Under the pieces are notes generated by a model that worked only from the letters and a program-made list of their open reading frames with translations, was not told the origin of the DNA and did no database searches. Shown one piece after another: positions 1 through 64,000 of a DNA stretch of 64,000 bases. The stretch's first letter is position 1; each line of letters starts with the position of its first letter. The stretch spans positions 744,001-808,000 of the forward strand of contig NZ_CP079737.1 of assembly GCF_019916025.1 (NCBI RefSeq), written 5' to 3'. The translations under genes were made by a program, and so were the position numbers. The DNA comes from Paraclostridium bifermentans. GTDB taxonomy: Bacteria; Bacillota; Clostridia; Peptostreptococcales; Peptostreptococcaceae.

Positions 1-275
1 CTATGGAAAATCAAATAGATCCTCAAATTAAGCAACTAAGAAGTGATAAATTAATATCATTAAATAAAAAGAATTTTAATGAGTTTGCAGAAAACTTTAT
101 AGGAGAAGAGTTTGAAGTACTATTTGAACAAAATATAGAAGGCAAAAAATATGAAGGTTTAACACCTAACTATATAAGAGTAGTAGTTGAAAGTGATGAA
201 GATATACATGGTAAGATATTAAATACTAAAATATTACATGTAAAAGATGAATATGTAGAAGGAATTTTAGTATAA
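1..275 (+). CDS. mtaB: MtaB C-terminal fragment (tRNA methylthiotransferase)
   Basis: The frame is already open at the left edge, so only about the last 91 residues are present and the ATG at 3 is probably internal. The segment looks like the end of a radical-SAM methylthiotransferase: a linker helix, then a TRAM-type beta barrel (GEEFEVLFEQ, YIRVVVES, GKILNTKILHV, VEGIL). MtaB converts t6A to ms2t6A at position 37 of tRNAs that read ANN codons, using SAM and Fe-S clusters. The radical-SAM CxxxCxxC motif lies outside the window, so MtaB rather than another MiaB-family member is inferred from the tail sequence and from its place ahead of the HIT/rpsU/yqeY block. Confidence 0.7.
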   Translation, partial: MENQIDPQIKQLRSDKLISLNKKNFNEFAENFIGEEFEVLFEQNIEGKKYEGLTPNYIRVVVESDEDIHGKILNTKILHVKDEYVEGILV

Positions 276-316
276 TATGTAGAAATAATAACCCTTAACA
301 GATAGGAGGTGTAAAT

Positions 317-664
317 ATGAGCTGTATATTTTGTAAAATTATAAATGGAGAAATACCATCAAATAAAGTTTATGAAGATGATAAAGTCTTAGCTTTTAAT
401 GATATAAATCCTGTTGCACCATTACATGTTTTAGTTATACCTAAAGAGCATTATGAATCAATAATAGACATAGGCGAAGAAAATATGGAAATAATTGCAC
501 ACATTCATAAGGTTATTAATAAAATAGTTAAAGAAAAAGGATATGACAAAACGGGATTTAGAATAATAAATAACTGTGGAGATGATGGATGCCAAGAGGT
601 TAAGCATATCCATTATCATGTATTAGCAGGAAAGAAATTAGATTGGTATGATGCTGAGAAGTAA
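317..664 (+). CDS. HIT family nucleotide hydrolase (HinT-like)
   Basis: This 115-residue protein has the usual length of a bacterial HinT. It starts CIFCKIINGEIPSNKVYED and carries the histidine triad KHIHYHVLAG, with His97, His99 and His101; by family rule the central histidine is the nucleophile. Members hydrolyse AMP-linked phosphoramidates and adenylates in the cytoplasm. Cys3 and Cys6 recall the metal site of many HIT proteins. A strong site AGGAGGT lies ahead of the ATG at 317. It probably shares a transcript with the upstream mtaB (41-bp gap). The true substrate cannot be read from sequence. Confidence 0.93.
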   Translation: MSCIFCKIINGEIPSNKVYEDDKVLAFNDINPVAPLHVLVIPKEHYESIIDIGEENMEIIAHIHKVINKIVKEKGYDKTGFRIINNCGDDGCQEVKHIHYHVLAGKKLDWYDAEK

Positions 665-705
665 TATATAAATTAAACTTTTAGACGTATTATTCATAAA
701 AATAC

Positions 706-734
706 TTGAAAAAAAAATAAGATTAGTTTATAAT
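706..734 (+). promoter_or_regulatory. sigma-A type promoter for rpsU-yqeY
   Basis: TTGAAA at 706-711 and TATAAT at 729-734 are separated by 17 bp. Transcription would start near 741 and give an 85-nt leader before the rpsU ATG at 826. The leader contains a small palindrome (GCATATTATGC) and a TCCC at about 788-790 that could pair with the GGGA-rich ribosome site, so autoregulation by S21 is possible but unproven. Confidence 0.6.
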
Positions 735-825
735 AAACAAAGTGTGAGGTTGTAATGCATATTATGCAGATATAATCGAGTTACAGTCCCAGCATAATTT
801 GCGCTATCGGAGGGAGGGAAAAAGA

Positions 826-1005
826 ATGTCAGAAGTAAGAGTAAGAGAAAATGAAACATTAGACAGCGCCTTAAGAAGATTTAAGCGTTCATGTGCTATG
901 TCTGGCATAATGTCTGAAGTAAGAAAAAGAGAACACTATGATAAGCCAAGCGTAAGACGTAAGAAAAAAGCTGAAGCTGCAAGAAGAAAAAACGCTAAGA
1001 AATAA
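826..1005 (+). CDS. rpsU: 30S ribosomal protein S21
   Basis: This 59-residue, highly basic protein ([20 protein letters not shown], then an Arg/Lys/Ala-rich tail) is a standard bS21, a late-joining small-subunit protein near the 3' end of 16S rRNA that supports initiation. The ATG at 826 is chosen because GGAGGGAGGG stands just before it; a longer in-frame reading from a TTG at 799 would run through the ribosome site and adds residues not seen in S21. It has its own promoter and precedes yqeY by 26 bp, the usual pairing in Firmicutes. Confidence 0.97.
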
Positions 1006-1031
1006 TTTTTGTAGATAAGAGGTGAAGGGAT

Positions 1032-1475
1032 ATGTCCCTTAAAGCAAAGTTACAAGAAGACTTAAAACTTGCTATGAAAAACAAAGATACAGTAAAAAAA
1101 TCTGTTGTTACATTAATAAGAGCTGAAATCAAGCAGCGTGAAGTTGACACTAGAACAGAACTTGGTGATGACGAAATTATAGACGTAATAACAAAACAGT
1201 TAAAGCAACGTAGAGATGCAAAAACTGAATTTGCAAAAGCATCAAGAGACGATTTAGTTCAAGAGGCCGAAGCTGAGATTGAAGTATTAATGGAATACCT
1301 ACCTCGACAGCTGAGCAAAGAAGAATTAAATGAGATAGTCAAAGATACTATATCTGAAGTAGGAGCTACTTCTATGAAAGATATGGGCAAAATCATGGCA
1401 GCTATAAAGCCGAAAACAAAAGGTGTAGCTGACGGAAAAATGATAAATGAGTTAGTTAAATCTAACTTACAATAG
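1032..1475 (+). CDS. yqeY: GatB/YqeY domain protein
   Basis: The 147-residue all-helical protein matches stand-alone YqeY: LKEDLKxAMKNKD-type start, TLIRAEIKQREVD, then a helical C-terminal domain (MEYLPRQLSKEELNEIV, GKIMAAIKPKTKGVADG) like the tail of the amidotransferase subunit GatB. The GatB tail recognises misacylated Gln/Asn tRNA; the role of free YqeY is not well established. It is cotranscribed with rpsU and ends at a strong terminator. The ribosome site is GAGGTGAAGGG directly upstream of the ATG at 1032. Confidence 0.93.
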   Translation: MSLKAKLQEDLKLAMKNKDTVKKSVVTLIRAEIKQREVDTRTELGDDEIIDVITKQLKQRRDAKTEFAKASRDDLVQEAEAEIEVLMEYLPRQLSKEELNEIVKDTISEVGATSMKDMGKIMAAIKPKTKGVADGKMINELVKSNLQ

Positions 1476-1480
1476 ATAGA

Positions 1481-1516
1481 AAAACCTAGAGCGAATGCTC
1501 TAGGTTTTTTGCTTTT
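1481..1516 (+). terminator. Rho-independent terminator after yqeY
   Basis: A perfect 12-bp stem (1481-1492 with 1497-1508, GAAT loop) is followed by a T-rich run. It closes the rpsU-yqeY unit. Confidence 0.9.
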
Positions 1517-1612
1517 TATTTATTTAACAATCTTTGTCCAAATAATTGTAATAATATTGATTACTCTTTCATATTTATAAATTAAATAGAGGATAAAGAG
1601 AGGGTGAATTCA

Positions 1613-2110
1613 TTGATCATATCTACAAAAGAAATAAAGAAGTTTATAATAAGTGTTTTTATACCTATTATAGTTGGGTTTTCGAGTAGCTTTATATCTG
1701 AATTCTTAAGTCAAACAAATACAAGTACATATTATTCAAATTTAATAAAACCAGGTTTTTTCCCTCCTGGGTATATATTTCCTATAGTATGGACTATTTT
1801 GTACGTACTTATGGGGATATCAGCTTATTTAATTTCTAAAAAAGGATTGAATACTCTTAAAGTAAGAGATGCTATGTTTTATTATTACTTACAATTAGGA
1901 TTGAACTTTATATGGCCTATTTTATTCTTTGGATTAGGACTTAGATTCACAGCTTTGATAGTTATAGGACTTATGATAATAATTGTATTAATTATGATAA
2001 TTAAATTTGCTAAAATTGACAAAAGAGCAGCTTATATAAATTTACCATATTTAGCTTGGTTATTTTATGCATTCTTTTTAAATTACGTTATATGGTCAAT
2101 AAATAGATAA
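1613..2110 (+). CDS. tspO: TspO/MBR family tryptophan-rich sensory protein
   Basis: About 165 residues with five predicted membrane helices. Family hallmarks are present: a YYSNLIKPGFFPPGYIFPIVWTILY stretch (WxxLxKPxxxPPxxxFxxVWxxLY type), a GISAYLI helix, QLGLNFIWPILFF, and a last helix with NLPYLAWLFYAFFLNYVIW. TspO proteins bind porphyrins and other hydrophobic ligands; bacterial roles range from tetrapyrrole handling to stress response. The start is ambiguous: a GTG at 1604 is possible, but the TTG at 1613 has GAGAGGGTG at ideal spacing. It is monocistronic between two terminators. Confidence 0.9.
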   Translation: MIISTKEIKKFIISVFIPIIVGFSSSFISEFLSQTNTSTYYSNLIKPGFFPPGYIFPIVWTILYVLMGISAYLISKKGLNTLKVRDAMFYYYLQLGLNFIWPILFFGLGLRFTALIVIGLMIIIVLIMIIKFAKIDKRAAYINLPYLAWLFYAFFLNYVIWSINR

Positions 2111-2113
2111 AAA

Positions 2114-2141
2114 TAAAAGCCGGCTTGGCTTTAATTTTTTT
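2114..2141 (+). terminator. terminator after tspO
   Basis: Stem TAAAAGCC / GGCTTTA with a short loop is followed by TTTTTT. Confidence 0.75.
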
Positions 2142-2151
2142 GAAATAAAAG

Positions 2152-2180
2152 TCTCAAAATGTATTAAAGGAACATACTAT
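2152..2180 (+). promoter_or_regulatory. possible sigma-E type sporulation promoter for yqfCD
   Basis: CATACTAT at 2173-2180 resembles the mother-cell sigma-E -10 element, with an A-rich segment about 14 bp upstream as a weak -35. yqfC and yqfD are sigma-E genes in Bacillus, which supports the reading. The match is by eye only. Confidence 0.35.
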
Positions 2181-2256
2181 TATATTAAGGCTTTGAAACC
2201 AATACAAGTAATTAAAATAAAAAAAGGACATAGAATATATTAAGGGGGTTATGAGT

Positions 2257-2493
2257 ATGATAGAAGTTCCTACTGATTTACAGGTAAATCAACCTACAGT
2301 CACTGTTTTGGGGAATACATTTGTAAGTATAGAAAATTACAAATCCATATTAGAATACGATGTAAATTTAATTAAAATAAAAACAAAGTTAAATACTATA
2401 AAAATATGTGGTGAAAAGTTATATTTAAAGCATATTACTGATACGGAGATAGGAATAAAAGGAATTATATATAGTGTAGAATACACTACATAG
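2257..2493 (+). CDS. yqfC: sporulation protein YqfC
   Basis: The 78-residue protein (MIEVPTDLQVNQPTVTVLGN onward) matches the YqfC family, a small mother-cell sporulation protein encoded next to yqfD. The ATG at 2257 is preferred over that at 2251 because the site AAGGGGG ends 8 nt before it. Two beta-rich halves are seen, with no membrane segment or known catalytic motif. Its molecular role is not established; in Bacillus it is part of the sigma-E regulon. Confidence 0.88.
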   Translation: MIEVPTDLQVNQPTVTVLGNTFVSIENYKSILEYDVNLIKIKTKLNTIKICGEKLYLKHITDTEIGIKGIIYSVEYTT

Positions 2494-2506
2494 GGGGGAG
2501 TTACGT

Positions 2507-3811
2507 TTGATAAGTTATATTAGAGGTTACTATGTAGTAACTATAGAGGGGATAAATACAGAAAAATTTTTAAACACATTAATAAGAAATAAAGTCAATG
2601 TTTATGATGTAAAACGAATTTCAAATACTAAAATTGAGCTTAAGGTTGATAGAAAAAGTATTAGAGCGTTCAAAAGTATTTATAGAGGAAGTAAGTTTGA
2701 GGTTAAAATAAAACAAAAAACAGGATTGCCTTTTTTGGCTAGGCGTATATATAGATACAAAGGAATGTGGATATGTGCTATGCTTTCCTTGGTTTTATTA
2801 ATGAGCACATCGTTATTTGTAACAGATGTATATATAAAAGCTCCAGAGGGAATTGATAAAGTGCTTGTAAGGAAGGAGCTTGAAAAAGCGGGTGTAAGGC
2901 CTGGTGTGTATAAAAAGGGCATAGATAGAAAAGAAGTAAGAGACCAAATTATGGGAGAGTTTGGTGATATTGCTTATGTATCTATAAATGTAAAAGGAAC
3001 TAATATATTTGTTACAATAACAAAGAAAGATGAATCATTACAAGAGAAAAAAGAAACTAATTATTGTAATATAATTGCTAAGAAAAATGGTATAATAGAA
3101 AAGGTAATACCAAGAAGTGGTAAACAAGTAGCTAATGTAGGTGATATAGTAAGAAAAGGGGACGTCTTAGTATCGGGATCGAATACTAAATCTCTACCAG
3201 AAGTATGGGCAACTACATTTTACGAGTCAAAACAAAGTACAAATTACATAGACAAGGTTAAAACTAGAACTGGTAATAAAAAAACAGTATATACATTTAG
3301 CTTCTATGATAAAAAATATACATTAAGAAGAAATATAGATTTTAAAAATTACGAAATCGAAAATAAAGAACATGTTTTAACTATTGGGGACTATACTTTT
3401 CCTTTAAAAATAAAGTCTAGTATTTTCCATGAAGTAAATGTAAAAGAAGTTGAGAAAAATAAAGAAGAAGTAAAAGAAGATTTAAAACAAAAGGCTCTTA
3501 AAGAACTTGAATACACTATTCCTGTTGATTCAAGATATAAAGATGTTAAGCATCAATATAAAGTTAAAAAAGACAAATTAGAGTACATAGTAACTGTTAC
3601 AACTTTAGAAAATATAGTTAAGGTACACTCTTTAAGCAAATCGGAAGCTGAAGAATTAATTAGACAAGAAAGTAAGCCTAAAGAAGGTGAAGAAGAAGTA
3701 CCTTCAAATCCAGATAAAAGACCTATTAATGATATAAGAAATGAATTTAAGGATATAAATAAAGATAAAGATGCAAAAGATAAAGATGAAGTTCAAACAA
3801 GGGATAACTAA
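2507..3811 (+). CDS. yqfD: sporulation protein YqfD (SpoIV-associated membrane protein)
   Basis: 434 residues with a TTG start backed by GGGGGGAG. A soluble N-terminal domain (1-85) is followed by one membrane helix (MWICAMLSLVLLMSTSLFVT, about 88-107) and a large extracytoplasmic domain with the family stretches GVRPGVYKKGID, GDIAYVSINVKGTNIFVTITKK and GDVLVSGSNTKSLPEVWATTFYES. The tail from about 392 is an acidic/basic low-complexity run (PSNPDKRP, then KDKDAKDKDE) longer than in Bacillus. The protein is required for efficient sporulation in Bacillus. It lies 13 bp after yqfC and 12 bp before phoH, so it is part of one operon. Confidence 0.92.
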   Translation: MISYIRGYYVVTIEGINTEKFLNTLIRNKVNVYDVKRISNTKIELKVDRKSIRAFKSIYRGSKFEVKIKQKTGLPFLARRIYRYKGMWICAMLSLVLLMSTSLFVTDVYIKAPEGIDKVLVRKELEKAGVRPGVYKKGIDRKEVRDQIMGEFGDIAYVSINVKGTNIFVTITKKDESLQEKKETNYCNIIAKKNGIIEKVIPRSGKQVANVGDIVRKGDVLVSGSNTKSLPEVWATTFYESKQSTNYIDKVKTRTGNKKTVYTFSFYDKKYTLRRNIDFKNYEIENKEHVLTIGDYTFPLKIKSSIFHEVNVKEVEKNKEEVKEDLKQKALKELEYTIPVDSRYKDVKHQYKVKKDKLEYIVTVTTLENIVKVHSLSKSEAEELIRQESKPKEGEEEVPSNPDKRPINDIRNEFKDINKDKDAKDKDEVQTRDN

Positions 3812-3823
3812 GGAGGATAAACG

Positions 3824-4825
3824 TTGATAGTACAAAAGAGTTTTGAAATAACAGATGATAAATTTGAAAGAGAACTATTTGGAAACTTTGACGAAAATAT
3901 AAAAATAATAGAGAAGAGTTTAAATGTAGATGTACTGTTAAGAGAAGGTAATATAGTTTTAATAGGTCAAAATAAAAATGTAGAAAAAGCTATAGAATTT
4001 ATAAATGAATTATATAAAAATTTTAAAATAGGTAAAACTTTAGATAAACAGAGTATTACTTATGCTATAGAATTATTAAATGAAGGAAATAAAGAGCAAA
4101 TAGAAGAATTAGAAGATACTATAGCTGTAACAAAAAAAGGTAGAGAAGTTAAACCAAAAACAATAGGACAAAAACATTATATAAATCTTATTAGAAACAA
4201 TGATATAACACTTGGAGTTGGGCCAGCAGGGACAGGTAAAACATATCTTGCAGTAGCTATGGCAGTTAGAGCTTTTAAAAAAGAGGAAATAAGCAGAATT
4301 ATATTAACTAGACCAGCTGTTGAGGCAGGCGAGAGCTTAGGATTTTTACCAGGAGATATGAAAGATAAAGTAGACCCTTATTTACGACCTCTTTATGATG
4401 CGTTATTTGATATGTTAGGCGATGAAAAATGTGCTAAATATATTGAAAGAGGTATAATAGAAGTGGCTCCGTTAGCTTTTATGAGAGGGAGAACTCTAGA
4501 TAATGCATTTATAATTTTAGATGAAGCTCAAAATACAACTCCAGAGCAAATGAAGATGTTTTTAACTAGATTAGGTTTTGGATCAAAAGCTGTAGTTACG
4601 GGAGACTTAACACAAATAGATTTACCAAATAAATATAAAAGTGGATTAATTCAAGCTATGGATGTTTTAAAAGATGTAGGTGGAGTTGGTATAAATAAAT
4701 TTACAGAAAAAGATGTCGTTAGACATGAATTAGTACAAAGAATAATTAAAGCTTATGAAAAATTTGATGAAGAACAAGAGTTAAGTAAATTTAATGATGA
4801 TAGAAACAAAAGAAATAGGAGATAA
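3824..4825 (+). CDS. phoH: PhoH-like ATPase
   Basis: 333 residues, TTG start with AGGAGGATAA upstream. A KH-like N-terminal region (1-100) precedes the PhoH NTPase core: Walker A GPAGTGKT at 133-140, RPAVEAGESLGFLPGD, and Walker B FIILDEAQNTT near 226-235, then VTGDLTQIDLP. PhoH proteins are superfamily-1-like nucleotide hydrolases linked with RNA metabolism and, by gene neighbourhood, with YbeY. Here ybeY follows after 3 bp. The gene that usually separates phoH and ybeY in Bacilli (yqfF/pgpH) is missing at this position. Confidence 0.95.
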   Translation: MIVQKSFEITDDKFERELFGNFDENIKIIEKSLNVDVLLREGNIVLIGQNKNVEKAIEFINELYKNFKIGKTLDKQSITYAIELLNEGNKEQIEELEDTIAVTKKGREVKPKTIGQKHYINLIRNNDITLGVGPAGTGKTYLAVAMAVRAFKKEEISRIILTRPAVEAGESLGFLPGDMKDKVDPYLRPLYDALFDMLGDEKCAKYIERGIIEVAPLAFMRGRTLDNAFIILDEAQNTTPEQMKMFLTRLGFGSKAVVTGDLTQIDLPNKYKSGLIQAMDVLKDVGGVGINKFTEKDVVRHELVQRIIKAYEKFDEEQELSKFNDDRNKRNRR

Positions 4826-4828
4826 ATT

Positions 4829-5287
4829 ATGGAAATTATATTAGACAATAGACAAGATAAAATAAAAGTAAGTGAAGACCTTTTAGGAAAAATCAATGAT
4901 ATAATCGTTGAGACATTATATTATGAAGGTTATGAGGACAATTATGAAGTAAGTTTATCTTTTGTTGACAATGAAGAAATACATGAATTAAATAGAGAAT
5001 ATAGAGGGGTAGATAGAGCTACAGATGTTTTATCTTTTCCACTTTTAACTGATGAGTTTGATGTTGAAATAGAAGAAGAATCTTTAGGAGATATTGTTAT
5101 ATCTCTAGAAAGAGCTTTAGAGCAAAGTGAAGAATATGATCATAGTTTTGAAAGAGAAGTATGTTTTTTAGTATGTCATAGTATGTTCCACTTATTAGGT
5201 TATGATCATGATACTGAAGAGAATACAAAGGATATGAGAAAACGAGAAGAGGATGTACTAAACAAGCTTAATATAACAAGGGAGTAA
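4829..5287 (+). CDS. ybeY: endoribonuclease YbeY (rRNA maturation factor)
   Basis: 152 residues with the UPF0054 signature: ATDVLSFPL, then the metal site H117-x3-H121-x5-H127 inside CHSMFHLLGYDHD. Three histidines hold a zinc ion; the enzyme takes part in 16S rRNA 3'-end maturation and ribosome quality control. The gene lies 3 bp after phoH and 4 bp before dgkA in a tightly packed operon, with its ribosome site inside the phoH end (AATAGGAGA). Confidence 0.96.
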   Translation: MEIILDNRQDKIKVSEDLLGKINDIIVETLYYEGYEDNYEVSLSFVDNEEIHELNREYRGVDRATDVLSFPLLTDEFDVEIEEESLGDIVISLERALEQSEEYDHSFEREVCFLVCHSMFHLLGYDHDTEENTKDMRKREEDVLNKLNITRE

Positions 5288-5291
5288 ACTT

Positions 5292-6005
5292 ATGGGTAAA
5301 AAGAAAGGTAAACAAGGGATAATAAGTGCCTTTAATGCAGCTATTGCTGGGATTTTATATACTTTCAAGCATGAAAGAAATATGAAAATACACTACTTTG
5401 TTGCAGCATTAGTTCTTACAATTAGTTTGTTTTGTGAATTTAATAAATTCGAAATGATGCTATTATTATTTACAATAAGCTTAGTTGTAATATCAGAAAT
5501 GTTTAATACAGCTATAGAAAAAACTGTAGACATGATAACGGATACATATCACCCATTAGCTAAAATAGCAAAAGATGTTGCTGCTGGAGGAGTACTAATA
5601 GCAAGTTTAAATGCTTGTATAATTGGTTATTTACTATTTTATGATAAACTAGAAACTGTAGGAGCATCTGTATTTTTTACAATAAGAAAATCACCAATTC
5701 ATGTTACTCTTATATGTATAGTTTTAGTTTTAATAGCAGTAGTAGTAGTGAAATCATTAACATCTACAGGAACTCCTCTACAAGGAGGAATGCCAAGTGG
5801 TCACTCGGCGCTTGCTTTTGCGCTTGCTACACTTGTAACATTTATGACAGAAAGAGTGGTAGCATCGACACTTGCTTATTTAATGGCAGTTTTAGTTGCA
5901 CAAAGTAGAATAGAAGGTAAAATACATACTTTTTGGGAAACTGTAGCGGGGGCATTACTTGGAGTTTTGGTAGCTATGTTAGTTTTACAAATAGCTCAAT
6001 ATTAA
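5292..6005 (+). CDS. dgkA: undecaprenol/diacylglycerol kinase fused to a PAP2-like domain
   Basis: 237 residues, about twice the length of ordinary DgkA. Residues 10-118 are a full prokaryotic DAG kinase: three membrane helices with E69, N72, E76, D80 and KD(94-95), the known lipid kinase site. Residues 137-237 add membrane helices with a PAP2-type core: PSGHS at 168-172 and SRIEGKIHTFW at 205-215. Two key PAP2 positions deviate: the K-x6-RP motif reads K154-x6-T-P, and SRx5Hx3D ends in Glu216. The C-terminal half may thus be a phosphatase with altered chemistry or a regulatory remnant. By family the kinase recycles undecaprenol to undecaprenyl phosphate for wall synthesis. Confidence 0.9.
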   Translation: MGKKKGKQGIISAFNAAIAGILYTFKHERNMKIHYFVAALVLTISLFCEFNKFEMMLLLFTISLVVISEMFNTAIEKTVDMITDTYHPLAKIAKDVAAGGVLIASLNACIIGYLLFYDKLETVGASVFFTIRKSPIHVTLICIVLVLIAVVVVKSLTSTGTPLQGGMPSGHSALAFALATLVTFMTERVVASTLAYLMAVLVAQSRIEGKIHTFWETVAGALLGVLVAMLVLQIAQY

Positions 6006-6033
6006 AAGGTGGGAAAAATATTCCCGCTTTTTT
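6005..6033 (+). terminator. terminator after dgkA
   Basis: GGTGGGAA and TTCCCGCT pair (with wobble) and are followed by seven T. It ends the yqfC-dgkA operon. Confidence 0.8.
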
Positions 6034-6140
6034 TGCTTAAGAAAATATAAATATACTTTTTTCTTTTTTTCTATTTTGGTATAATGTAATGTACTACTTA
6101 AAATAAAAAGTATAGGTGGTCTTTGATGGAGGTTAATATA

Positions 6141-6542
6141 ATGGATAATAGAGAATTATTAGAAATAGCAGAAAAAGCAAGAGAGCACTCTTATTCACCA
6201 TATTCAAATTTTAAAGTTGGTGCAGCACTTTTGACTAAGAGTGGTAAAGTTTTTACAGGTTGTAATGTAGAATGTGCATCTTTTGGAGGGACAAATTGCG
6301 CGGAAAGAACTGCGCTATTTAAAGCTATCTCTGAAGGGTATAAAGATATAGAGGCAATAGCTGTAGCTAGTACTAATTCAGAAAAAAATGAACCTACATA
6401 TCCGTGTGCTATATGTAGACAGGTAATCATTGAGTTTGGGCCACATATAAGAATAATAACTGGATACTCAAAAGGAGATATACAGGAACAAACTATCGCA
6501 GAATTAGTTCCACATTATTTCTCAGGTAGTGACTTCAAATAA
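6141..6542 (+). CDS. cdd: cytidine deaminase
   Basis: 133 residues, the homotetrameric zinc-type length. The catalytic motifs are CAERTALFKA (zinc Cys and proton-shuttling Glu) and PCAICRQ (two further zinc cysteines); SYSPYSNFKVGAALL and GCNVECASFGGTNCAE form the substrate pocket. It deaminates cytidine and deoxycytidine to uridine in pyrimidine salvage. The start at 6141 follows GATGGAGGT at proper spacing; an upstream in-frame TTG at 6123 would contain the ribosome site. cdd before era is the common Firmicute order. Confidence 0.96.
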   Translation: MDNRELLEIAEKAREHSYSPYSNFKVGAALLTKSGKVFTGCNVECASFGGTNCAERTALFKAISEGYKDIEAIAVASTNSEKNEPTYPCAICRQVIIEFGPHIRIITGYSKGDIQEQTIAELVPHYFSGSDFK

Positions 6543-6581
6543 ATTAAAACAACAAAAGACAAATTGAAAAGAGGAATTAAT

Positions 6582-7472
6582 ATGTTTAAATCAGGATTTG
6601 TTAGTATAGTAGGAAGACCAAATGTTGGAAAATCTACTCTTATGAATAGCGTAGTTGGAGAAAAAATAGCTATAATGAGTGATAAACCACAAACAACAAG
6701 AAATACTATACAAGCAGTTTACACAGACAAAGAATGTCAAATGGTATTTTTAGATACACCAGGTATTCATAAGCCTAAAAATAAATTAGGAGAATTTATG
6801 GTGAAATCAGCTACAGATGCATTCAAAAATGTCGATGTAGTATTATATGTAGTTGATGAGTCAAAAAAAATTGGACCAGGAGACAGAATGATAATTGAAA
6901 ATTTAAGAGGAATAAAAACTCCTAAAATTTTGGTTCTAAACAAAATTGACATGTTAAGTGAAGAAGAATTATTTGACTTAATGAAAATGTACGATGCGGA
7001 AAATATGTTTGATGAGATTGTTCCAATATCAGCATTAAAAGGTAAGAACACTGATAGATTACTAAAAGTAATAGAAAGATACTTAGAGGAAGGTCCTCAA
7101 TATTTCCCAGAGTATATGATAACAGATCAACCTGAAAGAGTTTTAGTATCTGAACTTATAAGAGAAAAAGTTCTACACTATGTACATGATGAGATACCTC
7201 ATGGGGTTGCTGTAGAAATAGAAAGAATGAAAAAAAGACCAGATAAAGATATAATAGATATATCTGCTGTTATATACTGTGAAAGAAGTTCACATAAAGG
7301 TATAATAATAGGTAAAAATGGTAGAAAGTTAAAAGGGATAGGAAAATCAGCAAGAGAAGAGATTGAATTATTACTAGGATCTCAAATTAACCTTCAAGTT
7401 TGGGTTAAAGTTAAAGAAAATTGGAGAAACCTACAAAGTTTTATAAATAACTTTGGGTATACTGATAAATAA
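6582..7472 (+). CDS. era: GTPase Era
   Basis: 296 residues. GTPase boxes are G1 GRPNVGKS at 11-18, G3 DTPGI, G4 NKID and G5 SALKG; the C-terminal KH domain includes IIGKNGRKLKGIGKSAREEIE. Era binds the 3' end of 16S rRNA and helps 30S assembly. The ATG at 6582 follows GAGGAA; the in-frame TTG at 6564 lacks a site. It is preceded by cdd and followed 14 bp later by mgtE. Confidence 0.97.
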   Translation: MFKSGFVSIVGRPNVGKSTLMNSVVGEKIAIMSDKPQTTRNTIQAVYTDKECQMVFLDTPGIHKPKNKLGEFMVKSATDAFKNVDVVLYVVDESKKIGPGDRMIIENLRGIKTPKILVLNKIDMLSEEELFDLMKMYDAENMFDEIVPISALKGKNTDRLLKVIERYLEEGPQYFPEYMITDQPERVLVSELIREKVLHYVHDEIPHGVAVEIERMKKRPDKDIIDISAVIYCERSSHKGIIIGKNGRKLKGIGKSAREEIELLLGSQINLQVWVKVKENWRNLQSFINNFGYTDK

Positions 7473-7486
7473 TAAAGGTGGGTTTT

Positions 7487-8866
7487 ATGGATAGGAAAGA
7501 TGAACATTCCAAGCTGTTGTTAAATCAAGTTGAGGATTTAATAGACAACAATAAAATTTTAGAATTAAGAGAATTAATGGAAGAATATCATAACAGGGAT
7601 ATTTTTGACATACTAGAAAACTTAGACGAAGACAAACAAATAAAGCTTTTTGAAATATTACCTATAGATATGGCAGCTTCCATACTTGATGAAACTGATT
7701 CAGAATTTTTTAGGCATATACTTTCTAAGTTAAACATAGAGCATAAAGCTAATATTTTAGAAATGATGTCTTTAGATGATATGGCAGATATCTTAGGCGA
7801 GTTAGAAGAAAATGAGAGAGAAGAAATTATAAACCTTCTAAATCAAGAAGATGCCCAAGATGTAAAAGAACTTCTTATATATGAAGAAGAATCTGCTGGA
7901 GGTATAATGACAACTGGCTACATATCTATAAATAAAGATATGACAGCAAAAGATGCCATAGAATATATGAGAGAAAATGCTATAGATGCAGAAACCATCT
8001 ATTATATGTATGTGGTTGATAATTTTGATAAGTTAGTTGGAGTATTATCATTAAGAGAGCTTATAATATCAAGAGATGATAGCATAATAGAAGATTTAAT
8101 GAGTGAAAATATAATTTCTGTATATGTAGATGAAGATCGAGAAGAAGCTGTTAAGCTTGTATCTAAATACGATTTAATAGCTATCCCTGTAATAGATAGA
8201 AATCGCATTTTAAAAGGGATTATAACAGTAGATGATGTAATAGATGTAATTGAAGAAGAAGCTAGTGAAGATATGTATAAATTCGCTGGTACATCAGAAC
8301 AAGAAAGAGATACTATCGAACAAACTAATGTAGATCCAAAAGATAAGGTATTGTCGTCTTTTAAAGCTAGAATACCTTGGCTTATAGTAACTTTAGTTGG
8401 TGGTTTTATAGCTACATTGATATTATCGAGTTTTGATTATGTAATTGATTCAAAGTATTTTCCTTTGATATACTTTGTTCCGGTTGTTACAGGTATGGCT
8501 GGGAATATAGGAACTCAAGCATCAGCACTTACTGTAATGGCACTGTCTAATAAAAAGTTAGATTTTAAAAATGTATTATTAGAAGGAATGGTAGGTGTAT
8601 TTACAGGAATTATATGTAGTTTCATTATAGGAATAGCTACGTATATTTTTGTAAAGGACATAAATATAGTTTTAATAGTATCTGTATCATTGCTTATAAA
8701 TATGATAATAGGGGCAATGATTGGATCATTTATACCTATGATGTTTAAAAAAATGGATGTAGATCCGTCAATTGTTTCTGCTCCATTAATAGCTACATCC
8801 CTTGATATAATTGGGATGGTTATCTATTTTTTAATAACAACAATTACATTGTCAAAAATTGTCTAA
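7487..8866 (+). CDS. mgtE: magnesium transporter MgtE
   Basis: 459 residues with the three MgtE parts in order: N-terminal superhelical domain (about 1-130, with the repeated LLxLLxxxDAAxIL-like pattern), a pair of CBS domains (about 135-255, ending DDVIDVIEEEASEDMYK), and five membrane helices from about 280 (PWLIVTLVGGFIATLIL, PVVTGMAGNIGTQASALTVMAL). The N and CBS domains sense cytoplasmic Mg2+ and gate the channel. Start at 7487 with AAAGGTGGG upstream. No Mg2+ riboswitch is seen because the gene rides in the era transcript. Its place between era and yqzL is not the Bacillus order. Confidence 0.95.
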   Translation: MDRKDEHSKLLLNQVEDLIDNNKILELRELMEEYHNRDIFDILENLDEDKQIKLFEILPIDMAASILDETDSEFFRHILSKLNIEHKANILEMMSLDDMADILGELEENEREEIINLLNQEDAQDVKELLIYEEESAGGIMTTGYISINKDMTAKDAIEYMRENAIDAETIYYMYVVDNFDKLVGVLSLRELIISRDDSIIEDLMSENIISVYVDEDREEAVKLVSKYDLIAIPVIDRNRILKGIITVDDVIDVIEEEASEDMYKFAGTSEQERDTIEQTNVDPKDKVLSSFKARIPWLIVTLVGGFIATLILSSFDYVIDSKYFPLIYFVPVVTGMAGNIGTQASALTVMALSNKKLDFKNVLLEGMVGVFTGIICSFIIGIATYIFVKDINIVLIVSVSLLINMIIGAMIGSFIPMMFKKMDVDPSIVSAPLIATSLDIIGMVIYFLITTITLSKIV

Positions 8867-8885
8867 CAACTTAATGCATTTTTTT

Positions 8886-8932
8886 CCCCTTTCTTACTAA
8901 AAATATAGTATAAGCGTAAGAAGGGGGTTTTT
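8886..8932 (+). promoter_or_regulatory. terminator-like hairpin that buries the yqzL ribosome site
   Basis: A 12-bp stem (8886-8897 with 8916-8927, one wobble pair) encloses an 18-nt loop and is followed by TTTTT. The 3' arm carries the AAGGGGG that must serve the ATG at 8937. The same hairpin can end the era-mgtE transcript and hide the next ribosome site. Confidence 0.65.
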
Positions 8933-8936
8933 AAAA

Positions 8937-9110
8937 ATGAACAATCTGTGTTGGGAAGTTTTTAAAAAAACAGGAAGTATAGAAGCCTATCTATACTTAA
9001 AAAATAGCATAAATACAAACAATGGCGAAGTTAATATGAATAGGGAGATAGAAAACGACCATGATAATTGTGAACACCCAGGGGATAGTACTAAGATCAG
9101 CAAGATATAA
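8937..9110 (+). CDS. yqzL: YqzL family small protein
   Basis: 57 residues, too short for usual gene callers. The first 25 residues ([20 protein letters not shown]) match the YqzL pattern of a Trp, a KTGSIxAYL core and an aliphatic run, and the gene sits directly before recO as in Bacillus. AAGGGGG lies 9 nt before the ATG. The last 50 nt overlap recO in another frame, making the tail longer than in Bacillus YqzL (about 47 residues). Function is unknown. Confidence 0.75.
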
Positions 9111-9834
9111 AGAAAATGATTTGATTTTAACAATATTTACACGAAAACTTGGGAAGATATCAGCTATAGCAAAAGGAGCAAAACGAAATAAAAGCTCATT
9201 ACTATCCTCTTCTCAGGTTTTCTCCTACTCTAACTTTACTTTAAAAAAACAAGGTAACATGTATAGAGTGAGTCAAAGTGAGACCATTAAAAACTTTTAT
9301 GATATTGCATATGATATAGAAGCCTTTTCCTATGCGACATATATAACAAGTTTAGTAGATGGATCTATATATGAAAATCAAACTAATAACAGGCTTTTTG
9401 TTTTATTAGCACAAACTCTTTATCTATATACTCAAAATGAGGTTGATAAAGAATACATAACTAGAGCATTTGAGCTAAAGTTTTTAGACTATACAGGCTT
9501 TAAACCAATAGTAAATAGATGTGTCAACTGTAATACTACAAATCTTAAAAGTAGTGTATTTAATGTTGATGAAGGTGGAATACTATGTGAAAAGTGTAAA
9601 GTAAACCATGTGTATAATTTTAAAATTGATAGTACTACTATAAAATTAATGGATTATATTTTTAGAAATGATATATTAACTTGTAGTAAAGCTAAGGTAT
9701 CAAAGTACTTAGTAAATGAACTAACAAAAATTTTAAAAGTATACGTTCAGGTTTACGTTGACAATGCAAACACAAAATCATTACACTTATTACAAGGAAT
9801 AGAAAATAATAAAGGAGCTGATATTGATGACTGA
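9061..9834 (+). CDS. recO: DNA repair protein RecO
   Basis: 257 residues: N-terminal OB fold ([37 protein letters not shown]), a helical middle, and a zinc ribbon with Cys154, Cys157, Cys176 and Cys179. RecO anneals SSB-coated single strands and loads RecA with RecR. The ATG at 9061 lies within yqzL and has only a distant GGGAG, so translation is probably coupled to yqzL. Confidence 0.95.
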
Positions 9835-10402
9835 TATAACATTAGAAAAGATAGATCAAGTATTAGAGAGAGTTCCAAGTGCAAGTTATGCAGAAGCTAA
9901 AGAAGCATTAGTGATTAGCGATGGAAATGTATTAGATGCAATAATATATTTAGAGCAAAACAAAAAAACTGCAAAAGTAAAAAATAAGGCAAAAGAAAAA
10001 ATGGAAACTGCTTTAGGAAAAGATGCAGAAGAAATAAAAAATCAATTAAAAGAAATGCTAAAAAGAAGCAACGTTATAAGAGTAATAGTTGAAAAAGACA
10101 ATAAAATTATAATGAATATTCCTTTAACAGTTGGAGTTGTTGGGTTAGCACTAGGACCTTTAGTTACATTAGTGGGACTTTCAGCAGCTGTAATAGGCAA
10201 ATTTAATATAAAAGTTCAAAATGAAGAAGACAAAACAGTTGTTGATTTAGGAGAACTAAATGAAGATACATTAAATATGCTAAAAAATATGTTAACAAAC
10301 ACTGCAAAAGAAGTTACTGATGTAGTTAAACATAATAAAAAAGATGATAAAGATATAACTGAAGAATTAATAAAAGAGGATGACAATATAACTAAATACT
10401 AA
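9827..10402 (+). CDS. DUF4342 protein with UBA-like N-terminus
   Basis: 191 residues. Residues 1-45 form a UBA/TS-N-like three-helix unit ([25 protein letters not shown]) like the tRNA-side end of EF-Ts. A charged linker, an amphipathic segment with one hydrophobic span ([20 protein letters not shown] at about 103-123) and an acidic tail follow. The ATG at 9827 overlaps the recO stop by 8 nt, so translation is coupled; AAAGGAG lies inside recO. Function is not known; membrane or lipid contact is suggested by the hydrophobic stretch. Confidence 0.8.
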
Positions 10403-10434
10403 AAAAGTGTTGACAAAACTAATATTTAAGCATA

Positions 10435-10463
10435 TTGACAAATACTCTATACTTTGATATTCT
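10435..10463 (+). promoter_or_regulatory. sigma-A promoter for glyQS
   Basis: TTGACA (10435-10440), 17 bp, TATTCT (10458-10463). The start near 10470 leaves a leader of only about 70 nt, too short for a T-box riboswitch. Confidence 0.75.
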
Positions 10464-10489
10464 AAAAGTTAGAAAATAACCATTTAATG

Positions 10490-10520
10490 GCCTTTCGTGT
10501 AGACGAAAGGCTTTGTTTTT
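10490..10520 (+). terminator. leader terminator (attenuator candidate) before glyQ
   Basis: GCCTTTCG pairs with CGAAAGGC around a 6-nt loop, followed by TTTGTTTTT. It stands between the glyQS promoter and the glyQ ribosome site, so it can stop transcription early. A smaller hairpin (CCATTTAATGG) abuts it on the 5' side. Confidence 0.75.
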
Positions 10521-10538
10521 AATACAGGAGGTATTCGT

Positions 10539-11417
10539 ATGAATTTTCAAAATATGATACTAACATTACAAGATTATTGGGCTAAGCAAGGATGTATAAT
10601 GATGCAACCTTATGACGTAGAAAAAGGTGCAGGAACAATGAACCCAAATACATTCTTAAGATCTTTAGGACCAGAACCTTGGAAAGTATGTTATGTAGAA
10701 CCATCTAGAAGACCGGCAGATGGAAGATACGGTGAGAACCCAAATAGATTATATCAACATCACCAATTCCAAGTTATCTTAAAACCATCTCCAGATAATA
10801 TACAAGAGTTATACTTAGGAAGTTTAGAGGCTATAGGAATAGATACAAAAGCACATGATATAAGATTTGTTGAAGATAACTGGGAAGCAACTGCTGTTGG
10901 AGCATGGGGTCTTGGTTGGGAAGTTTGGTTAGACGGTATGGAAATAACACAGTTTACTTACTTCCAACAAGTTGGTGGAATCGAGTGTGAGCTTGAAACA
11001 GGAGAAATTACATATGGTTTAGAAAGACTAGCTATGTACCTTCAAGAAGTTGAAAGTGTATACGATTTAAAATGGAATGATGAAATAACATATGGAGAAG
11101 TATTCAATAGAGCTGAATATGAAAACTCTGTATACGCATTTGAAGAGTGTGATGCAGATATGTTATTTAACTTATTTGATGTATATGAAAAAGAAGCATT
11201 AAGACTTATGGAAAAAGGATTAATAACTCCAGCATATGATTATGTGTTAAAATGTTCGCACACATTTAATACTCTAGATGCAAGAGGAGCTATAGGTGTA
11301 AGTCAAAGAGCTTCATTTATAAGTAGAGTTAGAAATATGGCTAGAACAGTAGCTAAGGCTTATGTAGAGTTAAGAAAAGAAATGGGATATCCACTTTTAA
11401 AGGAAGGTGACAAATAA
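10539..11417 (+). CDS. glyQ: glycyl-tRNA synthetase alpha subunit
   Basis: 292 residues. Class II catalytic subunit with [57 protein letters not shown] and the ending EMGYPLL. It activates glycine and with GlyS charges tRNA-Gly as an alpha2-beta2 enzyme. AGGAGGTATTC precedes the ATG. The stop and the glyS start share one base (TAATG), so the two subunits are made in step. Confidence 0.98.
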
Positions 11418-13483
11418 TGAAAAATTACCTTTTATTTGAAATAGGTGTTGAGGAATTACCTGCAAGATATGTAAATTCAGCAATGGACCAATTAAAAACT
11501 AACATAGTTAAATCCTTTAATGAAAATAGAATAACTTTTGATGAAGTTAATGTATATTCTACACCAAGAAGATTAACTGTTATAGTTAATAGTATATGTG
11601 AAAAACAATCAGATTTAGAAGAAGAAGTAAAAGGACCAGCTAAGAGAATAGCAGTTGACGCTGAAGGCAACTATACTAAACCTCTTTTAGGATTTATGAA
11701 GAGCAAAGGTATAAAAGAAGAAGACTTATACTTTAAACAAGTTGGAAAAGAAGAATATGCTTTCGGTAAAATAAAGCAAGATGGACAATTAACTAGTGAA
11801 GTTTTAAAAAGCATACTTCCAGAAGCTATAAAATCTATGACGTTCCCTAAGGCTATGCGTTGGGGTGGAAAGAACATGAGATTTATAAGACCGATAAGAT
11901 GGATGGTTTGTATATTAAATGATTCTGTACTTGATATAGAGTTAGAAGGAATAGTATCATCTAATACTACTAAAGGACATAGATTCTTAGGAGAAAGTGA
12001 ATTTGAAGTAAATACTTTAAATGAATACTTAACTAAATTAGAAGAGAACTTTGTAATATTAAATCAAGACAAAAGAAAAGAATTAATAAAGAAACAATGT
12101 GACGATGTTGCTAAATCTTTAGGTGGAGAAATAGAATTTGATGAAGAATTACTTGAAGAAGTAACTCATTTAGTAGAGTATCCAACTGCATTCTATGGAG
12201 AATTTGATGAAGATTATGCTAAACTTCCAAAAGAAGTTGTAATAACACCAATGAAACAACATCAAAGATATTTCCCTGTTTTAAAGGATGGAAAATTACT
12301 TCCAAACTTTATAGCTGTTAGAAATGGAGATAGTCATAGAATTGATAACGTTAAAAAAGGTAATGAAAAAGTATTAGAAGCTAGACTTGCAGATGCATTA
12401 TTCTTCTATAAAGAAGATACTAAGAAGTCTTTAGAAAGCTACATAGAAAAATTAAAAACTGTTGTGTTCCAAGCTAAACTTGGTACAGTTTATGATAAAT
12501 CTTTAAGAATAGAAAAATTAGCTAATGATATATTAGAAAAATTAAATGAAACAGATATAAAAGAAGATACACTTCGTGCAGCTAAATTATGCAAGGCAGA
12601 CTTAGTTACAGGTATGGTATTTGAATTTACTGAACTTCAAGGTGTAATGGGAAGAGAATATGCAAAAGTAAGTGGTGAAAATGAAAATGTAGCAGAAGCT
12701 ATATTTGAACATTATTTACCTAGATTTGCAGGAGATATACTTCCAGCTACTAAATCTGGAATAGTTTTATCTATAGCAGATAAATTAGATTCTATAGCAG
12801 GATTCTTTGCTATAGGAATACAACCAACAGGATCACAAGATCCATATGCTTTAAGAAGACAAGCATTAGGTATAATAAATATATTAATGGATAACAACTT
12901 AGATATAAGTTTAAGAGAACTTGTATCATTAACTCTTGATAATTATTCATTTATAGAGTTTGACAAAGATGAAGTTTTAAATCAAATAATGGAATTCTTC
13001 AAAGATAGAATAAAGAATTTATTTAGAGATTTAGGCATCAGATATGATGTTATAGATGCTATATTAAGTTCTAATATAGATGATATAGCTGATATGTATG
13101 CTAGAGCTAAGGCTTTAAACTCTTGGATAGATAAAGGTGAGTTAGTTGAAATGTTAACAGCATTCAACAGAGTTTCTACTTTAGCAGAAAAAGCTGAAAC
13201 TAATGAAGTTAATATAAACTTAATGAGAGAAGAAGCAGAATTTAATTTATATCAACAATTCCAAGAAATAAGTTCAAATGTTGAGCACTTATTAGCTAAT
13301 AAAGAATATACAAAAGCTCTTGATGCATTCGCATCGTTAAGACCAGCAATAGATAATATGTTTGACTCAGTAATGATAATGGACAAGGACGAGGCTATAA
13401 AGAACAACAGATTAGCCATATTAAAACAAATATATGACATAATGTTAAATATTTGTGACCTATCAAAGATAGTGTACAAATAG
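11417..13483 (+). CDS. glyS: glycyl-tRNA synthetase beta subunit
   Basis: 688 residues, full family length. It begins LLFEIGVEELPARYV and has the signature stretches TPRRLTV, TKGHRFLG, TPMKQHQRYFPV, an HD-like region (GREYAKVSGENENVAEAIFEHY), QPTGSQDPYALRRQALGI and the C-terminal anticodon-binding domain (about 580-688). The beta subunit recognises tRNA-Gly. It overlaps glyQ by one base and ends at a terminator. Confidence 0.98.
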   Translation: MKNYLLFEIGVEELPARYVNSAMDQLKTNIVKSFNENRITFDEVNVYSTPRRLTVIVNSICEKQSDLEEEVKGPAKRIAVDAEGNYTKPLLGFMKSKGIKEEDLYFKQVGKEEYAFGKIKQDGQLTSEVLKSILPEAIKSMTFPKAMRWGGKNMRFIRPIRWMVCILNDSVLDIELEGIVSSNTTKGHRFLGESEFEVNTLNEYLTKLEENFVILNQDKRKELIKKQCDDVAKSLGGEIEFDEELLEEVTHLVEYPTAFYGEFDEDYAKLPKEVVITPMKQHQRYFPVLKDGKLLPNFIAVRNGDSHRIDNVKKGNEKVLEARLADALFFYKEDTKKSLESYIEKLKTVVFQAKLGTVYDKSLRIEKLANDILEKLNETDIKEDTLRAAKLCKADLVTGMVFEFTELQGVMGREYAKVSGENENVAEAIFEHYLPRFAGDILPATKSGIVLSIADKLDSIAGFFAIGIQPTGSQDPYALRRQALGIINILMDNNLDISLRELVSLTLDNYSFIEFDKDEVLNQIMEFFKDRIKNLFRDLGIRYDVIDAILSSNIDDIADMYARAKALNSWIDKGELVEMLTAFNRVSTLAEKAETNEVNINLMREEAEFNLYQQFQEISSNVEHLLANKEYTKALDAFASLRPAIDNMFDSVMIMDKDEAIKNNRLAILKQIYDIMLNICDLSKIVYK

Positions 13484-13490
13484 TCTGTTA

Positions 13491-13524
13491 AAATAACCGA
13501 GGGAATTTTTCCTCGGTTATTTAA
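13491..13524 (+). terminator. terminator after glyS
   Basis: A 12-bp stem (13491-13502 with 13511-13522) with an 8-nt loop; the following tract is only moderately T-rich. Confidence 0.7.
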
Positions 13525-13723
13525 ATCTTTAATAAAAGTAGATTATAGGGTAAATTTTACCTAAAGTGGGATAAAAAAGGACCCTATGGTTAAAACTGTA
13601 ATTAAATAAATAAGAAATTAAATATATAAATTTAATTTCTGTATTTACAACACAATATAAAATATATATAATATACTATATAAGATAAAAACGGATAAAC
13701 AGTGTATCACAATAAAGAGGAGT

Positions 13724-14365
13724 GTGATTATTATTCAACTTAATAATAGACAACTAAAGATAATCGATATCGTTAAAGAAAGTGAACCTATAACAAGTGA
13801 ATGCATAGCAGCCAAACTTAATGTGACTAGAGCTACATTAAGGTCTGATTTAGCTATACTTACTATGACTGGAGTATTAGATGCTAGACCTAAGGTTGGG
13901 TATTTTTATTCAGGAATAGATAAAGTTAACTTACTAGGAGATAAAATAAAAAACAAAACTGTAGCGGACATAATGAGTATGCCTATAATGGTAACACAAG
14001 ATACAAATGTTTATGATACTATAGTAAATATATTCTTATCAGATGTTGGAAGTGTATTTATAATAGATGATGAAAAAGAATTATGTGGAATAGTATCAAG
14101 AAAAGATTTATTAAAAGCAACTATAGGTGGGGGAGACATAAACAAGATACCTGTAGGTATGATAATGACAAGAACACCTAATGTTGTAACTGTTACAAGT
14201 GAAGATACTGTTGTACTAGCAGCAAAGAGAATAATAGAACACGAAGTAGATTCAATACCTGTTGTAGAAGAAATAAAAAGGGATAATACAATAATAAATA
14301 AGGTTGTTGGTAGAATTTCTAAAACTAACATAACAAAACTATTTTTAGAGATAGCGGATAATTAA
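13724..14365 (+). CDS. ccpN: CcpN-like HTH-CBS transcriptional repressor
   Basis: 213 residues: an N-terminal winged helix (QLNNRQLKIIDIVKESEPIT, ATLRSDLAILTMTGVLDARPKVGYFY) and two CBS domains (about 80-210). The order and wording match Bacillus CcpN, which represses gluconeogenic genes and senses nucleotides through CBS. The GTG start at 13724 keeps the family N-terminus, although AGAGGAG is close. The neighbours are the PPDK regulatory protein and ppdK, so it probably controls pyruvate/PEP conversion. Confidence 0.9.
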   Translation: MIIIQLNNRQLKIIDIVKESEPITSECIAAKLNVTRATLRSDLAILTMTGVLDARPKVGYFYSGIDKVNLLGDKIKNKTVADIMSMPIMVTQDTNVYDTIVNIFLSDVGSVFIIDDEKELCGIVSRKDLLKATIGGGDINKIPVGMIMTRTPNVVTVTSEDTVVLAAKRIIEHEVDSIPVVEEIKRDNTIINKVVGRISKTNITKLFLEIADN

Positions 14366-14376
14366 AGGAGGAGTAT

Positions 14377-15213
14377 ATGGATAATTTAGTCATATATGTA
14401 ATATCAGACTCAGTAGGGGAAACAGCTCAGCAAGTTACTAAAGCTGCAATATCTCAATTTCAATTAAAGGATGACTATGAAATAAGAAGATTTCCATATG
14501 TTGTAGAAGTTAATTTTTTAGAAGAAATATTAAAAAGTGCTAAAGAAGAAAATGCAATAGTTATATATACATTAGTTGAAAATGAACTTTTAACATTTAC
14601 TGAAAATTACTGTAGCAAGGAAAATTTAAGTTGTGTAGACTTAATGACTCCAATATTAAAGCAAATTGCTAATAAAATAGGAGTTAAGCCAAGAAGAGAA
14701 CCAGGAATTATAAGAAAATTAGATGAAAGCTACTTTAAAAGAGTAGAAGCTATAGAATTTGCTGTTAAATATGATGATGGAAAAGATCCTAGAGGCATAT
14801 TACAAGCTGATATAATATTACTTGGAATATCAAGAACATCTAAGACACCATTAAGCATGTATTTAGCGAATAAAAATATAAAGGTGGCTAATGTTCCTTT
14901 AGTTCCAGAAATACCAATACCTAAGGAAGTATTCGAAATAAATCAAAAGAAAATAATAGGTCTTACTAATACGCCTGAAAAGTTAAATCAAATAAGACAA
15001 GAAAGATTAAAAGCTTTAGGATTATCAAGTAATGCTAATTACGCTAAATTTGATAGAATACTTCAAGAGTTAGATTACTCAGATAAAATAATGAAAAAAG
15101 TTGGATGTCCAGTTATAGATGTGTCTAGCAAAGCAATAGAAGAAACAGCTGGAATCATAATGGATGTAATGAAAGAAAATGGATTGAAAGTATTTAGAGA
15201 TAACGATAAATAG
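14377..15213 (+). CDS. ppsR: pyruvate, phosphate dikinase regulatory protein (PSRP)
   Basis: 278 residues of the DUF299 family: start VIYVISDSVGETAQQVTKAA, P-loop-like GISRTSKTPLSMYLA near 149-163, and the ending DVSSKAIEETAGIIM. Members phosphorylate (with ADP) and dephosphorylate a Thr next to the catalytic His of PPDK, switching it off and on. ppdK is encoded 229 bp downstream, which fixes the partner. It follows ccpN by 11 bp, and AAAGGAGGAG precedes the ATG. Confidence 0.96.
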   Translation: MDNLVIYVISDSVGETAQQVTKAAISQFQLKDDYEIRRFPYVVEVNFLEEILKSAKEENAIVIYTLVENELLTFTENYCSKENLSCVDLMTPILKQIANKIGVKPRREPGIIRKLDESYFKRVEAIEFAVKYDDGKDPRGILQADIILLGISRTSKTPLSMYLANKNIKVANVPLVPEIPIPKEVFEINQKKIIGLTNTPEKLNQIRQERLKALGLSSNANYAKFDRILQELDYSDKIMKKVGCPVIDVSSKAIEETAGIIMDVMKENGLKVFRDNDK

Positions 15214-15388
15214 GATTTTAGTGCACATCGGAATCACTTTCGGTGTGTAGTATAAATCTTATTTATTAAGATTTATAAGGAATGGGTTAGGTGACAAAAA
15301 AACGTTTAACCGAGTACTTTGAAAATAATAACTAAGAAATTTAGTTATTACTTTAATAATAAATTTTAGGATAACAAATTAATCATGC
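15214..15388 (+). other. structured intergenic region before ppdK
   Basis: Three hairpins can be drawn: GCACATCGGAA with TTTCGGTGTGT near 15222-15248, an 11-bp stem 15251-15261/15267-15277, and a 9-bp stem 15327-15335/15341-15349. None has a clear T tract. No open frame or known riboswitch motif was recognised. Confidence 0.5.
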
Positions 15389-15417
15389 TTGAATACAATG
15401 TACAGTATATCTGTATA
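15389..15417 (+). promoter_or_regulatory. ppdK promoter with embedded palindrome
   Basis: TTGAAT (15389-15394), 17 bp, TGTATA (15412-15417). The palindrome TACAG-TATAT-CTGTA at 15401-15415 covers the spacer and part of the -10, the place for a repressor such as the nearby CcpN-like protein. Confidence 0.5.
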
Positions 15418-15442
15418 AAAAACATACTAGGAGGAGTTTTAG

Positions 15443-18064
15443 ATGAGTAAGTTTGTTTATAGTTTTGCTGAGGGGTCAAAGGAAATGAAGAGTCTTTTAG
15501 GTGGTAAGGGTGCTAACTTAGCCGAGATGACTAAGATAGGCTTACCAGTGCCTCCAGGTTTTACAATATCAACAGAGGCTTGTAATGACTATTACGTAAA
15601 TGATGAAAGTATAAGAGAAGATATAGTTTTACAGATAGAAGAAAAATTAGTAGAGCTAGAGAAATCTTTAAATAAAAAATTAGGATGTAATGAAAATCCA
15701 TTATTATTATCTGTTCGTTCTGGTGCAGTTTTCTCAATGCCAGGTATGATGGATACTATATTAAACTTAGGTCTTAATGATACTTCAGTTAAGGCAATAG
15801 CTAAGAATACTAACAATGAAAGATTTGCATATGACAGTTATAGAAGATTTATACAAATGTTCTCAGATGTTGCAATGGGAGTTCCAAAGTATAAATTTGA
15901 AAATGCTTTAGATAAAATAAAAGAAGAAAAAGGATACAAATTTGATACAGATCTTACAAGTGAAGATTTAAAAGTATTAGTTGAAGAATATAAGAAGATA
16001 TACAAAAAAGAATTAAGACAAATATTCCCAGAAGATCCAAAAGAGCAATTAATGTTAGCTATAAAAGCAGTATTTAAATCATGGAACAATCCAAGAGCAA
16101 ATATTTACCGTAAGTTAAATGATATTCCTCATAACTTAGGAACTGCAGTTAATATACAATCAATGGTATTTGGAAACATGGGAGAGACTAGTGGAACAGG
16201 AGTTGCATTTACAAGAAACCCATCTACTGGAGAAAATAAATTATTTGGAGAATACTTAATAAATGCACAAGGTGAAGATGTTGTTGCAGGAATTAGAACT
16301 CCAAAAGATATAGATACATTAAAAGAAGCTATGCCAGCTATATATGATGAATTTGTAAAAATAACTAATATACTTGAAAATCACTATAAAGATATGCAAG
16401 ATATAGAGTTTACTATAGAAAATGAAAAATTATATATACTTCAAACTAGAAATGGAAAAAGAACTGCAAAAGCAGCTATAAATATTGCAGTTGAATTAGT
16501 TGAAGAAAAAATAATAGATGAAAAAGAAGCTATAATGAGAATTGAACCTAATCAATTAGATCAATTACTACATCCAAACTTTGAAGAGAAATCTTTAAAA
16601 AATGCTAAGCTTATAGCTAAAGGATTACCAGCTTCTCCAGGAGCTAGTTGCGGTAAAGTATACTTTAATGCAAATGATGTTGTAAAGGCAGCTGAAAAAG
16701 GAGAAGAAGTTATACTTGTAAGATTAGAGACATCACCAGAAGATATAGAAGGTATGGTTGTAGCACAAGGAATACTTACAGCTAGAGGTGGTATGACATC
16801 ACATGCTGCAGTTGTAGCTAGAGGTATGGGTAAATGTTGTGTTGCAGGATGTGGAGAAATAAAAGTAGATGAGTACTATAAAGAAATAACTGTAGATGGA
16901 TTAGTTATAAAAGAAGGAGATTATATATCTCTAGATGGATCAACAGGATGTGTTTATTTAGGAGAAATAGAAAAGACAGATGTTGCTCTTACAGGAAACT
17001 TTGAGGTACTTATGAACTGGGTTGATGAGTACAAAACATTACAAGTAAGAACTAATGCAGATACTCCAAGAGATGCAAGTGTTGCTATAAGTTTTGGAGC
17101 AGAAGGAATAGGATTATGTAGAACTGAGCATATGTTCTTTGATGAAGATAGAATACCAGCTGTTAGAGAAATGATTTTATCAAGAACATTAGAGCAAAGA
17201 CTAGTTGCTCTTGAAAAATTACTACCTATGCAAAGAGAAGACTTTACTGAAATATTCAAAGTTATGGATGGAAGACATGTTAATATAAGATTACTAGATC
17301 CACCACTACATGAGTTCTTACCTCATGATGATGAAGCTATAGAAGCTTTAGCAAAAACTATGGGACTTGAAGTTAAAGAAATAAGAAAGAGAATAGTAGA
17401 TTTACAAGAACTAAATCCAATGCTTGGACACAGAGGTTGTAGATTAGCAATAACTTATCCTGAGATAGCTATGATGCAAGCAAAAGCTATAATACAAGGA
17501 GCTATAGAAGCTAAAAATAGTGGAGTAGAAGTTAATCCAGAAATAATGATACCTCTAGTAGGAGAAGTTAAGGAATTAAAAACTATAAAAGAAAATGTAA
17601 TATCTGTAATAAATGAAGAACTTGATAAGTCAGGAGTTAAAGTAGACTATACAGTTGGAACTATGATAGAGGTTCCAAGAGCATGTTTAACTGCAGATGA
17701 AGTAGCAACTGAAGCTGATTTCTTTAGCTTTGGAACAAATGACTTAACTCAAATGACATTTGGATACTCAAGAGACGATGCAAATAAATTCTTAGGTGAC
17801 TATATAAATAGTGAAATACTTGAAAAAGATCCATTCCAAGTACTAGACCAAAATGGAGTTGGTAAACTAGTTCAAATGGCAGCTAAATTAGGTAGAGGGG
17901 TTAAGCCAAACCTTAAATTAGGTATATGTGGAGAGCATGGAGGAGAACCATCTTCTATAGAGTTCTGCTACAAAACAGGATTAAATTATGTATCTTGTTC
18001 ACCATATAGAGTACCTATTGCTAGACTTGCAGCAGCTCAAGCAGCTATAAAAAATAATAAGTAG
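15443..18064 (+). CDS. ppdK: pyruvate, phosphate dikinase
   Basis: 873 residues, full length. ATP-grasp domain 1-340 (LLGGKGANLAEMTKIGLPVPPGFTI), phosphohistidine swivel domain with GGMTSHAAVVARGMGKCCVAG (catalytic His near 454 and the regulatory Thr two residues before), and a C-terminal PEP-binding TIM barrel (GLCRTEHMFF, NPMLGHRGCRL, FSFGTNDLTQMTFGYSRDD, GICGEHGG). It interconverts pyruvate, ATP and Pi with PEP, AMP and PPi, which in clostridia can serve glycolysis or PEP formation. AGGAGGAG precedes the ATG; control is by the adjacent PSRP and perhaps CcpN. Confidence 0.98.
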   Translation: MSKFVYSFAEGSKEMKSLLGGKGANLAEMTKIGLPVPPGFTISTEACNDYYVNDESIREDIVLQIEEKLVELEKSLNKKLGCNENPLLLSVRSGAVFSMPGMMDTILNLGLNDTSVKAIAKNTNNERFAYDSYRRFIQMFSDVAMGVPKYKFENALDKIKEEKGYKFDTDLTSEDLKVLVEEYKKIYKKELRQIFPEDPKEQLMLAIKAVFKSWNNPRANIYRKLNDIPHNLGTAVNIQSMVFGNMGETSGTGVAFTRNPSTGENKLFGEYLINAQGEDVVAGIRTPKDIDTLKEAMPAIYDEFVKITNILENHYKDMQDIEFTIENEKLYILQTRNGKRTAKAAINIAVELVEEKIIDEKEAIMRIEPNQLDQLLHPNFEEKSLKNAKLIAKGLPASPGASCGKVYFNANDVVKAAEKGEEVILVRLETSPEDIEGMVVAQGILTARGGMTSHAAVVARGMGKCCVAGCGEIKVDEYYKEITVDGLVIKEGDYISLDGSTGCVYLGEIEKTDVALTGNFEVLMNWVDEYKTLQVRTNADTPRDASVAISFGAEGIGLCRTEHMFFDEDRIPAVREMILSRTLEQRLVALEKLLPMQREDFTEIFKVMDGRHVNIRLLDPPLHEFLPHDDEAIEALAKTMGLEVKEIRKRIVDLQELNPMLGHRGCRLAITYPEIAMMQAKAIIQGAIEAKNSGVEVNPEIMIPLVGEVKELKTIKENVISVINEELDKSGVKVDYTVGTMIEVPRACLTADEVATEADFFSFGTNDLTQMTFGYSRDDANKFLGDYINSEILEKDPFQVLDQNGVGKLVQMAAKLGRGVKPNLKLGICGEHGGEPSSIEFCYKTGLNYVSCSPYRVPIARLAAAQAAIKNNK

Positions 18065-18070
18065 TAAATT

Positions 18071-18106
18071 AAAGGAATTGGGATATCCCAATTCCTTTTT
18101 TATTTT
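18071..18106 (+). terminator. terminator after ppdK
   Basis: The perfect palindrome AAAGGAATTGGG/CCCAATTCCTTT with an ATAT centre is followed by a T run. Confidence 0.92.
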
Positions 18107-18174
18107 ACATAAATTATGTTAACCTAAATATTTTTTATTTAAGTAATACTCATTTTTACATTCTCTTAATGTTG

Positions 18175-18228
18175 TTTACCAATAGTTAACATGTCTCTAA
18201 TTTGGATTTAACATAGTTACTTTATTAT
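18175..18228 (+). promoter_or_regulatory. PhoP-box array and -10 of pstS
   Basis: Hexamers TTTACC (18175), TTAACA (18186), CTAATT (18197) and TTAACA (18208) stand exactly 11 bp apart, the phasing of Pho boxes bound by PhoP dimers. TATTAT at 18223-18228 can be the -10. The leader to pstS is about 90 nt. Confidence 0.65.
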
Positions 18229-18325
18229 AAAAATGTAAAGAAAATTCAAATAAAGGAATAAACGACAATAAAGTCGGAAAAATAATAAAGTAATTATAAA
18301 AATTATAACTTTGTGGAGGTTACCT

Positions 18326-19150
18326 ATGTTTAAAAAGAAAATTGGAGTTTTACTAATGAGTACTATAATGATAGGAACATTAGCTGTAGGATGTGGATCG
18401 AAGGATTCTGGTGGTGGAAGTAAAGTATCTGTATCAGGATCAACTTCAGTAGGACCACTTATGGAAAAAGAAGCAGAAGCTTATAAATCAGTAGACTCTA
18501 AAGTATCTATAGAAATAAATCAATTAGGATCATCAGCAGGGATAAAAGATGCAATAAATGGGGTAGCAGAAATAGGGATGTCATCTAGAGATTTAAAAGG
18601 TGAAGAAAAACAAGCAGGTCTTAAAGAAGACAAGATAGCAGTAGATGGAATTGGTATAATAACTCACAAAAACAATGGAGTTAAGTCAATTACGATGGAT
18701 CAATTAAAAGGAATATATACTGGAAAAATAACTAACTGGAAAGAACTTGGAGGAAAAGATGCTCCTATAGTTGTTGTTTCAAGAGAAGATGGATCAGGAA
18801 CTAGAGATGCATTCCAAGAAATAGTTGGATTTGAATCTACTCATTTAACAAAAGAAGCTCAAATAAGTGATGGAAACGGAAATATAAAATCAACAGTAGC
18901 TGGAAATGAAAATGCCATAGGATACACTTCATTTAGTTATTTAGATGACAGCATACATACACTTCAATTAGATGGAGTAGATGCTACAGCAGAAAATGCT
19001 AAGAGTGGAAAATATAAATTATCAAGACCATTCTTACTAGTATACAAAGAAGATAAACTAAGCGAAAATGGTAAGAAATTTATGGACTATATAACTAGTG
19101 AAGATGGACAAAAAGTAGTAGAAGAAGAAGGTTTAATAACACTTAAATAA
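18326..19150 (+). CDS. pstS: phosphate ABC transporter substrate-binding lipoprotein PstS
   Basis: 274 residues. Lipoprotein signal: basic start, hydrophobic core, then LAVGC with the lipidated Cys at 23. The mature part has the PBP fold with phosphate-site stretches SGSTSVGPLMEK, GSSAGIKDAI, SREDGSGTRDAF and TVAGNENAIGYTSFSYL. The ATG at 18326 follows GTGGAGGT; the in-frame TTG at 18311 lies within that site. It captures phosphate at the outer face for PstCAB. The transporter genes do not follow; a terminator and unrelated genes do. Confidence 0.96.
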   Translation: MFKKKIGVLLMSTIMIGTLAVGCGSKDSGGGSKVSVSGSTSVGPLMEKEAEAYKSVDSKVSIEINQLGSSAGIKDAINGVAEIGMSSRDLKGEEKQAGLKEDKIAVDGIGIITHKNNGVKSITMDQLKGIYTGKITNWKELGGKDAPIVVVSREDGSGTRDAFQEIVGFESTHLTKEAQISDGNGNIKSTVAGNENAIGYTSFSYLDDSIHTLQLDGVDATAENAKSGKYKLSRPFLLVYKEDKLSENGKKFMDYITSEDGQKVVEEEGLITLK

Positions 19151-19155
19151 TATAA

Positions 19156-19192
19156 AAAAACTCTTTCTAAAAAATTTAGAAAGAGTTTTTTA
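19156..19192 (+). terminator. terminator after pstS
   Basis: A 16-bp stem (19156-19171 with 19175-19190) around AAAA, ending in T6. Confidence 0.92.
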
Positions 19193-19268
19193 TTTGAATC
19201 TATAACATAAACAAGCTTATTACCATACTATATATTATTAACTTTTTATTTTTATAGGAGGGATAATA

Positions 19269-19517
19269 ATGATCAAGTGTCCAAGATGTGGTAAGGAAGT
19301 ATCAAATAGACCAGGTACAGTTTGCCCAAGATGTGGTCTTGATGTAGGTAAAGTAACTGAGAAAGTAAGATGTCCTGAGGCTAGTTGTAGAGCTTTAGTT
19401 TCTAAAAAATTAGAATATTGTCCAAAGTGTGGATGTAAGTTGAAAGGGTATAATTTAAATGAAATATTAAAAATAGCAAAAATGAGATTTAGTAATAATT
19501 TTCCAGATGAGGAATAA
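19269..19517 (+). CDS. double zinc-ribbon protein
   Basis: 82 residues with four cysteine pairs: CPRCG near 4, CPRCG near 19, CPEASC near 36 and CPKCG near 52, so two zinc ribbons, then a short helical tail with an acidic end. This architecture usually serves protein or nucleic acid contacts; nothing shows the partner. AGGAGGG precedes the ATG and a terminator follows at once, so it is monocistronic. I do not recognise a named family. Confidence 0.75.
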   Translation: MIKCPRCGKEVSNRPGTVCPRCGLDVGKVTEKVRCPEASCRALVSKKLEYCPKCGCKLKGYNLNEILKIAKMRFSNNFPDEE

Positions 19518-19541
19518 GAGCTTTTTAAAAGCTCTTTTTTT
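19516..19541 (+). terminator. terminator after zinc-ribbon gene
   Basis: AAGAGCTTTT and AAAAGCTCTT pair and run into T7; it begins at the stop codon. Confidence 0.85.
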
Positions 19542-19585
19542 GTTTAAAATAGTATATAGTAAATAATATTTATGGAGGCAGTATA

Positions 19586-20500
19586 TTGCAAATAAACCAA
19601 CTAAGATATTTTATAGAAGTAGCTAGAACGGGATCTATGAATCAAGCTGCAAGCAACTTATTCATATCTCAACCTAATTTAAGCAAAGCAATAGTAAATT
19701 TAGAAGAAGAGTTTAAAATAAAAGTATTTGATAGAACTAATAGAGGTGTAAAACTAACAAAAGAAGGTAAAGATTTTTTGACTTATGCAACTTATATAAT
19801 AAATCAAATTGACAATTTAGAAAAAATATACTCAGACTTGTCTCAAGAAAATGGATTTAAATTAGAAGTTTCGAGTATGAAGTTGTATACTTTAGGAATT
19901 GTATTGAGCGAGGTTTATAAAAAAGTTAATAATAAAAAAGTTAAAATTTCACTAAAAGAAACTCATAAAGAAAAGATAATAGAAGATGTATCAACAATGA
20001 AGTCTGAAATAGGTATAATAGCACTTTCTAATATGCAAGAGAGGGTATTTAAAGGAGTTTTAGAAAATAGAGACTTGGAATTCAATCCAATATGTAAAGA
20101 CAAAATATATATTTACATAGGTAAGAACAATCCTTTATATAATAATGATGTTATAAAACCAGAGGAGCTAAATGAATTTATATGTGTACATTTAGTAGAA
20201 GAACCTATAAACGCACTTACATATAGTGTGGAGCTAGATTTATTAGGATTTTCTCATAAGGATAGAGCAATATATTTAAATGACAAAGAAACTATAACAC
20301 AGTTTGTTTTAGAAACGAATGCCTATGTAATAGCATCAGGGTTTAATAAAATAGAAAACGTTAGAGGAATAAGGGCTATACCACTTGAAGATGATAGTGT
20401 TCACTTTACAGTTGGATGGATTAAGAGAAGAAAAGAAGAACTCTCAGATGAAGCAAAGTTATTTTTAGAAATACTTTTAGAAAATATGCGAAATACGTAA
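19586..20500 (+). CDS. LysR family transcriptional regulator
   Basis: 304 residues, TTG start with TATGGAGGC upstream. The winged helix at 1-60 has the LysR pattern (QLRYFIEVARTGSMNQAASNL, ISQPNLSKAIVNLEEEFKIKVFDRTNRGVKLTKEG). The effector domain (90-300) is divergent, so no inducer can be named. LysR proteins often control a neighbour; the next gene is a MATE pump on the same strand, 108 bp away, but the regulator's usual divergent target is absent. Confidence 0.93.
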   Translation: MQINQLRYFIEVARTGSMNQAASNLFISQPNLSKAIVNLEEEFKIKVFDRTNRGVKLTKEGKDFLTYATYIINQIDNLEKIYSDLSQENGFKLEVSSMKLYTLGIVLSEVYKKVNNKKVKISLKETHKEKIIEDVSTMKSEIGIIALSNMQERVFKGVLENRDLEFNPICKDKIYIYIGKNNPLYNNDVIKPEELNEFICVHLVEEPINALTYSVELDLLGFSHKDRAIYLNDKETITQFVLETNAYVIASGFNKIENVRGIRAIPLEDDSVHFTVGWIKRRKEELSDEAKLFLEILLENMRNT

Positions 20501-20608
20501 CTGTTATAAATTTTAGTTATAGCTAGTAATAGTATATATATATTAACGATAAATCTCTAGATTTGATAGTATATTAATATAGCTTTATCAAAGGAGGAGA
20601 TTTATAAA

Positions 20609-21994
20609 ATGGATACAGTTATAGATAAATCGAATATAATGGAAGATGATAATATAGGTAGAGTCATATGGAAATTTGCTATACCAGGAATTATAGCAAG
20701 TTTAATAAGTGCCATATATAATATAGTAGATACAGCATTTATAGGTATGTTAAATGATACACTAGCAATGGCTGCAGTATCAGTAATATTTCCTTTATTT
20801 ATACTAATTAATGCAGTGGGTCAATTAATAGGCGTAGGAGCTTCATCGTATATAGCAAGACTTCTAGGGGCTAAAAATAAAGATGCGGCAGATGATGTAG
20901 CTTCAACTGCGATAATATCATCAGTAATAGTAGGAATTCTATTTACTATTTTAATACTAGTATTTCTAGAACCAATTTTAAGATTATTAGGAGCAACAGA
21001 CAGTGTAATGCCGTATGCAATGGATTATGCAAAACCTATTGCAATAGGGGCTAGTTTACCAATAATGATGCCAACACTTGCAAACATTATAAGGTCAGAG
21101 GGAAATACAAAACTTAGTGCAGTAGCGGTGGCACTAGGTGCTATAATAAATATAATTTTAGACCCAATACTAATGTTTACATTTAATATGGGAGTAGTAG
21201 GAGCGTCTTTAGCTACAGTAATAGGGCAACTTGCATCAGTAGTTTTGTTATTATCATATTATATAACAAATAAAAGTTATCTAAAATTAAGTATAAAAAA
21301 CTTTAAATTATCAAAGAGCATATATGGAGAAATTATTTCTGTTGGAACTGCAACTTTTTTAATTCAAGCTTTAATAAGTATATCTATGGGACTTTTAAAC
21401 ATAGCATCAAAACCATATGGAAATGAGTTAATTGCATCGTTTGGTATAGCTTTAAAACTATCTTCATTAGTTATGTTTGTTGTTATAGGATACAATCAAG
21501 GATTTCAACCTATTGCAAGTTATAATTATGGAGCAGGAAATTATGAAAAATTAAGGGAAGCAATAAAGATATCTATTAAGAGAACAACTATATTTTCTAC
21601 ATTAGCAACTATAGTCTTAATGATATTTGCACCAACTGCTATTAATTTATTTAGTAATGACCCAGCAGTTATCGAGGTAGGGGCTAAAACATTAAGATAT
21701 ACTCTTTTACTATATCCTCTATTAGGGTTTACACAATTATATGCAGTGTTATATCAATCATTAGGTATGCCAAAAGAAGCTTTAATCGTAGGTACAGCTA
21801 GACAAGGTATATTTTTCTTACCATTAATTATAATATTACCAAAATTAATTGGTGTTGATGGGGTATTACTTACTCAAGCAGTAGCAGATTTGTTTACGGT
21901 AATATTAACTGCATTTTATGCTCACAAGACAAACAAAGACTTAAAAAACATGGTAGCAGGGAAAACAAGTAAAAATACATGTTTATCTAATTAA
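20609..21994 (+). CDS. MATE family efflux transporter (first)
   Basis: 461 residues with twelve predicted membrane helices in two homologous halves (IPGIIASLISAIYNIVDTAFIGML in the first, IISVGTATFLIQALISISMGLLN in the second). Motifs include GVGASSYIARLLGAKN and YNYGAGNYEKLREA. MATE proteins expel cationic drugs using Na+ or H+. AAAGGAGGAG precedes the ATG. Substrate unknown; the upstream LysR gene may regulate it. Confidence 0.93.
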   Translation: MDTVIDKSNIMEDDNIGRVIWKFAIPGIIASLISAIYNIVDTAFIGMLNDTLAMAAVSVIFPLFILINAVGQLIGVGASSYIARLLGAKNKDAADDVASTAIISSVIVGILFTILILVFLEPILRLLGATDSVMPYAMDYAKPIAIGASLPIMMPTLANIIRSEGNTKLSAVAVALGAIINIILDPILMFTFNMGVVGASLATVIGQLASVVLLLSYYITNKSYLKLSIKNFKLSKSIYGEIISVGTATFLIQALISISMGLLNIASKPYGNELIASFGIALKLSSLVMFVVIGYNQGFQPIASYNYGAGNYEKLREAIKISIKRTTIFSTLATIVLMIFAPTAINLFSNDPAVIEVGAKTLRYTLLLYPLLGFTQLYAVLYQSLGMPKEALIVGTARQGIFFLPLIIILPKLIGVDGVLLTQAVADLFTVILTAFYAHKTNKDLKNMVAGKTSKNTCLSN

Positions 21995-22010
21995 ACTTTA
22001 AATAAATAAG

Positions 22011-22051
22011 AAACAAATGACGTAATTTTATATTACCTCATTTGTTTTTTT
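22011..22051 (+). terminator. terminator after first MATE gene
   Basis: AAACAAATGA pairs with TCATTTGTTT; an inner GTAAT/ATTAC pair extends the stem. T7 follows and runs into GCGCTTAA, the edge motif of the repeat described next. Confidence 0.85.
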
Positions 22052-22250
22052 GCGCTTAAATAGATTACATTTACGAAAAATTTATGAATAACCTTTGAGA
22101 CTTAGTTATATCAATATTGAATGTTTTGAGCGCAAAAAAAGTTTTTGAGCAACGGACGAAGTCGTTTGAGTAACGGGACACGAGTTTACCGAGTGGACGT
22201 TGACGACATGAAATTTGGACGACATGAGCGAAGCGAATTTTTGCGCTTAA
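22047..22250. repeat. dispersed intergenic repeat, long copy (family R2, copy 1)
   Basis: A gene-free stretch bounded by two direct copies of TTTTTGCGCTTAA (22047 and 22238) with an inverted AGCGCAAAAA at 22129. Inside, from 22146, it reads GAGCAACGGACGAAGTCGTT, then short units each built around a CGA(A/G) core, and ends GAGCGAAGCGAATTTTTG. Parts recur at 47884-47935 and 61747-61773. The GC content is above the surroundings. No open frame is seen. Confidence 0.7.
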
Positions 22251-22338
22251 GTAAATTATCTTGAATATAAGTTATGTAAAAATATGGTAATATATATATG
22301 GGTTAATTGAAAAGATATATAAGATAGGGGAGATTTTA

Positions 22339-23049
22339 TTGTATAGAATAGTTATTTGTGAAGATGATGAGTCACAAAGAAGTAATTTATATAATTCGAT
22401 ATTTAATATATTCGATGAAATTTCGAATAAGGTTGAGATATTTGAATTTAAATCAGGAGAAGCACTTTTAAGCTCTGAAATTGAAGATATAGATATATTT
22501 TTTCTAGATATACAAATGGATGAAATAACAGGTATGGATGTTGCAAAAAAAATTAGAGAAAAAAATAGTGTTTCAGAAATAATTTTTATAACTTCACTAA
22601 TTGAGTATGTACAAGAGGGGTATAAGGTAAGAGCATACAGATACTTATTAAAGCCGATAGAACATGAAGATCTAAAAGAAAATATTTTAAGCTGCATATC
22701 AGATATTATAGGCAAAAGAGATAACTTTATGATTGTAGAGGAAAATGGAAGCAAGCATAAAGTATCTATTAAAAATATTACATATATAGAAATTATAAAA
22801 AAAGATATAACAATTCATACCTTAGATAGAGACTACAATATTAAAAATAGGATTAAGAATTTAGAAAAAGAGTTATTAGTACATAATTTTTTTAGATGTC
22901 ATAAGAGTTATTTAATAAATATGGAGCATGTTGATTTTATAGGAAAAGATAATGTGATGATAAAAAATGAAGAGATACCTGTTAGTAAACATAGAATGAG
23001 CAATTTAAAAACTAAATTAACAAACATGTTGGGGTCAATAATATGTTAA
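22339..23049 (+). CDS. LytTR response regulator (AgrA-like)
   Basis: 236 residues, TTG start with AGGGGAGA upstream. The receiver (1-120) has the acidic pair EDDE near 8-11, FFLDIQMDEITGMD with the phospho-Asp and Lys near 108. The LytTR DNA-binding domain (135-232) has YIEIIKKDITIHT and FFRCHKSYLINMEHV. It overlaps the kinase gene by 7 nt. Such pairs read peptide signals and activate genes with paired LytTR sites; the ABC genes downstream are the likely target. Confidence 0.93.
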   Translation: MYRIVICEDDESQRSNLYNSIFNIFDEISNKVEIFEFKSGEALLSSEIEDIDIFFLDIQMDEITGMDVAKKIREKNSVSEIIFITSLIEYVQEGYKVRAYRYLLKPIEHEDLKENILSCISDIIGKRDNFMIVEENGSKHKVSIKNITYIEIIKKDITIHTLDRDYNIKNRIKNLEKELLVHNFFRCHKSYLINMEHVDFIGKDNVMIKNEEIPVSKHRMSNLKTKLTNMLGSIIC

Positions 23050-24473
23050 AGGAAAATTGTGTTTACTTATTAATTATATTAATATCTTCTTCTATAGAAT
23101 TAACAACTTTAAATGTAGTATTAAATGAATTTGCAGAATTAAAAAATAATAGAAAAAAAATAGTTACTAATTTAATTATTTTCATTTTATTATTTTCTAT
23201 GTGCAAAATTATTGCAGTTAGTATAATAGCAGAAGCTAATTGGACGATTAAAGAAGCAGAATTATGGACACCGATAATTAAATCTACAAAAGTATTAATA
23301 TCTATAATTTTAATTATGGTATTTGTAAAAATTAACTATGAAATGAAATCTATTAAAAGTTTAATTATAAGTATAGGTTATATTTTGTTTTTAGGTTTGC
23401 TTAATGAGGGCACATATGCTTTTTTAATATTAATATGTAATCGATTAGAAGGTATGGACTATCTAAATTTAAGTGATTATTGGTATTATACATTCAGATA
23501 TGCAAAACTAGTTTTTTTAGAAGTAAATATACTAACAAATTTATTGTTGATATATATTGTATCAATAACTAAAGCCTTAAAGTTAAAATTTAGCCTAAAT
23601 AACACGCAATATAAATATATATTTTTTTCAATAATATTAAATTTATTAAGTGCTATATTAATATTTGCAACAATATATAAAACAACACAATCAATAACAA
23701 ATTTTGCTTTAGATTTTGTAATTGTATTAATTTCAAGTAGTATACTTGTTTTAAATATATTCTTTATGTGGTTAATAATAAGAGTTATAAAAGATAGCAA
23801 CTTAAGGGCAGAAAATAAATGCATAAAAGAAAATATACAATTACAGCATCAGTATTATTTGAATATGCAAGAATCTCAAATGAAAGTTAAAAAATTATAT
23901 CATGATATGAAAAATCATATGATATGTATAGAAAATCTATATGGTAAAAATGAATATGTAGAAAGTATAAATAACCAACTTAAAGAGTGTAATTCTATAT
24001 TTAATACAAATAATATGATTTTAGATATTATATTAAATGATAAAAAACGTATTTGTGAAAGCAAAGGAATAGATTTGATAGCTAATATAAACTTTAAAGA
24101 ATGTAATTTTATAGACTCGGCAGATGTATGTAGTATATTTTCAAATATGATAGATAATGCCATAGAAGCTTGTGAAAATATAGAAGATAACAGTATTTCG
24201 AAGAAAATTAACATAAAAGGAACTATAGTTAAAGATTTATATATTATAAAATGTGAAAATCCAAAAAATAATATAATTAAATTAAAAAGTGGTAAGATTT
24301 TAACCAATAAAAAAGATAAGTTTTTACATGGTATAGGTATAAGTAGTATGAAAAATTCTATAGAAAAATACAATGGAAATTTAGAAGTAAATGATTTAAA
24401 TACCAGATTTTTAATAAATATTTGTATACCCTTAAAACTTAATGAAAATAATTTATACATAAAAAATGCATAG
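23043..24473 (+). CDS. sensor histidine kinase with GHKL domain (AgrC-like)
   Basis: 476 residues. The N-terminal half has six to seven membrane helices (to about 250), then a dimerisation segment with YHDMKNHM (phospho-His) and the HATPase part with N box SNMIDNAIEAC and G box GIGISSMKNSIEKYNG. This is the AgrC/FsrC peptide-sensor layout. No AgrB protease or AgrD pre-peptide is encoded next to it, so the ligand is foreign, encoded elsewhere, or non-cyclic. It ends at a terminator. Confidence 0.92.
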   Translation: MLKENCVYLLIILISSSIELTTLNVVLNEFAELKNNRKKIVTNLIIFILLFSMCKIIAVSIIAEANWTIKEAELWTPIIKSTKVLISIILIMVFVKINYEMKSIKSLIISIGYILFLGLLNEGTYAFLILICNRLEGMDYLNLSDYWYYTFRYAKLVFLEVNILTNLLLIYIVSITKALKLKFSLNNTQYKYIFFSIILNLLSAILIFATIYKTTQSITNFALDFVIVLISSSILVLNIFFMWLIIRVIKDSNLRAENKCIKENIQLQHQYYLNMQESQMKVKKLYHDMKNHMICIENLYGKNEYVESINNQLKECNSIFNTNNMILDIILNDKKRICESKGIDLIANINFKECNFIDSADVCSIFSNMIDNAIEACENIEDNSISKKINIKGTIVKDLYIIKCENPKNNIIKLKSGKILTNKKDKFLHGIGISSMKNSIEKYNGNLEVNDLNTRFLINICIPLKLNENNLYIKNA

Positions 24474-24487
24474 TGATAAAAGTAATG

Positions 24488-24524
24488 AAAAAAGAACATC
24501 TAAACAATTAGATGTTCTTTTTTT
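24488..24524 (+). terminator. terminator after AgrC-like gene
   Basis: AAAGAACATCTA / TAGATGTTCTTT with a 6-nt loop and T7. Confidence 0.92.
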
Positions 24525-24632
24525 GCCCAGTTATATCTAAAAAATACCCAGTTGTGTCTTTTATATTGTTAAAAGATTAAATAAAATATATATTTTTTAT
24601 GAAAATACTTATGGGGATTTTAGGAGGTAAAT

Positions 24633-25295
24633 ATGTCAATTTTAAAAATAAAAAATTTGAGTAAGGTGTATGGAGAAAATGAAACAGAGGTAAAGGCGTT
24701 AAGCCATATAAACTTAGAAATAAACAAAGGGGAGTTTGTTGTAATAGTAGGAAAAAGTGGAAGTGGGAAAAGTACACTTCTTCATATAATGGCAGGACTT
24801 GAAACTCCTACACATGGAGATGTAATTATAGAAAATACAAACCTTTCTTCTTTAAATGAAAAAGAAAGATCATTGCTTCGTAAAGAAAAAATAGGATTAA
24901 TATTTCAATCATACAACTTGATACCAGTTTTAACAGTGGAAGAAAATATAAAATTACCAACTATAAATACAATTAATCAAGATGATGGATACGTAAATGA
25001 ATTGATGGAGTTACTTAATATAAAAGAAAGAAAAAATCATTTGCAAAATCAATTGTCAGGGGGGCAACAACAAAGGGTTGCAATAGGAAGAGCACTTGTA
25101 AATAAGCCTGCTATTATATTTGCAGATGAACCTACGGGAAATTTAGATACAAAAACAGAAAATGAGGTTTTAAATCTTTTAAAAGAATCTCAGAAAAAAT
25201 ATAATCAAACGATAATAATGATAACTCACAATATGGATATTGCAAAGTATGCGGATAAAGTTATAAAAATAGAAGATGGAATTATAAGAGAGTAG
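24633..25295 (+). CDS. ABC transporter ATPase, MacB/BceA type (system 1)
   Basis: 220 residues: Walker A GKSGSGKS near 41-48, Q loop FQSYNLIPVLTVEENI, signature LSGGQQQRVAIGRAL, Walker B IIFADEPTGNLD and switch His in MITHN. It belongs to the LolD/MacB/BceA class that works with FtsX-type permeases. AGGAGG precedes the ATG and the permease gene follows 8 bp downstream. Likely job: removal or sensing of membrane-active peptides, by family and context. Confidence 0.95.
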   Translation: MSILKIKNLSKVYGENETEVKALSHINLEINKGEFVVIVGKSGSGKSTLLHIMAGLETPTHGDVIIENTNLSSLNEKERSLLRKEKIGLIFQSYNLIPVLTVEENIKLPTINTINQDDGYVNELMELLNIKERKNHLQNQLSGGQQQRVAIGRALVNKPAIIFADEPTGNLDTKTENEVLNLLKESQKKYNQTIIMITHNMDIAKYADKVIKIEDGIIRE

Positions 25296-25303
25296 GTGAA
25301 ATT

Positions 25304-27817
25304 ATGAGACTTATAGATATAGTTAAAAGTTATATTATGAAAAATAAGAAAAATTCATTATTAATAATTGTAAGTATTATAATTTCAACTGCGCTTTTTT
25401 TAGTAATGAATATAATAAGTGAAGATGCAAGAAATATAATGATAAATCAAGCAAAACAAGAACTAGGGTTAAAAAATGTTTCATATTGGAATCCAACTAA
25501 CAAGCAGGTAAAAGATATAGAAAATAACTCTAGAGTAGATAAAGTAGGCAAATCTATGCTTTTAGGACTTCATGATATTGGGCATGCTCAGACATTACAA
25601 ATATTATGGGATGATAAGGTAGCACAAGAAATAAACAAATGTTATGAATTAAAAGAAGGAAAGTTGCCAACAAAGGAAAATGAAATTGCAGTAGATTCAT
25701 GGTATATAGACCAAAAGAAAATTAAAAATCCAATAGGACAAACAATAAAATTAAATTATATGAAACCTAAAGCAAATGGAAGTACTTTATATACAGGTAA
25801 AAAAGATTTCAAGATAGTAGGTATTTTAAAATCAGACTCTATTTTAAAAGAACAAGGCATGTCTATAGGAGCTATAAGTGAAGAGTGTGCTATTAAAAAC
25901 ATACCAGTTAAAGATAAATACGACCAAGTTATGTTAACTTTTAAAAAAGAAAAAAATATACCTAAGCAAGTGGAAAAACTTGTAAAAGAAGAAAACTTAA
26001 ATAAAGATTATATGAATTTAAACAATAAGTTGATAATAGCAATGTCAGATAGTATGAGCTTAAAAATACCATACATAATAATTAATATGGTTCTAGCATT
26101 TACTACAATATTGCTTATATATAACATATTTTATATATTAGTATCAAATAGAACAAAGGATTTTGGCATATTAAGGGCCGTAGGGTTTATACCAAAAGAT
26201 GTATCAAAAATTATGATATTAGAAATATTTATATACTCTATTATAAGTATCCCAATAGGGTTGTTATTAGGAGAAGTTATATCAAATTTATTTAGAGATT
26301 ATGTAATAGGAGTAATATATAACATTGATTATGCAAATTCAATAAAAAGTTCAAATTATATGAGTACATATATAATATCAGCATTACTTAGCATATTTAC
26401 TGTAATAATATCTGTATATAAACCACTTAGACTATGTTCTAAAATAGACCCTATGATTTGTATAAGAAGAAATGATGAAAAAATTAAAATAAATCAAAAA
26501 TCAATAATAAGTAAATTTATGAACAAATTTTACAAAGATTATGGAAATATAGCATCTAAAAATATACAAAGAAACAAAAAGCGTACGAATGTAGCTATAA
26601 CATCAATGGTAATAATATTCTTTTTAATGTTTACAGTATATACTAAATCAACTAGCAATTTTTTAGATTCTGGTGGAATGAGACTATGGATACCAGGAGA
26701 GTATTCGATACAAAATATTGATCCATCATCTACCATACAAAATGAAAAAAGTTATGATTCAAAAGTATTAAAAGAGATAGAAAATATAGATGGAGTTAAA
26801 AAAGTAAATGCATTGAGAGACAAACATTTTAATATAAAAACGGATGATAATAATATAAATAAAAAATCAGAATATTGGAAAATGGAGAAACCTAGGCTTG
26901 AAAAAAATGCTGAAATAAAAAGTGGTGCAAAAGTATATAAAAATAATTTTGAGGTTTTAGGCATTGAAGATACAGAATTATTAAATGATGTATTAATAGA
27001 AGGAAAAGAGAATTTAAGTAAATTAAATAAAGAGTCATATATATATATAGATAATACAACATGTCAGTCAATTAATATAAAAATGGGAGATAAAGTTAAT
27101 GTAAATTTTGATGTTGTAGATTCTAAAACAGGAAATTATAAAGAAACAATTTCTAAAGAGTTTATTATAGGAGGTATTATAAAATATTTACCAATATTTT
27201 CTCAAGGTGGAGGCACAAGCTTTGGAGCTGTCATGTCAATAAATCAAATGAATAAATTTACAGGGGTTGAATCATATGAAAGATTTGATGTGTGGACTAG
27301 TAAGCTTGCAAATGAGAAACACGTTGAGAGTGAATTAAATAAAATAATAGAAAAATCAGGAAAGGGCATTTTGATACCATACAAAAGTGAATCAGCTGGC
27401 CTTGAAAAAAGTGATAATCAAAAAGCTATGATTATGACTTTAGTTGTTGGAGTTATAGTTTTACTATCATTATTCAACTGTTGTAATACTATAGTTACTA
27501 GCATAAATAGTAGAAGTAGAGAATTTGCATTATTTAGAGGTATAGGAATATCTAAAGATGAAGTGAAAAAAATTGTTGTACTAGAAAGTTGTATATACAT
27601 TGTAGTAGGTTTTATTATTTCTATAATACCTACCTTGATAGTAAGGTACATAATAATAAAATCTTTTGAAACTATTCAATTAATCAACTTGAAGTTTATA
27701 ATAGCTGTAATTTTAATATTGATAGTTATAAGTGCGATAATTATAATAACTACATTGAAAACATTAAAAAATGTTCAAGGTGAAGATTTTATAGAACAGA
27801 TAAAAACTTTAGAATAA
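25304..27817 (+). CDS. FtsX-type ABC permease (system 1)
   Basis: 837 residues with ten predicted membrane helices: one near the N-terminus (17-36), a group at about 255-370, one near 430 and a last group at 705-830. Two FtsX domains are seen (ILRAVGFIPKDVSKIMILE and FRGIGISKDEVKKIVVLE, each followed by a membrane helix). Large extracytoplasmic domains lie between helices, as in mechanotransmission transporters of the MacB kind rather than channels. It pairs with the ATPase just upstream. Confidence 0.92.
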   Translation: MRLIDIVKSYIMKNKKNSLLIIVSIIISTALFLVMNIISEDARNIMINQAKQELGLKNVSYWNPTNKQVKDIENNSRVDKVGKSMLLGLHDIGHAQTLQILWDDKVAQEINKCYELKEGKLPTKENEIAVDSWYIDQKKIKNPIGQTIKLNYMKPKANGSTLYTGKKDFKIVGILKSDSILKEQGMSIGAISEECAIKNIPVKDKYDQVMLTFKKEKNIPKQVEKLVKEENLNKDYMNLNNKLIIAMSDSMSLKIPYIIINMVLAFTTILLIYNIFYILVSNRTKDFGILRAVGFIPKDVSKIMILEIFIYSIISIPIGLLLGEVISNLFRDYVIGVIYNIDYANSIKSSNYMSTYIISALLSIFTVIISVYKPLRLCSKIDPMICIRRNDEKIKINQKSIISKFMNKFYKDYGNIASKNIQRNKKRTNVAITSMVIIFFLMFTVYTKSTSNFLDSGGMRLWIPGEYSIQNIDPSSTIQNEKSYDSKVLKEIENIDGVKKVNALRDKHFNIKTDDNNINKKSEYWKMEKPRLEKNAEIKSGAKVYKNNFEVLGIEDTELLNDVLIEGKENLSKLNKESYIYIDNTTCQSINIKMGDKVNVNFDVVDSKTGNYKETISKEFIIGGIIKYLPIFSQGGGTSFGAVMSINQMNKFTGVESYERFDVWTSKLANEKHVESELNKIIEKSGKGILIPYKSESAGLEKSDNQKAMIMTLVVGVIVLLSLFNCCNTIVTSINSRSREFALFRGIGISKDEVKKIVVLESCIYIVVGFIISIIPTLIVRYIIIKSFETIQLINLKFIIAVILILIVISAIIIITTLKTLKNVQGEDFIEQIKTLE

Positions 27818-27825
27818 ATAAAAAA

Positions 27826-27851
27826 TAAGGGGTAGCATTATGCTACCCTTA
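27826..27851. terminator. bidirectional terminator between ABC system 1 and the sensor kinase
   Basis: GGGTAGCA pairs with TGCTACCC; A-rich and T-rich flanks allow use from both converging transcripts. Confidence 0.8.
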
Positions 27852-27852
27852 C

Positions 27853-29394
27853 TTATATATTGCTACATTCTTCAAGTTGAACGCCATCATTTAGTAATTC
27901 AAACTTTAAAGTAACTTTAAACAAATCACCATCAATATCTAGATCAAGAGATCCATCTTGCATTTCAACTAAATTTCTAGCAATTGAAAGCCCAAGTCCA
28001 CTTCCATTTGTGTTTCTTGAAACATCTCCACGAACAAATCTTTCAAGTAGCTCATTAGGTGATATGTTTAATTTATGATTAGATATATTTTTCATAGATA
28101 TAAAAACATATCCGTAATTCGTATAAACATCAATATATACTCTTGTATTTGGCAAAGAGTATTTTGTTATATTAGTAATCAAGTTATCAAATACCCTAAA
28201 CATTCTTTTTCCATCTATATTACTAAATACAGGGAAGTCAGGGGTATCAATTATAAAATCAAGATTAGAAGCTTCAATCTTATCGTCAAGCTCAACAATA
28301 CTTTGTATTAAAAGTTCTTTTATATCTGTTTTTTCAAAATGAAGTTCTATATCACCACTACTTATTTTAGACGCTTCGAATATATCTTCGACAAGGGTTT
28401 TAAGTTTAGCAGCTTTTTTATCTAGTATATCTATATAAGTTTTAGTTGTTTGTTCATCTAGTTCATTATTTTTCAAAATATCTATATAGCTGATAATTGA
28501 AGTTAATGGAGTTTTTAAGTCATGACTAACATTTGTTATAAGTTCTGTTTTTGTTCTTTCTCCTTTTAATTGACTTTCAAGAGCCTTGTTTAACCCATCG
28601 CTTATATTATTTACACTTTGTGCAATAGAGGCTAACTCATCATTACCTATTACATCAAGTTCATGTTCTAAATCACCTTTTTCTATATCTTTAATATTTC
28701 TATCTATATATTCTATATAATCGACTTTTTCTTCAAATTTTTTATAAATATAAGCATAGCATATTAAGCAAGGCAAAGTTAGATGAGCAGCTTTAATCAA
28801 GGCATCTAGTGAACGAAAGCTAAATAAAATTATAGATATATAATTGAATGTAAATTGAATCAATACAGTTGCAATAAATATAAATGAAATTTTTTTATTT
28901 AATGTGTTTTTATTACTCTTAGAAAGAAAGCTGACTAATATTTTAATAGTTATAAATCTAGATTTTATATCATTTTTACTATAATAAATACTAAGTAATG
29001 TAATGTAAACGCTCCATAAAATTATCACGTCATTTATAACTGCATCAAATGGAAAAGCCCTAAATGAATAAAGTATAATATAACTTCTAGTAGAATTAAA
29101 AAAGCATATAACAATTATTAAGGCTTCAACGGGAGCCCACATGTTTATAAGCCTAACTAATGAATATAGAAATTTAATATTAGAGTTTCTATTAGTTAAA
29201 TAAACTATTAAAGAAATTAAGGTCGCTCCCAACATAAAAGCAACTAAACTTTTTTGACTCAATGCAAATTCCCTCATACGATGAGTATATAAGTATGATT
29301 CAAATAATGTTGATAAAGATATAGAAAGTATAAACAACGATAAAAACTTCAAAAGTGGATTATTAATAAGTAATTTTTTCGATTTTGTAACCAA
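27853..29394 (-). CDS. sensor histidine kinase of ABC system 2
   Basis: 513 residues. About six membrane helices occupy 1-215, a HAMP-like linker (YIDRNIKDIEKGDLEHELDVIGNDELASI) follows, then HisKA with NVSHDLKTPLTSIISYIDIL and HATPase with the G box GSGLGLSIARNLVEMQDGSL. The TTG start at 29394 lies 32 nt inside the regulator gene, with GGTGGTGTGGGG as ribosome site, so kinase translation depends on the regulator. Its partner is encoded just upstream and the divergent ABC genes are the likely target. Confidence 0.93.
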   Translation of the reverse strand: MVTKSKKLLINNPLLKFLSLFILSISLSTLFESYLYTHRMREFALSQKSLVAFMLGATLISLIVYLTNRNSNIKFLYSLVRLINMWAPVEALIIVICFFNSTRSYIILYSFRAFPFDAVINDVIILWSVYITLLSIYYSKNDIKSRFITIKILVSFLSKSNKNTLNKKISFIFIATVLIQFTFNYISIILFSFRSLDALIKAAHLTLPCLICYAYIYKKFEEKVDYIEYIDRNIKDIEKGDLEHELDVIGNDELASIAQSVNNISDGLNKALESQLKGERTKTELITNVSHDLKTPLTSIISYIDILKNNELDEQTTKTYIDILDKKAAKLKTLVEDIFEASKISSGDIELHFEKTDIKELLIQSIVELDDKIEASNLDFIIDTPDFPVFSNIDGKRMFRVFDNLITNITKYSLPNTRVYIDVYTNYGYVFISMKNISNHKLNISPNELLERFVRGDVSRNTNGSGLGLSIARNLVEMQDGSLDLDIDGDLFKVTLKFELLNDGVQLEECSNI

Positions 29395-30082
29395 TTCCCC
29401 ACACCACCTTTAAATATTTAGGATCTTTTGAGTTAATTTCTATCTTTTCTCTAATCCTTCTAATATGAACAGCTACAGTTTTTTCACAATTATAAGCTAT
29501 TTCAGCCCACACATGTTCATAAATATCTTTAGAAGAAAAAACAATTCCTTTATTTTTAAGCAAAAATTCTAAAATTTTAAATTCAATAGGAGTAACCTTA
29601 ATATTTTCCCCATCTAAAGTAACTACTTTTGTATCTTTATTAAGGTAAAGCCCACCACTACTTAAAATTGCATTAGCACAACTAGAAATATGTGTATTTT
29701 CACCCATTGTATTTAAGTTTATAAATCTTCTGAGTTGAGACTTAACACGAGCTATAAGTTCTAATGGATTAAATGGTTTAGTTATATAATCGTCAGCACC
29801 CATGTTTAATCCTAAGATTTTATCCATATCTTGATCTTTTGCAGATAAAAGTATTATAGGAATATTGTTATTTTCTCTGATTTTAAGAGTAGCCTTAAGT
29901 CCGTCCATATTTGGCATCATAACATCCATAATAACTAAATCTATATTACTATCTATTAAATTCTCAATAGCTTCCAATCCATCATATGCTTTTAAAATAT
30001 TAAACCCCTCTGGTTTTAGATAAAATTCAATAGCATCAACTATTTCTCTATCATCATCAACTATTAATATATTTTCACCCAT
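29363..30082 (-). CDS. OmpR-family response regulator of ABC system 2
   Basis: 239 residues: receiver with VDDD, LVIMDVMMPNMDG (phospho-Asp), LLSAKD and GADDYITKPFNPLEL, then a winged-helix domain (TPIEFKILEFLLKNKGIVFSSKDIYEHVW, VAVHIRRIREKIE). By eye about two thirds identical to the regulator at 61987. An extended -10 (TGTTATAAT on the minus strand, near 30104) and GAAGGAG precede the ATG. It stands divergent to the permease at 30298. Confidence 0.95.
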   Translation of the reverse strand: MGENILIVDDDREIVDAIEFYLKPEGFNILKAYDGLEAIENLIDSNIDLVIMDVMMPNMDGLKATLKIRENNNIPIILLSAKDQDMDKILGLNMGADDYITKPFNPLELIARVKSQLRRFINLNTMGENTHISSCANAILSSGGLYLNKDTKVVTLDGENIKVTPIEFKILEFLLKNKGIVFSSKDIYEHVWAEIAYNCEKTVAVHIRRIREKIEINSKDPKYLKVVWGIGYKIEKITY

Positions 30083-30297
30083 AAAATCACTCCTTCAGAA
30101 GTTATTATAACATAGAGTTTTATGCATTAAATCTATAAACACAAGATTAAATTATTAAGAATTTATTACGAAAAGTTGTAATTATTACAATTGAATAAAG
30201 AAGTTTATACAATGAAACTAAATTGTCCTTTTTATAAAAAATTTAATGTAGAATTCTCTTGTAGCGATAAAGTAGTTTAATAGAAAGGGGAAGAATT

Positions 30298-32886
30298 ATG
30301 AAAAAAAATTTAAACTTAGGAGTTCGATATATGAAAGCCTATAAGGCTAGGTCATTTGCAATTATACTAAGTATCATTTTATCAGTAGGTATGATAGTTG
30401 GAGTATTAACTTTAACAAAAACAGAAAAAATGAATGAACTACAAACAATGAAATACAATACGGGAATATATCATACAACATTCAAGGACTTAGATTACAA
30501 TCAGTTAGAAAAAATTGAAAAATCTAATGATGTAGAAAATGTAGGTGCTTTTAATTTTCATGGAATTACAACAGATAAAGAAAAACAATCTGTAATAATG
30601 TTAAATTGTAATGATGATTATATAATATCAAATTCAAAGCTTGAAAAAGGAAGGCTCCCAAAAGAAAAAAATGAAATAGTAGCTGAAGAATGGGTTTTAA
30701 AAAACTTAGGAATACAGCCTACATTAAATCAAAATATAAAGCTTAATATTGAAGATATAAACAAAAATGTAAAAGATGAGAAATTTAAGTTAGTAGGAAT
30801 TATAAAAGATAGACCTACTGAAAAGCAAGTAGCTAAAATGCAAATGTACTTACCTCTTCAGAAGGGAAGTGAACATTTAGAAGTTGGAGTAGCTTTTAAT
30901 GAGAAAATAGATATACAAAATTACTCTTTAGAACTTGCAAAAAAAGCTAATATAAATAAAGACAATATAGGGATTCAAGAAGATTTTATATCAATTTCAA
31001 ATGATGCAAACAATATTAGTTTAGATAATATATTGAGTGTATTAGTTATAAGTTTAATATGCGGAATAGTTATATACAGTATTTTTAATATATCTATATA
31101 TAAAAGATTTAGAGAATATGGAGTATTAAGGGCAATAGGAGCTAGAAATTCAAAGGTATTTAAATTGATATTAAATGAATTAATGACTTTAGGTATTATA
31201 GGGATGCCTATAGGGCTTTTAGGAGGATTAGGAGCATCTTTGATAGCCTATAAAAAATCAAGTGAATTAAAAACAAGTATAGCTTTAGATGGAAAAATTA
31301 TAAATTCACATATGGTGTACCCCGTATTTGAAATAATACTAGCTATATTGTTTATGGTTTTAATATTACTTTTAATATCACTTTTTACATATCGAAAGAT
31401 AAATAAGTTATCTATTATAGACTCTATAAAAGGTAACAGAAAAGAAAATAGCATAAAAAGAAATAGGGTAAGTGTTAAAGATTTAAGTAAATATATGAAA
31501 ACATATAAAGCTATATCTTTTAAAAACATATTAAGAAATAAAAAACGATTTATAATGATAGTTTTATCTATGAGTATATGCGGAATTTTATTTATAAACT
31601 CAAACTATCGTTTACATTTGTCTCAAGAAGATGATTTCACATCAAATAGAGACAATTACAGCAATTCAGATATGAGAGTAGATGTCTATGGAAGTGAAAA
31701 TCAAAAAGATGGTTTAAGTAAAAAAGATATAAAACAAATTGAAAAGGTAGAAGGTGTGAAAGAAGTAGTAAAATCTCAAATAATGAATGGAAGAATGGTT
31801 ATAAAAAAAGGGGATATAGCTAATGAAGGTTATTTTGACTCTATAAATAAATCTATCAGAGGAAATAACCTTTTTAAAGGATATCTTGTAAAAGACAAAA
31901 TAAATGATGAGTTGATATTAAAACAAAATCTTAGAGGATATGATGAACAAGCTTTGAAAGAATTAAATAATTATTTAGTAGAAGGAAACATAGATATTGA
32001 CAAAATGAAAAAAGAAGATTTGGCAGTAGTTTATGTTCCTATGGTTACTGAAGAAAAATTTGATGGGGGTGTAAGTTATAATAAGGTTGATAACGGTAAG
32101 CCTGTTGCAAATTTAAAGGTAGGTGATACTGTTAAAGTTAAATTTAGAGAAGATGGAGAAAAGTCTGTAGAGGCATGTAGATTAGAAGATACTGATGGTA
32201 AGTACATAGAAAAAGAATTTAAAGTAGGAGCAGTAGTTAGCTATCCATTTATGGCAGAAGATACATACACAAGTGATGAGTGTATAGATGTAATAGTAAG
32301 TGAAGGTGCATTTTCTAAAGCAACAAATAGTAAAGCTTACCAAGCTATAAATGTAAATTTAAAAGAAGGTGCAAATGACAAAAAGGTTTATGATGAAATA
32401 CTAAAAACTACTATAAAAGTTAAAGGGGCTATGGCTAGAAATATAATTGAAGAAAAGAGAAATTCTGATGCAATGTATGAAAAATCTAGAGTTTTTAATG
32501 CCGCTATAGTAGTAGTGCTATTTGTAATTGCGGTTGTGAATGTAGTAAATAATATAAGCCAAAGCATAGTAGATAGAACTAATGAATTTGGAATGTTAAG
32601 AGCAGTAGGACTTAATAATAAAGACTTTAGAAAAATGATAATATTTGAAGGGATTATATATACAGCAATATCTAGTTTAATAATTATATTTGTATCTTTA
32701 ATTTTAAATAAAACAACATATGACTCGTTTGGAGTGTCAAAGTTTGGGATTGAATTTAGTATAAGATATATAGATTATATATCGATAATAGTAATAAATG
32801 CATTAATTGGAGTACTTGCAACTTACTTACCTGCTAAAAAATTAGAAAAAGTAAGTGTAGTTGAAATGATAAATATAAATGAATAA
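30298..32886 (+). CDS. FtsX-type ABC permease (system 2)
   Basis: 862 residues with the same layout as system 1: N-terminal helix near 18-38, helix groups at 240-365 and 728-850, and two FtsX domains (YGVLRAIGARNSKVFKLIL, FGMLRAVGLNNKDFRKMIIFE). Large extracytoplasmic regions lie at 45-235 and 440-720. GAAAGGGGAAG precedes the ATG. Here the permease gene comes before the ATPase gene, the reverse of system 1. Confidence 0.93.
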   Translation: MKKNLNLGVRYMKAYKARSFAIILSIILSVGMIVGVLTLTKTEKMNELQTMKYNTGIYHTTFKDLDYNQLEKIEKSNDVENVGAFNFHGITTDKEKQSVIMLNCNDDYIISNSKLEKGRLPKEKNEIVAEEWVLKNLGIQPTLNQNIKLNIEDINKNVKDEKFKLVGIIKDRPTEKQVAKMQMYLPLQKGSEHLEVGVAFNEKIDIQNYSLELAKKANINKDNIGIQEDFISISNDANNISLDNILSVLVISLICGIVIYSIFNISIYKRFREYGVLRAIGARNSKVFKLILNELMTLGIIGMPIGLLGGLGASLIAYKKSSELKTSIALDGKIINSHMVYPVFEIILAILFMVLILLLISLFTYRKINKLSIIDSIKGNRKENSIKRNRVSVKDLSKYMKTYKAISFKNILRNKKRFIMIVLSMSICGILFINSNYRLHLSQEDDFTSNRDNYSNSDMRVDVYGSENQKDGLSKKDIKQIEKVEGVKEVVKSQIMNGRMVIKKGDIANEGYFDSINKSIRGNNLFKGYLVKDKINDELILKQNLRGYDEQALKELNNYLVEGNIDIDKMKKEDLAVVYVPMVTEEKFDGGVSYNKVDNGKPVANLKVGDTVKVKFREDGEKSVEACRLEDTDGKYIEKEFKVGAVVSYPFMAEDTYTSDECIDVIVSEGAFSKATNSKAYQAINVNLKEGANDKKVYDEILKTTIKVKGAMARNIIEEKRNSDAMYEKSRVFNAAIVVVLFVIAVVNVVNNISQSIVDRTNEFGMLRAVGLNNKDFRKMIIFEGIIYTAISSLIIIFVSLILNKTTYDSFGVSKFGIEFSIRYIDYISIIVINALIGVLATYLPAKKLEKVSVVEMININE

Positions 32887-32906
32887 GGATATTGGGAGGA
32901 TTTAAT

Positions 32907-33572
32907 ATGTCAATTTTAGAAACTATAAATTTATCAAAAACTTATGGGAATAAAGAAAGTAAAGTAAACGCATTAAATAATGTTAACATAAATATAGAAA
33001 AGGGAGAATTTGTTGCAATAATAGGGCCTAGTGGAAGTGGTAAAAGTACACTTCTTCACTTGCTAGGAGGGCTTGAGAAGATAAGTAGTGGAAGCATAAA
33101 AGTAAATGGAAAAGATATTAGTAAGCTAAAAGATATTGAACTAGCAGAATATAGAAGAAAAGAAGTTGGGTTTGTATTTCAACAATACAATTTAATTCCA
33201 GTACTAAATGTAGAAGAAAATATAGAACTTCCACTAATGTTAGGTAACGATGATATAGATGAAATATATATAAGTGAACTAATAGATGTTTTAGGGCTTA
33301 AAGATAGAAAAAATCATCTGCCTAGTCAATTATCAGGAGGACAACAACAAAGGGTTGCAATAGGAAGGGCATTATCAACAAAGCCAAGTATAATTCTTGC
33401 AGATGAGCCTACAGGAAACTTAGACAGTAAAACAACAGATGAAGTAATGGATTTATTAAAGAAATCTATAAGAAAGTTTAAACAAACATTAATAGTTATA
33501 ACTCATGATATAAATATAGCTAAGAAAGCAGATAGAATAATTAATATAGTAGATGGAACTATAAAAATATAA
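32907..33572 (+). CDS. ABC transporter ATPase, MacB/BceA type (system 2)
   Basis: 221 residues: Walker A GPSGSGKS, Q loop FQQYNLIPVLNVEENI, signature LSGGQQQRVAIGRAL, Walker B IILADEPTGNLD, switch VITHD. The ATG at 32907 follows TTGGGAGGA; the in-frame TTG at 32892 is within that site. Very like the ATPase at 24633, so the two systems are paralogues with swapped gene order. It ends at a large terminator. Confidence 0.95.
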   Translation: MSILETINLSKTYGNKESKVNALNNVNINIEKGEFVAIIGPSGSGKSTLLHLLGGLEKISSGSIKVNGKDISKLKDIELAEYRRKEVGFVFQQYNLIPVLNVEENIELPLMLGNDDIDEIYISELIDVLGLKDRKNHLPSQLSGGQQQRVAIGRALSTKPSIILADEPTGNLDSKTTDEVMDLLKKSIRKFKQTLIVITHDINIAKKADRIINIVDGTIKI

Positions 33573-33574
33573 AT

Positions 33575-33650
33575 AAAAAGCTGTCTCAAAATAAATAGTA
33601 AATGAAAATATTACTTTATCATAAGCTATATACTTGAGACAGCTTTTTTA
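33575..33650 (+). terminator. long-loop terminator after ABC system 2
   Basis: A 15-bp perfect stem AAAAAGCTGTCTCAA / TTGAGACAGCTTTTT (33575-33589 with 33634-33648) encloses 44 nt and ends in T7. Confidence 0.85.
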
Positions 33651-33764
33651 ATATGTAATTAATATATAAATATTTATGTTCTTACGTAATATTTAAAAAT
33701 GTACACATTTCCCACCACAATTGGTTTAAATTATAACAAGAAATTTACTCATTTTTAAATTTAA

Positions 33765-34952
33765 TTAATCTTCGTACATATAAGCTCTAGTCATTTTAAT
33801 ATCGTTGTTAACACCTTTGCTTATTAAAATTTGATGTAAGTCTATTACTCCATTATTGAAGCAAGCAGCACAAGAAGTAAGGTATAAATCCCACATTCTC
33901 ACAAACTCTTCTCCAAACATTCCTTTTACAGTATCTCTTTCTTTATCAAAGTTTTTATACCACTCAATTAGAGTTCTTGTATAATGTCTTCTTAAACTTT
34001 CTACATCTAAAGTATAGAAATCGTATTTAGGGAATATGTCTATAATTTCGCGTAAAGAAGGAATAACTCCACCAGGGAATATATATTTTTTTATCCATGC
34101 ATCACCAGGAGATTCTGTAAGACCGCTTATATAATGTAATAAGAAAAGACCTTTTGGTTTTAAAACGCTATTAACATTTTTTAAGTATAAATCATAATGT
34201 TCACGCCCTACATGTTCAAGCATTCCAACACTAACTATTTTATCAAAAGACATTCCAGAATGTTCAAGATCTCTATAGTCCATTAATTTAACTTCTAAAT
34301 AATCCTCAAGACCTTCTTCTTTTATTCTTTCTTGGAATTTTTTGTATTGTTCTTCGCTTAAAGTAATACCAGTACCTTTTATTTTATATTTTTTTGCGGC
34401 TTCTATAAGAAGATAACCCCATCCACATCCTATATCAAGTAGAGTTTCGCCCTCAGATAACTGTAGTTTCTTTAATATATGATGTATTTTATTCATTTGA
34501 GCTTCATAAAGTGTATCAGTTTCGTTTTTGAAATAAGCGCAAGAGTAGCTAAGTGTTTTGTCTAACCAAAGACTGTAAAAGTTATTACCTAGATTGTAAT
34601 GATAGCAAACTTCAGATTTTTGTTTCTTTTCATTACCAGCTTTTGAAAATATTTTACCAAGCTTAGCAAAGTTAGTGTGGAAATGATCTTTTTGACAACC
34701 AAATAAAGTATCGAGAGTAAGTAATAGGTCTCCATCAATGGTAATGTCACCACGCATATAAGCTTCACCTAGAGTTAATGATGTGCTAGTAAGTAAATCT
34801 TTTTTACTTAGTGGATTATTGAAACAAACTTTAAAAGAAGGGTTTCCTTCTCCGACTAAAAATTCTTCTCCATCCCAAAGCTTAACCTCAAATGGATTAG
34901 TATCAAGCTTTGAAAGAAATTCTTTAATAAATATTTTATCTAGATTATTCAT
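33765..34952 (-). CDS. cfa: cyclopropane-fatty-acyl-phospholipid synthase
   Basis: 395 residues. SAM motif I is LLDIGCGWGYLLIEAA; family stretches are VCYHYNLGNNFYSLWLDKTLSYSCAYF, ITLSEEQYKKF, SVGMLEHVGREHYDLY and KYIFPGGVIPS. The enzyme adds a methylene from SAM across cis double bonds of membrane phospholipid chains, which protects against acid and other stress. The N-terminal lipid-binding part (1-90) is present. AGAGGTGA precedes the ATG. Confidence 0.96.
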   Translation of the reverse strand: MNNLDKIFIKEFLSKLDTNPFEVKLWDGEEFLVGEGNPSFKVCFNNPLSKKDLLTSTSLTLGEAYMRGDITIDGDLLLTLDTLFGCQKDHFHTNFAKLGKIFSKAGNEKKQKSEVCYHYNLGNNFYSLWLDKTLSYSCAYFKNETDTLYEAQMNKIHHILKKLQLSEGETLLDIGCGWGYLLIEAAKKYKIKGTGITLSEEQYKKFQERIKEEGLEDYLEVKLMDYRDLEHSGMSFDKIVSVGMLEHVGREHYDLYLKNVNSVLKPKGLFLLHYISGLTESPGDAWIKKYIFPGGVIPSLREIIDIFPKYDFYTLDVESLRRHYTRTLIEWYKNFDKERDTVKGMFGEEFVRMWDLYLTSCAACFNNGVIDLHQILISKGVNNDIKMTRAYMYED

Positions 34953-35033
34953 ATTAATGTCACCTCTTTAATTTCAATACCCCTAAAATTTGAGAATAAA
35001 CAAAAAATTTCAAATAAAATTTTAAAATACGAC

Positions 35034-35064
35034 TTGACTGTGGAGTAGCTACATACTTTATATT
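35034..35064 (+). promoter_or_regulatory. MerR-type promoter of the second MATE gene
   Basis: TTGACT (35034-35039) and TATATT (35059-35064) are 19 bp apart, and the spacer GTGGAGTAGCTACATACTT holds a dyad around GTAGCTAC. Overlong spacers with a central dyad mark promoters untwisted by MerR-family activators. No MerR gene lies in the window. Confidence 0.6.
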
Positions 35065-35094
35065 ATTATGAGAGAAAGTTTTTAGGAGGTTAAT

Positions 35095-36483
35095 ATGGAA
35101 AATTCATTAGCAAGAAGTTTTAAATTTTCATCACTTATAAAGTTCACTATACCATCTATTGTTATGTTGGTGTTTATATCTTTATATACGATTGTAGATG
35201 GGGTGTTTGTATCTAGATTTGTAAATACAGATGCATTGTCAGCAGTTAACATAGTATATCCGTTTTTAAATATTGTAATAGCTGTTGCGGTAATGTTAGC
35301 TACAGGTGGAAGTGCAGTGATAGCTAAAAAATTAGGAGAAAATAAAAGTAGAGAAGCTAAAGAAAACTTTACTTTAATTGTATTGATAGGATTTATTTTA
35401 GGAATTTTAATATCTTTAATAGGATTTATATTTTCTAATAAAATTTTGAATTTATTAGGGTCTACAGATGAGTTGTATAAGTATTGTATAGACTATTTTT
35501 CTGCGCTTCTTATATTTGCGCCAGCATTTATAGTCAACTTATTATTTCAATATCTAACAATAACAGCAGGAAAGCCAAAAGTAGGGCTTACTTTGACTAT
35601 AATTGGTGGTCTTACTAATATGATTTTAGATTATATATTTATAGTTCCAATGAATATGGGAATATCTGGAGCAGCTATTGCAACTGGTATGGGAAATTTA
35701 ATACCAGCAGTACTTGGAACTATATATTTTATGAAAAAGAAATCTATTATTCATTTTGTAAAACCAAGATTTGATTTAAAGGTAATATTAAAAGCGTGTT
35801 CTAATGGTTCTTCAGAGATGGTTACAAATCTTTCAACTGGAGTAACTACTATGTTATTTAATTTAGCAATGATGAAATTATTAGGAGCAGATGGAGTAGC
35901 AGCTATAACTATAGTTTTATATGGAGAATTTTTAATAAATTCTGCATATATAGGATTTTCTTCTGGAGTTGCGCCAATTATAAGTTATAATTATGGTAAT
36001 GATAATAAATCAGAACTTAAAAAAATAATTAAGTACAGTATAAGATTTATATTAATGAGTTCAGTTACTTTATTTATAATTGCAATATTATTTGCTCCAA
36101 ATATAGTAGGAATATTCTCGCCTAAAGGAACTAGTGTGTTTGATATAGGATATAAAGGTTTTTCACTTTTCTCACTAAGTTTTTTATTTACGGGAATAAA
36201 TATTTTCTCATCAGCTATGTTTACAGCATTTTCAAATGGGAAAATATCAGCAGCTGTATCATTCTTAAGAACATTTGTATTTATAATATCAGGAATATTA
36301 ATTTTACCTAGATTTTTAGGTGTAAATGGAGTATGGCTTGCAGTACCAATAGCAGAAGTTTTATCTATGATAATTTCTGTGACTTTTATATATAGATATA
36401 GAAATGTTTATGGATATGGAAAAGAAACTGAAACTCATAAAGAAAATAAAGAAAAGTCATATAAAGATATAAAGGAGTTTTAG
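35095..36483 (+). CDS. MATE family efflux transporter (second)
   Basis: 462 residues, twelve membrane helices. N half: SLIKFTIPSIVMLVFISLYTIVDGVFV and GGSAVIAKKLGENKSREAKENF; C half: SEMVTNLSTGVTTMLFN and SYNYGNDNKSELKKIIKYS. This is a NorM/MepA-like multidrug exporter by family. TTTAGGAGG precedes the ATG. The pentapeptide gene starts 2 bp after its stop, so the two form one operon behind a MerR-type promoter. Confidence 0.93.
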   Translation: MENSLARSFKFSSLIKFTIPSIVMLVFISLYTIVDGVFVSRFVNTDALSAVNIVYPFLNIVIAVAVMLATGGSAVIAKKLGENKSREAKENFTLIVLIGFILGILISLIGFIFSNKILNLLGSTDELYKYCIDYFSALLIFAPAFIVNLLFQYLTITAGKPKVGLTLTIIGGLTNMILDYIFIVPMNMGISGAAIATGMGNLIPAVLGTIYFMKKKSIIHFVKPRFDLKVILKACSNGSSEMVTNLSTGVTTMLFNLAMMKLLGADGVAAITIVLYGEFLINSAYIGFSSGVAPIISYNYGNDNKSELKKIIKYSIRFILMSSVTLFIIAILFAPNIVGIFSPKGTSVFDIGYKGFSLFSLSFLFTGINIFSSAMFTAFSNGKISAAVSFLRTFVFIISGILILPRFLGVNGVWLAVPIAEVLSMIISVTFIYRYRNVYGYGKETETHKENKEKSYKDIKEF

Positions 36484-36485
36484 AT

Positions 36486-37124
36486 ATGAAAAATAAAATA
36501 CAAGAGCCAAAAATAAGCAATAATTTGGGGATACCAACGAATGTAATTGATGAAATTTTTGAAGAGGAATACTTAGAAAATAAAATAATTGAAAATACTA
36601 CAATATCAGGTATTTATGAAGTTAGGCTTAGTTTGAATTCTTGTATATTTAAAAATGTGGAATTTGAAAGTTGCGATTTTAGAAAAATTGATATAACTGA
36701 TGTGATATTTGAAAATTGTAATTTATCGAATATTAATTTTGATGATAGTGGTATTTATCGAACTAAATTTGTAAATTGCAAGTTGACCGGAACGTTGTTT
36801 GAAGATGCGATTTTAAAAGATGTTGAATTTAAAGATTGTTTAGGTAGATATTCTAATTTTTCATTTTCAAAATTTAAGGGAGTTTTAATTACAGATTCAG
36901 ATTTTCAAAATGCAGTTTTCCAAGAAGTACAAAATAATAAACTAATATTAAATTCTTCAGATTTAAATAGTTCTATATTTAGTGGAACTCAATTGAATGG
37001 GGTTGACTTTACGACTTCTAGTATAGACGGTTGTGAAGTTAAACTAAATGATCTAAGTGGAGCTACATTTTCGGTTGCACAAACTTTAGAGTTAGCTAAA
37101 CTAATGGGGATAATAATAAAATAG
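36486..37124 (+). CDS. pentapeptide repeat protein, Qnr-like
   Basis: 212 residues, close to the 210-220 of Qnr proteins. From about 45 to 195 it follows the A(D/N)LXX five-residue rhythm with aromatic or Leu centres (CIFKNVEFESCDFRKIDI, ENCNLSNINFDDSGIYRTKF), i.e. a right-handed quadrilateral beta helix. It ends with a short helix TLELAKLMGIIIK, like the dimer-forming end of Qnr. Qnr proteins shield DNA gyrase from fluoroquinolones; chromosomal relatives occur in several Gram-positives. Cotranscription with a multidrug pump supports a defence role, but resistance is inferred. Confidence 0.8.
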   Translation: MKNKIQEPKISNNLGIPTNVIDEIFEEEYLENKIIENTTISGIYEVRLSLNSCIFKNVEFESCDFRKIDITDVIFENCNLSNINFDDSGIYRTKFVNCKLTGTLFEDAILKDVEFKDCLGRYSNFSFSKFKGVLITDSDFQNAVFQEVQNNKLILNSSDLNSSIFSGTQLNGVDFTTSSIDGCEVKLNDLSGATFSVAQTLELAKLMGIIIK

Positions 37125-37175
37125 AAAAAATAGGCTGGTTATAAATATTTAGTAAACTTAATCAGTCTATTTTTT
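37125..37175 (+). terminator. terminator after the Qnr-like gene
   Basis: AAAAAATAGGCTG and CAGTCTATTTTTT pair with one wobble around a 26-nt loop. It separates the MATE-Qnr operon from the rhodopsin-like gene. Confidence 0.75.
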
Positions 37176-37224
37176 GTTAATTTGGTAAAGATAGGATTAT
37201 AAGTAAAAATGAAAGGATATTAAA

Positions 37225-37914
37225 ATGAAGCACGAAATTATATTGATAAATTGGGCATGTATATTCCTTATGTTAGTAGGAATGCTTATGATAATATTTA
37301 TGAGAAAAAAGATAGATTATGTTCCTAAGAAATTTTATAATTTAAGTTTTTATGCGTTATTAATCTCAGTATCTTTATATATCATTAAAGCTATTTTTAT
37401 GAACATACATCCAAGTAGGAGTTTTTACATGATAATTATATATTTAGATTGGTTGATTATAACTCCTATGCTAATTAATATATTAGGATCAATTGGAATG
37501 TATTATGATCATAAAAACAAGAAGCTTGTATTAGGTATAATTTTTGTATATTTGATTATGGCAATTAGCTTTATAACTTCAAACAATACAACTGGCTTTA
37601 CAAATGGTATTACACTTTTGATTAGTTGTGTGTTTTTTATTATAAACTTCTGGCTAATTTGGGGACCTTTAGAAAATATAGCTAGTCTTCAAGGGTGTTA
37701 CGAATATAAATTATATAAACTATTAGCTTTGTTTACTACAATAATTTGGATAGGATATCCTGCATTATGGGGAATAGGGCCTAGGGTTTTAGATATAATA
37801 AATCATAAATTATATATATATTTTAGAATAATAATTCCTACTATATATAAGTTAGGATTTATATTTATAGCATTACATGGAGTGAAAAAGGTAAATAAAA
37901 TTAAACAGCATTAA
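37225..37914 (+). CDS. divergent microbial (type 1) rhodopsin-like protein
   Basis: 229 residues with seven predicted membrane helices (about 5-26, 37-59, 67-94, 100-118, 124-147, 164-185, 197-220). Anchors line up with bacteriorhodopsin: KKFY after helix A; YLDWLIITPML in helix C (D75 at the D85 place, T80, P81); IIWIGYPALWGIG in helix F (W175, Y178, P179, W182, G185); YKLGFIFIAL in helix G with K209 at the retinal Lys216 place. Departures are Ile72 for Arg82, Ile79 for Thr89, Ile86 for Asp96 and Pro205 for Asp212. A light-driven pump is therefore doubtful; a sensor or other use is possible. AAAGGATA precedes the ATG; a terminator precedes the gene. Confidence 0.78.
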   Translation: MKHEIILINWACIFLMLVGMLMIIFMRKKIDYVPKKFYNLSFYALLISVSLYIIKAIFMNIHPSRSFYMIIIYLDWLIITPMLINILGSIGMYYDHKNKKLVLGIIFVYLIMAISFITSNNTTGFTNGITLLISCVFFIINFWLIWGPLENIASLQGCYEYKLYKLLALFTTIIWIGYPALWGIGPRVLDIINHKLYIYFRIIIPTIYKLGFIFIALHGVKKVNKIKQH

Positions 37915-37998
37915 AAAATTATAATTTAAGTTTAACGTTTCATTTTAATTTGTCATAAAATAAAATTTTTATAAAAAATATTTTTTTTAATATGGAAT

Positions 37999-38028
37999 TT
38001 GGTAAAAATCTGTAGTACTATGTATACA
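37999..38028 (+). promoter_or_regulatory. candidate promoter of the C-rich RNA at 38035
   Basis: TTGGTA (37999-38004), 18 bp, TATACA (38023-38028). The -10 lies inside the perfect 14-bp palindrome CTATGTATACATAG (38018-38031), a possible operator. Confidence 0.45.
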
Positions 38029-38034
38029 TAGACA

Positions 38035-38216
38035 ACAAGATTAGACAAAAAACAACTAGAAAACAATAGGAATTGACATAAATATTAAAGCGGGTGTTCA
38101 TTCTCCCAATGACACCCTTATAACCTTTAGATGAAATACTATCCCCCCATAAATAGTATTTTAAACCTAATACCCACCCATTTAAAAGACTGTATCGGAA
38201 ACAGTCTTTTTTTTTT
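38035..38216 (+). ncRNA. candidate small RNA with C-rich loops (sRNA-A)
   Basis: This fills the 352-bp gap before the DUF188 gene. Hairpin 1 (38092-38117) pairs GGGTGT and CAT with ATGACACCC around a TCTCCCA loop. Hairpin 2 pairs 38134-38141 with 38154-38161 around a loop with CCCCCC. A single-stranded TACCCACCC follows, then a terminator (10-bp stem 38184-38193/38201-38210, T10). No open frame of note. C-rich loops that pair with Shine-Dalgarno sequences are the mark of RsaE-like trans-acting RNAs. A cis leader is less likely since the next gene has its own TATAAT near 38231. Confidence 0.6.
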
Positions 38217-38266
38217 CGATTATTTTAGTTTATAATTAAGTGAAGTCAAATGATTAGGAGAATGAT

Positions 38267-38716
38267 ATGAAAATTTTAATAGATGCAGATGGATGCCCTG
38301 TTGTTGATATAACTATAGAAGTTGCGAAAAAACTTGGAATAGAAGTAATACTAATGTGTGATACTTCTCATATATTTAATAAGCAAGGTATAGAAACTAT
38401 AATTTTATCTAAAGGGGCAGACTCTGTAGATTTTGCATTAGTAAACAAGGTTAAGAAAGGTGATATAGTAGTAACTCAAGATTATGGACTTGCGGCTATG
38501 GTTTTAGCTAAATCAGGTAATCCAATAAATCAAAATGGTAAGCTTTATACAAGTGAAAATATTGATCAATTATTATTTACAAGACACATATCTAAAAAAG
38601 CTAGAAATGCAGGTTCCAGAATGAAAGGACCTAAAAAAAGACAAAAAGAAGATGATATAAACTTTAAAGATAACTTAATTAAATTAATCAACAATCTTAA
38701 CAATTCATCCATGTAA
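38267..38716 (+). CDS. YaiI/YqxD family protein (DUF188, PIN-like)
   Basis: 149 residues. The start MKILIDADGCPVVD and the stretches GADSVDFALVNKVKKGDIVVTQDYGLAAMVL and HISKKARNAGSRMKGPKKR define the UPF0178 family, a NYN/PIN-like fold with acidic residues D7, D9 and D54 placed as in a metal nuclease site. Activity has not been shown for the family as far as I know. AGGAGAATG leads into the ATG. It converges on topB, and its stop lies inside the shared hairpin at 38715. Confidence 0.92.
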   Translation: MKILIDADGCPVVDITIEVAKKLGIEVILMCDTSHIFNKQGIETIILSKGADSVDFALVNKVKKGDIVVTQDYGLAAMVLAKSGNPINQNGKLYTSENIDQLLFTRHISKKARNAGSRMKGPKKRQKEDDINFKDNLIKLINNLNNSSM

Positions 38717-38868
38717 AAGAAAAAGAGAAGTAAATTATTTCTGAATAAGCGAAGTATACAACATATGTATTGACGAAACACTTCCGTACAAAGTACGTCG
38801 TGTAAAGGAAATACATATGTTGTATACTAAGCCAATAAACAGAGTTAATTTACTTCTCTTTTTCTTTT
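38715..38868. terminator. very long bidirectional hairpin between DUF188 gene and topB
   Basis: A perfect 23-bp outer stem (38715-38737 with 38846-38868) contains a perfect 19-bp inner stem (38753-38771 with 38810-38828) and then the repeat core. The outer 3' arm is the last part of topB. T-rich runs follow on each strand, so it can end both converging transcripts. Confidence 0.75.
38762..38819 (-). repeat. palindromic repeat family R1, copy B
   Basis: Read on the minus strand, a 56-bp core begins ATATGTATTTCCTTTACACG and ends TTTCGTCAATACATAT. It matches copy A at 61601-61656 at 51 of 56 positions by eye count. The core is itself a broken hairpin (ACAC..GTGT, ACGTAC..GTACG). It lies in the loop of the bidirectional terminator. 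Confidence 0.75.
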
Positions 38869-41018
38869 TCTTTATCGTTCTCAAATTCCATATCCCAAGA
38901 GAAATACCCATTATCTTTTTTAGTATATTTTAAAATAGCATCAAATTTATTTCCACTTTTGCTAGTCAAACCTTTAACTTTAGCAGAGCCACTTTTTAAA
39001 ATACTTTTTACCATAGTTTTATTAGGTTTTTTCTTTAAAGCTAATAAGAATTTATCACTATTCCAAATTCCAAATTTACATTCTTTATAATTGGTGCAAA
39101 TATAACCTTTAGAACATTCAACCACGTCATTTTGACAGACTGGACATTTTCCAAAGCTTTCTTGTTTTGCTCCATCATTAGAGAAAGTTCCCTTAGAATA
39201 TCTTTTGGTTTTAGGATTATAGCTATAAACTTCAGTACTAATATTTTTATTACTATCATTTTTTATAGCCTCAACTCCATTTACTATGAAGTTCATTATA
39301 TTTGTAAGGTACTCACTTCTAGTGAACTCTCCTCTTTGAATATCACTTAAGCTTTTTTCAAGTTTACCAGTGTAATCAACATCTAGTAAATCCTTTAAAG
39401 GGAATATTTCAACTAAGTTTTTACCTAAATCAGTAATATAATAAGATTTACCTTTTTTATTTACATAGCCCACTTCTGAAATTTTCTTTAAAACTTCAGC
39501 ACGAGTAGCAGAAGTACCTATTGAGTAACCTGATAAAACTGCTGTATCCTCATCAGATACATTTTTACCGCAGTTTTTCATAGCTTTAAGCAGCGTATCT
39601 TCTGTATAAGATTTAGGAGGTGTAGTTTGTTTTGTTAATATATCCATTTTAACAACATCTACAACTTCATCTTTGTTAACAAACGGCAGTAAATCATCTT
39701 TTTCTTCTTTATTATATACTTCTAAGTATCCTTTAACTTTAAGAACTTTACCTTTTGTTAAAAATTTATGGTCATCCACGAAAGTATGAATTTCAGTGTT
39801 TTCATATTCAGCAGGAGGCATGAAGTTAGCTACAAATCTATCTTTTATAGCATTATATACAATTTCTTCATCAGGAGTTAGCTTATTAGGAATTATGTAA
39901 GTTGGCATAATGGCACTATGGCTATCAACTTTTGAAGAATCAAAAACTCTTTTACTTTTAGTAAATTTAATTTTATCTGCATAAGGAAGTCCAACTTTAA
40001 GTTTTTCTAAAGTTTGAGATGCCTTACCAGCTAAGCTTTCTTCTAAGTATATAGAATCAGTTCTTGGATATGTTATATATCCACCTTTTCCCTTACCTTC
40101 ATATAAAGACTGACACACTTTCAATACTTTATCAGAAGTAAAGCTAGAGTATTTAGAAGTTATGTAACCTTGAAGAGATGTTAAACTAAATAACTTAGGA
40201 GCATACTCTTTAGATGTTGTAACTTTCTTATCTTTAACAATACCAGTAGGGGATGTTATACTATCGATTACTTTGTTAGCATCATCCATACTATCGAATT
40301 TTGATTCTTTTCCTTTTATATACTTACCTTTATATTTACCATTAGTACAACTGAAGTTTCCTTCTATTTCATAATATGTTTTAGGAATAAAATTAGCTAT
40401 TTCCATATCTCTATCGTAAACTAACTTTACAGTTGGAAGTATAACTCTACCAATATTTAATAGCTTTCCATTTCCGTATTTTAAAGTAGTCATTGATGTA
40501 AAATTAATTCCAATTAGCCAATCAGTTACTAGTCTTGTATAGCCTGCAGCTTGTAGATTTCTCATCTGTTCATCTGTTTTTAAAGTTGAAAGGCCTCTTT
40601 TAATATCTTCAGGAGTCCATTCATTTACTAGTATTCTTTTTATAGGCTTTTTATTTTTAGCTGTTAGAAAAATCAAAAAAGCTATCAGTTCACCTTCACG
40701 GTCATTATCTGTAGCATTTATAATTTCTTCAACATCGTCTCTATGAATTAACGATTTTACTATATTAAATTGCTTAGATTTAGACCCGTCAACTTTGAAT
40801 CTAAATTTATCAGGTATAAAAGGAAAGTTTTCACTTTTCCAAGATCCTGCATAAGACTTATCGTAATCTTTAACATCATACAAAGATACTAAATGACCTA
40901 CAGCATAAGTAACTATATAGCCATTTCCTTCAAAATATCCATCACGTTTAGTTTTAGCACCTAAAAATGAGGCTATTGTTTTAGCAACAGAGGGTTTTTC
41001 TGCTAATATTAGTTTCAT
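38850..41018 (-). CDS. topB: DNA topoisomerase III
   Basis: 722 residues of a type IA topoisomerase. Toprim: LILAEKPSVAKTIASFL and NATDNDREGELIAF; active-site Tyr in GYITYPRTDS; DSHSAIMPT and TRAEVLKKI in the strand-passage region. A C-terminal zinc-like motif (CPVCQNDVVECSKGYICTNYKECKFG) and a KEKEKEK end follow. The start is set at 41018, where MKLILAEKPS begins with TAAGGAGGT upstream; the frame stays open 56 codons further with no site. It relaxes and decatenates DNA. Confidence 0.96.
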   Translation of the reverse strand: MKLILAEKPSVAKTIASFLGAKTKRDGYFEGNGYIVTYAVGHLVSLYDVKDYDKSYAGSWKSENFPFIPDKFRFKVDGSKSKQFNIVKSLIHRDDVEEIINATDNDREGELIAFLIFLTAKNKKPIKRILVNEWTPEDIKRGLSTLKTDEQMRNLQAAGYTRLVTDWLIGINFTSMTTLKYGNGKLLNIGRVILPTVKLVYDRDMEIANFIPKTYYEIEGNFSCTNGKYKGKYIKGKESKFDSMDDANKVIDSITSPTGIVKDKKVTTSKEYAPKLFSLTSLQGYITSKYSSFTSDKVLKVCQSLYEGKGKGGYITYPRTDSIYLEESLAGKASQTLEKLKVGLPYADKIKFTKSKRVFDSSKVDSHSAIMPTYIIPNKLTPDEEIVYNAIKDRFVANFMPPAEYENTEIHTFVDDHKFLTKGKVLKVKGYLEVYNKEEKDDLLPFVNKDEVVDVVKMDILTKQTTPPKSYTEDTLLKAMKNCGKNVSDEDTAVLSGYSIGTSATRAEVLKKISEVGYVNKKGKSYYITDLGKNLVEIFPLKDLLDVDYTGKLEKSLSDIQRGEFTRSEYLTNIMNFIVNGVEAIKNDSNKNISTEVYSYNPKTKRYSKGTFSNDGAKQESFGKCPVCQNDVVECSKGYICTNYKECKFGIWNSDKFLLALKKKPNKTMVKSILKSGSAKVKGLTSKSGNKFDAILKYTKKDNGYFSWDMEFENDKEKEKEK

Positions 41019-41177
41019 ATTTAAAACCTCCTTAATAAAACCTATTAAATATATTAGCACATAAAAAGAAGTAACTTCAAGAAAACTATAAAAATTATAT
41101 GTATAAAGAAAAAAGTAAAAAATCCGTATATAATGAATTGACATATAACTAGGTAATAATTGGGAAGTCGTTACAAA

Positions 41178-41194
41178 TGTAGACAAAATGTTAC
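41178..41194 (+). promoter_or_regulatory. WalR-like box upstream of the NlpC/P60 gene
   Basis: TGTAGA-N5-TGTTAC fits the WalR direct repeat (TGTWAH-N5-TGTWAH) at 11 of 12 positions. WalRK controls wall hydrolases in Firmicutes. It lies about 80 bp before the gene, in a 257-bp gap that holds no other feature I can name. Confidence 0.45.
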
Positions 41195-41275
41195 AATTTT
41201 GTAATAATAACTATAGTATAAAAATATATTATTGAAATTATCGAATATTTATAGGGAGAGGAGCAAAGTAAATAT

Positions 41276-42625
41276 ATGAATTTGAAGAAAAAAAGCATGA
41301 TAGCTGGATTAATTTCAGCGGCGATAATAATTCCAGCTTCTACGGGGGTATCGTTTGCTAATACGAATGAACAAACTAAAAGTGTTGATTATAGAACTAT
41401 AAAAGGGAATTCTGTAAACTTTAGACAAGGGCCAGGGACTAATTACTCATCTATTGGAAAGTTAAACACAGGAGATAAAGTTGAATATATAGAAACTGTA
41501 GGTTCTTGGACAAAAATTAAGTACAATGGAACAGAAGGATTTGTACATAGTGATTATGTATCAGGATCTACAGGAAATGAAGAGGATAATACTGTAAAAG
41601 GGAATAAGCAAGTTACAGGAAACAGCGTAAACTTTAGACAAGGGCCGGGAACAAGTTATTCAGTTATAAAAAGTTTAAATAAAGGAACACAAGTAGGCTT
41701 AATATCAGAAAGCAATGGATGGGCTAAAATAAACTGTAATGGAACAGTTGGATATATATCATCTCAATACCTAGGAGATATAAATTCAGGCGGCGGACAA
41801 GAAGATAATACAGTAAAAGAAAATAAACAAGTAACAGGAAGTAGTGTTAACTTTAGAAAAGGACCAGGAACTAATTACTCAGTAATAACAGCTTTAAGCA
41901 AAGGAACGAAAGTAGGATTAATATCAGAAAGTAATGGATGGGCAAAAATAAGCTATAATGGAACAATAGGATATATATCATCTCAATATTTAGGGGATAT
42001 AAATTCAGGTGGCGGACAAGAAGATAATACAGTAAAAGAAAATAAACAAGTTACTGCTAGCAGTGTAAACTTTAGACAAGGTCCAGGAACTAATTATTCA
42101 GTTATAAGATCATTAAGTAGAGGAACGCAAGTAGGAGTAATATCAGAAAGTAATGGATGGGCAAAAATAAATCATAATGGAACAGTAGGATATGTATCAT
42201 CTCAATATTTAGGCGCTATAAACTCAGGTGGTGGAGAAAATCCAGGACAATCGTCTAGTGCAGATAAAGTTATAAATATTGCTAAACAACAATTAGGAAA
42301 GACATATGTATGGGGAGCTGAAGGTCCAAATACTTTTGATTGTTCAGGATTTACTATGTATTCATTTAAAAATGGAGCAGGAGTAAATCTTCCTAGAGTT
42401 TCTAAAGAACAAAGTAAGTATGGAACATCTGTTAGCAAAAGCAATCTTCAAAAAGGAGATCTAGTTTTCTTTGATACAGATGGAGACGGTGTAGTAAACC
42501 ATGTTGGTATATATATTGGAAATAATGAATTTATACATGCTTCATCAGGAGCTGGAAAAGTTGTAATATCACAGTTCAATAGTTACTATAATTCTAAATT
42601 TACAAATGCAAGAAGAGTTTTATAA
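41276..42625 (+). CDS. secreted NlpC/P60 endopeptidase with four SH3 domains
   Basis: 449 residues: signal peptide 1-28 (cleavage after SFAN), four bacterial SH3 domains (about 38-95, 113-175, 186-248, 259-321), a Gly/Ser linker and a C-terminal NlpC/P60 domain with Cys in FDCSGFTMYSF, His in VNHVGIYIG and a third polar site in HASSGAG. It cuts peptide cross-links between D-Glu and the diamino acid in peptidoglycan; SH3 domains anchor it in the wall. GGAGAGGAGC precedes the ATG. SH3 units 2-4 are near-identical at DNA level. Confidence 0.95.
   Translation: MNLKKKSMIAGLISAAIIIPASTGVSFANTNEQTKSVDYRTIKGNSVNFRQGPGTNYSSIGKLNTGDKVEYIETVGSWTKIKYNGTEGFVHSDYVSGSTGNEEDNTVKGNKQVTGNSVNFRQGPGTSYSVIKSLNKGTQVGLISESNGWAKINCNGTVGYISSQYLGDINSGGGQEDNTVKENKQVTGSSVNFRKGPGTNYSVITALSKGTKVGLISESNGWAKISYNGTIGYISSQYLGDINSGGGQEDNTVKENKQVTASSVNFRQGPGTNYSVIRSLSRGTQVGVISESNGWAKINHNGTVGYVSSQYLGAINSGGGENPGQSSSADKVINIAKQQLGKTYVWGAEGPNTFDCSGFTMYSFKNGAGVNLPRVSKEQSKYGTSVSKSNLQKGDLVFFDTDGDGVVNHVGIYIGNNEFIHASSGAGKVVISQFNSYYNSKFTNARRVL
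41582..42238 (+). repeat. three tandem 219-bp coding repeats
   Basis: Units begin at 41582, 41801 and 42020, each starting with codons for EDNTVK(G/E)NKQVT and encoding 73 residues (one SH3 domain plus linker). The high DNA identity makes copy-number change by recombination likely. Confidence 0.85.
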
Positions 42626-42627
42626 AA

Positions 42628-42658
42628 ATAAAAAGCGTAAGCTTTTTATTTTTTTTTA
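42628..42658 (+). terminator. terminator after NlpC/P60 gene
   Basis: ATAAAAAGC / GCTTTTTAT with a GTAA loop and a long T run. Confidence 0.85.
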
Positions 42659-42740
42659 CTTTATGTGTATAAATATGATTGTAAATTGAAAATACTAATA
42701 AAGTCATCATAATTATAGTATTAAGTGAAGGAGTGTAGTC

Positions 42741-43148
42741 ATGTGCTTAATAACTGATTTTTACCAATTTAAATACAGTAAGAATAATTGCTATATAGAA
42801 TTTTATATGGATAGAGATGCTGTTTTAAACATAGAGAACGCTCTAGATGAAAGATTAAGTAACTGTGTAACTAATAGAGATTCAGAATGTGCATATATGA
42901 GGTTAAAAGAGCTATTTGAAAATGCAAGGTTATCAAGTAACTCACAATATGTAGAAATCAGAATGAATAAGTGTTATATGATTTATATATCTAATTTACA
43001 GTTATATTTTAGAAACCAAGGTCAATATGCAGTTTTAGATGTGTTATATAAGTATTTACAGACATCTATGGTTGAAGAATATGAAAGTTTGAAAGTATTT
43101 AATATATTAGATGAAGAGACGAAGATAAGAGTTTTATCTAATGTTTAA
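42741..43148 (+). CDS. uncharacterised 135-residue protein
   Basis: No known domain is recognised. The protein is soluble, with four cysteines scattered (C3, C17, C42, C50) and alternating beta and helical segments (YIEFYMDRDAVLNIENALDERL, YVEIRMNKCYMIYISNLQLYF). AAGGAGTG precedes the ATG and a strong terminator follows, so it is a separate unit. It lies convergent to cotJC; no function can be assigned. Confidence 0.75.
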   Translation: MCLITDFYQFKYSKNNCYIEFYMDRDAVLNIENALDERLSNCVTNRDSECAYMRLKELFENARLSSNSQYVEIRMNKCYMIYISNLQLYFRNQGQYAVLDVLYKYLQTSMVEEYESLKVFNILDEETKIRVLSNV

Positions 43149-43197
43149 TAAAAATAAAGCAGGTTCTATTAAATAATAGAACCTGCTTTATTTTTAT
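43149..43197. terminator. bidirectional terminator between hypothetical gene and cotJC
   Basis: A stem of about 20 bp (43151-43170 with 43175-43194) is flanked by A-rich and T-rich ends. Confidence 0.9.
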
Positions 43198-43769
43198 TAA
43201 AATGTTTTTTTACTTTCTTGATAATCATATACATCCATTAAAGCCTCTCCAAATCTTTGATAATGAATAATTTCTCTTTCACCTAAGAAACGAAGAACAT
43301 TTTTAATATCTACATCATCAGTTAAATTAGTAAGTTGATAATAAGTTGCTAAAGCTTTTTGTTCTGCTGCCATATCTTCATGCAAATCTGTTACGGGATT
43401 ACCCATAACAGCTATTGTAGATGCTGAAAAAGGAACTCCATGAGCATCTGAAGGGAATATTCCAAATCCATTTTGTGCGTAGTTTTCACCAAGACCAGCT
43501 TTTCTAAGTTCTTCTGGAGTTGCATCTTGAGTAAGTTGATAAACCATACTAGCAATCATTTCAACATGAGCTAGTTCTTCTGTACCAATATCAGTTAAAA
43601 GTCCCTTAGACTTACTTGTAGGCATAGTAAATCTTTGAGATAAATATCTTAAAGCAGCACCTAATTCACCATTAGGTCCTCCAAATTGAGTTATTAAGTA
43701 TTTAGCCATTTGTAAATCCTTAGATTTAAGATTTACAGGATGTTGTAAAGTTTTTTGATATATCCACAT
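43197..43769 (-). CDS. cotJC: spore coat protein CotJC (manganese catalase-like)
   Basis: 190 residues of the ferritin-like manganese catalase family: metal ligands in GELGAALRYLSQRF, TDIGTEELAHVEMIASMVYQL, MAAEQKALATYYQL and GEREIIHYQRFGEAL. It is last in the cotJABC operon and is assembled into the inner coat, where it can break down peroxide. Family length is usual. AGGGGGATAA precedes the ATG at 43769, 17 bp after cotJB. Confidence 0.96.
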   Translation of the reverse strand: MWIYQKTLQHPVNLKSKDLQMAKYLITQFGGPNGELGAALRYLSQRFTMPTSKSKGLLTDIGTEELAHVEMIASMVYQLTQDATPEELRKAGLGENYAQNGFGIFPSDAHGVPFSASTIAVMGNPVTDLHEDMAAEQKALATYYQLTNLTDDVDIKNVLRFLGEREIIHYQRFGEALMDVYDYQESKKTF

Positions 43770-43786
43770 AAAAATTATCCCCCTAT

Positions 43787-44050
43787 TTACATTTCATAAA
43801 ATTTATTTTCCCAAGGCCATGGACCTTCTACCCATTGAAAGGGACTTTTACTTGGAGAGTATCCAAAGTTATTTAATGGTCCATATTTTTTTTCATAGTT
43901 AATTCTAGCTTTAGCAAGCTCTGAACATAGTTTGTTGTAAGTTGCTAATGCTCTTTCGTCTTCATTATGATTGTCTAGGTATAAGTTCATATCTAAACAT
44001 GCAAAACAAAGTTCTTCTATATCTGTTAACATATCAGCACGTGTAGCCAT
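43787..44050 (-). CDS. cotJB: spore coat protein CotJB
   Basis: 87 residues with the CotJB pattern: DIEELCFACLDMNLYLDNHNED, YEKKYGPLNNFGYSPSKSPFQWVEGPWPWE. The conserved Pro/Trp-rich end WPWENKFYEM is complete. It is a coat component that depends on CotJA and CotJC in Bacillus. Its start overlaps the cotJA stop by one base, so translation is coupled. Confidence 0.95.
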   Translation of the reverse strand: MATRADMLTDIEELCFACLDMNLYLDNHNEDERALATYNKLCSELAKARINYEKKYGPLNNFGYSPSKSPFQWVEGPWPWENKFYEM

Positions 44051-44253
44051 TATCTTTTACCTCCATTGATTTTTTTCATATATCTATATAAATCTTTATT
44101 GTACATAGTAGATTCCCATAAATTTAATTCAGGAAATATAGTCCCATATTGAAGTGCTTTTGACAAATTATACATTTTGCCAAATACTTGGTCATTTACA
44201 TATGGTCTAGCTAATGCATCGCCACAATTTTTATTAACATTTCTAGTATTCAC
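44050..44253 (-). CDS. cotJA: spore coat protein CotJA
   Basis: 67 residues: LARPYVNDQVFGKMYNLSKALQYGTIFPELNLWE is the CotJA signature. The GTG at 44253 is chosen, seven bases after GGAGG; a TTG one codon earlier is possible. First gene of the coat operon cotJABC, expected under mother-cell sigma control. Confidence 0.9.
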   Translation of the reverse strand: MNTRNVNKNCGDALARPYVNDQVFGKMYNLSKALQYGTIFPELNLWESTMYNKDLYRYMKKINGGKR

Positions 44254-44302
44254 CAAAATTCCTCCAGTTCAAATGATGTATTTTGAAAATTATATCTAAA
44301 TA

Positions 44303-44319
44303 ACAGTTAAATTAACTGT
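44303..44319. promoter_or_regulatory. palindrome upstream of cotJA
   Basis: ACAGTTAAATTAACTGT is a perfect inverted repeat about 50 bp before the cotJA start, with CATATGAATA (minus strand, near 44334) as a possible sporulation -10. The binding protein is unknown. Confidence 0.4.
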
Positions 44320-44527
44320 ATCTAATAGCATAATATTCATATGTAGCTAAAAAGTTACACAAAATTTATAAATCAAAAAAAATATATAATAAGTAGAAAT
44401 TTGAAGATAATAATAAAAGCAAATGATTTTCTGGGAAATAATTAGATATAAGGTAGGAATATCTTGAACTAATATTGGCCTTTATGATAAAATAAGTTGC
44501 ATGTTCACAAAAAGATGAGGTGATTGA

Positions 44528-45388
44528 ATGAGCGAATTAGCAGGAAAAGGCTGTGAAATTATAGTTCCTTTTGATGAAAGACAGCCACTTAAAGATATCG
44601 AAAGAAGTATTGTAAAAAGATATAGAAAAAACTTATGGTCTAAGTTTATAAAGGCTATAAGAGCATATAATTTAGTTGAAGAAGGCGACAAGATTGCAGT
44701 AGCTATATCTGGAGGAAAAGATAGTTTGCTTATGGCAAAGATGTTCCAAGAGTTAAAAAGACATAGTCAAGTGAACTTTGACGTTGAATTTATAGCTATG
44801 GATCCTGGATATCATAAAGATATAAGACAATTATTAGTAGATAACTGTGAATACTTAGATATACCGATACATTTATTTGATTCGAAAATATTTGAAATTG
44901 CAGATGAAATAGCAAAAGATTATCCTTGTTATATGTGTGCAAGAATGAGAAGAGGAGCATTATATTCTAAAGCAGAAGAGTTAGGATGTAATAAATTAGC
45001 TTTAGGACATCACTATGATGATGTAATAGAAACGACAATGCTTAATTTATTATGCGCAGGTAACTTTAAAACAATGCTTCCAAAGTTAAAATCTACAAAC
45101 TTTGATGGAATTGAAATAATAAGACCTCTATACTATATAAGAGAAGAACATATAGTTAGATTTATACAAAATAGTGGTATATGGCCTTTAAATTGTGCTT
45201 GTATGGTAGCGGCTAAAAAGACAGGTAATAAGAGATATGAAATAAAAGATCTTATTAAGAACTTAGGCGATAACTTCAAAGATGTAGAAAAATCTATTTT
45301 TAAAGCTGCAGAAAATGTAAATATTGATTCAGTTTTAGGATGGCAACAGGATGGAGAAAAACATTCTTTCCTAGAAAGATTTGAGTAG
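44528..45388 (+). CDS. TtcA-like tRNA 2-thiolation family ATPase
   Basis: 286 residues. PP-loop SGGKDSLLMAKM near 60-71 binds ATP; CYMCARMRRG (CxxC) and NCACMV supply cysteines for an Fe-S cluster; GHHYDDVIETTMLNLL is the PP-ATPase segment. This is the TtcA/TtuA-like layout that thiolates tRNA bases (cytidine 32 in TtcA). Substrate base in clostridia is inferred. GATGAGGTGATTG precedes the ATG. A terminator follows, so it is alone. Confidence 0.88.
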   Translation: MSELAGKGCEIIVPFDERQPLKDIERSIVKRYRKNLWSKFIKAIRAYNLVEEGDKIAVAISGGKDSLLMAKMFQELKRHSQVNFDVEFIAMDPGYHKDIRQLLVDNCEYLDIPIHLFDSKIFEIADEIAKDYPCYMCARMRRGALYSKAEELGCNKLALGHHYDDVIETTMLNLLCAGNFKTMLPKLKSTNFDGIEIIRPLYYIREEHIVRFIQNSGIWPLNCACMVAAKKTGNKRYEIKDLIKNLGDNFKDVEKSIFKAAENVNIDSVLGWQQDGEKHSFLERFE

Positions 45389-45413
45389 GGTGTACTTAGT
45401 ACATCCTTTTTCT
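45387..45413 (+). terminator. terminator after TtcA-like gene
   Basis: AGGGTGTAC / GTACATCCT with a short loop, then a T-rich run. Confidence 0.75.
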
Positions 45414-45515
45414 TTTAGATTGATATTAATAAAAATGTATTATAAAATTATATTATGATAAATTTAATTAAGTGGTAAAATGTATAGGTTTTATGCTTTA
45501 GAGAGGATGAAGGGG

Positions 45516-46532
45516 ATGAAAAAAATATATATAGATTTTGAGATGAATATGTCAAATTCTAAATATGGAAGAGATATAAATAATGCTGATATTATTGCTA
45601 TTGGAGCTGTAAAATACGATATCGCTACAAAGGATATTTCAAATTTTAAATCGTTGATAAAACCAGTAAGCGAGATTGATATATATCCTCACATAGAAGA
45701 ACTTACTAAAATAACCAATGAAGAAATTGCTGATGCGCCTACTTATGAAGAGGTAATGAGAGATTTTAAAAGATGGCTAGGTGAGTTTTCGGAAATAGAA
45801 GGTATTTATACTTTTGGAAATCTAGATTTAACATGTTTTGCAAATACAGATCGAAGAAGTTCTAAAAAAAATAACCATCCAAGGTTTGTTAATAATATAA
45901 AAGATTTATTTATTGACATAAAAAAAGAATACTTAAATAAAGGAATTAGGTGTATAAATTATATATCTTTAAAGAATTTACTTGAATATTCAAATGTTGA
46001 GTTTGACGGAGAAGCACACGATCCTTTAGCAGATGCATACAATTTGCTTATATTAGACATGACATTAACTAATAAAAAATGTATAAGAGAATTATTGATT
46101 ATAAAAGATTTAATAAAAAACCCTTTTGTCGAAATTAATACAAATTTGGAATTTGTTTTTGAAGAATATAAACAGAGAGTGCATGTTGATGAAGAAAATG
46201 TAAAATTAGATGATATTTCTATAGAGATTTTAAAAACTTTAAGATTATATCTAAAGTCTATAATTGATTTAGATATATACAATATAGAATATATAAAAGA
46301 TGTTAGTAAAAAATTACTTACATTTAAGAATCTTATTGATATAAGCGAGGGATACTTTTATCTATTAGAAAATGTATACCTAGATATGATGGAATTAATG
46401 GAAGATTTATCGTATTATAAGTTAGGTCAAGACCAATATAAACAAGAATTGACTCAAATATTAGAACTATTTGAACAAGATTTAGAAGAAGAAAAATTAA
46501 ATTTAGAAGAAGTTTTACAAGCCAGCTACTAA
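45516..46532 (+). CDS. DEDDh exonuclease-domain protein with unknown C-terminal half
   Basis: 338 residues from the ATG at 45516, which GAGAGGA serves at 9 nt; earlier in-frame codons at 45480 and 45507 have no site. Residues 1-190 form an RNase T/DnaQ fold: DFEMN (first acidic pair), TFGNLDLTCF (second region) and HDPLADAYNLL (His and last Asp). The C-terminal 150 residues are helical and acidic, with no family I recognise. A 3'-5' exonuclease on RNA or DNA is inferred. Confidence 0.8.
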   Translation: MKKIYIDFEMNMSNSKYGRDINNADIIAIGAVKYDIATKDISNFKSLIKPVSEIDIYPHIEELTKITNEEIADAPTYEEVMRDFKRWLGEFSEIEGIYTFGNLDLTCFANTDRRSSKKNNHPRFVNNIKDLFIDIKKEYLNKGIRCINYISLKNLLEYSNVEFDGEAHDPLADAYNLLILDMTLTNKKCIRELLIIKDLIKNPFVEINTNLEFVFEEYKQRVHVDEENVKLDDISIEILKTLRLYLKSIIDLDIYNIEYIKDVSKKLLTFKNLIDISEGYFYLLENVYLDMMELMEDLSYYKLGQDQYKQELTQILELFEQDLEEEKLNLEEVLQASY

Positions 46533-46562
46533 GCGCATTTTAGCAGTAGTTGGTTTGTTTTT
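46519..46562 (+). terminator. terminator overlapping the end of the exonuclease gene
   Basis: AAGCCAGCTACT pairs (with wobble) with AGTAGTTGGTTT, then TGTTTTT. Confidence 0.7.
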
Positions 46563-46608
46563 ATGTGTATAAAAAATATTATATATAATGGAAATATTTT
46601 GAAAATTA

Positions 46609-46638
46609 TTGCAAGATGATTAGGTTTTAGATTATAAT
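46609..46638 (+). promoter_or_regulatory. promoter of the PfoR-like gene
   Basis: TTGCAA (46609-46614), 18 bp, TATAAT (46633-46638). Confidence 0.6.
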
Positions 46639-46684
46639 ATAGGAAAAGGTTAACATTTTTTGGACAAAAGAGGGGGCTTTAAAA

Positions 46685-47698
46685 ATGGAAGTTATAAAAG
46701 GAACAGTATTATTATTAGCAGTACTGACCGCGTTCTCAGTATTTAGTTACAAGGCGCCGCATGGTATGAAGGCTATGGGTGCACTAGCTAGTGCAGCGTG
46801 TGCTACATTTTTAGTGGAAGCTATACAGTTTTCATTACTAGGAAATACTCTTGGAATTCCATTTCTTAGTGAACTAGGATCAATAAATGGAGGACTTGGA
46901 GGTTTAGTTGCAGCATCATTAGTTATGTTAGCATTAGGAGTTTCTCCGGTATATTCAATGTTACTAGGAATAACTTGTTCAGGATTAGGAATACTACCAG
47001 GATTTATAGCTGGATATTTAATGTCATTTGCAGTTAAGTATTTAGAAGAAAAAGTTCCTCCAGGACTTGATTTATTAGTCATGGTAATTGTAATGGCACC
47101 AATAACTAGATTAATAGGTGTGTCATTAGAACCTGTAGTAAATAGTACATTATTAACAATAGGAGAAGTAATAGCAGGATCTACAAATTCAAGTCCAATA
47201 GTAATGGGATTAATAATAGGAGGATTCTTCACATTAATATCAACATCTCCATTAAGTTCTATGGCACTTACAGCTATGCTAGGTTTAACAGGAGTACCTA
47301 TGGCTATAGCATCACTACCTATATCAGCAACATCTTTTGCAAACTTTATATTATTTAAGAAATTAAAATTTGGAGATACAAGAGACACTATATCTGTTGT
47401 AATTGAACCATTAACACAAGCAGATATAATATCAGCAAATCCAATACCTATATATGTAACAAACTTTATAAGTGGGGCGCTTGGAGGAGTAGTAGTTTCA
47501 GCTATGGGGCTTGTAAATAATGCACCAGGTACAGCTGCACCATCTGCTGGACTTCCAGTTATGTTTGCATTTAACCCAGCTAAAGAAGTTATAATATGTA
47601 TGGCTATATGTGCTGTAATAAGTTCTATTATAGGATTTGCAGGAAGTTATGTATTTAGAAATCATAAGATAGTTACAGCTGCAGAAATAAGAGGATAA
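46685..47698 (+). CDS. PfoR-like PTS EIIC-type membrane protein
   Basis: 337 residues with about nine to ten membrane helices and many Gly/Ala small-residue patches (GSINGGLGGLVAASLVMLALG, APITRLIGVSLEPVVN, GFFTLISTSPLSSMALTAMLGLTG). It matches the PTS_EIIC_2/PfoR family, first met as a positive regulator of perfringolysin in Clostridium perfringens, though a transport role is more likely from structure. No other PTS subunits are nearby. AGAGGGGG precedes the ATG. Confidence 0.88.
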   Translation: MEVIKGTVLLLAVLTAFSVFSYKAPHGMKAMGALASAACATFLVEAIQFSLLGNTLGIPFLSELGSINGGLGGLVAASLVMLALGVSPVYSMLLGITCSGLGILPGFIAGYLMSFAVKYLEEKVPPGLDLLVMVIVMAPITRLIGVSLEPVVNSTLLTIGEVIAGSTNSSPIVMGLIIGGFFTLISTSPLSSMALTAMLGLTGVPMAIASLPISATSFANFILFKKLKFGDTRDTISVVIEPLTQADIISANPIPIYVTNFISGALGGVVVSAMGLVNNAPGTAAPSAGLPVMFAFNPAKEVIICMAICAVISSIIGFAGSYVFRNHKIVTAAEIRG

Positions 47699-47729
47699 TA
47701 TTTTTTACATAAACTAAATAAGAATATAT

Positions 47730-47800
47730 AGACTGTCTTACAGTAAATTTGTATAAGTTTAATACTTAGTTGCAGATTTTACTTTGGGGCAGTCTTTTTT
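47730..47800 (+). terminator. long terminator after PfoR-like gene
   Basis: AGACTGTC pairs with GGCAGTCT; inner CAGTAAA/TTTTACT pairs extend it. T6 follows. Confidence 0.75.
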
Positions 47801-47883
47801 ACGATTCATAAAATTATATTAGACAAGACCTAATGGATTAATATATATACATTAAATTGCATGCCACTTAGAGTAAAAAAGCT

Positions 47884-47935
47884 TTTTAAGCAACGGACGT
47901 AGTCGTTAGCGATATGAACGAAGTGAATTTTTGTT
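47884..47935. repeat. dispersed intergenic repeat (family R2, copy 2)
   Basis: AAGCAACGGACGTAGTCGTT followed by GATATGAACGAAGTGAATTTTTG matches both ends of the long copy at 22146-22243, with the middle 50 nt absent. It fills part of the 330-bp gap before the MORN gene, after a terminator. Confidence 0.7.
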
Positions 47936-48028
47936 AAAAAATTCATTATCTTCTGTCGTATAAATAAAATCATTTTTTTGGACTTGTATATATAAACTTA
48001 TATTATAAGAATATAAGGAGGACTATGT

Positions 48029-49192
48029 ATGGAAGGTATAAAAAGTTATTTTGAAATGGTATTTGTTATATTTATTACTTTATCAATGGCATTTATGGGA
48101 ATTAAGTTATTATTGTTTATTTTAGAATTTAGAAAAAATAAACAAAGAAAAAGTATCAACGGATATAGTGAAAAAACAAATAATTTGAGAGGTGGATATA
48201 GAGGTATTAAAAGAAATCAAACTGACGAGATTAATAACTCAGCTAAAAGTACCAAAATAAGTAATAAAGATGATAAATATGAAATTTTAAAATATGATAA
48301 TGGAGATACATATAAAGGGGAGTTAGTGGACGGAAAAAGAAGCGGATTTGGAATTTGCATTTTTGCAAATAAGGATAGATATGAAGGTTTATGGAAAGAA
48401 GATTTGATGCATAGCATAGGAAAGTATATTTATAGTGATGGTTCTATTTATAGTGGGGATTTTAAATTTGGAACTATAGAGGGCATAGGAATGTATACTT
48501 TTGTAAATAAGGATATTTACAAAGGTGAGTTTAGAAATGGAAAAAGAGAAGGAAAAGGACTTGTTATATATAATAATGGAGATAAGTTTTCGGGCACTTT
48601 TAACGATGGATTAAGAGAAGGAAAAGGCAAGTATGTATGTAATAACGGAGGAGTATTTGAAGGTGAATATAAAGAAGACAAATTAAATGGAAAAGGAAGT
48701 TACTCATATGCTGATGGAAGTAAATATGTAGGTGAATTTAAAAATAATGTATATCATGGAAAAGGTGTACATACTAATGAATCTGGAGATATATATGAAG
48801 GTGAATTTAAATATGGATATAAAAAAGGTTATGGTATATTAAAGTATAGAAATGGAGAAAGTTATAAAGGTTATTTTAAGGATGATAAATTTGATGAAAA
48901 AGGGCTATATGTATATAAAGATAATTCAGTTTACGAAGGAGAATATAAAGATGGAAAAAAATCCGGAGTTGGAACTTATACATGTGAAAGTTATAGATAT
49001 ATAGGGGAATGGAAAGATGATAAAAAGAGTGGAATAGGCACATATTATTTATTAAATGGAACAAAGATTGAGGTTTGTATAAAAGATGAAATAATAACTA
49101 AAGGGGAGCTTATCAGAGAAGGAAAAGAAAACAAAGAGATAAAAAATATAGATATAAGCAAAAATGAAAAAGAGGTAATAAAAAACATTTAA
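48029..49192 (+). CDS. membrane-anchored MORN repeat protein
   Basis: 387 residues. One N-terminal membrane helix (about 7-32, MVFVIFITLSMAFMGIKLLLFIL) and a basic linker precede eleven MORN repeats of about 23 residues from 90 to 345, each with the core Y-x-G-x(F/Y)-x(6)-G-x-G (YKGEFRNGKREGKG, YEGEYKDGKKSGVG). A charged tail ends the chain. MORN sheets are beta meanders that bind lipids or proteins; the repeats should face the cytoplasm. TAAGGAGG precedes the ATG. Function unknown. Confidence 0.88.
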   Translation: MEGIKSYFEMVFVIFITLSMAFMGIKLLLFILEFRKNKQRKSINGYSEKTNNLRGGYRGIKRNQTDEINNSAKSTKISNKDDKYEILKYDNGDTYKGELVDGKRSGFGICIFANKDRYEGLWKEDLMHSIGKYIYSDGSIYSGDFKFGTIEGIGMYTFVNKDIYKGEFRNGKREGKGLVIYNNGDKFSGTFNDGLREGKGKYVCNNGGVFEGEYKEDKLNGKGSYSYADGSKYVGEFKNNVYHGKGVHTNESGDIYEGEFKYGYKKGYGILKYRNGESYKGYFKDDKFDEKGLYVYKDNSVYEGEYKDGKKSGVGTYTCESYRYIGEWKDDKKSGIGTYYLLNGTKIEVCIKDEIITKGELIREGKENKEIKNIDISKNEKEVIKNI

Positions 49193-49277
49193 GTAGTTAC
49201 AATAAGGCTACAAAGCATATACTATAATTACAAAGGTAATTAAAATAGGGTATAGTATACTTAAGGAGGGAGATTTA

Positions 49278-49703
49278 ATGTTTTTAATATGGATTATAAT
49301 AGGGATAGTATTACTTATAATTGAAGCTGTTACAGTAAGTTTTCTATCTATATTTTTCGCCATAGGCTGCCTTATAGCAGGGTTAGCATCATTTATAATA
49401 CCTTCTTGGGGTGCACAAATCGTAATAATGTGTATTGTTTCAGGGATAGGAATTATATTTGGTAGAAGTGTACTTCAGAGATACTTTGAGGTAAATAAAG
49501 AAATAAAACCATCTACCATAGATGCTTTAATAGGAAAAACTGGTGTAGTAGTAAAAAATATTAGCTCAGACGAACCTGGATTAGTAAAATTAAATGGAGA
49601 AGTTTGGACTGCAACATCAGTTAATTCAATAGAAATACCTAAAGATGCCAATGTAGTTGTTGAAAAAATAGATGGGGTAAAATTAATTGTAAAAATTGCA
49701 TAA
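49278..49703 (+). CDS. NfeD-family membrane protein
   Basis: 141 residues: two to three N-terminal membrane helices (FLIWIIIGIVLLIIEAVTVSFLSIFFAIGCL and IVIMCIVSGIGIIFG) and a C-terminal OB fold (ALIGKTGVVVKNI, GLVKLNGEVWTATS, VVVEKIDGVKLIV). This is the short NfeD type that pairs with SPFH proteins, and one follows 13 bp later. Together they organise membrane microdomains. AAGGAGGGAG precedes the ATG. Confidence 0.93.
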   Translation: MFLIWIIIGIVLLIIEAVTVSFLSIFFAIGCLIAGLASFIIPSWGAQIVIMCIVSGIGIIFGRSVLQRYFEVNKEIKPSTIDALIGKTGVVVKNISSDEPGLVKLNGEVWTATSVNSIEIPKDANVVVEKIDGVKLIVKIA

Positions 49704-49716
49704 GGGAGGGTTTTAA

Positions 49717-50655
49717 ATGTTTGCATCAATATTCTTTACAGTTTTAATAGTATTAGTTATAGTTTTAGCTTTTTCTACTATTAAAATAGTAAAACAATCA
49801 GAAGTTATTATAGTAGAAAGATTAGGTAAGTATTGGAAAACTTGTGAATCTGGATTAAATATAGTTATTCCTATATTAGATAGAGTTGTTAAAAAAATAG
49901 ATCTTAGAACTCAAGTTATAGATTCTCCACCACAACCTGTTATAACTAAAGACAACGTTACAATGTCAATTGATACAGTTGTGTATTATCAAATTACAGA
50001 TTCTTTTAAGGCAACTTATGAAATAGCTAATTTAGTTCAAGCTATAAGATATTTAACAACTACTACATTAAGGGATGTAATAGGAACTATGGAACTAGAC
50101 AGAACGCTATCTTCGAGAGATGATGTAAATAATAAACTTAGAATAATACTTGATGAAGCTACTGATAAATGGGGAGTAAGAGTAGAAAGAGTTGAAATTA
50201 AAAACATAGATCTTCCAGCGGATATAAAAGAAGCAATGGAAAAACAAATGAGAGCAGAGAGAGAGAAACGTGCAGTTATACTTCAAGCAGAAGGTACAAA
50301 ACAATCAGCTATAACTCAGGCACAAGGACATAAAGAATCTCAAATATTAAAGGCAGAAGGAGAAAAGCAAACTGCTATACTTCATGCAGAAGCTAAGAGG
50401 GAATCTCAAATTAGAATTGCAGAAGGGGAAGCAGAAGCAATCAATAAAATTGCAGAAGCAGAAGCAAATAGAGTTAGAATGGTATATGAAGCTCTTAAAA
50501 ATGCTAATGTTGATGAAGCAATGTTATCTGTTAAATATGTAGAAGCATTAAGCGAAATGGCTAAAGGTGAAAATAAAGTATTCATTCCGTATGAATCACA
50601 AGGATTACTTGGAAGCATAGGAGCTATAAAAGAACTAATAGCTGATAAAAAATAA
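49717..50655 (+). CDS. SPFH/band 7 (stomatin-like) protein
   Basis: 312 residues: membrane hairpin or helix 1-22, SPFH domain 25-190 (VERLGKYWKTCESGLNIVIPILDRVVKKIDLRTQ, TTLRDVIGTMELDRTLSSRDDVN, WGVRVERVEIKNIDLP), then a long coiled coil rich in AEGEK/AEAxR repeats (200-270). Such proteins oligomerise in the membrane as scaffolds or cages around proteases. Its partner NfeD is encoded just upstream. Confidence 0.95.
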   Translation: MFASIFFTVLIVLVIVLAFSTIKIVKQSEVIIVERLGKYWKTCESGLNIVIPILDRVVKKIDLRTQVIDSPPQPVITKDNVTMSIDTVVYYQITDSFKATYEIANLVQAIRYLTTTTLRDVIGTMELDRTLSSRDDVNNKLRIILDEATDKWGVRVERVEIKNIDLPADIKEAMEKQMRAEREKRAVILQAEGTKQSAITQAQGHKESQILKAEGEKQTAILHAEAKRESQIRIAEGEAEAINKIAEAEANRVRMVYEALKNANVDEAMLSVKYVEALSEMAKGENKVFIPYESQGLLGSIGAIKELIADKK

Positions 50656-50666
50656 ATTTAAAGAAT

Positions 50667-50703
50667 AAAAATGTCTTAAGGATTAAACCTTAGGACATTT
50701 TTT
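50667..50703 (+). terminator. terminator after SPFH gene
   Basis: AAAATGTCTTAAGG / CCTTAGGACATTTT with one wobble, then T-rich. Confidence 0.85.
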
Positions 50704-50779
50704 GCGTTTTTGCCTTATCACAATATAACTTTAAATTGTATATAATTCAGTATGAATGTTATCAAAGGAGTTGTATTAG

Positions 50780-51685
50780 ATGAGCAAAATGAAATTGCTT
50801 CCATATAAAGTAAATGAAGTTAGTAGAGAGACTAAAATAGTTTCCTATGGGGTCAAAATGATTAGAGCTGATAAATTTTGGGCTAAATCAAACCGCGGAA
50901 AAGGAATTACGGTAGCTATTATAGACACTGGTTGTGATGTTGATCATAAAGCACTAAAAAATAATATAGCGCACACAAGAAACTTTACAAAAGATGATAA
51001 CTCAAATAAAGATATAGCTAATGATTATATAGGCCATGGAACTCATGTCGCTGGAATTGTTCTTAGTGTTGCGCCTGAATGTAGTCTTATGATTTTAAAG
51101 GCTTTAAATGGAGATGGAGAAGGTGAGTATAAGTGGATAATAAATGCTATTAATTATGCTACAAGTAAGAAGGTAGATGTTATAAGCATGTCATTAGGTG
51201 GATATATTGATGATGAAAATCTTCATAAAGCTATAAGAAAAGCTGCAAGCAATAATATATTAGTGGTCTGTGCAGCAGGAAATGATGGAGATAATAACTC
51301 ATCTACAAATGAATACTCTTATCCAGCTGCATATAGTGAAGTTATTTCAGTTGGAGCTGTAGATGAGAATGCTAAGCCTGCATATTTTTCAAATAGTAAT
51401 AATTATCTAGACGTAATGGCACCAGGGGTAGGAATTTTGTCTACTTATAAAAATAACTCGTATGCAATTTTAGATGGAACAAGTATGGCGGCCCCTCATG
51501 TTAGTGGAGCACTAGCGCTTATAAAGAACTACTCAGATGGAGCGTTTGAAAGAGAACTAAGCGAGTCAGAAATATATGCACAACTTATTAAGTTTACTTT
51601 AGACTTAAGTTATGATAAAAAGGTTCAAGGAAATGGATTAGTATTTTTAGAAAGTCCTAAAATTCCTAAAAAAGGATTTAAATAA
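50780..51685 (+). CDS. intracellular subtilisin-type serine protease
   Basis: 301 residues with no signal peptide. The catalytic triad is Asp49 (AIIDTGCDVDH), His86 (GHGTHVAG) and Ser in DGTSMAAPHVSGALA near 240. The N-terminal KLLPYKVNE matches the LIPY-type extension by which intracellular subtilisins hold themselves inactive until cleaved. It closely resembles Bacillus IspA, which degrades cytoplasmic protein in stationary phase. AAAGGAGTT precedes the ATG. Confidence 0.95.
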   Translation: MSKMKLLPYKVNEVSRETKIVSYGVKMIRADKFWAKSNRGKGITVAIIDTGCDVDHKALKNNIAHTRNFTKDDNSNKDIANDYIGHGTHVAGIVLSVAPECSLMILKALNGDGEGEYKWIINAINYATSKKVDVISMSLGGYIDDENLHKAIRKAASNNILVVCAAGNDGDNNSSTNEYSYPAAYSEVISVGAVDENAKPAYFSNSNNYLDVMAPGVGILSTYKNNSYAILDGTSMAAPHVSGALALIKNYSDGAFERELSESEIYAQLIKFTLDLSYDKKVQGNGLVFLESPKIPKKGFK

Positions 51686-51749
51686 ATTGTAAAATCAGTT
51701 TTTGATATTAAAAATATGAAAAAGGACAAGAATTAATTTATAAATATGA

Positions 51750-51793
51750 AAAGAAAAAGCATTAACATAATTTGTTATTGCTTTTTCTTTTTT
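51750..51793 (+). terminator. terminator after intracellular subtilisin gene
   Basis: AAAGAAAAAGCATTAACA pairs, with one mismatch, with TGTTATTGCTTTTTCTTT; T6 follows. Confidence 0.8.
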
Positions 51794-51853
51794 AATATAT
51801 GCTAAAATTTGATATAATTATACATATAACTATATGAAGGTGAGAGGTTTTAT

Positions 51854-52357
51854 ATGAAAAAAGAATTTATTGTAGTAGATTTAGAAACTACTGGTTTAGA
51901 TCCATACAAAGGTTGCGAGATTATAGAGATTGGTGTAACTGAAATTATAGATAATAAAATAGGTAGAAATTATTCAAGATTAATAAAACCTAATGGAATA
52001 ATTCCTACATTTATAAGTGATATAACTAACATAAGTAATGAAATGGTAGAAAATGAAAAAAGTTTAGAAGAAGTTTTACCTAAGTTTAGAGAATATGTAG
52101 GTGAAAAAACAATAATTGCACATAATGCTAAATTTGATTTAAAGTTCTTGAATTTTTATTTAGACAAAATGGGTCTAGAGCCTATTAATAATCATATATG
52201 TACTTTAGAGCTTTTAAAGCAGAACAAAGAATATAAAGGGAAAAATAAAAAATTAGAAACTGCGTGTGAGTACTATAATATAGAAAATAAAAATGCACAT
52301 AGAGCAGATAGTGATACACTAGCTACTGCAAAATTATTTCTTGAACTAAATAAGTAA
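51854..52357 (+). CDS. 3'-5' exonuclease (DnaQ/PolC epsilon-like)
   Basis: 167 residues, a free-standing DEDDh domain. ExoI: VDLETTGLDPYKGCEIIEIG; ExoII: IIAHNAKFDLKFLNFYL; ExoIII: NAHRADSDTLATAKLFLEL. It could proofread or trim DNA or RNA ends. TGAAGGTGAGAGG precedes the ATG. A terminator follows, so it is alone. Confidence 0.92.
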   Translation: MKKEFIVVDLETTGLDPYKGCEIIEIGVTEIIDNKIGRNYSRLIKPNGIIPTFISDITNISNEMVENEKSLEEVLPKFREYVGEKTIIAHNAKFDLKFLNFYLDKMGLEPINNHICTLELLKQNKEYKGKNKKLETACEYYNIENKNAHRADSDTLATAKLFLELNK

Positions 52358-52358
52358 C

Positions 52359-52400
52359 AAAAAACCCTTATACTTACTAAAATAAGTATAAGGGTTTTTT
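52359..52400 (+). terminator. terminator after exonuclease gene
   Basis: A 17-bp stem with AAAAACCCTTATACTTA as its 5' arm and TAAGTATAAGGGTTTTT as its 3' arm. Confidence 0.92.
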
Positions 52401-52497
52401 AAGTATACAAAATTGAATTTGCTTTTTTAGTGTTTATTTATACTTAAAAATCATAGTATATATAAGTCATAAAAATGCAGAGTTAGGAGTGACAGTA

Positions 52498-52551
52498 ATG
52501 GGGGTTATGATAGGAGCGTTTTTAGGTGGTGATACTATATTATGGATATAA
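52498..52551 (+). CDS. 17-residue leader ORF overlapping the kinase start
   Basis: MGVMIGAFLGGDTILWI, served by AGGAGTGA six bases upstream, ends 10 nt inside the kinase gene in another frame. A hydrophobic micropeptide or a translational coupling device; coding is not proven. Confidence 0.35.
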   Translation: MGVMIGAFLGGDTILWI

Positions 52552-53603
52552 TTACTAATATAGACTTAAAAATAATAAAACCTTTAAAATCTGAAGGGGT
52601 TAATTCAAAATTATATTTAGTTGAAGATAGTCAGATGGGGAGACAATTCATATTGAAAAAAATAAAAAAATCATCTTTTAAAAATCCAGAAAAATGTTTT
52701 GAAGAGCCAAAAAAAATATGTAAAGCAAATCATCCGAATATAATAAAAATAAATCATGTATCATATGATGATGAAAATATATATATAACGATGCCTTATT
52801 ATAAAAATGGGTCACTATACCATTTGTTAGAAACAAGAAATTTAACGATAAGAGAAATAAAAAATTATGCACTAGATTTTTTATATGCTGTTGAATATAT
52901 ACACAATATAGGAATTGCACACTGTGATATAAAACCAAATAATATACTTATAAGCAATGAAAATAAAGCTGTACTAACTGATTTTGGGTCAGCTGTATAT
53001 TTAAATAGAAATGGAGTTGGAAAGTTAAGAAATGTTTATTATAAACATATAGCTCCAGAACAATGCAAGAGTACTGTTATAGATAGAAGAGTTGATATAT
53101 ATCAAATAGGTACAACTTTGTATAGAATGTGTAATGGAAACTTAGAATATAATAATCAATTAAAAAAATATAAGGATATAAACATGGTTAAAGTAGCGTC
53201 AGCATGTGGAAAATTCCCTAAACGAAATAAATATTTACCTCATGTACCTAAGGACATGATAAACATAATTGAAAAGTGCATAAATGTAAGTCCAGAAGAC
53301 CGATATGAAAATGTATCAGATATAATCAATGATATTAAGTGTATAAATGAAAACTTAGATTGGAAATACGAAGGTAGTGATGAAAATCATTATTTTACAA
53401 GAAGGAACAATGACAATACTACTATACAAATTATAGTTAGTGAGGATTCAGGTTATTGGAATATAAAAACTATAAGAGTTAATAAGGAAAGTAGAAAATA
53501 TAATATATATAAAGGTTATTGTTATGAATATATAGAGAAAAAATCTGAGGCTTTTAAGGAAGTAAATAAAATAATAGCCTTACTTTCATACCGATCAAAG
53601 TAA
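52542..53603 (+). CDS. Hanks-type serine/threonine protein kinase
   Basis: 353 residues. ATP Lys39 (FILKKI), catalytic loop H127-C-D129-IKPNN, DFG at 147-149, APEQC and VDIYQIGTTLY make a full kinase core (about 12-275). The HRD Arg is Cys, so it is a non-RD kinase that may not need loop phosphorylation; the glycine loop is weak (SEGVNSK). The last 75 residues are an extra beta-rich domain without membrane helix or PASTA units, so it is cytosolic. AGGTGGTGA precedes the ATG. The stop lies in a bidirectional terminator. Confidence 0.9.
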   Translation: MDIITNIDLKIIKPLKSEGVNSKLYLVEDSQMGRQFILKKIKKSSFKNPEKCFEEPKKICKANHPNIIKINHVSYDDENIYITMPYYKNGSLYHLLETRNLTIREIKNYALDFLYAVEYIHNIGIAHCDIKPNNILISNENKAVLTDFGSAVYLNRNGVGKLRNVYYKHIAPEQCKSTVIDRRVDIYQIGTTLYRMCNGNLEYNNQLKKYKDINMVKVASACGKFPKRNKYLPHVPKDMINIIEKCINVSPEDRYENVSDIINDIKCINENLDWKYEGSDENHYFTRRNNDNTTIQIIVSEDSGYWNIKTIRVNKESRKYNIYKGYCYEYIEKKSEAFKEVNKIIALLSYRSK

Positions 53604-53704
53604 GGCTTTTAAAGGGGTAAAATATATTATAAAAAGGGGTTTATTAGGGAATATATTTTATTTGGGGAGTAAAAATTTTAAGGTTATCAGGGGAATAACC
53701 TTCT
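53566..53704 (-). ncRNA. small RNA with UCCCC loop, Spo0A-box promoter (sRNA-B)
   Basis: On the minus strand a TTGACA-N17-TATTAT promoter points to a start at A53704. The 5' end folds into an 8-bp hairpin (53702-53695 with 53687-53680) with a UCCCCUG loop. The body has four more C runs (ACTCCCC, TTCCC, AACCCC, TACCCC) in AU-rich sequence, and the end is an 11-bp terminator stem (53607-53597 with 53586-53576) followed by ATTATTTTATTT. Length about 140 nt, no open frame. The 3' part is antisense to the end of the kinase gene. The layout is that of C-rich trans-acting RNAs that block Shine-Dalgarno sites. Confidence 0.75.
53576..53607. terminator. bidirectional terminator of the kinase gene and sRNA-B
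   Basis: AGCCTTACTTT (53576-53586) pairs with AAAGTAAGGCT (53597-53607); it overlaps the last codons of the kinase gene. Confidence 0.85.
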
Positions 53705-53710
53705 GAAATA

Positions 53711-53753
53711 ATAATAACAAGATTCGACAAATATGTCAACAATTTTCGACAAA
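53711..53753 (-). promoter_or_regulatory. sRNA-B promoter with two Spo0A boxes
   Basis: On the minus strand: -35 TTGACA (53739-53734), 17 bp, -10 TATTAT (53716-53711). TTTGTCGAA occurs twice, at 53753-53745 just upstream of the -35 and at 53731-53723 in the spacer, 22 bp apart. TGTCGAA is the Spo0A box core. The spacer box suggests repression, the upstream one could also activate. Confidence 0.75.
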
Positions 53754-53794
53754 AAAGTATAAAATAAATCAAATTGAATTTTGCATTTGAAAAT

Positions 53795-53836
53795 AGACAA
53801 AAAAAAGAAAAGCTAAGAGCTTTTCTTTTTTTTGTC
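53795..53836 (-). terminator. terminator of the ferredoxin gene
   Basis: A 20-bp perfect stem (53795-53814 with 53817-53836, A/T-rich with AGCT near the loop) stands 16 bp beyond the stop. Confidence 0.85.
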
Positions 53837-53851
53837 TATTTTATTTATGTA

Positions 53852-54022
53852 TTATTCTGGTTGAGGAGCGTCAACAGGACATACGCTGTTACAAGTTCCA
53901 CACTCTATACATACATCAGGATCTATAACGTATTTGTCATCTCCTGCAGATATACAACTAACTGGACATTCTGGTTCACATGCTCCACAACTTATGCAAG
54001 CATCATTTATTTTGTAAGCCAT
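53852..54022 (-). CDS. fdx: 2[4Fe-4S] ferredoxin
   Basis: 56 residues, the classic clostridial ferredoxin size. Two CxxCxxCxxxCP motifs: CISCGACEPECP (9-20) and CIECGTCNSVCP (38-49), starting MAYKINDACI. It carries low-potential electrons between pyruvate:ferredoxin oxidoreductase, hydrogenase and other enzymes. Too short for usual ORF lists. TAGGAGGT precedes the ATG at 54022; a sigma-A promoter and a terminator frame it as a single-gene unit. Confidence 0.97.
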   Translation of the reverse strand: MAYKINDACISCGACEPECPVSCISAGDDKYVIDPDVCIECGTCNSVCPVDAPQPE

Positions 54023-54054
54023 AATAAATACCTCCTAAAATTTTGTTCAGATTT

Positions 54055-54084
54055 ATTATACCCTAAAAAATCAAGTTTACACAA
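54055..54084 (-). promoter_or_regulatory. ferredoxin promoter
   Basis: Minus strand TTGTGT (54084-54079), 18 bp, TATAAT (54060-54055). Confidence 0.65.
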
Positions 54085-54217
54085 AAATTTCAAAATTTAT
54101 ATAAAATAATTTTAAATAATAAGCACAAAAAAACACAAAACTATATACAATTAAAGTTTTGATTTATTTGGCATAAAAAGGTATAATTACTCATATATTT
54201 AAAAAGGAGAGAAAAAA

Positions 54218-55123
54218 ATGAGTTATTATGATGATGGAAATAATAAAATAAGGCGTAAAAAAATTAGCTCTCATAATGGAAACTCAAAAACTCAAGTTAT
54301 TAAAAAAAATAACATAAATAGAGCTGAGAATAGTATTAATTATGATAATAGAAAAGAATATACAAGTAGTGGTAAAAGAGTTGAAAAAGTAAGAGCTAAA
54401 AAGAAATTAAGAAATAAAAAGTTTTTAGGCGTACTAAAAAAATCCTTAATATTTTTACTTATAATATCATTTGTAGGAGCTATAGCTGGAAATGCATTAA
54501 TGAATGTAATGTTTAAAAATACTCCTGAACTTACATACTCATATATGAAGGATAAATCAATAAGTAGTGAATATGTGAGTATAAGTAAAATTCCTGTGAA
54601 TTTGCAAAATGCAATAGTTTCTATAGAAGATGAACGATTTTATGATAATAAAGGTGTAGATTATATGGCTTTAGCGAGGTCGATTGTACACAATGCTATA
54701 AGTAAATCTACACAAGGTGGAAGTACAATTGAAATGCAACTTTCAAAGAATCTTTTAACTACTACAGACCAAACTATAAAAAGAAAACTTAAAGACATGT
54801 ATAATGCTAAGCAAATGAATAAACATATGAACAAACGAGAAATATTAGAACTTTATTTAAATAATATATATTTAGGAAAAAGTTCATATGGAGTTGCAAA
54901 AGGAGCCAAAATCTATTTTGATAAAAATGTAAGTGAACTTAATTTAGGTGAATGCGCTTTATTGGCTGGGATAACAAATAATCCAGGACTATACTCCACA
55001 GATTATGAAGCGGCTAAAAAAAGACGAGATATAATTTTATATAAAATGCAAGAATTAGGATATATAACTAAAGATGAATATGAAACAACTAAAAAGCAAG
55101 AAACTCCAATGAATATAAAGTAA
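54218..55123 (+). CDS. mtgA: monofunctional peptidoglycan glycosyltransferase (GT51)
   Basis: 301 residues: basic, Asn-rich cytosolic head (1-70), one membrane helix (about 75-97), then a GT51 domain with motif 1 IEDERFYDNKG (catalytic Glu137), GGSTIEMQLSKNLL, KRKLKDMYNAKQM, ILELYLNNIYLGKSSYGV and ECALLAGITNNPGLY. There is no transpeptidase domain, so it only polymerises glycan from lipid II. The usual His of EDxxFxxHxG is Asn144. AAAAGGAGAG precedes the ATG. The next gene follows after 12 bp. Confidence 0.92.
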   Translation: MSYYDDGNNKIRRKKISSHNGNSKTQVIKKNNINRAENSINYDNRKEYTSSGKRVEKVRAKKKLRNKKFLGVLKKSLIFLLIISFVGAIAGNALMNVMFKNTPELTYSYMKDKSISSEYVSISKIPVNLQNAIVSIEDERFYDNKGVDYMALARSIVHNAISKSTQGGSTIEMQLSKNLLTTTDQTIKRKLKDMYNAKQMNKHMNKREILELYLNNIYLGKSSYGVAKGAKIYFDKNVSELNLGECALLAGITNNPGLYSTDYEAAKKRRDIILYKMQELGYITKDEYETTKKQETPMNIK

Positions 55124-55135
55124 AAGAGGTGTATT

Positions 55136-55555
55136 ATGAGTAATTTTAAATTTAAATTTAGAGAAAAAGAGTATGAACTAAATGAAAGCAACTGTAGTGG
55201 GCTAATAAATGATGAGGAAAAGCCAGTATCTAATATAGGTTTAGATGAGGTTTTAAGATTATTAAATCAAGATGAAAATATTGATTTTGATTTAGAATAC
55301 TACCAAGAAGCTTGTCCAGAGTGTTTAGCTGGAGTTAAAGAAAAACAAAAATTCTTTGGATTTTTAGAATATCATTTTTATGTATTTTCAAAAGATGGTA
55401 AATATGTAATTAGTGATATAGATAAGGAATATGAGGGCCTATCATTTAATAAGTTAAGCAGAACTGGAACAGTAGATGATAGTTATATAGTAAGCCTAAT
55501 AATATGTGAGCATTGTGGTGATCATATAGTTCAAATAGAAAATTGTATAGTATAA
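55136..55555 (+). CDS. clostridial protein with paired CxxC motifs (DUF3785-like)
   Basis: 139 residues. CPECLAG near 61-64 and CEHCGDHIV near 125-128 could bind a metal; the middle is beta-rich (GFLEYHFYVFSKDGKYVISDI). It resembles the clostridial DUF3785 group, by memory only. No membrane span or signal. AAGAGGTG precedes the ATG. It shares a transcript with the transglycosylase gene; function unknown. Confidence 0.7.
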   Translation: MSNFKFKFREKEYELNESNCSGLINDEEKPVSNIGLDEVLRLLNQDENIDFDLEYYQEACPECLAGVKEKQKFFGFLEYHFYVFSKDGKYVISDIDKEYEGLSFNKLSRTGTVDDSYIVSLIICEHCGDHIVQIENCIV

Positions 55556-55583
55556 AAAGCTGCTTTTAGAGCAGCTTTTTTTA
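55554..55583. terminator. terminator between DUF3785-like gene and SIMPL gene
   Basis: AAAAAGCTGC / GCAGCTTTTT with a 7-nt loop and T7; likely bidirectional. Confidence 0.88.
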
Positions 55584-55586
55584 TGT

Positions 55587-56225
55587 CTAGATATAAGTAT
55601 TAAAAACAACTGTTACTTGAGCTGTAACTATTAAATCCCCTGATGAAAGATAAGGAGAGCTTGCATATCCAACGTCTCTTTTACTTACAGAATAAATTGA
55701 AGTACTATTTTCAAAAATACTTTCAGGTAAGGGTTTTAATTTTATACCAAGGTTTTTAGCTAATAATGCGCCTTTATCCAATGCATCTTGGGTTGCAGCT
55801 AAAAGAGCATCTTTATAGTGAGGAGATGTATCAGATACAGTAAATGAAATATTAATATTACTATTAGCACCATTTTCTATAGCTAAAGAGTAAATATCTC
55901 CTAATTTATTTAGATTAGTAATTTCGATTCTTAAAGTAGTGGTAATTTCATAAGCAACAAGTTCATTTGTTACATTGTCATATTTTTTGTTTATAGAAAC
56001 ATCATAAGCATTTATATTTTCTTTTGGAATACCATAGTCAGTTAAACTAATTATAATAGCATTTACAGTATTTGAATTTTCAACCTGAGCTACTTGAACA
56101 TCAGGATTAGATGTGGTTACACCGACTGTCAATAAAGCTAAGTCAGCTTTAACCCTAACAGTTCCAACTCCATTTATAGAGAGTTGCCCTTTCTCTCTAA
56201 TTGCATTCATATTCATATATTGCAT
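55587..56225 (-). CDS. SIMPL domain protein (DUF541)
   Basis: 212 residues from the ATG at 56225, which GAAAGGGGAT serves; eight further codons upstream lack a site. SIMPL pattern: GVGTVRVKADLALLTVGVTTSNPDVQVAQVENS, LTDYGIPKENINAYDVSINKKYD, NISFTVSDTSPHYKDALLAATQDALDKGALLAKNLG. Many SIMPL proteins are exported, but no signal peptide is seen here. The biochemical role is poorly known. Confidence 0.9.
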   Translation of the reverse strand: MQYMNMNAIREKGQLSINGVGTVRVKADLALLTVGVTTSNPDVQVAQVENSNTVNAIIISLTDYGIPKENINAYDVSINKKYDNVTNELVAYEITTTLRIEITNLNKLGDIYSLAIENGANSNINISFTVSDTSPHYKDALLAATQDALDKGALLAKNLGIKLKPLPESIFENSTSIYSVSKRDVGYASSPYLSSGDLIVTAQVTVVFNTYI

Positions 56226-56435
56226 AAAATATCCCCTTTCAACAATCACATATACTATAAATATACTAATTTAAAATAAAATTTATTCCTAAGATAAGGC
56301 TTGATTAGAAAAAATGATATTATAGTAAAAGTACTATAGATGAAATAAAATTTGAAAGGTAGTATAATAATGTAAGTAAAAAAGAACTAGATTTTTATTT
56401 ATATACAATTTTACATATAAAGTTAGGAGGTAAAA

Positions 56436-57713
56436 ATGCAACCATTAGCTGATAGATTAAGACCTCAACAAATAGATGACATGATAGGACAAACACACAT
56501 AATAGGAAAAGGAAAAATTATAAATAAACTTATTGAGAATAAAACTATTCCAAATATGATTTTATATGGTCCTCCTGGTACGGGAAAAACGACATTAGCC
56601 AATATAATAGCTAATGTAACGGGTAAAAAATATATAAAGTTGAACGCAGTTAACTGTGGAACTAAAGAAATTAAAGATGCTATAGATAGTAGTAAGAGAG
56701 ATTTATTTTCGTATAACGGAATAATTTTAATGCTAGATGAGATACAAGCTTTAAATAGAAAGCAACAACAATCACTTCTTGAAGTTATAGAGGATGGATC
56801 AGTTACATTAATAGCAAGTACAGCTGACAATCCATATTTTGTAGTATATAAAGCTATATTAAGTAGAAGTACTATATTCGAATTTAAACCAATAAATAAA
56901 AATGATATATTTGTAGGCTTAAAAAAATCTGTAGAAAAAATTAAAAAACTTAATACATATGAGATTGTAAATGTTGACGAAAATGCATTAGAGTATATTG
57001 CTCAAACTTGCAATGGCGATATGAGAAGTGCATTGAATAAGCTAGAGTTAGTTATAAATTTAGGAACAGATATAACAAATAATAGTGTAAATATAACACT
57101 AGAAAATGTTATGGATTGTTCAACTGTAAAAATGATGAATTTTGATAGAGGTGGCGATGATGGATACTCTATACTATCTGCATTTCATAAATCGCTTAGA
57201 GGTTCAGATGCAGATGCAGCTATACATTACTTAGCAAGGCTTGTAAAAGCAGGAGATATACAAGGAATAACAAGAAGATTATTGTGCGTTGCAAGTGAGG
57301 ATGTAGGTCTTGCTGTTCCTCAAGCTATAACCATAACTGAAGCTTGTGTTTCAGCAGCTCTTCAACTAGGGTTTCCAGAAGCGAGAATTCCTCTTGCACA
57401 AGCTACAATATACTTAGCTCAGTGTCCAAAATCAAATTCAGTAATAAGTGCTATAGATTTAGCATTAGCGGACTTAGATACTGTAGAAACGGGAGATATA
57501 CCTATGCACTTAAAAGATGCTCATTATTCAGGGGCAGCTAAGCTAGGTAGAGGACTCGAATATAAATATCCTCATGATTATGAAAATAATTACGTAGATC
57601 AACAGTATTTGCCTGAGCCTATAAAGGATAGAAAATATTATACTCATGGATTAAATAAAAATGAAAAATCATTTGAACAGTATTGGAAATCTTTAAAGAA
57701 TAAAAATAGTTAG
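56436..57713 (+). CDS. rarA: replication-associated recombination protein RarA (MgsA)
   Basis: 425 residues of the clamp-loader AAA+ class: ADRLRPQQIDDMIGQTHI, Walker A GPPGTGKTTLAN near 46-57, Walker B LMLDEIQALNRKQQQSLLEVIEDG, sensor 1 ASTADNP, sensor 2 GDMRSALNKLEL, and the C-terminal tetramer part (FHKSLRGSDADAAIHYLARLV, YKYPHDYENNYV). It acts at stalled forks and single-strand gaps. Walker B has IQALN where most have IHRFN. TTAGGAGG precedes the ATG. Confidence 0.95.
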   Translation: MQPLADRLRPQQIDDMIGQTHIIGKGKIINKLIENKTIPNMILYGPPGTGKTTLANIIANVTGKKYIKLNAVNCGTKEIKDAIDSSKRDLFSYNGIILMLDEIQALNRKQQQSLLEVIEDGSVTLIASTADNPYFVVYKAILSRSTIFEFKPINKNDIFVGLKKSVEKIKKLNTYEIVNVDENALEYIAQTCNGDMRSALNKLELVINLGTDITNNSVNITLENVMDCSTVKMMNFDRGGDDGYSILSAFHKSLRGSDADAAIHYLARLVKAGDIQGITRRLLCVASEDVGLAVPQAITITEACVSAALQLGFPEARIPLAQATIYLAQCPKSNSVISAIDLALADLDTVETGDIPMHLKDAHYSGAAKLGRGLEYKYPHDYENNYVDQQYLPEPIKDRKYYTHGLNKNEKSFEQYWKSLKNKNS

Positions 57714-57721
57714 TTAAAATG

Positions 57722-57755
57722 AAAAAAGGTATAGTACGGAAACTATACCTTTTTA
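57722..57755. terminator. bidirectional terminator after rarA
   Basis: AAAAAAGGTATAG / CTATACCTTTTT around a 9-nt loop; shared with the converging gene at 57756. Confidence 0.88.
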
Positions 57756-58313
57756 TTATATTCTTTTATATATTATTGGATCAACAAATCCAAAAGTTAT
57801 CTTATCATTTTTATAAAAAACTTCACTTACATATAATGTAGAGTCTTCTATTCTTTCTTTTAGTTCAAACTTAGTTATAGGTGAAAAATGACTAATACTT
57901 TCTCCAGTAAATACTCCATCAGACTCATCATAGACCATAGGTGTAAACTTTTCAGATACAATTAAATCATTATAATCCATTGTTAAGGATTCATTATCAT
58001 TTCTAAAATCTTCTTTTTTAACACCTTCAGGTAATTCGTATGATGTTAATACAACCTTATTATCTTCATTTAGTGTAAATAAAAATAAATGAGGTAATAT
58101 GTTGCTGAAATTACCTTGTTTATAATAACTTTCTTCTATAACAAAGTAATTTTTAAAATCTTTCGGTAAATTTTTAATTTTATCATTACATATACCATTT
58201 ATATGTTTTGCATAAGGATGTTTTACCTCACCTTTTTTTAATTCAGATTCTATTTGCTCATCGTTATTAAATGTTCCACATAAATTTTTAACAAAGACAT
58301 CTAATACAGTCAT
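57756..58313 (-). CDS. uncharacterised 185-residue protein, weakly CpeT-like
   Basis: A soluble beta-rich protein. LCGTFNNDEQIESELKKGEV near the start and FVIEESYYKQGNFSNILPHLFLFTLNEDNKVVLTSYELPEG recall the CpeT/CpcT barrel (a small lyase-like fold of phycobilin lyases), but no pigment context exists and the match is by eye. No motif for catalysis is seen. AAGAAGGGTT precedes the ATG. It stands alone between rarA and the acetyltransferase gene. Confidence 0.65.
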   Translation of the reverse strand: MTVLDVFVKNLCGTFNNDEQIESELKKGEVKHPYAKHINGICNDKIKNLPKDFKNYFVIEESYYKQGNFSNILPHLFLFTLNEDNKVVLTSYELPEGVKKEDFRNDNESLTMDYNDLIVSEKFTPMVYDESDGVFTGESISHFSPITKFELKERIEDSTLYVSEVFYKNDKITFGFVDPIIYKRI

Positions 58314-58526
58314 AATTAACCCTTCTTTCTGAAATTATTAAAACTAATATATCACTATGAAAATATATTTTCAAGTAATTTGGATATAAAAATAAAATTT
58401 TGTTTTAATTTGATATAATTATAAAATAATAACTAATTTAATGAAGGAAAAAAGCCTTATAAAAAAGAATAAATAAATAACTAATAACATATTATTTAGC
58501 ATTAAACTTATATGTCGGAGGATAAA

Positions 58527-59297
58527 ATGATTCTAAAGTTAGATGAATGTTACCATGATCAAATTATTGAATACTTAATAAGAGAAGAAGATTTTAATTT
58601 ATTTGTAATAGGAGATATTGAAAGATATGGATATGACAATCAATTCTTTAATATATGGGGAGATTTTAATACAGTGGGGGATATAAATGGACTACTTATA
58701 CAATATTTTGATTTATTAACGCTGTATTCTTATGATAATAGAGATTTAACTTGCTTTATTGAGCATATAAATAGCTTACCGTTTAGCAACATAAATGGGA
58801 AAATAGAAACTTTAAAATACATAGAGCCGTATATTAATTATAATAGAAAAAGAATTGTTAACTTTTGTGTGTTGAAAAATATAAGCTATCTAAAAGAACA
58901 TAAATTAGATAGTGATGTGAAAAAAATAAGATTTGGGAAAATAGGAAAGATACTTAGTTTATATGAAGATATAAATGAATTTCAAAAGCCTACAATACAA
59001 AGTATAAGAGAAAACTTAAGAACTGGAAGAGGTTATTACATTGAAAAAGATAAAAAAATTGTATCTATGGCAAAATCTACATCAGAAAGTACTACACATG
59101 CAATGATAGTTGGAGTAGGGACACACCCTATGTATAGGAATAAGGGGTATGCGACAAAATGTATAGTCAAGTTATGTAATAATTTAATAAACGAAAAAAA
59201 GAAGCCATGCCTATTTTATGATAATGAAGATGCCGGAAAAATTTATAAAAAATTAGGGTTTAAAGAAGTTGGTCAGTGGGTAATTTATTATATGTAA
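58527..59297 (+). CDS. GNAT family acetyltransferase
   Basis: 256 residues from the ATG at 58527, six bases after CGGAGGA; an ATG at 58512 would include that site. The C-terminal third has the GNAT CoA motif A, VGVGTHPMYRNKGYATKCIVKLCNNLI, and motif B FYDNEDAGKIYKKLGFKEVGQWVIYYM. The first 150 residues are a second, degenerate GNAT-like half, a layout common in Firmicutes. Substrate unknown. Confidence 0.88.
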   Translation: MILKLDECYHDQIIEYLIREEDFNLFVIGDIERYGYDNQFFNIWGDFNTVGDINGLLIQYFDLLTLYSYDNRDLTCFIEHINSLPFSNINGKIETLKYIEPYINYNRKRIVNFCVLKNISYLKEHKLDSDVKKIRFGKIGKILSLYEDINEFQKPTIQSIRENLRTGRGYYIEKDKKIVSMAKSTSESTTHAMIVGVGTHPMYRNKGYATKCIVKLCNNLINEKKKPCLFYDNEDAGKIYKKLGFKEVGQWVIYYM

Positions 59298-59302
59298 AGA
59301 AT

Positions 59303-59340
59303 AAAAAGAGTTGAAAACACAAGGTTTTAACTCTTTTTTT
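59303..59340 (+). terminator. terminator after GNAT gene
   Basis: AAAAGAGTTGAAAAC / GTTTTAACTCTTTT (one bulge) with T7. Confidence 0.82.
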
Positions 59341-59370
59341 AATTCCTACGAAAATAGTATGAATTTAATG

Positions 59371-59437
59371 TTGACAAGATCACTAGGATATAATAAAATA
59401 ATCTTGAAGATAAAACCTAGTAAGTTAGTCGGGAATA
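59371..59437 (+). promoter_or_regulatory. promoter and candidate autoregulatory operator of the isc operon
   Basis: TTGACA (59371-59376), 17 bp, TAAAAT (59394-59399). Downstream, ACCTAGTAAGTTAGTCGGGA (59415-59434) is an imperfect dyad of the sort bound by Rrf2/IscR proteins, in a repressing position. The CACTAGGATA in the spacer mirrors AAACCTAGTA. Confidence 0.5.
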
Positions 59438-59462
59438 CCTATTTGAAAAGAAGGTGTATAAA

Positions 59463-59912
59463 ATGAAGTTATCAACTAAAGGTAGATACGGACTAAAAGC
59501 AATGTTTGAGCTTTCGTTGACACAGAAAAATGGACCAGTTCCATTAAGACAAATAGCTCAAAAGCAAAATATATCAGAGCAATATTTAGAGCAAATATTT
59601 TCAGCACTTAAAAAAGCTGGATTGATTAAAAGTGTAAGGGGTGCTCAAGGAGGCTATTTATTAGTTAAAGAACCTAAAGATATAACTGTAGGAGATATAT
59701 TAATAGTACTTGAAGGTCCTGTTTCAATATCAGATTGTGTAGTAGATGAAGATATATGCGAAAACTCAGATATATGCGTTACCAAAATTGTTTGGGAAAG
59801 ACTTAAAAAAGGCATTGAAGATGTTATAAATTCAATAACACTTCAAAACATGATAGATGATTACAATAAAAATAAAAACATAAATGATATAACAGATTTA
59901 ATTATAAAATAG
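59463..59912 (+). CDS. iscR: Rrf2 family regulator, IscR-like
   Basis: 149 residues, ATG at 59463 with AAGGTG upstream. The winged helix (1-65) reads MKLSTKGRYGLKAMFELSL, IAQKQNISEQYLEQIFSALKKAGLIKSVRGAQGGYLL. Three cysteines in DCVVDEDICENSDICV match the Fe-S ligands of IscR. It would bind a cluster and repress the isc operon when clusters are plentiful. Its place directly before iscS supports IscR over the cysteine regulator CymR. Confidence 0.93.
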   Translation: MKLSTKGRYGLKAMFELSLTQKNGPVPLRQIAQKQNISEQYLEQIFSALKKAGLIKSVRGAQGGYLLVKEPKDITVGDILIVLEGPVSISDCVVDEDICENSDICVTKIVWERLKKGIEDVINSITLQNMIDDYNKNKNINDITDLIIK

Positions 59913-59930
59913 ATTTAGGAGATGAATGAA

Positions 59931-61118
59931 ATGGAAAAAAGAAAAATATATATGGATTATTCGGCTACAACTCCTGTAAAACAAGAAGTATTAGATGCTA
60001 TGATGCCTTACTTCACTGAAACTTTCGGAAATGCATCAAGTTTTCATTCTTTCGGGAGAGATGCAAAGAATGTTTTAGATAAATCAAGAGAAACTGTAGC
60101 TAATCTTATAAATGCAAAACCAAATGAAATATACTTTACAGCTGGTGGAACAGAAAGTGACAACTGGGCAATAGAAGGGGTTGCTTTTGCAAACAAGGCT
60201 AAAGGAAATCATATAATAACTTCTAAAATAGAACATCATGGTATATTACATGTTTGTGAATATTTAGAAAAGCATCACGGATTTGAAGTAACATACTTAG
60301 ATGTAGATGCTGATGGTAGAGTAAATGCTGAAGATGTTGAAAAAGCAATAACAGATAAAACTATATTAATAAGTATAATGTTTGCTAACAACGAAGTAGG
60401 TACTATACAACCTATAAAAGAAATAGGGGAAATAGCTAAAAAACATAATGTTATATTCCACACAGATGCTGTTCAGGCTGCTGGAAATATACCAATAGAT
60501 GTTAAAGAGTTAAATATAGATTTAATGAGTATGTCATCTCATAAGATTTATGGACCAAAAGGTATAGGTGCTTTATACATAAGAACTGGTGTTAAATTAC
60601 ACACATTCGTTCATGGTGGAGCACAAGAGAGAAGAAGAAGAGCAGGTACAGAAAATATACCAGGTATAGTTGGATATGCAAAAGCATGTGAACTTGCAAA
60701 AGCTAACATGGAAGAGCATATAGAAAGACTAACAGCATTAAGAGCTAAACTTATAGATGGTATACTAAAAAGAATACCTCATACAAAAGTTAATGGAAGC
60801 TTAGAGTACAGACTTCCAGGAAATGTAAACTTCTCGTTTGAGTTTATAGAAGGAGAAGGAATACTATTAATGCTAGATATGTTAGGTATAGGAGCATCAA
60901 GTGGATCAGCTTGTACTTCTGGATCATTAGATCCATCTCACGTTCTTATGGCAATGGGTCTACCTCATGAGATAGCTCATGGGTCATTAAGACTTAGTAT
61001 AGGAGATTTTACAACAGAAGAAGATATAGATTATATAATAGATAACTTACCAAAAATAATAGAGAGACTAAGAAGTATGTCACCATTATACAACAAGTTA
61101 GAAAAGGGAGGTAATTAA
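59931..61118 (+). CDS. iscS: cysteine desulfurase IscS/NifS
   Basis: 395 residues, fold-type I PLP enzyme. YMDYSATTPVKQEVLDAM, TAGGTESDNWAIEG, HHGILH, SMSSHKIYGPKGIGALY (PLP Lys) and SSGSACTSGSLDPSHVL (sulfur-carrying Cys) are all present. The ATG at 59931 is chosen since AGGAG ends nine bases before it; the one at 59922 abuts the site. It takes sulfur from cysteine and passes it to IscU, encoded next. Confidence 0.97.
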   Translation: MEKRKIYMDYSATTPVKQEVLDAMMPYFTETFGNASSFHSFGRDAKNVLDKSRETVANLINAKPNEIYFTAGGTESDNWAIEGVAFANKAKGNHIITSKIEHHGILHVCEYLEKHHGFEVTYLDVDADGRVNAEDVEKAITDKTILISIMFANNEVGTIQPIKEIGEIAKKHNVIFHTDAVQAAGNIPIDVKELNIDLMSMSSHKIYGPKGIGALYIRTGVKLHTFVHGGAQERRRRAGTENIPGIVGYAKACELAKANMEEHIERLTALRAKLIDGILKRIPHTKVNGSLEYRLPGNVNFSFEFIEGEGILLMLDMLGIGASSGSACTSGSLDPSHVLMAMGLPHEIAHGSLRLSIGDFTTEEDIDYIIDNLPKIIERLRSMSPLYNKLEKGGN

Positions 61119-61119
61119 T

Positions 61120-61575
61120 ATGCAATACAGTGAAAAAGTTATGGATCATTTCATGAACCCAAGAAATGTTGGAGAAATAGAGGATGCTAGTGGAATAGGA
61201 GAAGTTGGAAACGTTAAATGTGGAGATATAATGAGAATATATCTTGATATAGATAATGACACTAAAATAATAAACGATGTTAAGTTTATGACTTTCGGAT
61301 GTGGATCAGCTATAGCAAGTTCTTCTATGGCTACAGAATTAATAAAAGGTAAAACTATAGAAGAAGCTTTAGAAATAACAAATAAAGCTGTTGCAGAAGC
61401 ATTAGATGGATTACCACCAGTAAAAATGCACTGTTCAGTATTAGCAGAACAAGCTATAAAAGCTGCTTTAATAGATTACTCTAAAAAGAATAATATACAC
61501 ATAGCTGCTTTAGATGGTGTTGTTATAGAAGATGATCACGATCATCACCATGATTTAGAAGAAGATTTAGTTTAA
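61120..61575 (+). CDS. iscU: iron-sulfur cluster scaffold IscU/NifU-like
   Basis: 151 residues. The three cluster cysteines lie in GNVKCGDIM, FGCGSAIASSSMATELIKGKTIEEA and MHCSVLAEQAIKAALIDY. After the usual fold, an acidic His-rich tail DDHDHHHDLEEDLV could bind metal. GGGAGGT precedes the ATG, 1 bp after iscS. In related clostridia mnmA often follows; here a repeat element and a terminator do. Confidence 0.96.
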   Translation: MQYSEKVMDHFMNPRNVGEIEDASGIGEVGNVKCGDIMRIYLDIDNDTKIINDVKFMTFGCGSAIASSSMATELIKGKTIEEALEITNKAVAEALDGLPPVKMHCSVLAEQAIKAALIDYSKKNNIHIAALDGVVIEDDHDHHHDLEEDLV

Positions 61576-61592
61576 ATTTAAAATATAAATAG

Positions 61593-61662
61593 GAGAGTAA
61601 TATGTATTTCCTTCACACGACGTACTGCGTACGTAAGTGTTGCGTCAATACATATTACTCTC
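61593..61662 (+). repeat. palindromic repeat family R1, copy A, in a long hairpin
   Basis: A perfect 16-bp stem (61593-61608 with 61647-61662) encloses broken inner stems (ACAC/GTGT and ACGTAC-TGC-GTACGT). The 56-bp core at 61601-61656 matches copy B (38762-38819, opposite strand) with five differences. A stem-outer segment AAATA/TATTT extends the pairing past one bulge. It starts 17 bp after iscU; an open frame crossing it is accidental. Confidence 0.75.
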
Positions 61663-61701
61663 TATTTGTTATTAAGAAATTTAAATTATGTGGGAATAAG
61701 G

Positions 61702-61746
61702 AAAAGAGGGCATTTATAACGATAAGTTATAAATGCCCTCTTTTTT
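61702..61746 (+). terminator. strong terminator after the isc operon
   Basis: A perfect 19-bp stem (61702-61720 with 61726-61744) with a GATAA loop and T6. Confidence 0.93.
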
Positions 61747-61773
61747 ACGCAATGGACGAAGTAAATTTTTGTT
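61747..61773. repeat. dispersed intergenic repeat fragment (family R2, copy 3)
   Basis: CGCAATGGACGAAGTAAATTTTTG joins the two end motifs of the R2 family with the middle removed, directly after a terminator. Confidence 0.55.
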
Positions 61774-61861
61774 ATTTTTGTAAAAAATGAAACTTTTTTG
61801 AATAATTTTTCGTCTAATATATGAAGATATTTTTAGAAAGAAATAAAATTGTAAGAAAATC

Positions 61862-61890
61862 TTAAGATTTATGTTAAGAAATTCTTAAGA
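61862..61890 (+). promoter_or_regulatory. TTAAGA direct repeats before the response regulator at 61987
   Basis: TTAAGA at 61862, 61874 and 61885 lies at 12- and 11-bp steps, inside the duplicated CTTAAGATTTAT (61861 and 61884). This phasing suits an OmpR-family regulator; TATTATATAAAT follows as -10 region. The 410-bp gap from iscU to here is otherwise filled by the repeats and terminator above. Confidence 0.55.
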
Positions 61891-61986
61891 TTTATAGTTT
61901 ATTATATAAATATAGAAAAAATAAAGATAGAAAGGTCGGGATATTGTATAATCAAAACTGATGATTAAATGAAGTGAGGTAAGTAT

Positions 61987-62682
61987 ATGAGCAATATTTT
62001 AGTTGTTGATGATGATAAAGAAATAGTAGACTCGATTGAGATTTACTTAAGAAATGAAGGATTTAATATATTTAAAGCTTATGACGGTATCGAAGCATTA
62101 GAAATTTTAGTATCAGAAAATATTCATCTCATAATTATGGATATAATGATGCCTAAATTAGATGGAATAAAAGCTACCATAAAAATTAGAGAAGAAAAAA
62201 ATATACCAATAATATTAGTATCTGCAAAAAGTGAAGATAGTGATAAAATTATTGGATTAAATATTGGAGCAGATGATTATATAACAAAACCATTCAATCC
62301 ATTAGAGCTTATAGCAAGAACTAAATCGCAACTCAGAAGATACATAAATTTAGGAAATTACGAATCTGTAGAAAATAAAGACATTTTACAAAGTGGAGAT
62401 CTTAAATTAAATATTAATAGTAAAGAAGTATTTGTTGATGAAGAATTAGTTAAACTTACGCCTATAGAATTTAAGATTTTAAATCTTTTAATATCCAATA
62501 AAGGTAGAGTTTTTTCAATAGATGAAATTTATGAAAGAGTTTGGGAAGAAGAGAGTTTTAACTCAGAAAATACAGTCAGTGTTCATATTAGGAGAATTAG
62601 AGAAAAAATCGAAATTAATCCTAAAGAACCAAGATACTTAAAGGTGGTGTGGGGCGTTGGATACAAAATCGAGAAGTTATAA
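61987..62682 (+). CDS. OmpR-family response regulator (third two-component system)
   Basis: 231 residues: receiver with VVDDD, LIIMDIMMPKLDG, VSAKS and GADDYITKPFNPLEL, then winged helix (TPIEFKILNLLISNKGRVFSIDEIYERVW, SVHIRRIREKIEINPKEPRYLKVVWGVGYKIE). A close paralogue of the regulator at 29363-30082. GAAGTGAGGT precedes the ATG. The next reading frame starts 26 nt before its stop. Confidence 0.95.
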   Translation: MSNILVVDDDKEIVDSIEIYLRNEGFNIFKAYDGIEALEILVSENIHLIIMDIMMPKLDGIKATIKIREEKNIPIILVSAKSEDSDKIIGLNIGADDYITKPFNPLELIARTKSQLRRYINLGNYESVENKDILQSGDLKLNINSKEVFVDEELVKLTPIEFKILNLLISNKGRVFSIDEIYERVWEEESFNSENTVSVHIRRIREKIEINPKEPRYLKVVWGVGYKIEKL

Positions 62683-62881
62683 TATTTTAAAAATTAAAAG
62701 ATGGAATATACAGTTAGTAATGCATTTTGCACTTTTACTTATATTTTTCTTCATGACACAAGTTGGAGCTGTTTTAATAGGATTTACATATTTAGAAGGA
62801 CAGTTAGGTCTACAATTCTTAATTTTAGCAATTTCAAATTTTATTTTTTACAAAATTATGAGAGCTATGAATTTATTATAG
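62657..62881 (+). CDS. small membrane protein in the third two-component operon
   Basis: 74 residues from a TTG preceded by AAAGGTGGTGTGGGG, the same overlapping start used by the kinase gene at 29394 (both begin with an MxTKS sequence). Two hydrophobic spans (LVMHFALLLIFFFMTQVGAVLIGF and LGLQFLILAISNFIFYKIM). It may be a membrane adaptor of the sensor encoded next, or what is left of a kinase N-terminus. Which of these cannot be told from sequence alone. Confidence 0.6.
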   Translation: MDTKSRSYNILKIKRWNIQLVMHFALLLIFFFMTQVGAVLIGFTYLEGQLGLQFLILAISNFIFYKIMRAMNLL

Positions 62882-62905
62882 GCAAGCGAAGAAATGGGTG
62901 AATAA

Positions 62906-64000
62906 ATGAAAAAGACAAATAAAAAAATATTAAAGTTTATAACTTTAATCATATTATTAATTTCAACAGCAATATTTGGAGCATCATTACAAGAATTAAG
63001 ATTTGGAGATGCTTATCAATATACAAGACCCAGTAATTTAGTTAGCAAATCTAATTCAATTTATGCAAAAAACTTTTTTGAAAGTGATATGTTTGATAAT
63101 TCTACACTTCAAAATATTTTACATAATTTGACCATGTTTACATCTAATACTCAAATGCGTTCAGAAGAAGAGATTGTGAGTGCTAAAAATGCAATATCTG
63201 AATTTAAAGATATAAAGTTTTTTGTTATGAATGATTCAACTGGAGTAAGTTACAGTAATACCAAGTATAGAAATAATGAAGAATTTAGAAAAAACCAAAA
63301 AGGATATGTTAATTTAGAAATTGATTTTAGTAACGATATGAGTAGATATACTAAAATTATAGATAGCAAACGAAGTTCGTATAGAGTAAATAGAGATTTA
63401 TTTTGGGGAGTACCAAAAGATAATTTAACAATAAGCATGTCATTTCCTAAAGAAAGTAGTAATGACGGTTATAATAGTATATTATTTGATGGTAATTATT
63501 CTAGTTTTGAATATTATAAAAATCTATCAAATAAATTAAATAAAGTTTTAATAGCATCAGCTATTAGTTCGATAATTTCATTAATTTTACTTATAAAAAA
63601 TAAAGAAAAACTTATAAATAAAGAAGGATTAATATTAAAATTATATGCAAAAATACCTTTAGAAATATATACTTTTATATTTATAGTATTAGGTATATTT
63701 TCAATTTTAGACGTAAGTTCTAGGTGGTCTGTAATTTTAAAGTTTATATTTTTAAGTTTCGTATTTATTTGGATAATCTGCTTTATAAATTTAGATAAAA
63801 AGACTGGCATTTTAAAAAATAGTATAACGTACAGGTTTGGGAGATTTTTCACAAATGTAATAACAAATACAATTAATTATAGTAAAAAAGTACCTTTAAT
63901 AAAAAGATTAATTTTATTAGATTTATTAATACTAATGTGTACAACCTTTATACTTATGTTTTTTAAAATACAATTTTATTCAATTTCATTTAGAATAGTT
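62906..64000 (+). CDS. membrane sensor protein, N-terminal part (cut by window edge)
   Basis: The frame opens at the ATG at 62906 and is still open at the right edge (365 codons). One N-terminal helix (FITLIILLISTAIFGASL), an extracytoplasmic domain of about 165 residues (TRPSNLVSKSNSIYAKNFFES, MFDNSTLQNILHNLTMFTS, NRDLFWGVPKDNLTISMSF), then at least four membrane helices (from about 208). The place after an OmpR regulator suggests a histidine kinase whose HisKA/HATPase part lies beyond the window; that is inference. GAAATGGGTGAATAA precedes the ATG. Confidence 0.7.
   Translation, partial: MKKTNKKILKFITLIILLISTAIFGASLQELRFGDAYQYTRPSNLVSKSNSIYAKNFFESDMFDNSTLQNILHNLTMFTSNTQMRSEEEIVSAKNAISEFKDIKFFVMNDSTGVSYSNTKYRNNEEFRKNQKGYVNLEIDFSNDMSRYTKIIDSKRSSYRVNRDLFWGVPKDNLTISMSFPKESSNDGYNSILFDGNYSSFEYYKNLSNKLNKVLIASAISSIISLILLIKNKEKLINKEGLILKLYAKIPLEIYTFIFIVLGIFSILDVSSRWSVILKFIFLSFVFIWIICFINLDKKTGILKNSITYRFGRFFTNVITNTINYSKKVPLIKRLILLDLLILMCTTFILMFFKIQFYSISFRIV

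Follow-up and report, generated by a model that had tools for sequence, protein, structure and literature searches.

Here, we report that the window, the whole stretch of 64,000 nucleotides of Paraclostridium bifermentans DNA that was analysed, carries a gene for a real type 1 rhodopsin of the xenorhodopsin clade, and that this gene is maintained while its protein is changing unusually fast between species. Judged from its residues, the protein is probably a non-pumping xenorhodopsin that works as a sensor. Paraclostridium is an anaerobic, spore-forming genus. Rhodopsins are mostly associated with lit, aerobic habitats, since retinal is a product of oxygen-dependent carotenoid cleavage.

The open frame translates into 229 residues (Table 1) and matched the Pfam family Bac_rhodopsin at E 4e-19, scoring 69.4 bits (cut-off 24.6) and covering profile positions 5-223 of 224. 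A match of this score over almost the entire profile is not due to chance, therefore a chance open reading frame was rejected. An unrelated seven-helix family was ruled out as well, Bac_rhodopsin being the sole Pfam match up to E 1; NCBIfam gave no family for the protein at E 0.01. Residues 7-229 aligned over the full length with Anabaena sensory rhodopsin (ASR), and the seven helices were inferred from this alignment. The five best-scoring distinct sequences among solved structures were those of ASR (best 2m3g, 2.8e-20) and of the Bacillus coahuilensis xenorhodopsin BcXeR (best 7zmy, 1.5e-19), and the first chain of another kind was 6kfq at E 2.6e-10. The same gap was seen when structures were searched with a profile of nine xenorhodopsins, ASR and BcXeR themselves included (1.1e-99 and 3.5e-95, then 1.6e-45). 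Since its nearest solved relatives are ASR and BcXeR, we place the protein among the xenorhodopsins. An earlier note on this DNA had proposed a type 1 rhodopsin with a retinal-site lysine, and the profile search, the structural relatives and the alignment all bear this out, retinal binding itself being predicted from the residues. The AlphaFold model (mean pLDDT 56, pTM 0.40) has long helices consistent with seven spans; it is a poor model, made from a two-row alignment (A2) of the window protein and its Paraclostridium benzoelyticum orthologue.

Table 1. Features of the rhodopsin locus, in positions of the window; bR, bacteriorhodopsin.
Feature	Position	Strand	Basis or remark
Pentapeptide-repeat protein gene, upstream syntenic neighbour	36486..37124	+	
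Upstream element, ATTTGG to start codon	37180..37224	+	Possible promoter or leader region
AAAGGA ribosome-binding site, 7 nt before ATG	37212..37217	+	GAAAGGA kept in G001, G002, G004
Xenorhodopsin-clade type 1 rhodopsin gene, 229 aa	37225..37914	+	Profile match, alignment, tree; seven helices by alignment
Ile72 codon (bR Arg82)	37438..37440	+	Alignment
Asp75 codon (bR Asp85, Schiff-base counter-ion)	37447..37449	+	Invariant in 9 aligned sequences
Arg201 codon (bR Phe208 position, helix G)	37825..37827	+	Arg only in window protein and G001 among 9 rows
Pro205 codon (bR Asp212; xenorhodopsin hallmark)	37837..37839	+	Alignment and PMC3198991
Lys209 codon (bR Lys216, retinal Schiff-base lysine)	37849..37851	+	Invariant in 9 aligned sequences
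Ala216 codon (ASR Asp217 / PoXeR Asp216, inward-pump proton acceptor)	37870..37872	+	Alignment and PMC5118547
YaiI/YqxD-family gene, downstream syntenic neighbour	38267..38716	+	

For the residues we use the bacteriorhodopsin (bR) numbering and a list of 20 pocket positions, which we take to be the standard ones. The alignment confirmed the identities given in the earlier note, with Lys209, Asp75, Ile72, Pro205, Ile79 and Ile86 at bR 216, 85, 82, 212, 89 and 96, where bR itself has Thr at 89 and Asp at 96. Out of the residues of a bR-type outward pump (Asp85, Asp96, Asp212 and Arg82), Asp85 alone is kept. The view of that note that proline at 212 is an oddity and a lost counter-ion had to be given up: Ugalde et al. 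describe the substitution of Asp212 by Pro as universal and diagnostic for xenorhodopsins (PMC3198991), so Pro205 is ordinary in this protein. What is truly unusual is an Ile at both 82 and 89, a Tyr at 215 and how fast the whole protein changes within the genus. Position 82 differs between species, being Ile in the window protein and G001, Lys in G003 and Arg in G004, and at position 215, next to the lysine on its N-terminal side, canonical copies have Ser where Paraclostridium has Tyr or Phe. A tyrosine beside the Schiff-base lysine may crowd the pocket. Replacement of Arg82 is shared with the Alt-rhodopsins, for which PMC9601134 reports Ile at this position fewer than 10 times; what sets the present case apart is that a single genus has Ile, Lys or Arg there, depending on the species, at the same syntenic locus. 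The same paper states that xenorhodopsins carry Trp or Phe at the Arg82 position, whereas ASR, BcXeR and four clostridial copies carry Arg there. Arg201 in helix G and Lys55 in helix B, in the presumed extracellular halves, are found only in the window protein and G001, where Arg82 is lost, and one may speculate from this pattern that they compensate for it.

The window genome and G001 belong to the same genus, Paraclostridium in the GTDB sense, and P. benzoelyticum JC272 (93% identical) is the only close relative that carries a name. A full copy was present in four of six genus genomes; together with the G002 copy, which breaks off after 52 codons where its contig stops, five of six carry the gene at one syntenic site. 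No rhodopsin was found in G005, a genome of 1.0 Mb that is 75% complete. The family search matched 4/71 genomes, all of them Paraclostridium, and missed the G002 piece; the other genera of the family had none (0/65). In wider samples, which partly overlap, 6/393 genomes of the order passed the Pfam cut-off (the four of the genus, G113 and G136), 3/391 of the class did so (the window genome, G498 and a weak partial match in G398 of 26 bits over 95 profile positions, just above the cut-off), and 2/398 of the phylum (the window genome and G1106) matched profile A1. Below the Pfam cut-off were G145 and G208 in the order sample and G615, G630 and G759 in the class sample. One further hit, L003 from Cardiobacteriaceae with 29 residues matched, was taken as chance and left out. 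Our search for papers on clostridial, Paraclostridium, Paeniclostridium, Peptostreptococcaceae or anaerobe rhodopsins, conducted outside subscription journals, found none on a Paraclostridium rhodopsin.

The order MATE, pentapeptide-repeat protein, rhodopsin, YaiI, topoisomerase is common to the window genome (G000), G001, G003 and G004, and G002 has the same order as far as its contigs reach. In a tree of 12 rows, two of them proteobacterial rhodopsins and all others xenorhodopsins, the full Paraclostridium copies, four in all, grouped together (94/95, just short of the program's mark for good support) and formed with the clostridial G113, G498 and G1106 one group (96/99), the order within which the tree leaves unsettled. 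Since all copies lie between the same genes and cluster in the tree, independent acquisition by each species is not favoured; replacement by homologous recombination at the locus is possible. As to a phage or plasmid origin, there was no phage match, and the 95 pattern hits in viral contigs contained no relative. Three plasmid matches were obtained, all proteobacterial and 24-27% identical; the two examined, from Pantoea and Sphingomonas, have a brp/blh gene beside the rhodopsin.

The approximately 45 bases before the start codon are near-identical in G000, G001 and G002, partly kept in G004 and absent from G003. A sigma-70 scan of 36400-38400 gave 12 sites against 15.3 in shuffles, with no plus-strand site within the upstream element; one terminator-like site lies at 38184-38210, and Rfam gave no match at gathering score in the window. 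In G002 (L021:150-404, minus strand), about 150 bp of extra sequence, partly G+C-rich and palindromic, separate the pentapeptide-repeat gene from the rhodopsin leader, and the core pattern of this sequence has no counterpart in the window even with 3 mismatches allowed. The pentapeptide-repeat gene adjoins the rhodopsin in all five genus genomes where the latter was found, and its product in the window scored far under the cut-offs of the Qnr-family profiles that it matched (56.6 bits at best, cut-off 240).

Compared with ASR (2m3g/1xio; ASR numbering derived from the structure-search alignment), the window protein keeps the equivalents of Lys210, Asp75, Pro206, Tyr73, Trp76, Tyr179 and Trp183. 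It differs in having only 26% identity to ASR in alignment A1, in the replacement of Arg72 by Ile, Thr79 by Ile, Ser209 by Tyr, Asp217 by Ala and Glu36 by Phe, and in its locus, where the flanks are the pentapeptide-repeat protein and YaiI and no ASRT-type transducer gene was recognised beside the rhodopsin. With BcXeR (7zmy) it shares the clade, Pro at 212 and a single counter-ion; however, identity is again 26% in alignment A1, and the window protein is without Arg82 and the cytoplasmic Asp. The clostridial xenorhodopsins of the same order, class or phylum (G113, G136, G498, G1106) have, in contrast, the ordinary ARYLDW or ARYIDW and SKVGF residues. The loci of these four ordinary xenorhodopsins are L022:7352-8050, L023:7034-7732, L029:1444-2160 and L034.

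The rhodopsin changes much more than the genes around it. Identity to the window protein is 214/229 in G001, 81/223 in G004 and 79/223 in G003, that is, about 35% between species, whereas neighbours in G004 and G003 are 70-82% (MATE, pentapeptide, YaiI) or 91-95% identical (CFA synthase, topoisomerase). Accordingly, NG86 dN was 0.60 (G004) and 0.64 (G003) for the rhodopsin against 0.03-0.18 for five neighbours. Tree branches in Paraclostridium were 0.81 (G003), 0.95 (G004) and 1.3 (stem of the window protein and G001), compared to 0.11-0.27 in clostridial copies and 0.63 in ASR and BcXeR. For the recent pair, window and G001, dN/dS was 0.11 (NG86) or 0.08 (ML), values also spanned by those of the neighbours. 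The frame is open in each of the four full copies, and when unconstrained drift was simulated with 150 substitutions, roughly half the number that separates the window from G004, the frame stayed open in 0/1000 runs. The low dN/dS of the recent pair and the simulation together show that the gene is kept. A codon model in which the long genus branches were neutral fitted worse (log-likelihood -4628 vs -4604), these branches being saturated. Between species, NG86 gave a dN/dS of about 0.6, and codon ML fits, whose distances were saturated, ranged from 0.007 to 0.32 (one fit used 223/243 columns); since synonymous distances are saturated or nearly so, no deep dN/dS is claimed, and the case for rapid change and upkeep draws on dN compared with the neighbours and on the recent pair. 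As a separate observation, codons for the same residue differed between the window and G001 at 35/199 sites in the rhodopsin and 123/1897 in five neighbours (Fisher p 6e-7), and DNA identity of window positions 37400-37800 to L009 dips to 0.90. The excess synonymous divergence inside the gene suggests local recombination.

The survey of related clostridia found the equivalent of Lys209 in all four full genus copies, and Lys216, Asp85, Tyr83, Leu93, Met118, Tyr185 and Trp189 (7/20 pocket positions) are identical among them. The window residue is absent from all five canonical copies at 7/20 pocket positions as well (bR 89, 122, 137, 138, 141, 142 and 215). Retention was tested with invariance defined by five canonical xenorhodopsins, the counts having emerged before the tests, which were not planned beforehand; the G002 piece (52 residues) was excluded from tree, pocket table and tests. 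The window protein kept canonical-invariant positions more often in the pocket (11/15) than elsewhere (20/55, Fisher p 0.018), and so did G004 (14/15 vs 23/55, p 3e-4), while G003 tended in the opposite direction (6/15 vs 38/55, p 0.07). With three clostridial copies as the reference, the pocket was still favoured in the window protein (12/17 vs 33/93, p 0.014) and G004 (16/17 vs 36/93, p 2e-5), and no difference was observed for G003 (8/17 vs 58/93, p 0.29). The excess of pocket positions identical across all three lineages was not significant (7/20 vs 43/226 over all columns, p 0.06). We read this pattern as pointing to retention of retinal, or of a similar ligand, by the window protein and G004, with doubt in G003. 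The G003 orthologue (L008:7622-8308) keeps Lys216 and has Cys for Trp86, Phe for both Trp182 and Pro186, and Ser for Pro212; it is a candidate for a rhodopsin fold that may no longer bind retinal. Because the lysine has outlasted these four residues there, it alone is no proof of retinal binding.

Whole-genome profile searches for BCD, SQS_PSY and RPE65 genes found none in seven genomes (0/7), so that the earlier statement of no retinal or carotenoid gene nearby can be extended genome-wide for these three families. Among control genomes, SQS_PSY matched 7/14, RPE65 2/14 and BCD 0/14; the BCD negative is weaker because its profile matched no control genome, although it does recognise the Brp/Blh-annotated protein of the Pantoea plasmid. 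G113 (85% complete) and G136, which bear ordinary xenorhodopsins, gave no match to the three families either. Thus, retinal scavenging, if real, would not be special to Paraclostridium, and the missing matches alone do not mean that there is no retinal.

Taken together, we put roughly even confidence in a genus-specific, fast-evolving xenorhodopsin that would use scavenged retinal and act as a non-pumping receptor. It is an integral membrane protein that would most likely still hold a retinoid on Lys209, with Asp75 as the sole counter-ion. The retinal would be drawn from outside the cell, a source proposed because the cell shows no sign of a synthesis pathway. The protein would then serve as a light- or ligand-switched receptor with a putative partner, and not as a pump, since the cytoplasmic carboxylates of proton-moving xenorhodopsins are missing. 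In inward pumps, as described in PMC5118547, the Schiff-base proton moves to a cytoplasmic Asp with the help of a Glu (D216 and E35 in PoXeR; ASR D217 is the counterpart of D216), PoXeR D216N does not form the M state, and a single counter-ion is normal. The window protein has Ala216 at the position of this Asp and Phe37 at that of the partner Glu (ASR E36), and no acidic residue other than Asp75 lies in a span core, with the spans taken from the alignment; this makes a proton pump unlikely. The earlier argument against a normal proton pump, which had been made from bR residues, would therefore extend to the inward pumps. A light-driven inward proton transporter, or a proton leak along a rerouted path, would suit the clade and the single counter-ion, but both carboxylates are missing, the lost M state of PoXeR D216N speaks against it, and we regard it as very unlikely. 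The cytoplasmic Asp is not universal in canonical copies, G113 having Asn and G498 Val.

A seven-helix protein free of retinal, put to a light-independent use with Lys209 kept for structure or for another ligand, seems possible, if somewhat unlikely. The lack of matches to the three pathway families in seven genomes, the anaerobic life of the genus, the very rapid change of the protein and the tendency to a less-kept pocket in G003 would all fit it; however, five residues including the lysine and the counter-ion (Lys216, Asp85, Tyr83, Tyr185, Trp189) do not vary among the four full copies, the pocket is preferentially retained in the window protein and G004, and G113 and G136 likewise gave no match to these families with an ordinary pocket. 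The rapid change, several-fold that of the neighbours, together with the loss of canonical residues at different places in each species and the lack of a hit in the incomplete G005, could also indicate relaxed selection on a gene heading to loss after a horizontally acquired xenorhodopsin had become useless in anaerobes. This we consider improbable, as four open frames, a closest-pair dN/dS of about 0.1, the drift simulations and the poorer fit of neutral, if saturated, branches stand against it. A more tentative and rather doubtful idea is that within this one genus the opsin is giving up light sensing and becoming a receptor for a different signal, perhaps a host or dietary retinoid itself or another aldehyde; the lysine and counter-ion would be kept and the rest of the pocket rebuilt in each species, and Arg201 and Lys55 may replace Arg82 in the window lineage.

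Xenorhodopsins have been reported from fermentative Nanohaloarchaea (PMC4766312), so there is precedent for bearers living at low oxygen. That an anaerobic clostridial genus maintains a xenorhodopsin and shows no sign of the synthesis pathway raises the question of whether anaerobes scavenge retinal or have put the opsin fold to a use that does not involve light. Paraclostridium offers a natural series at one locus, with a near-canonical pocket in G004, an altered one in the window protein and a heavily altered one in G003; thus, the question is open to side-by-side comparison of three orthologues.
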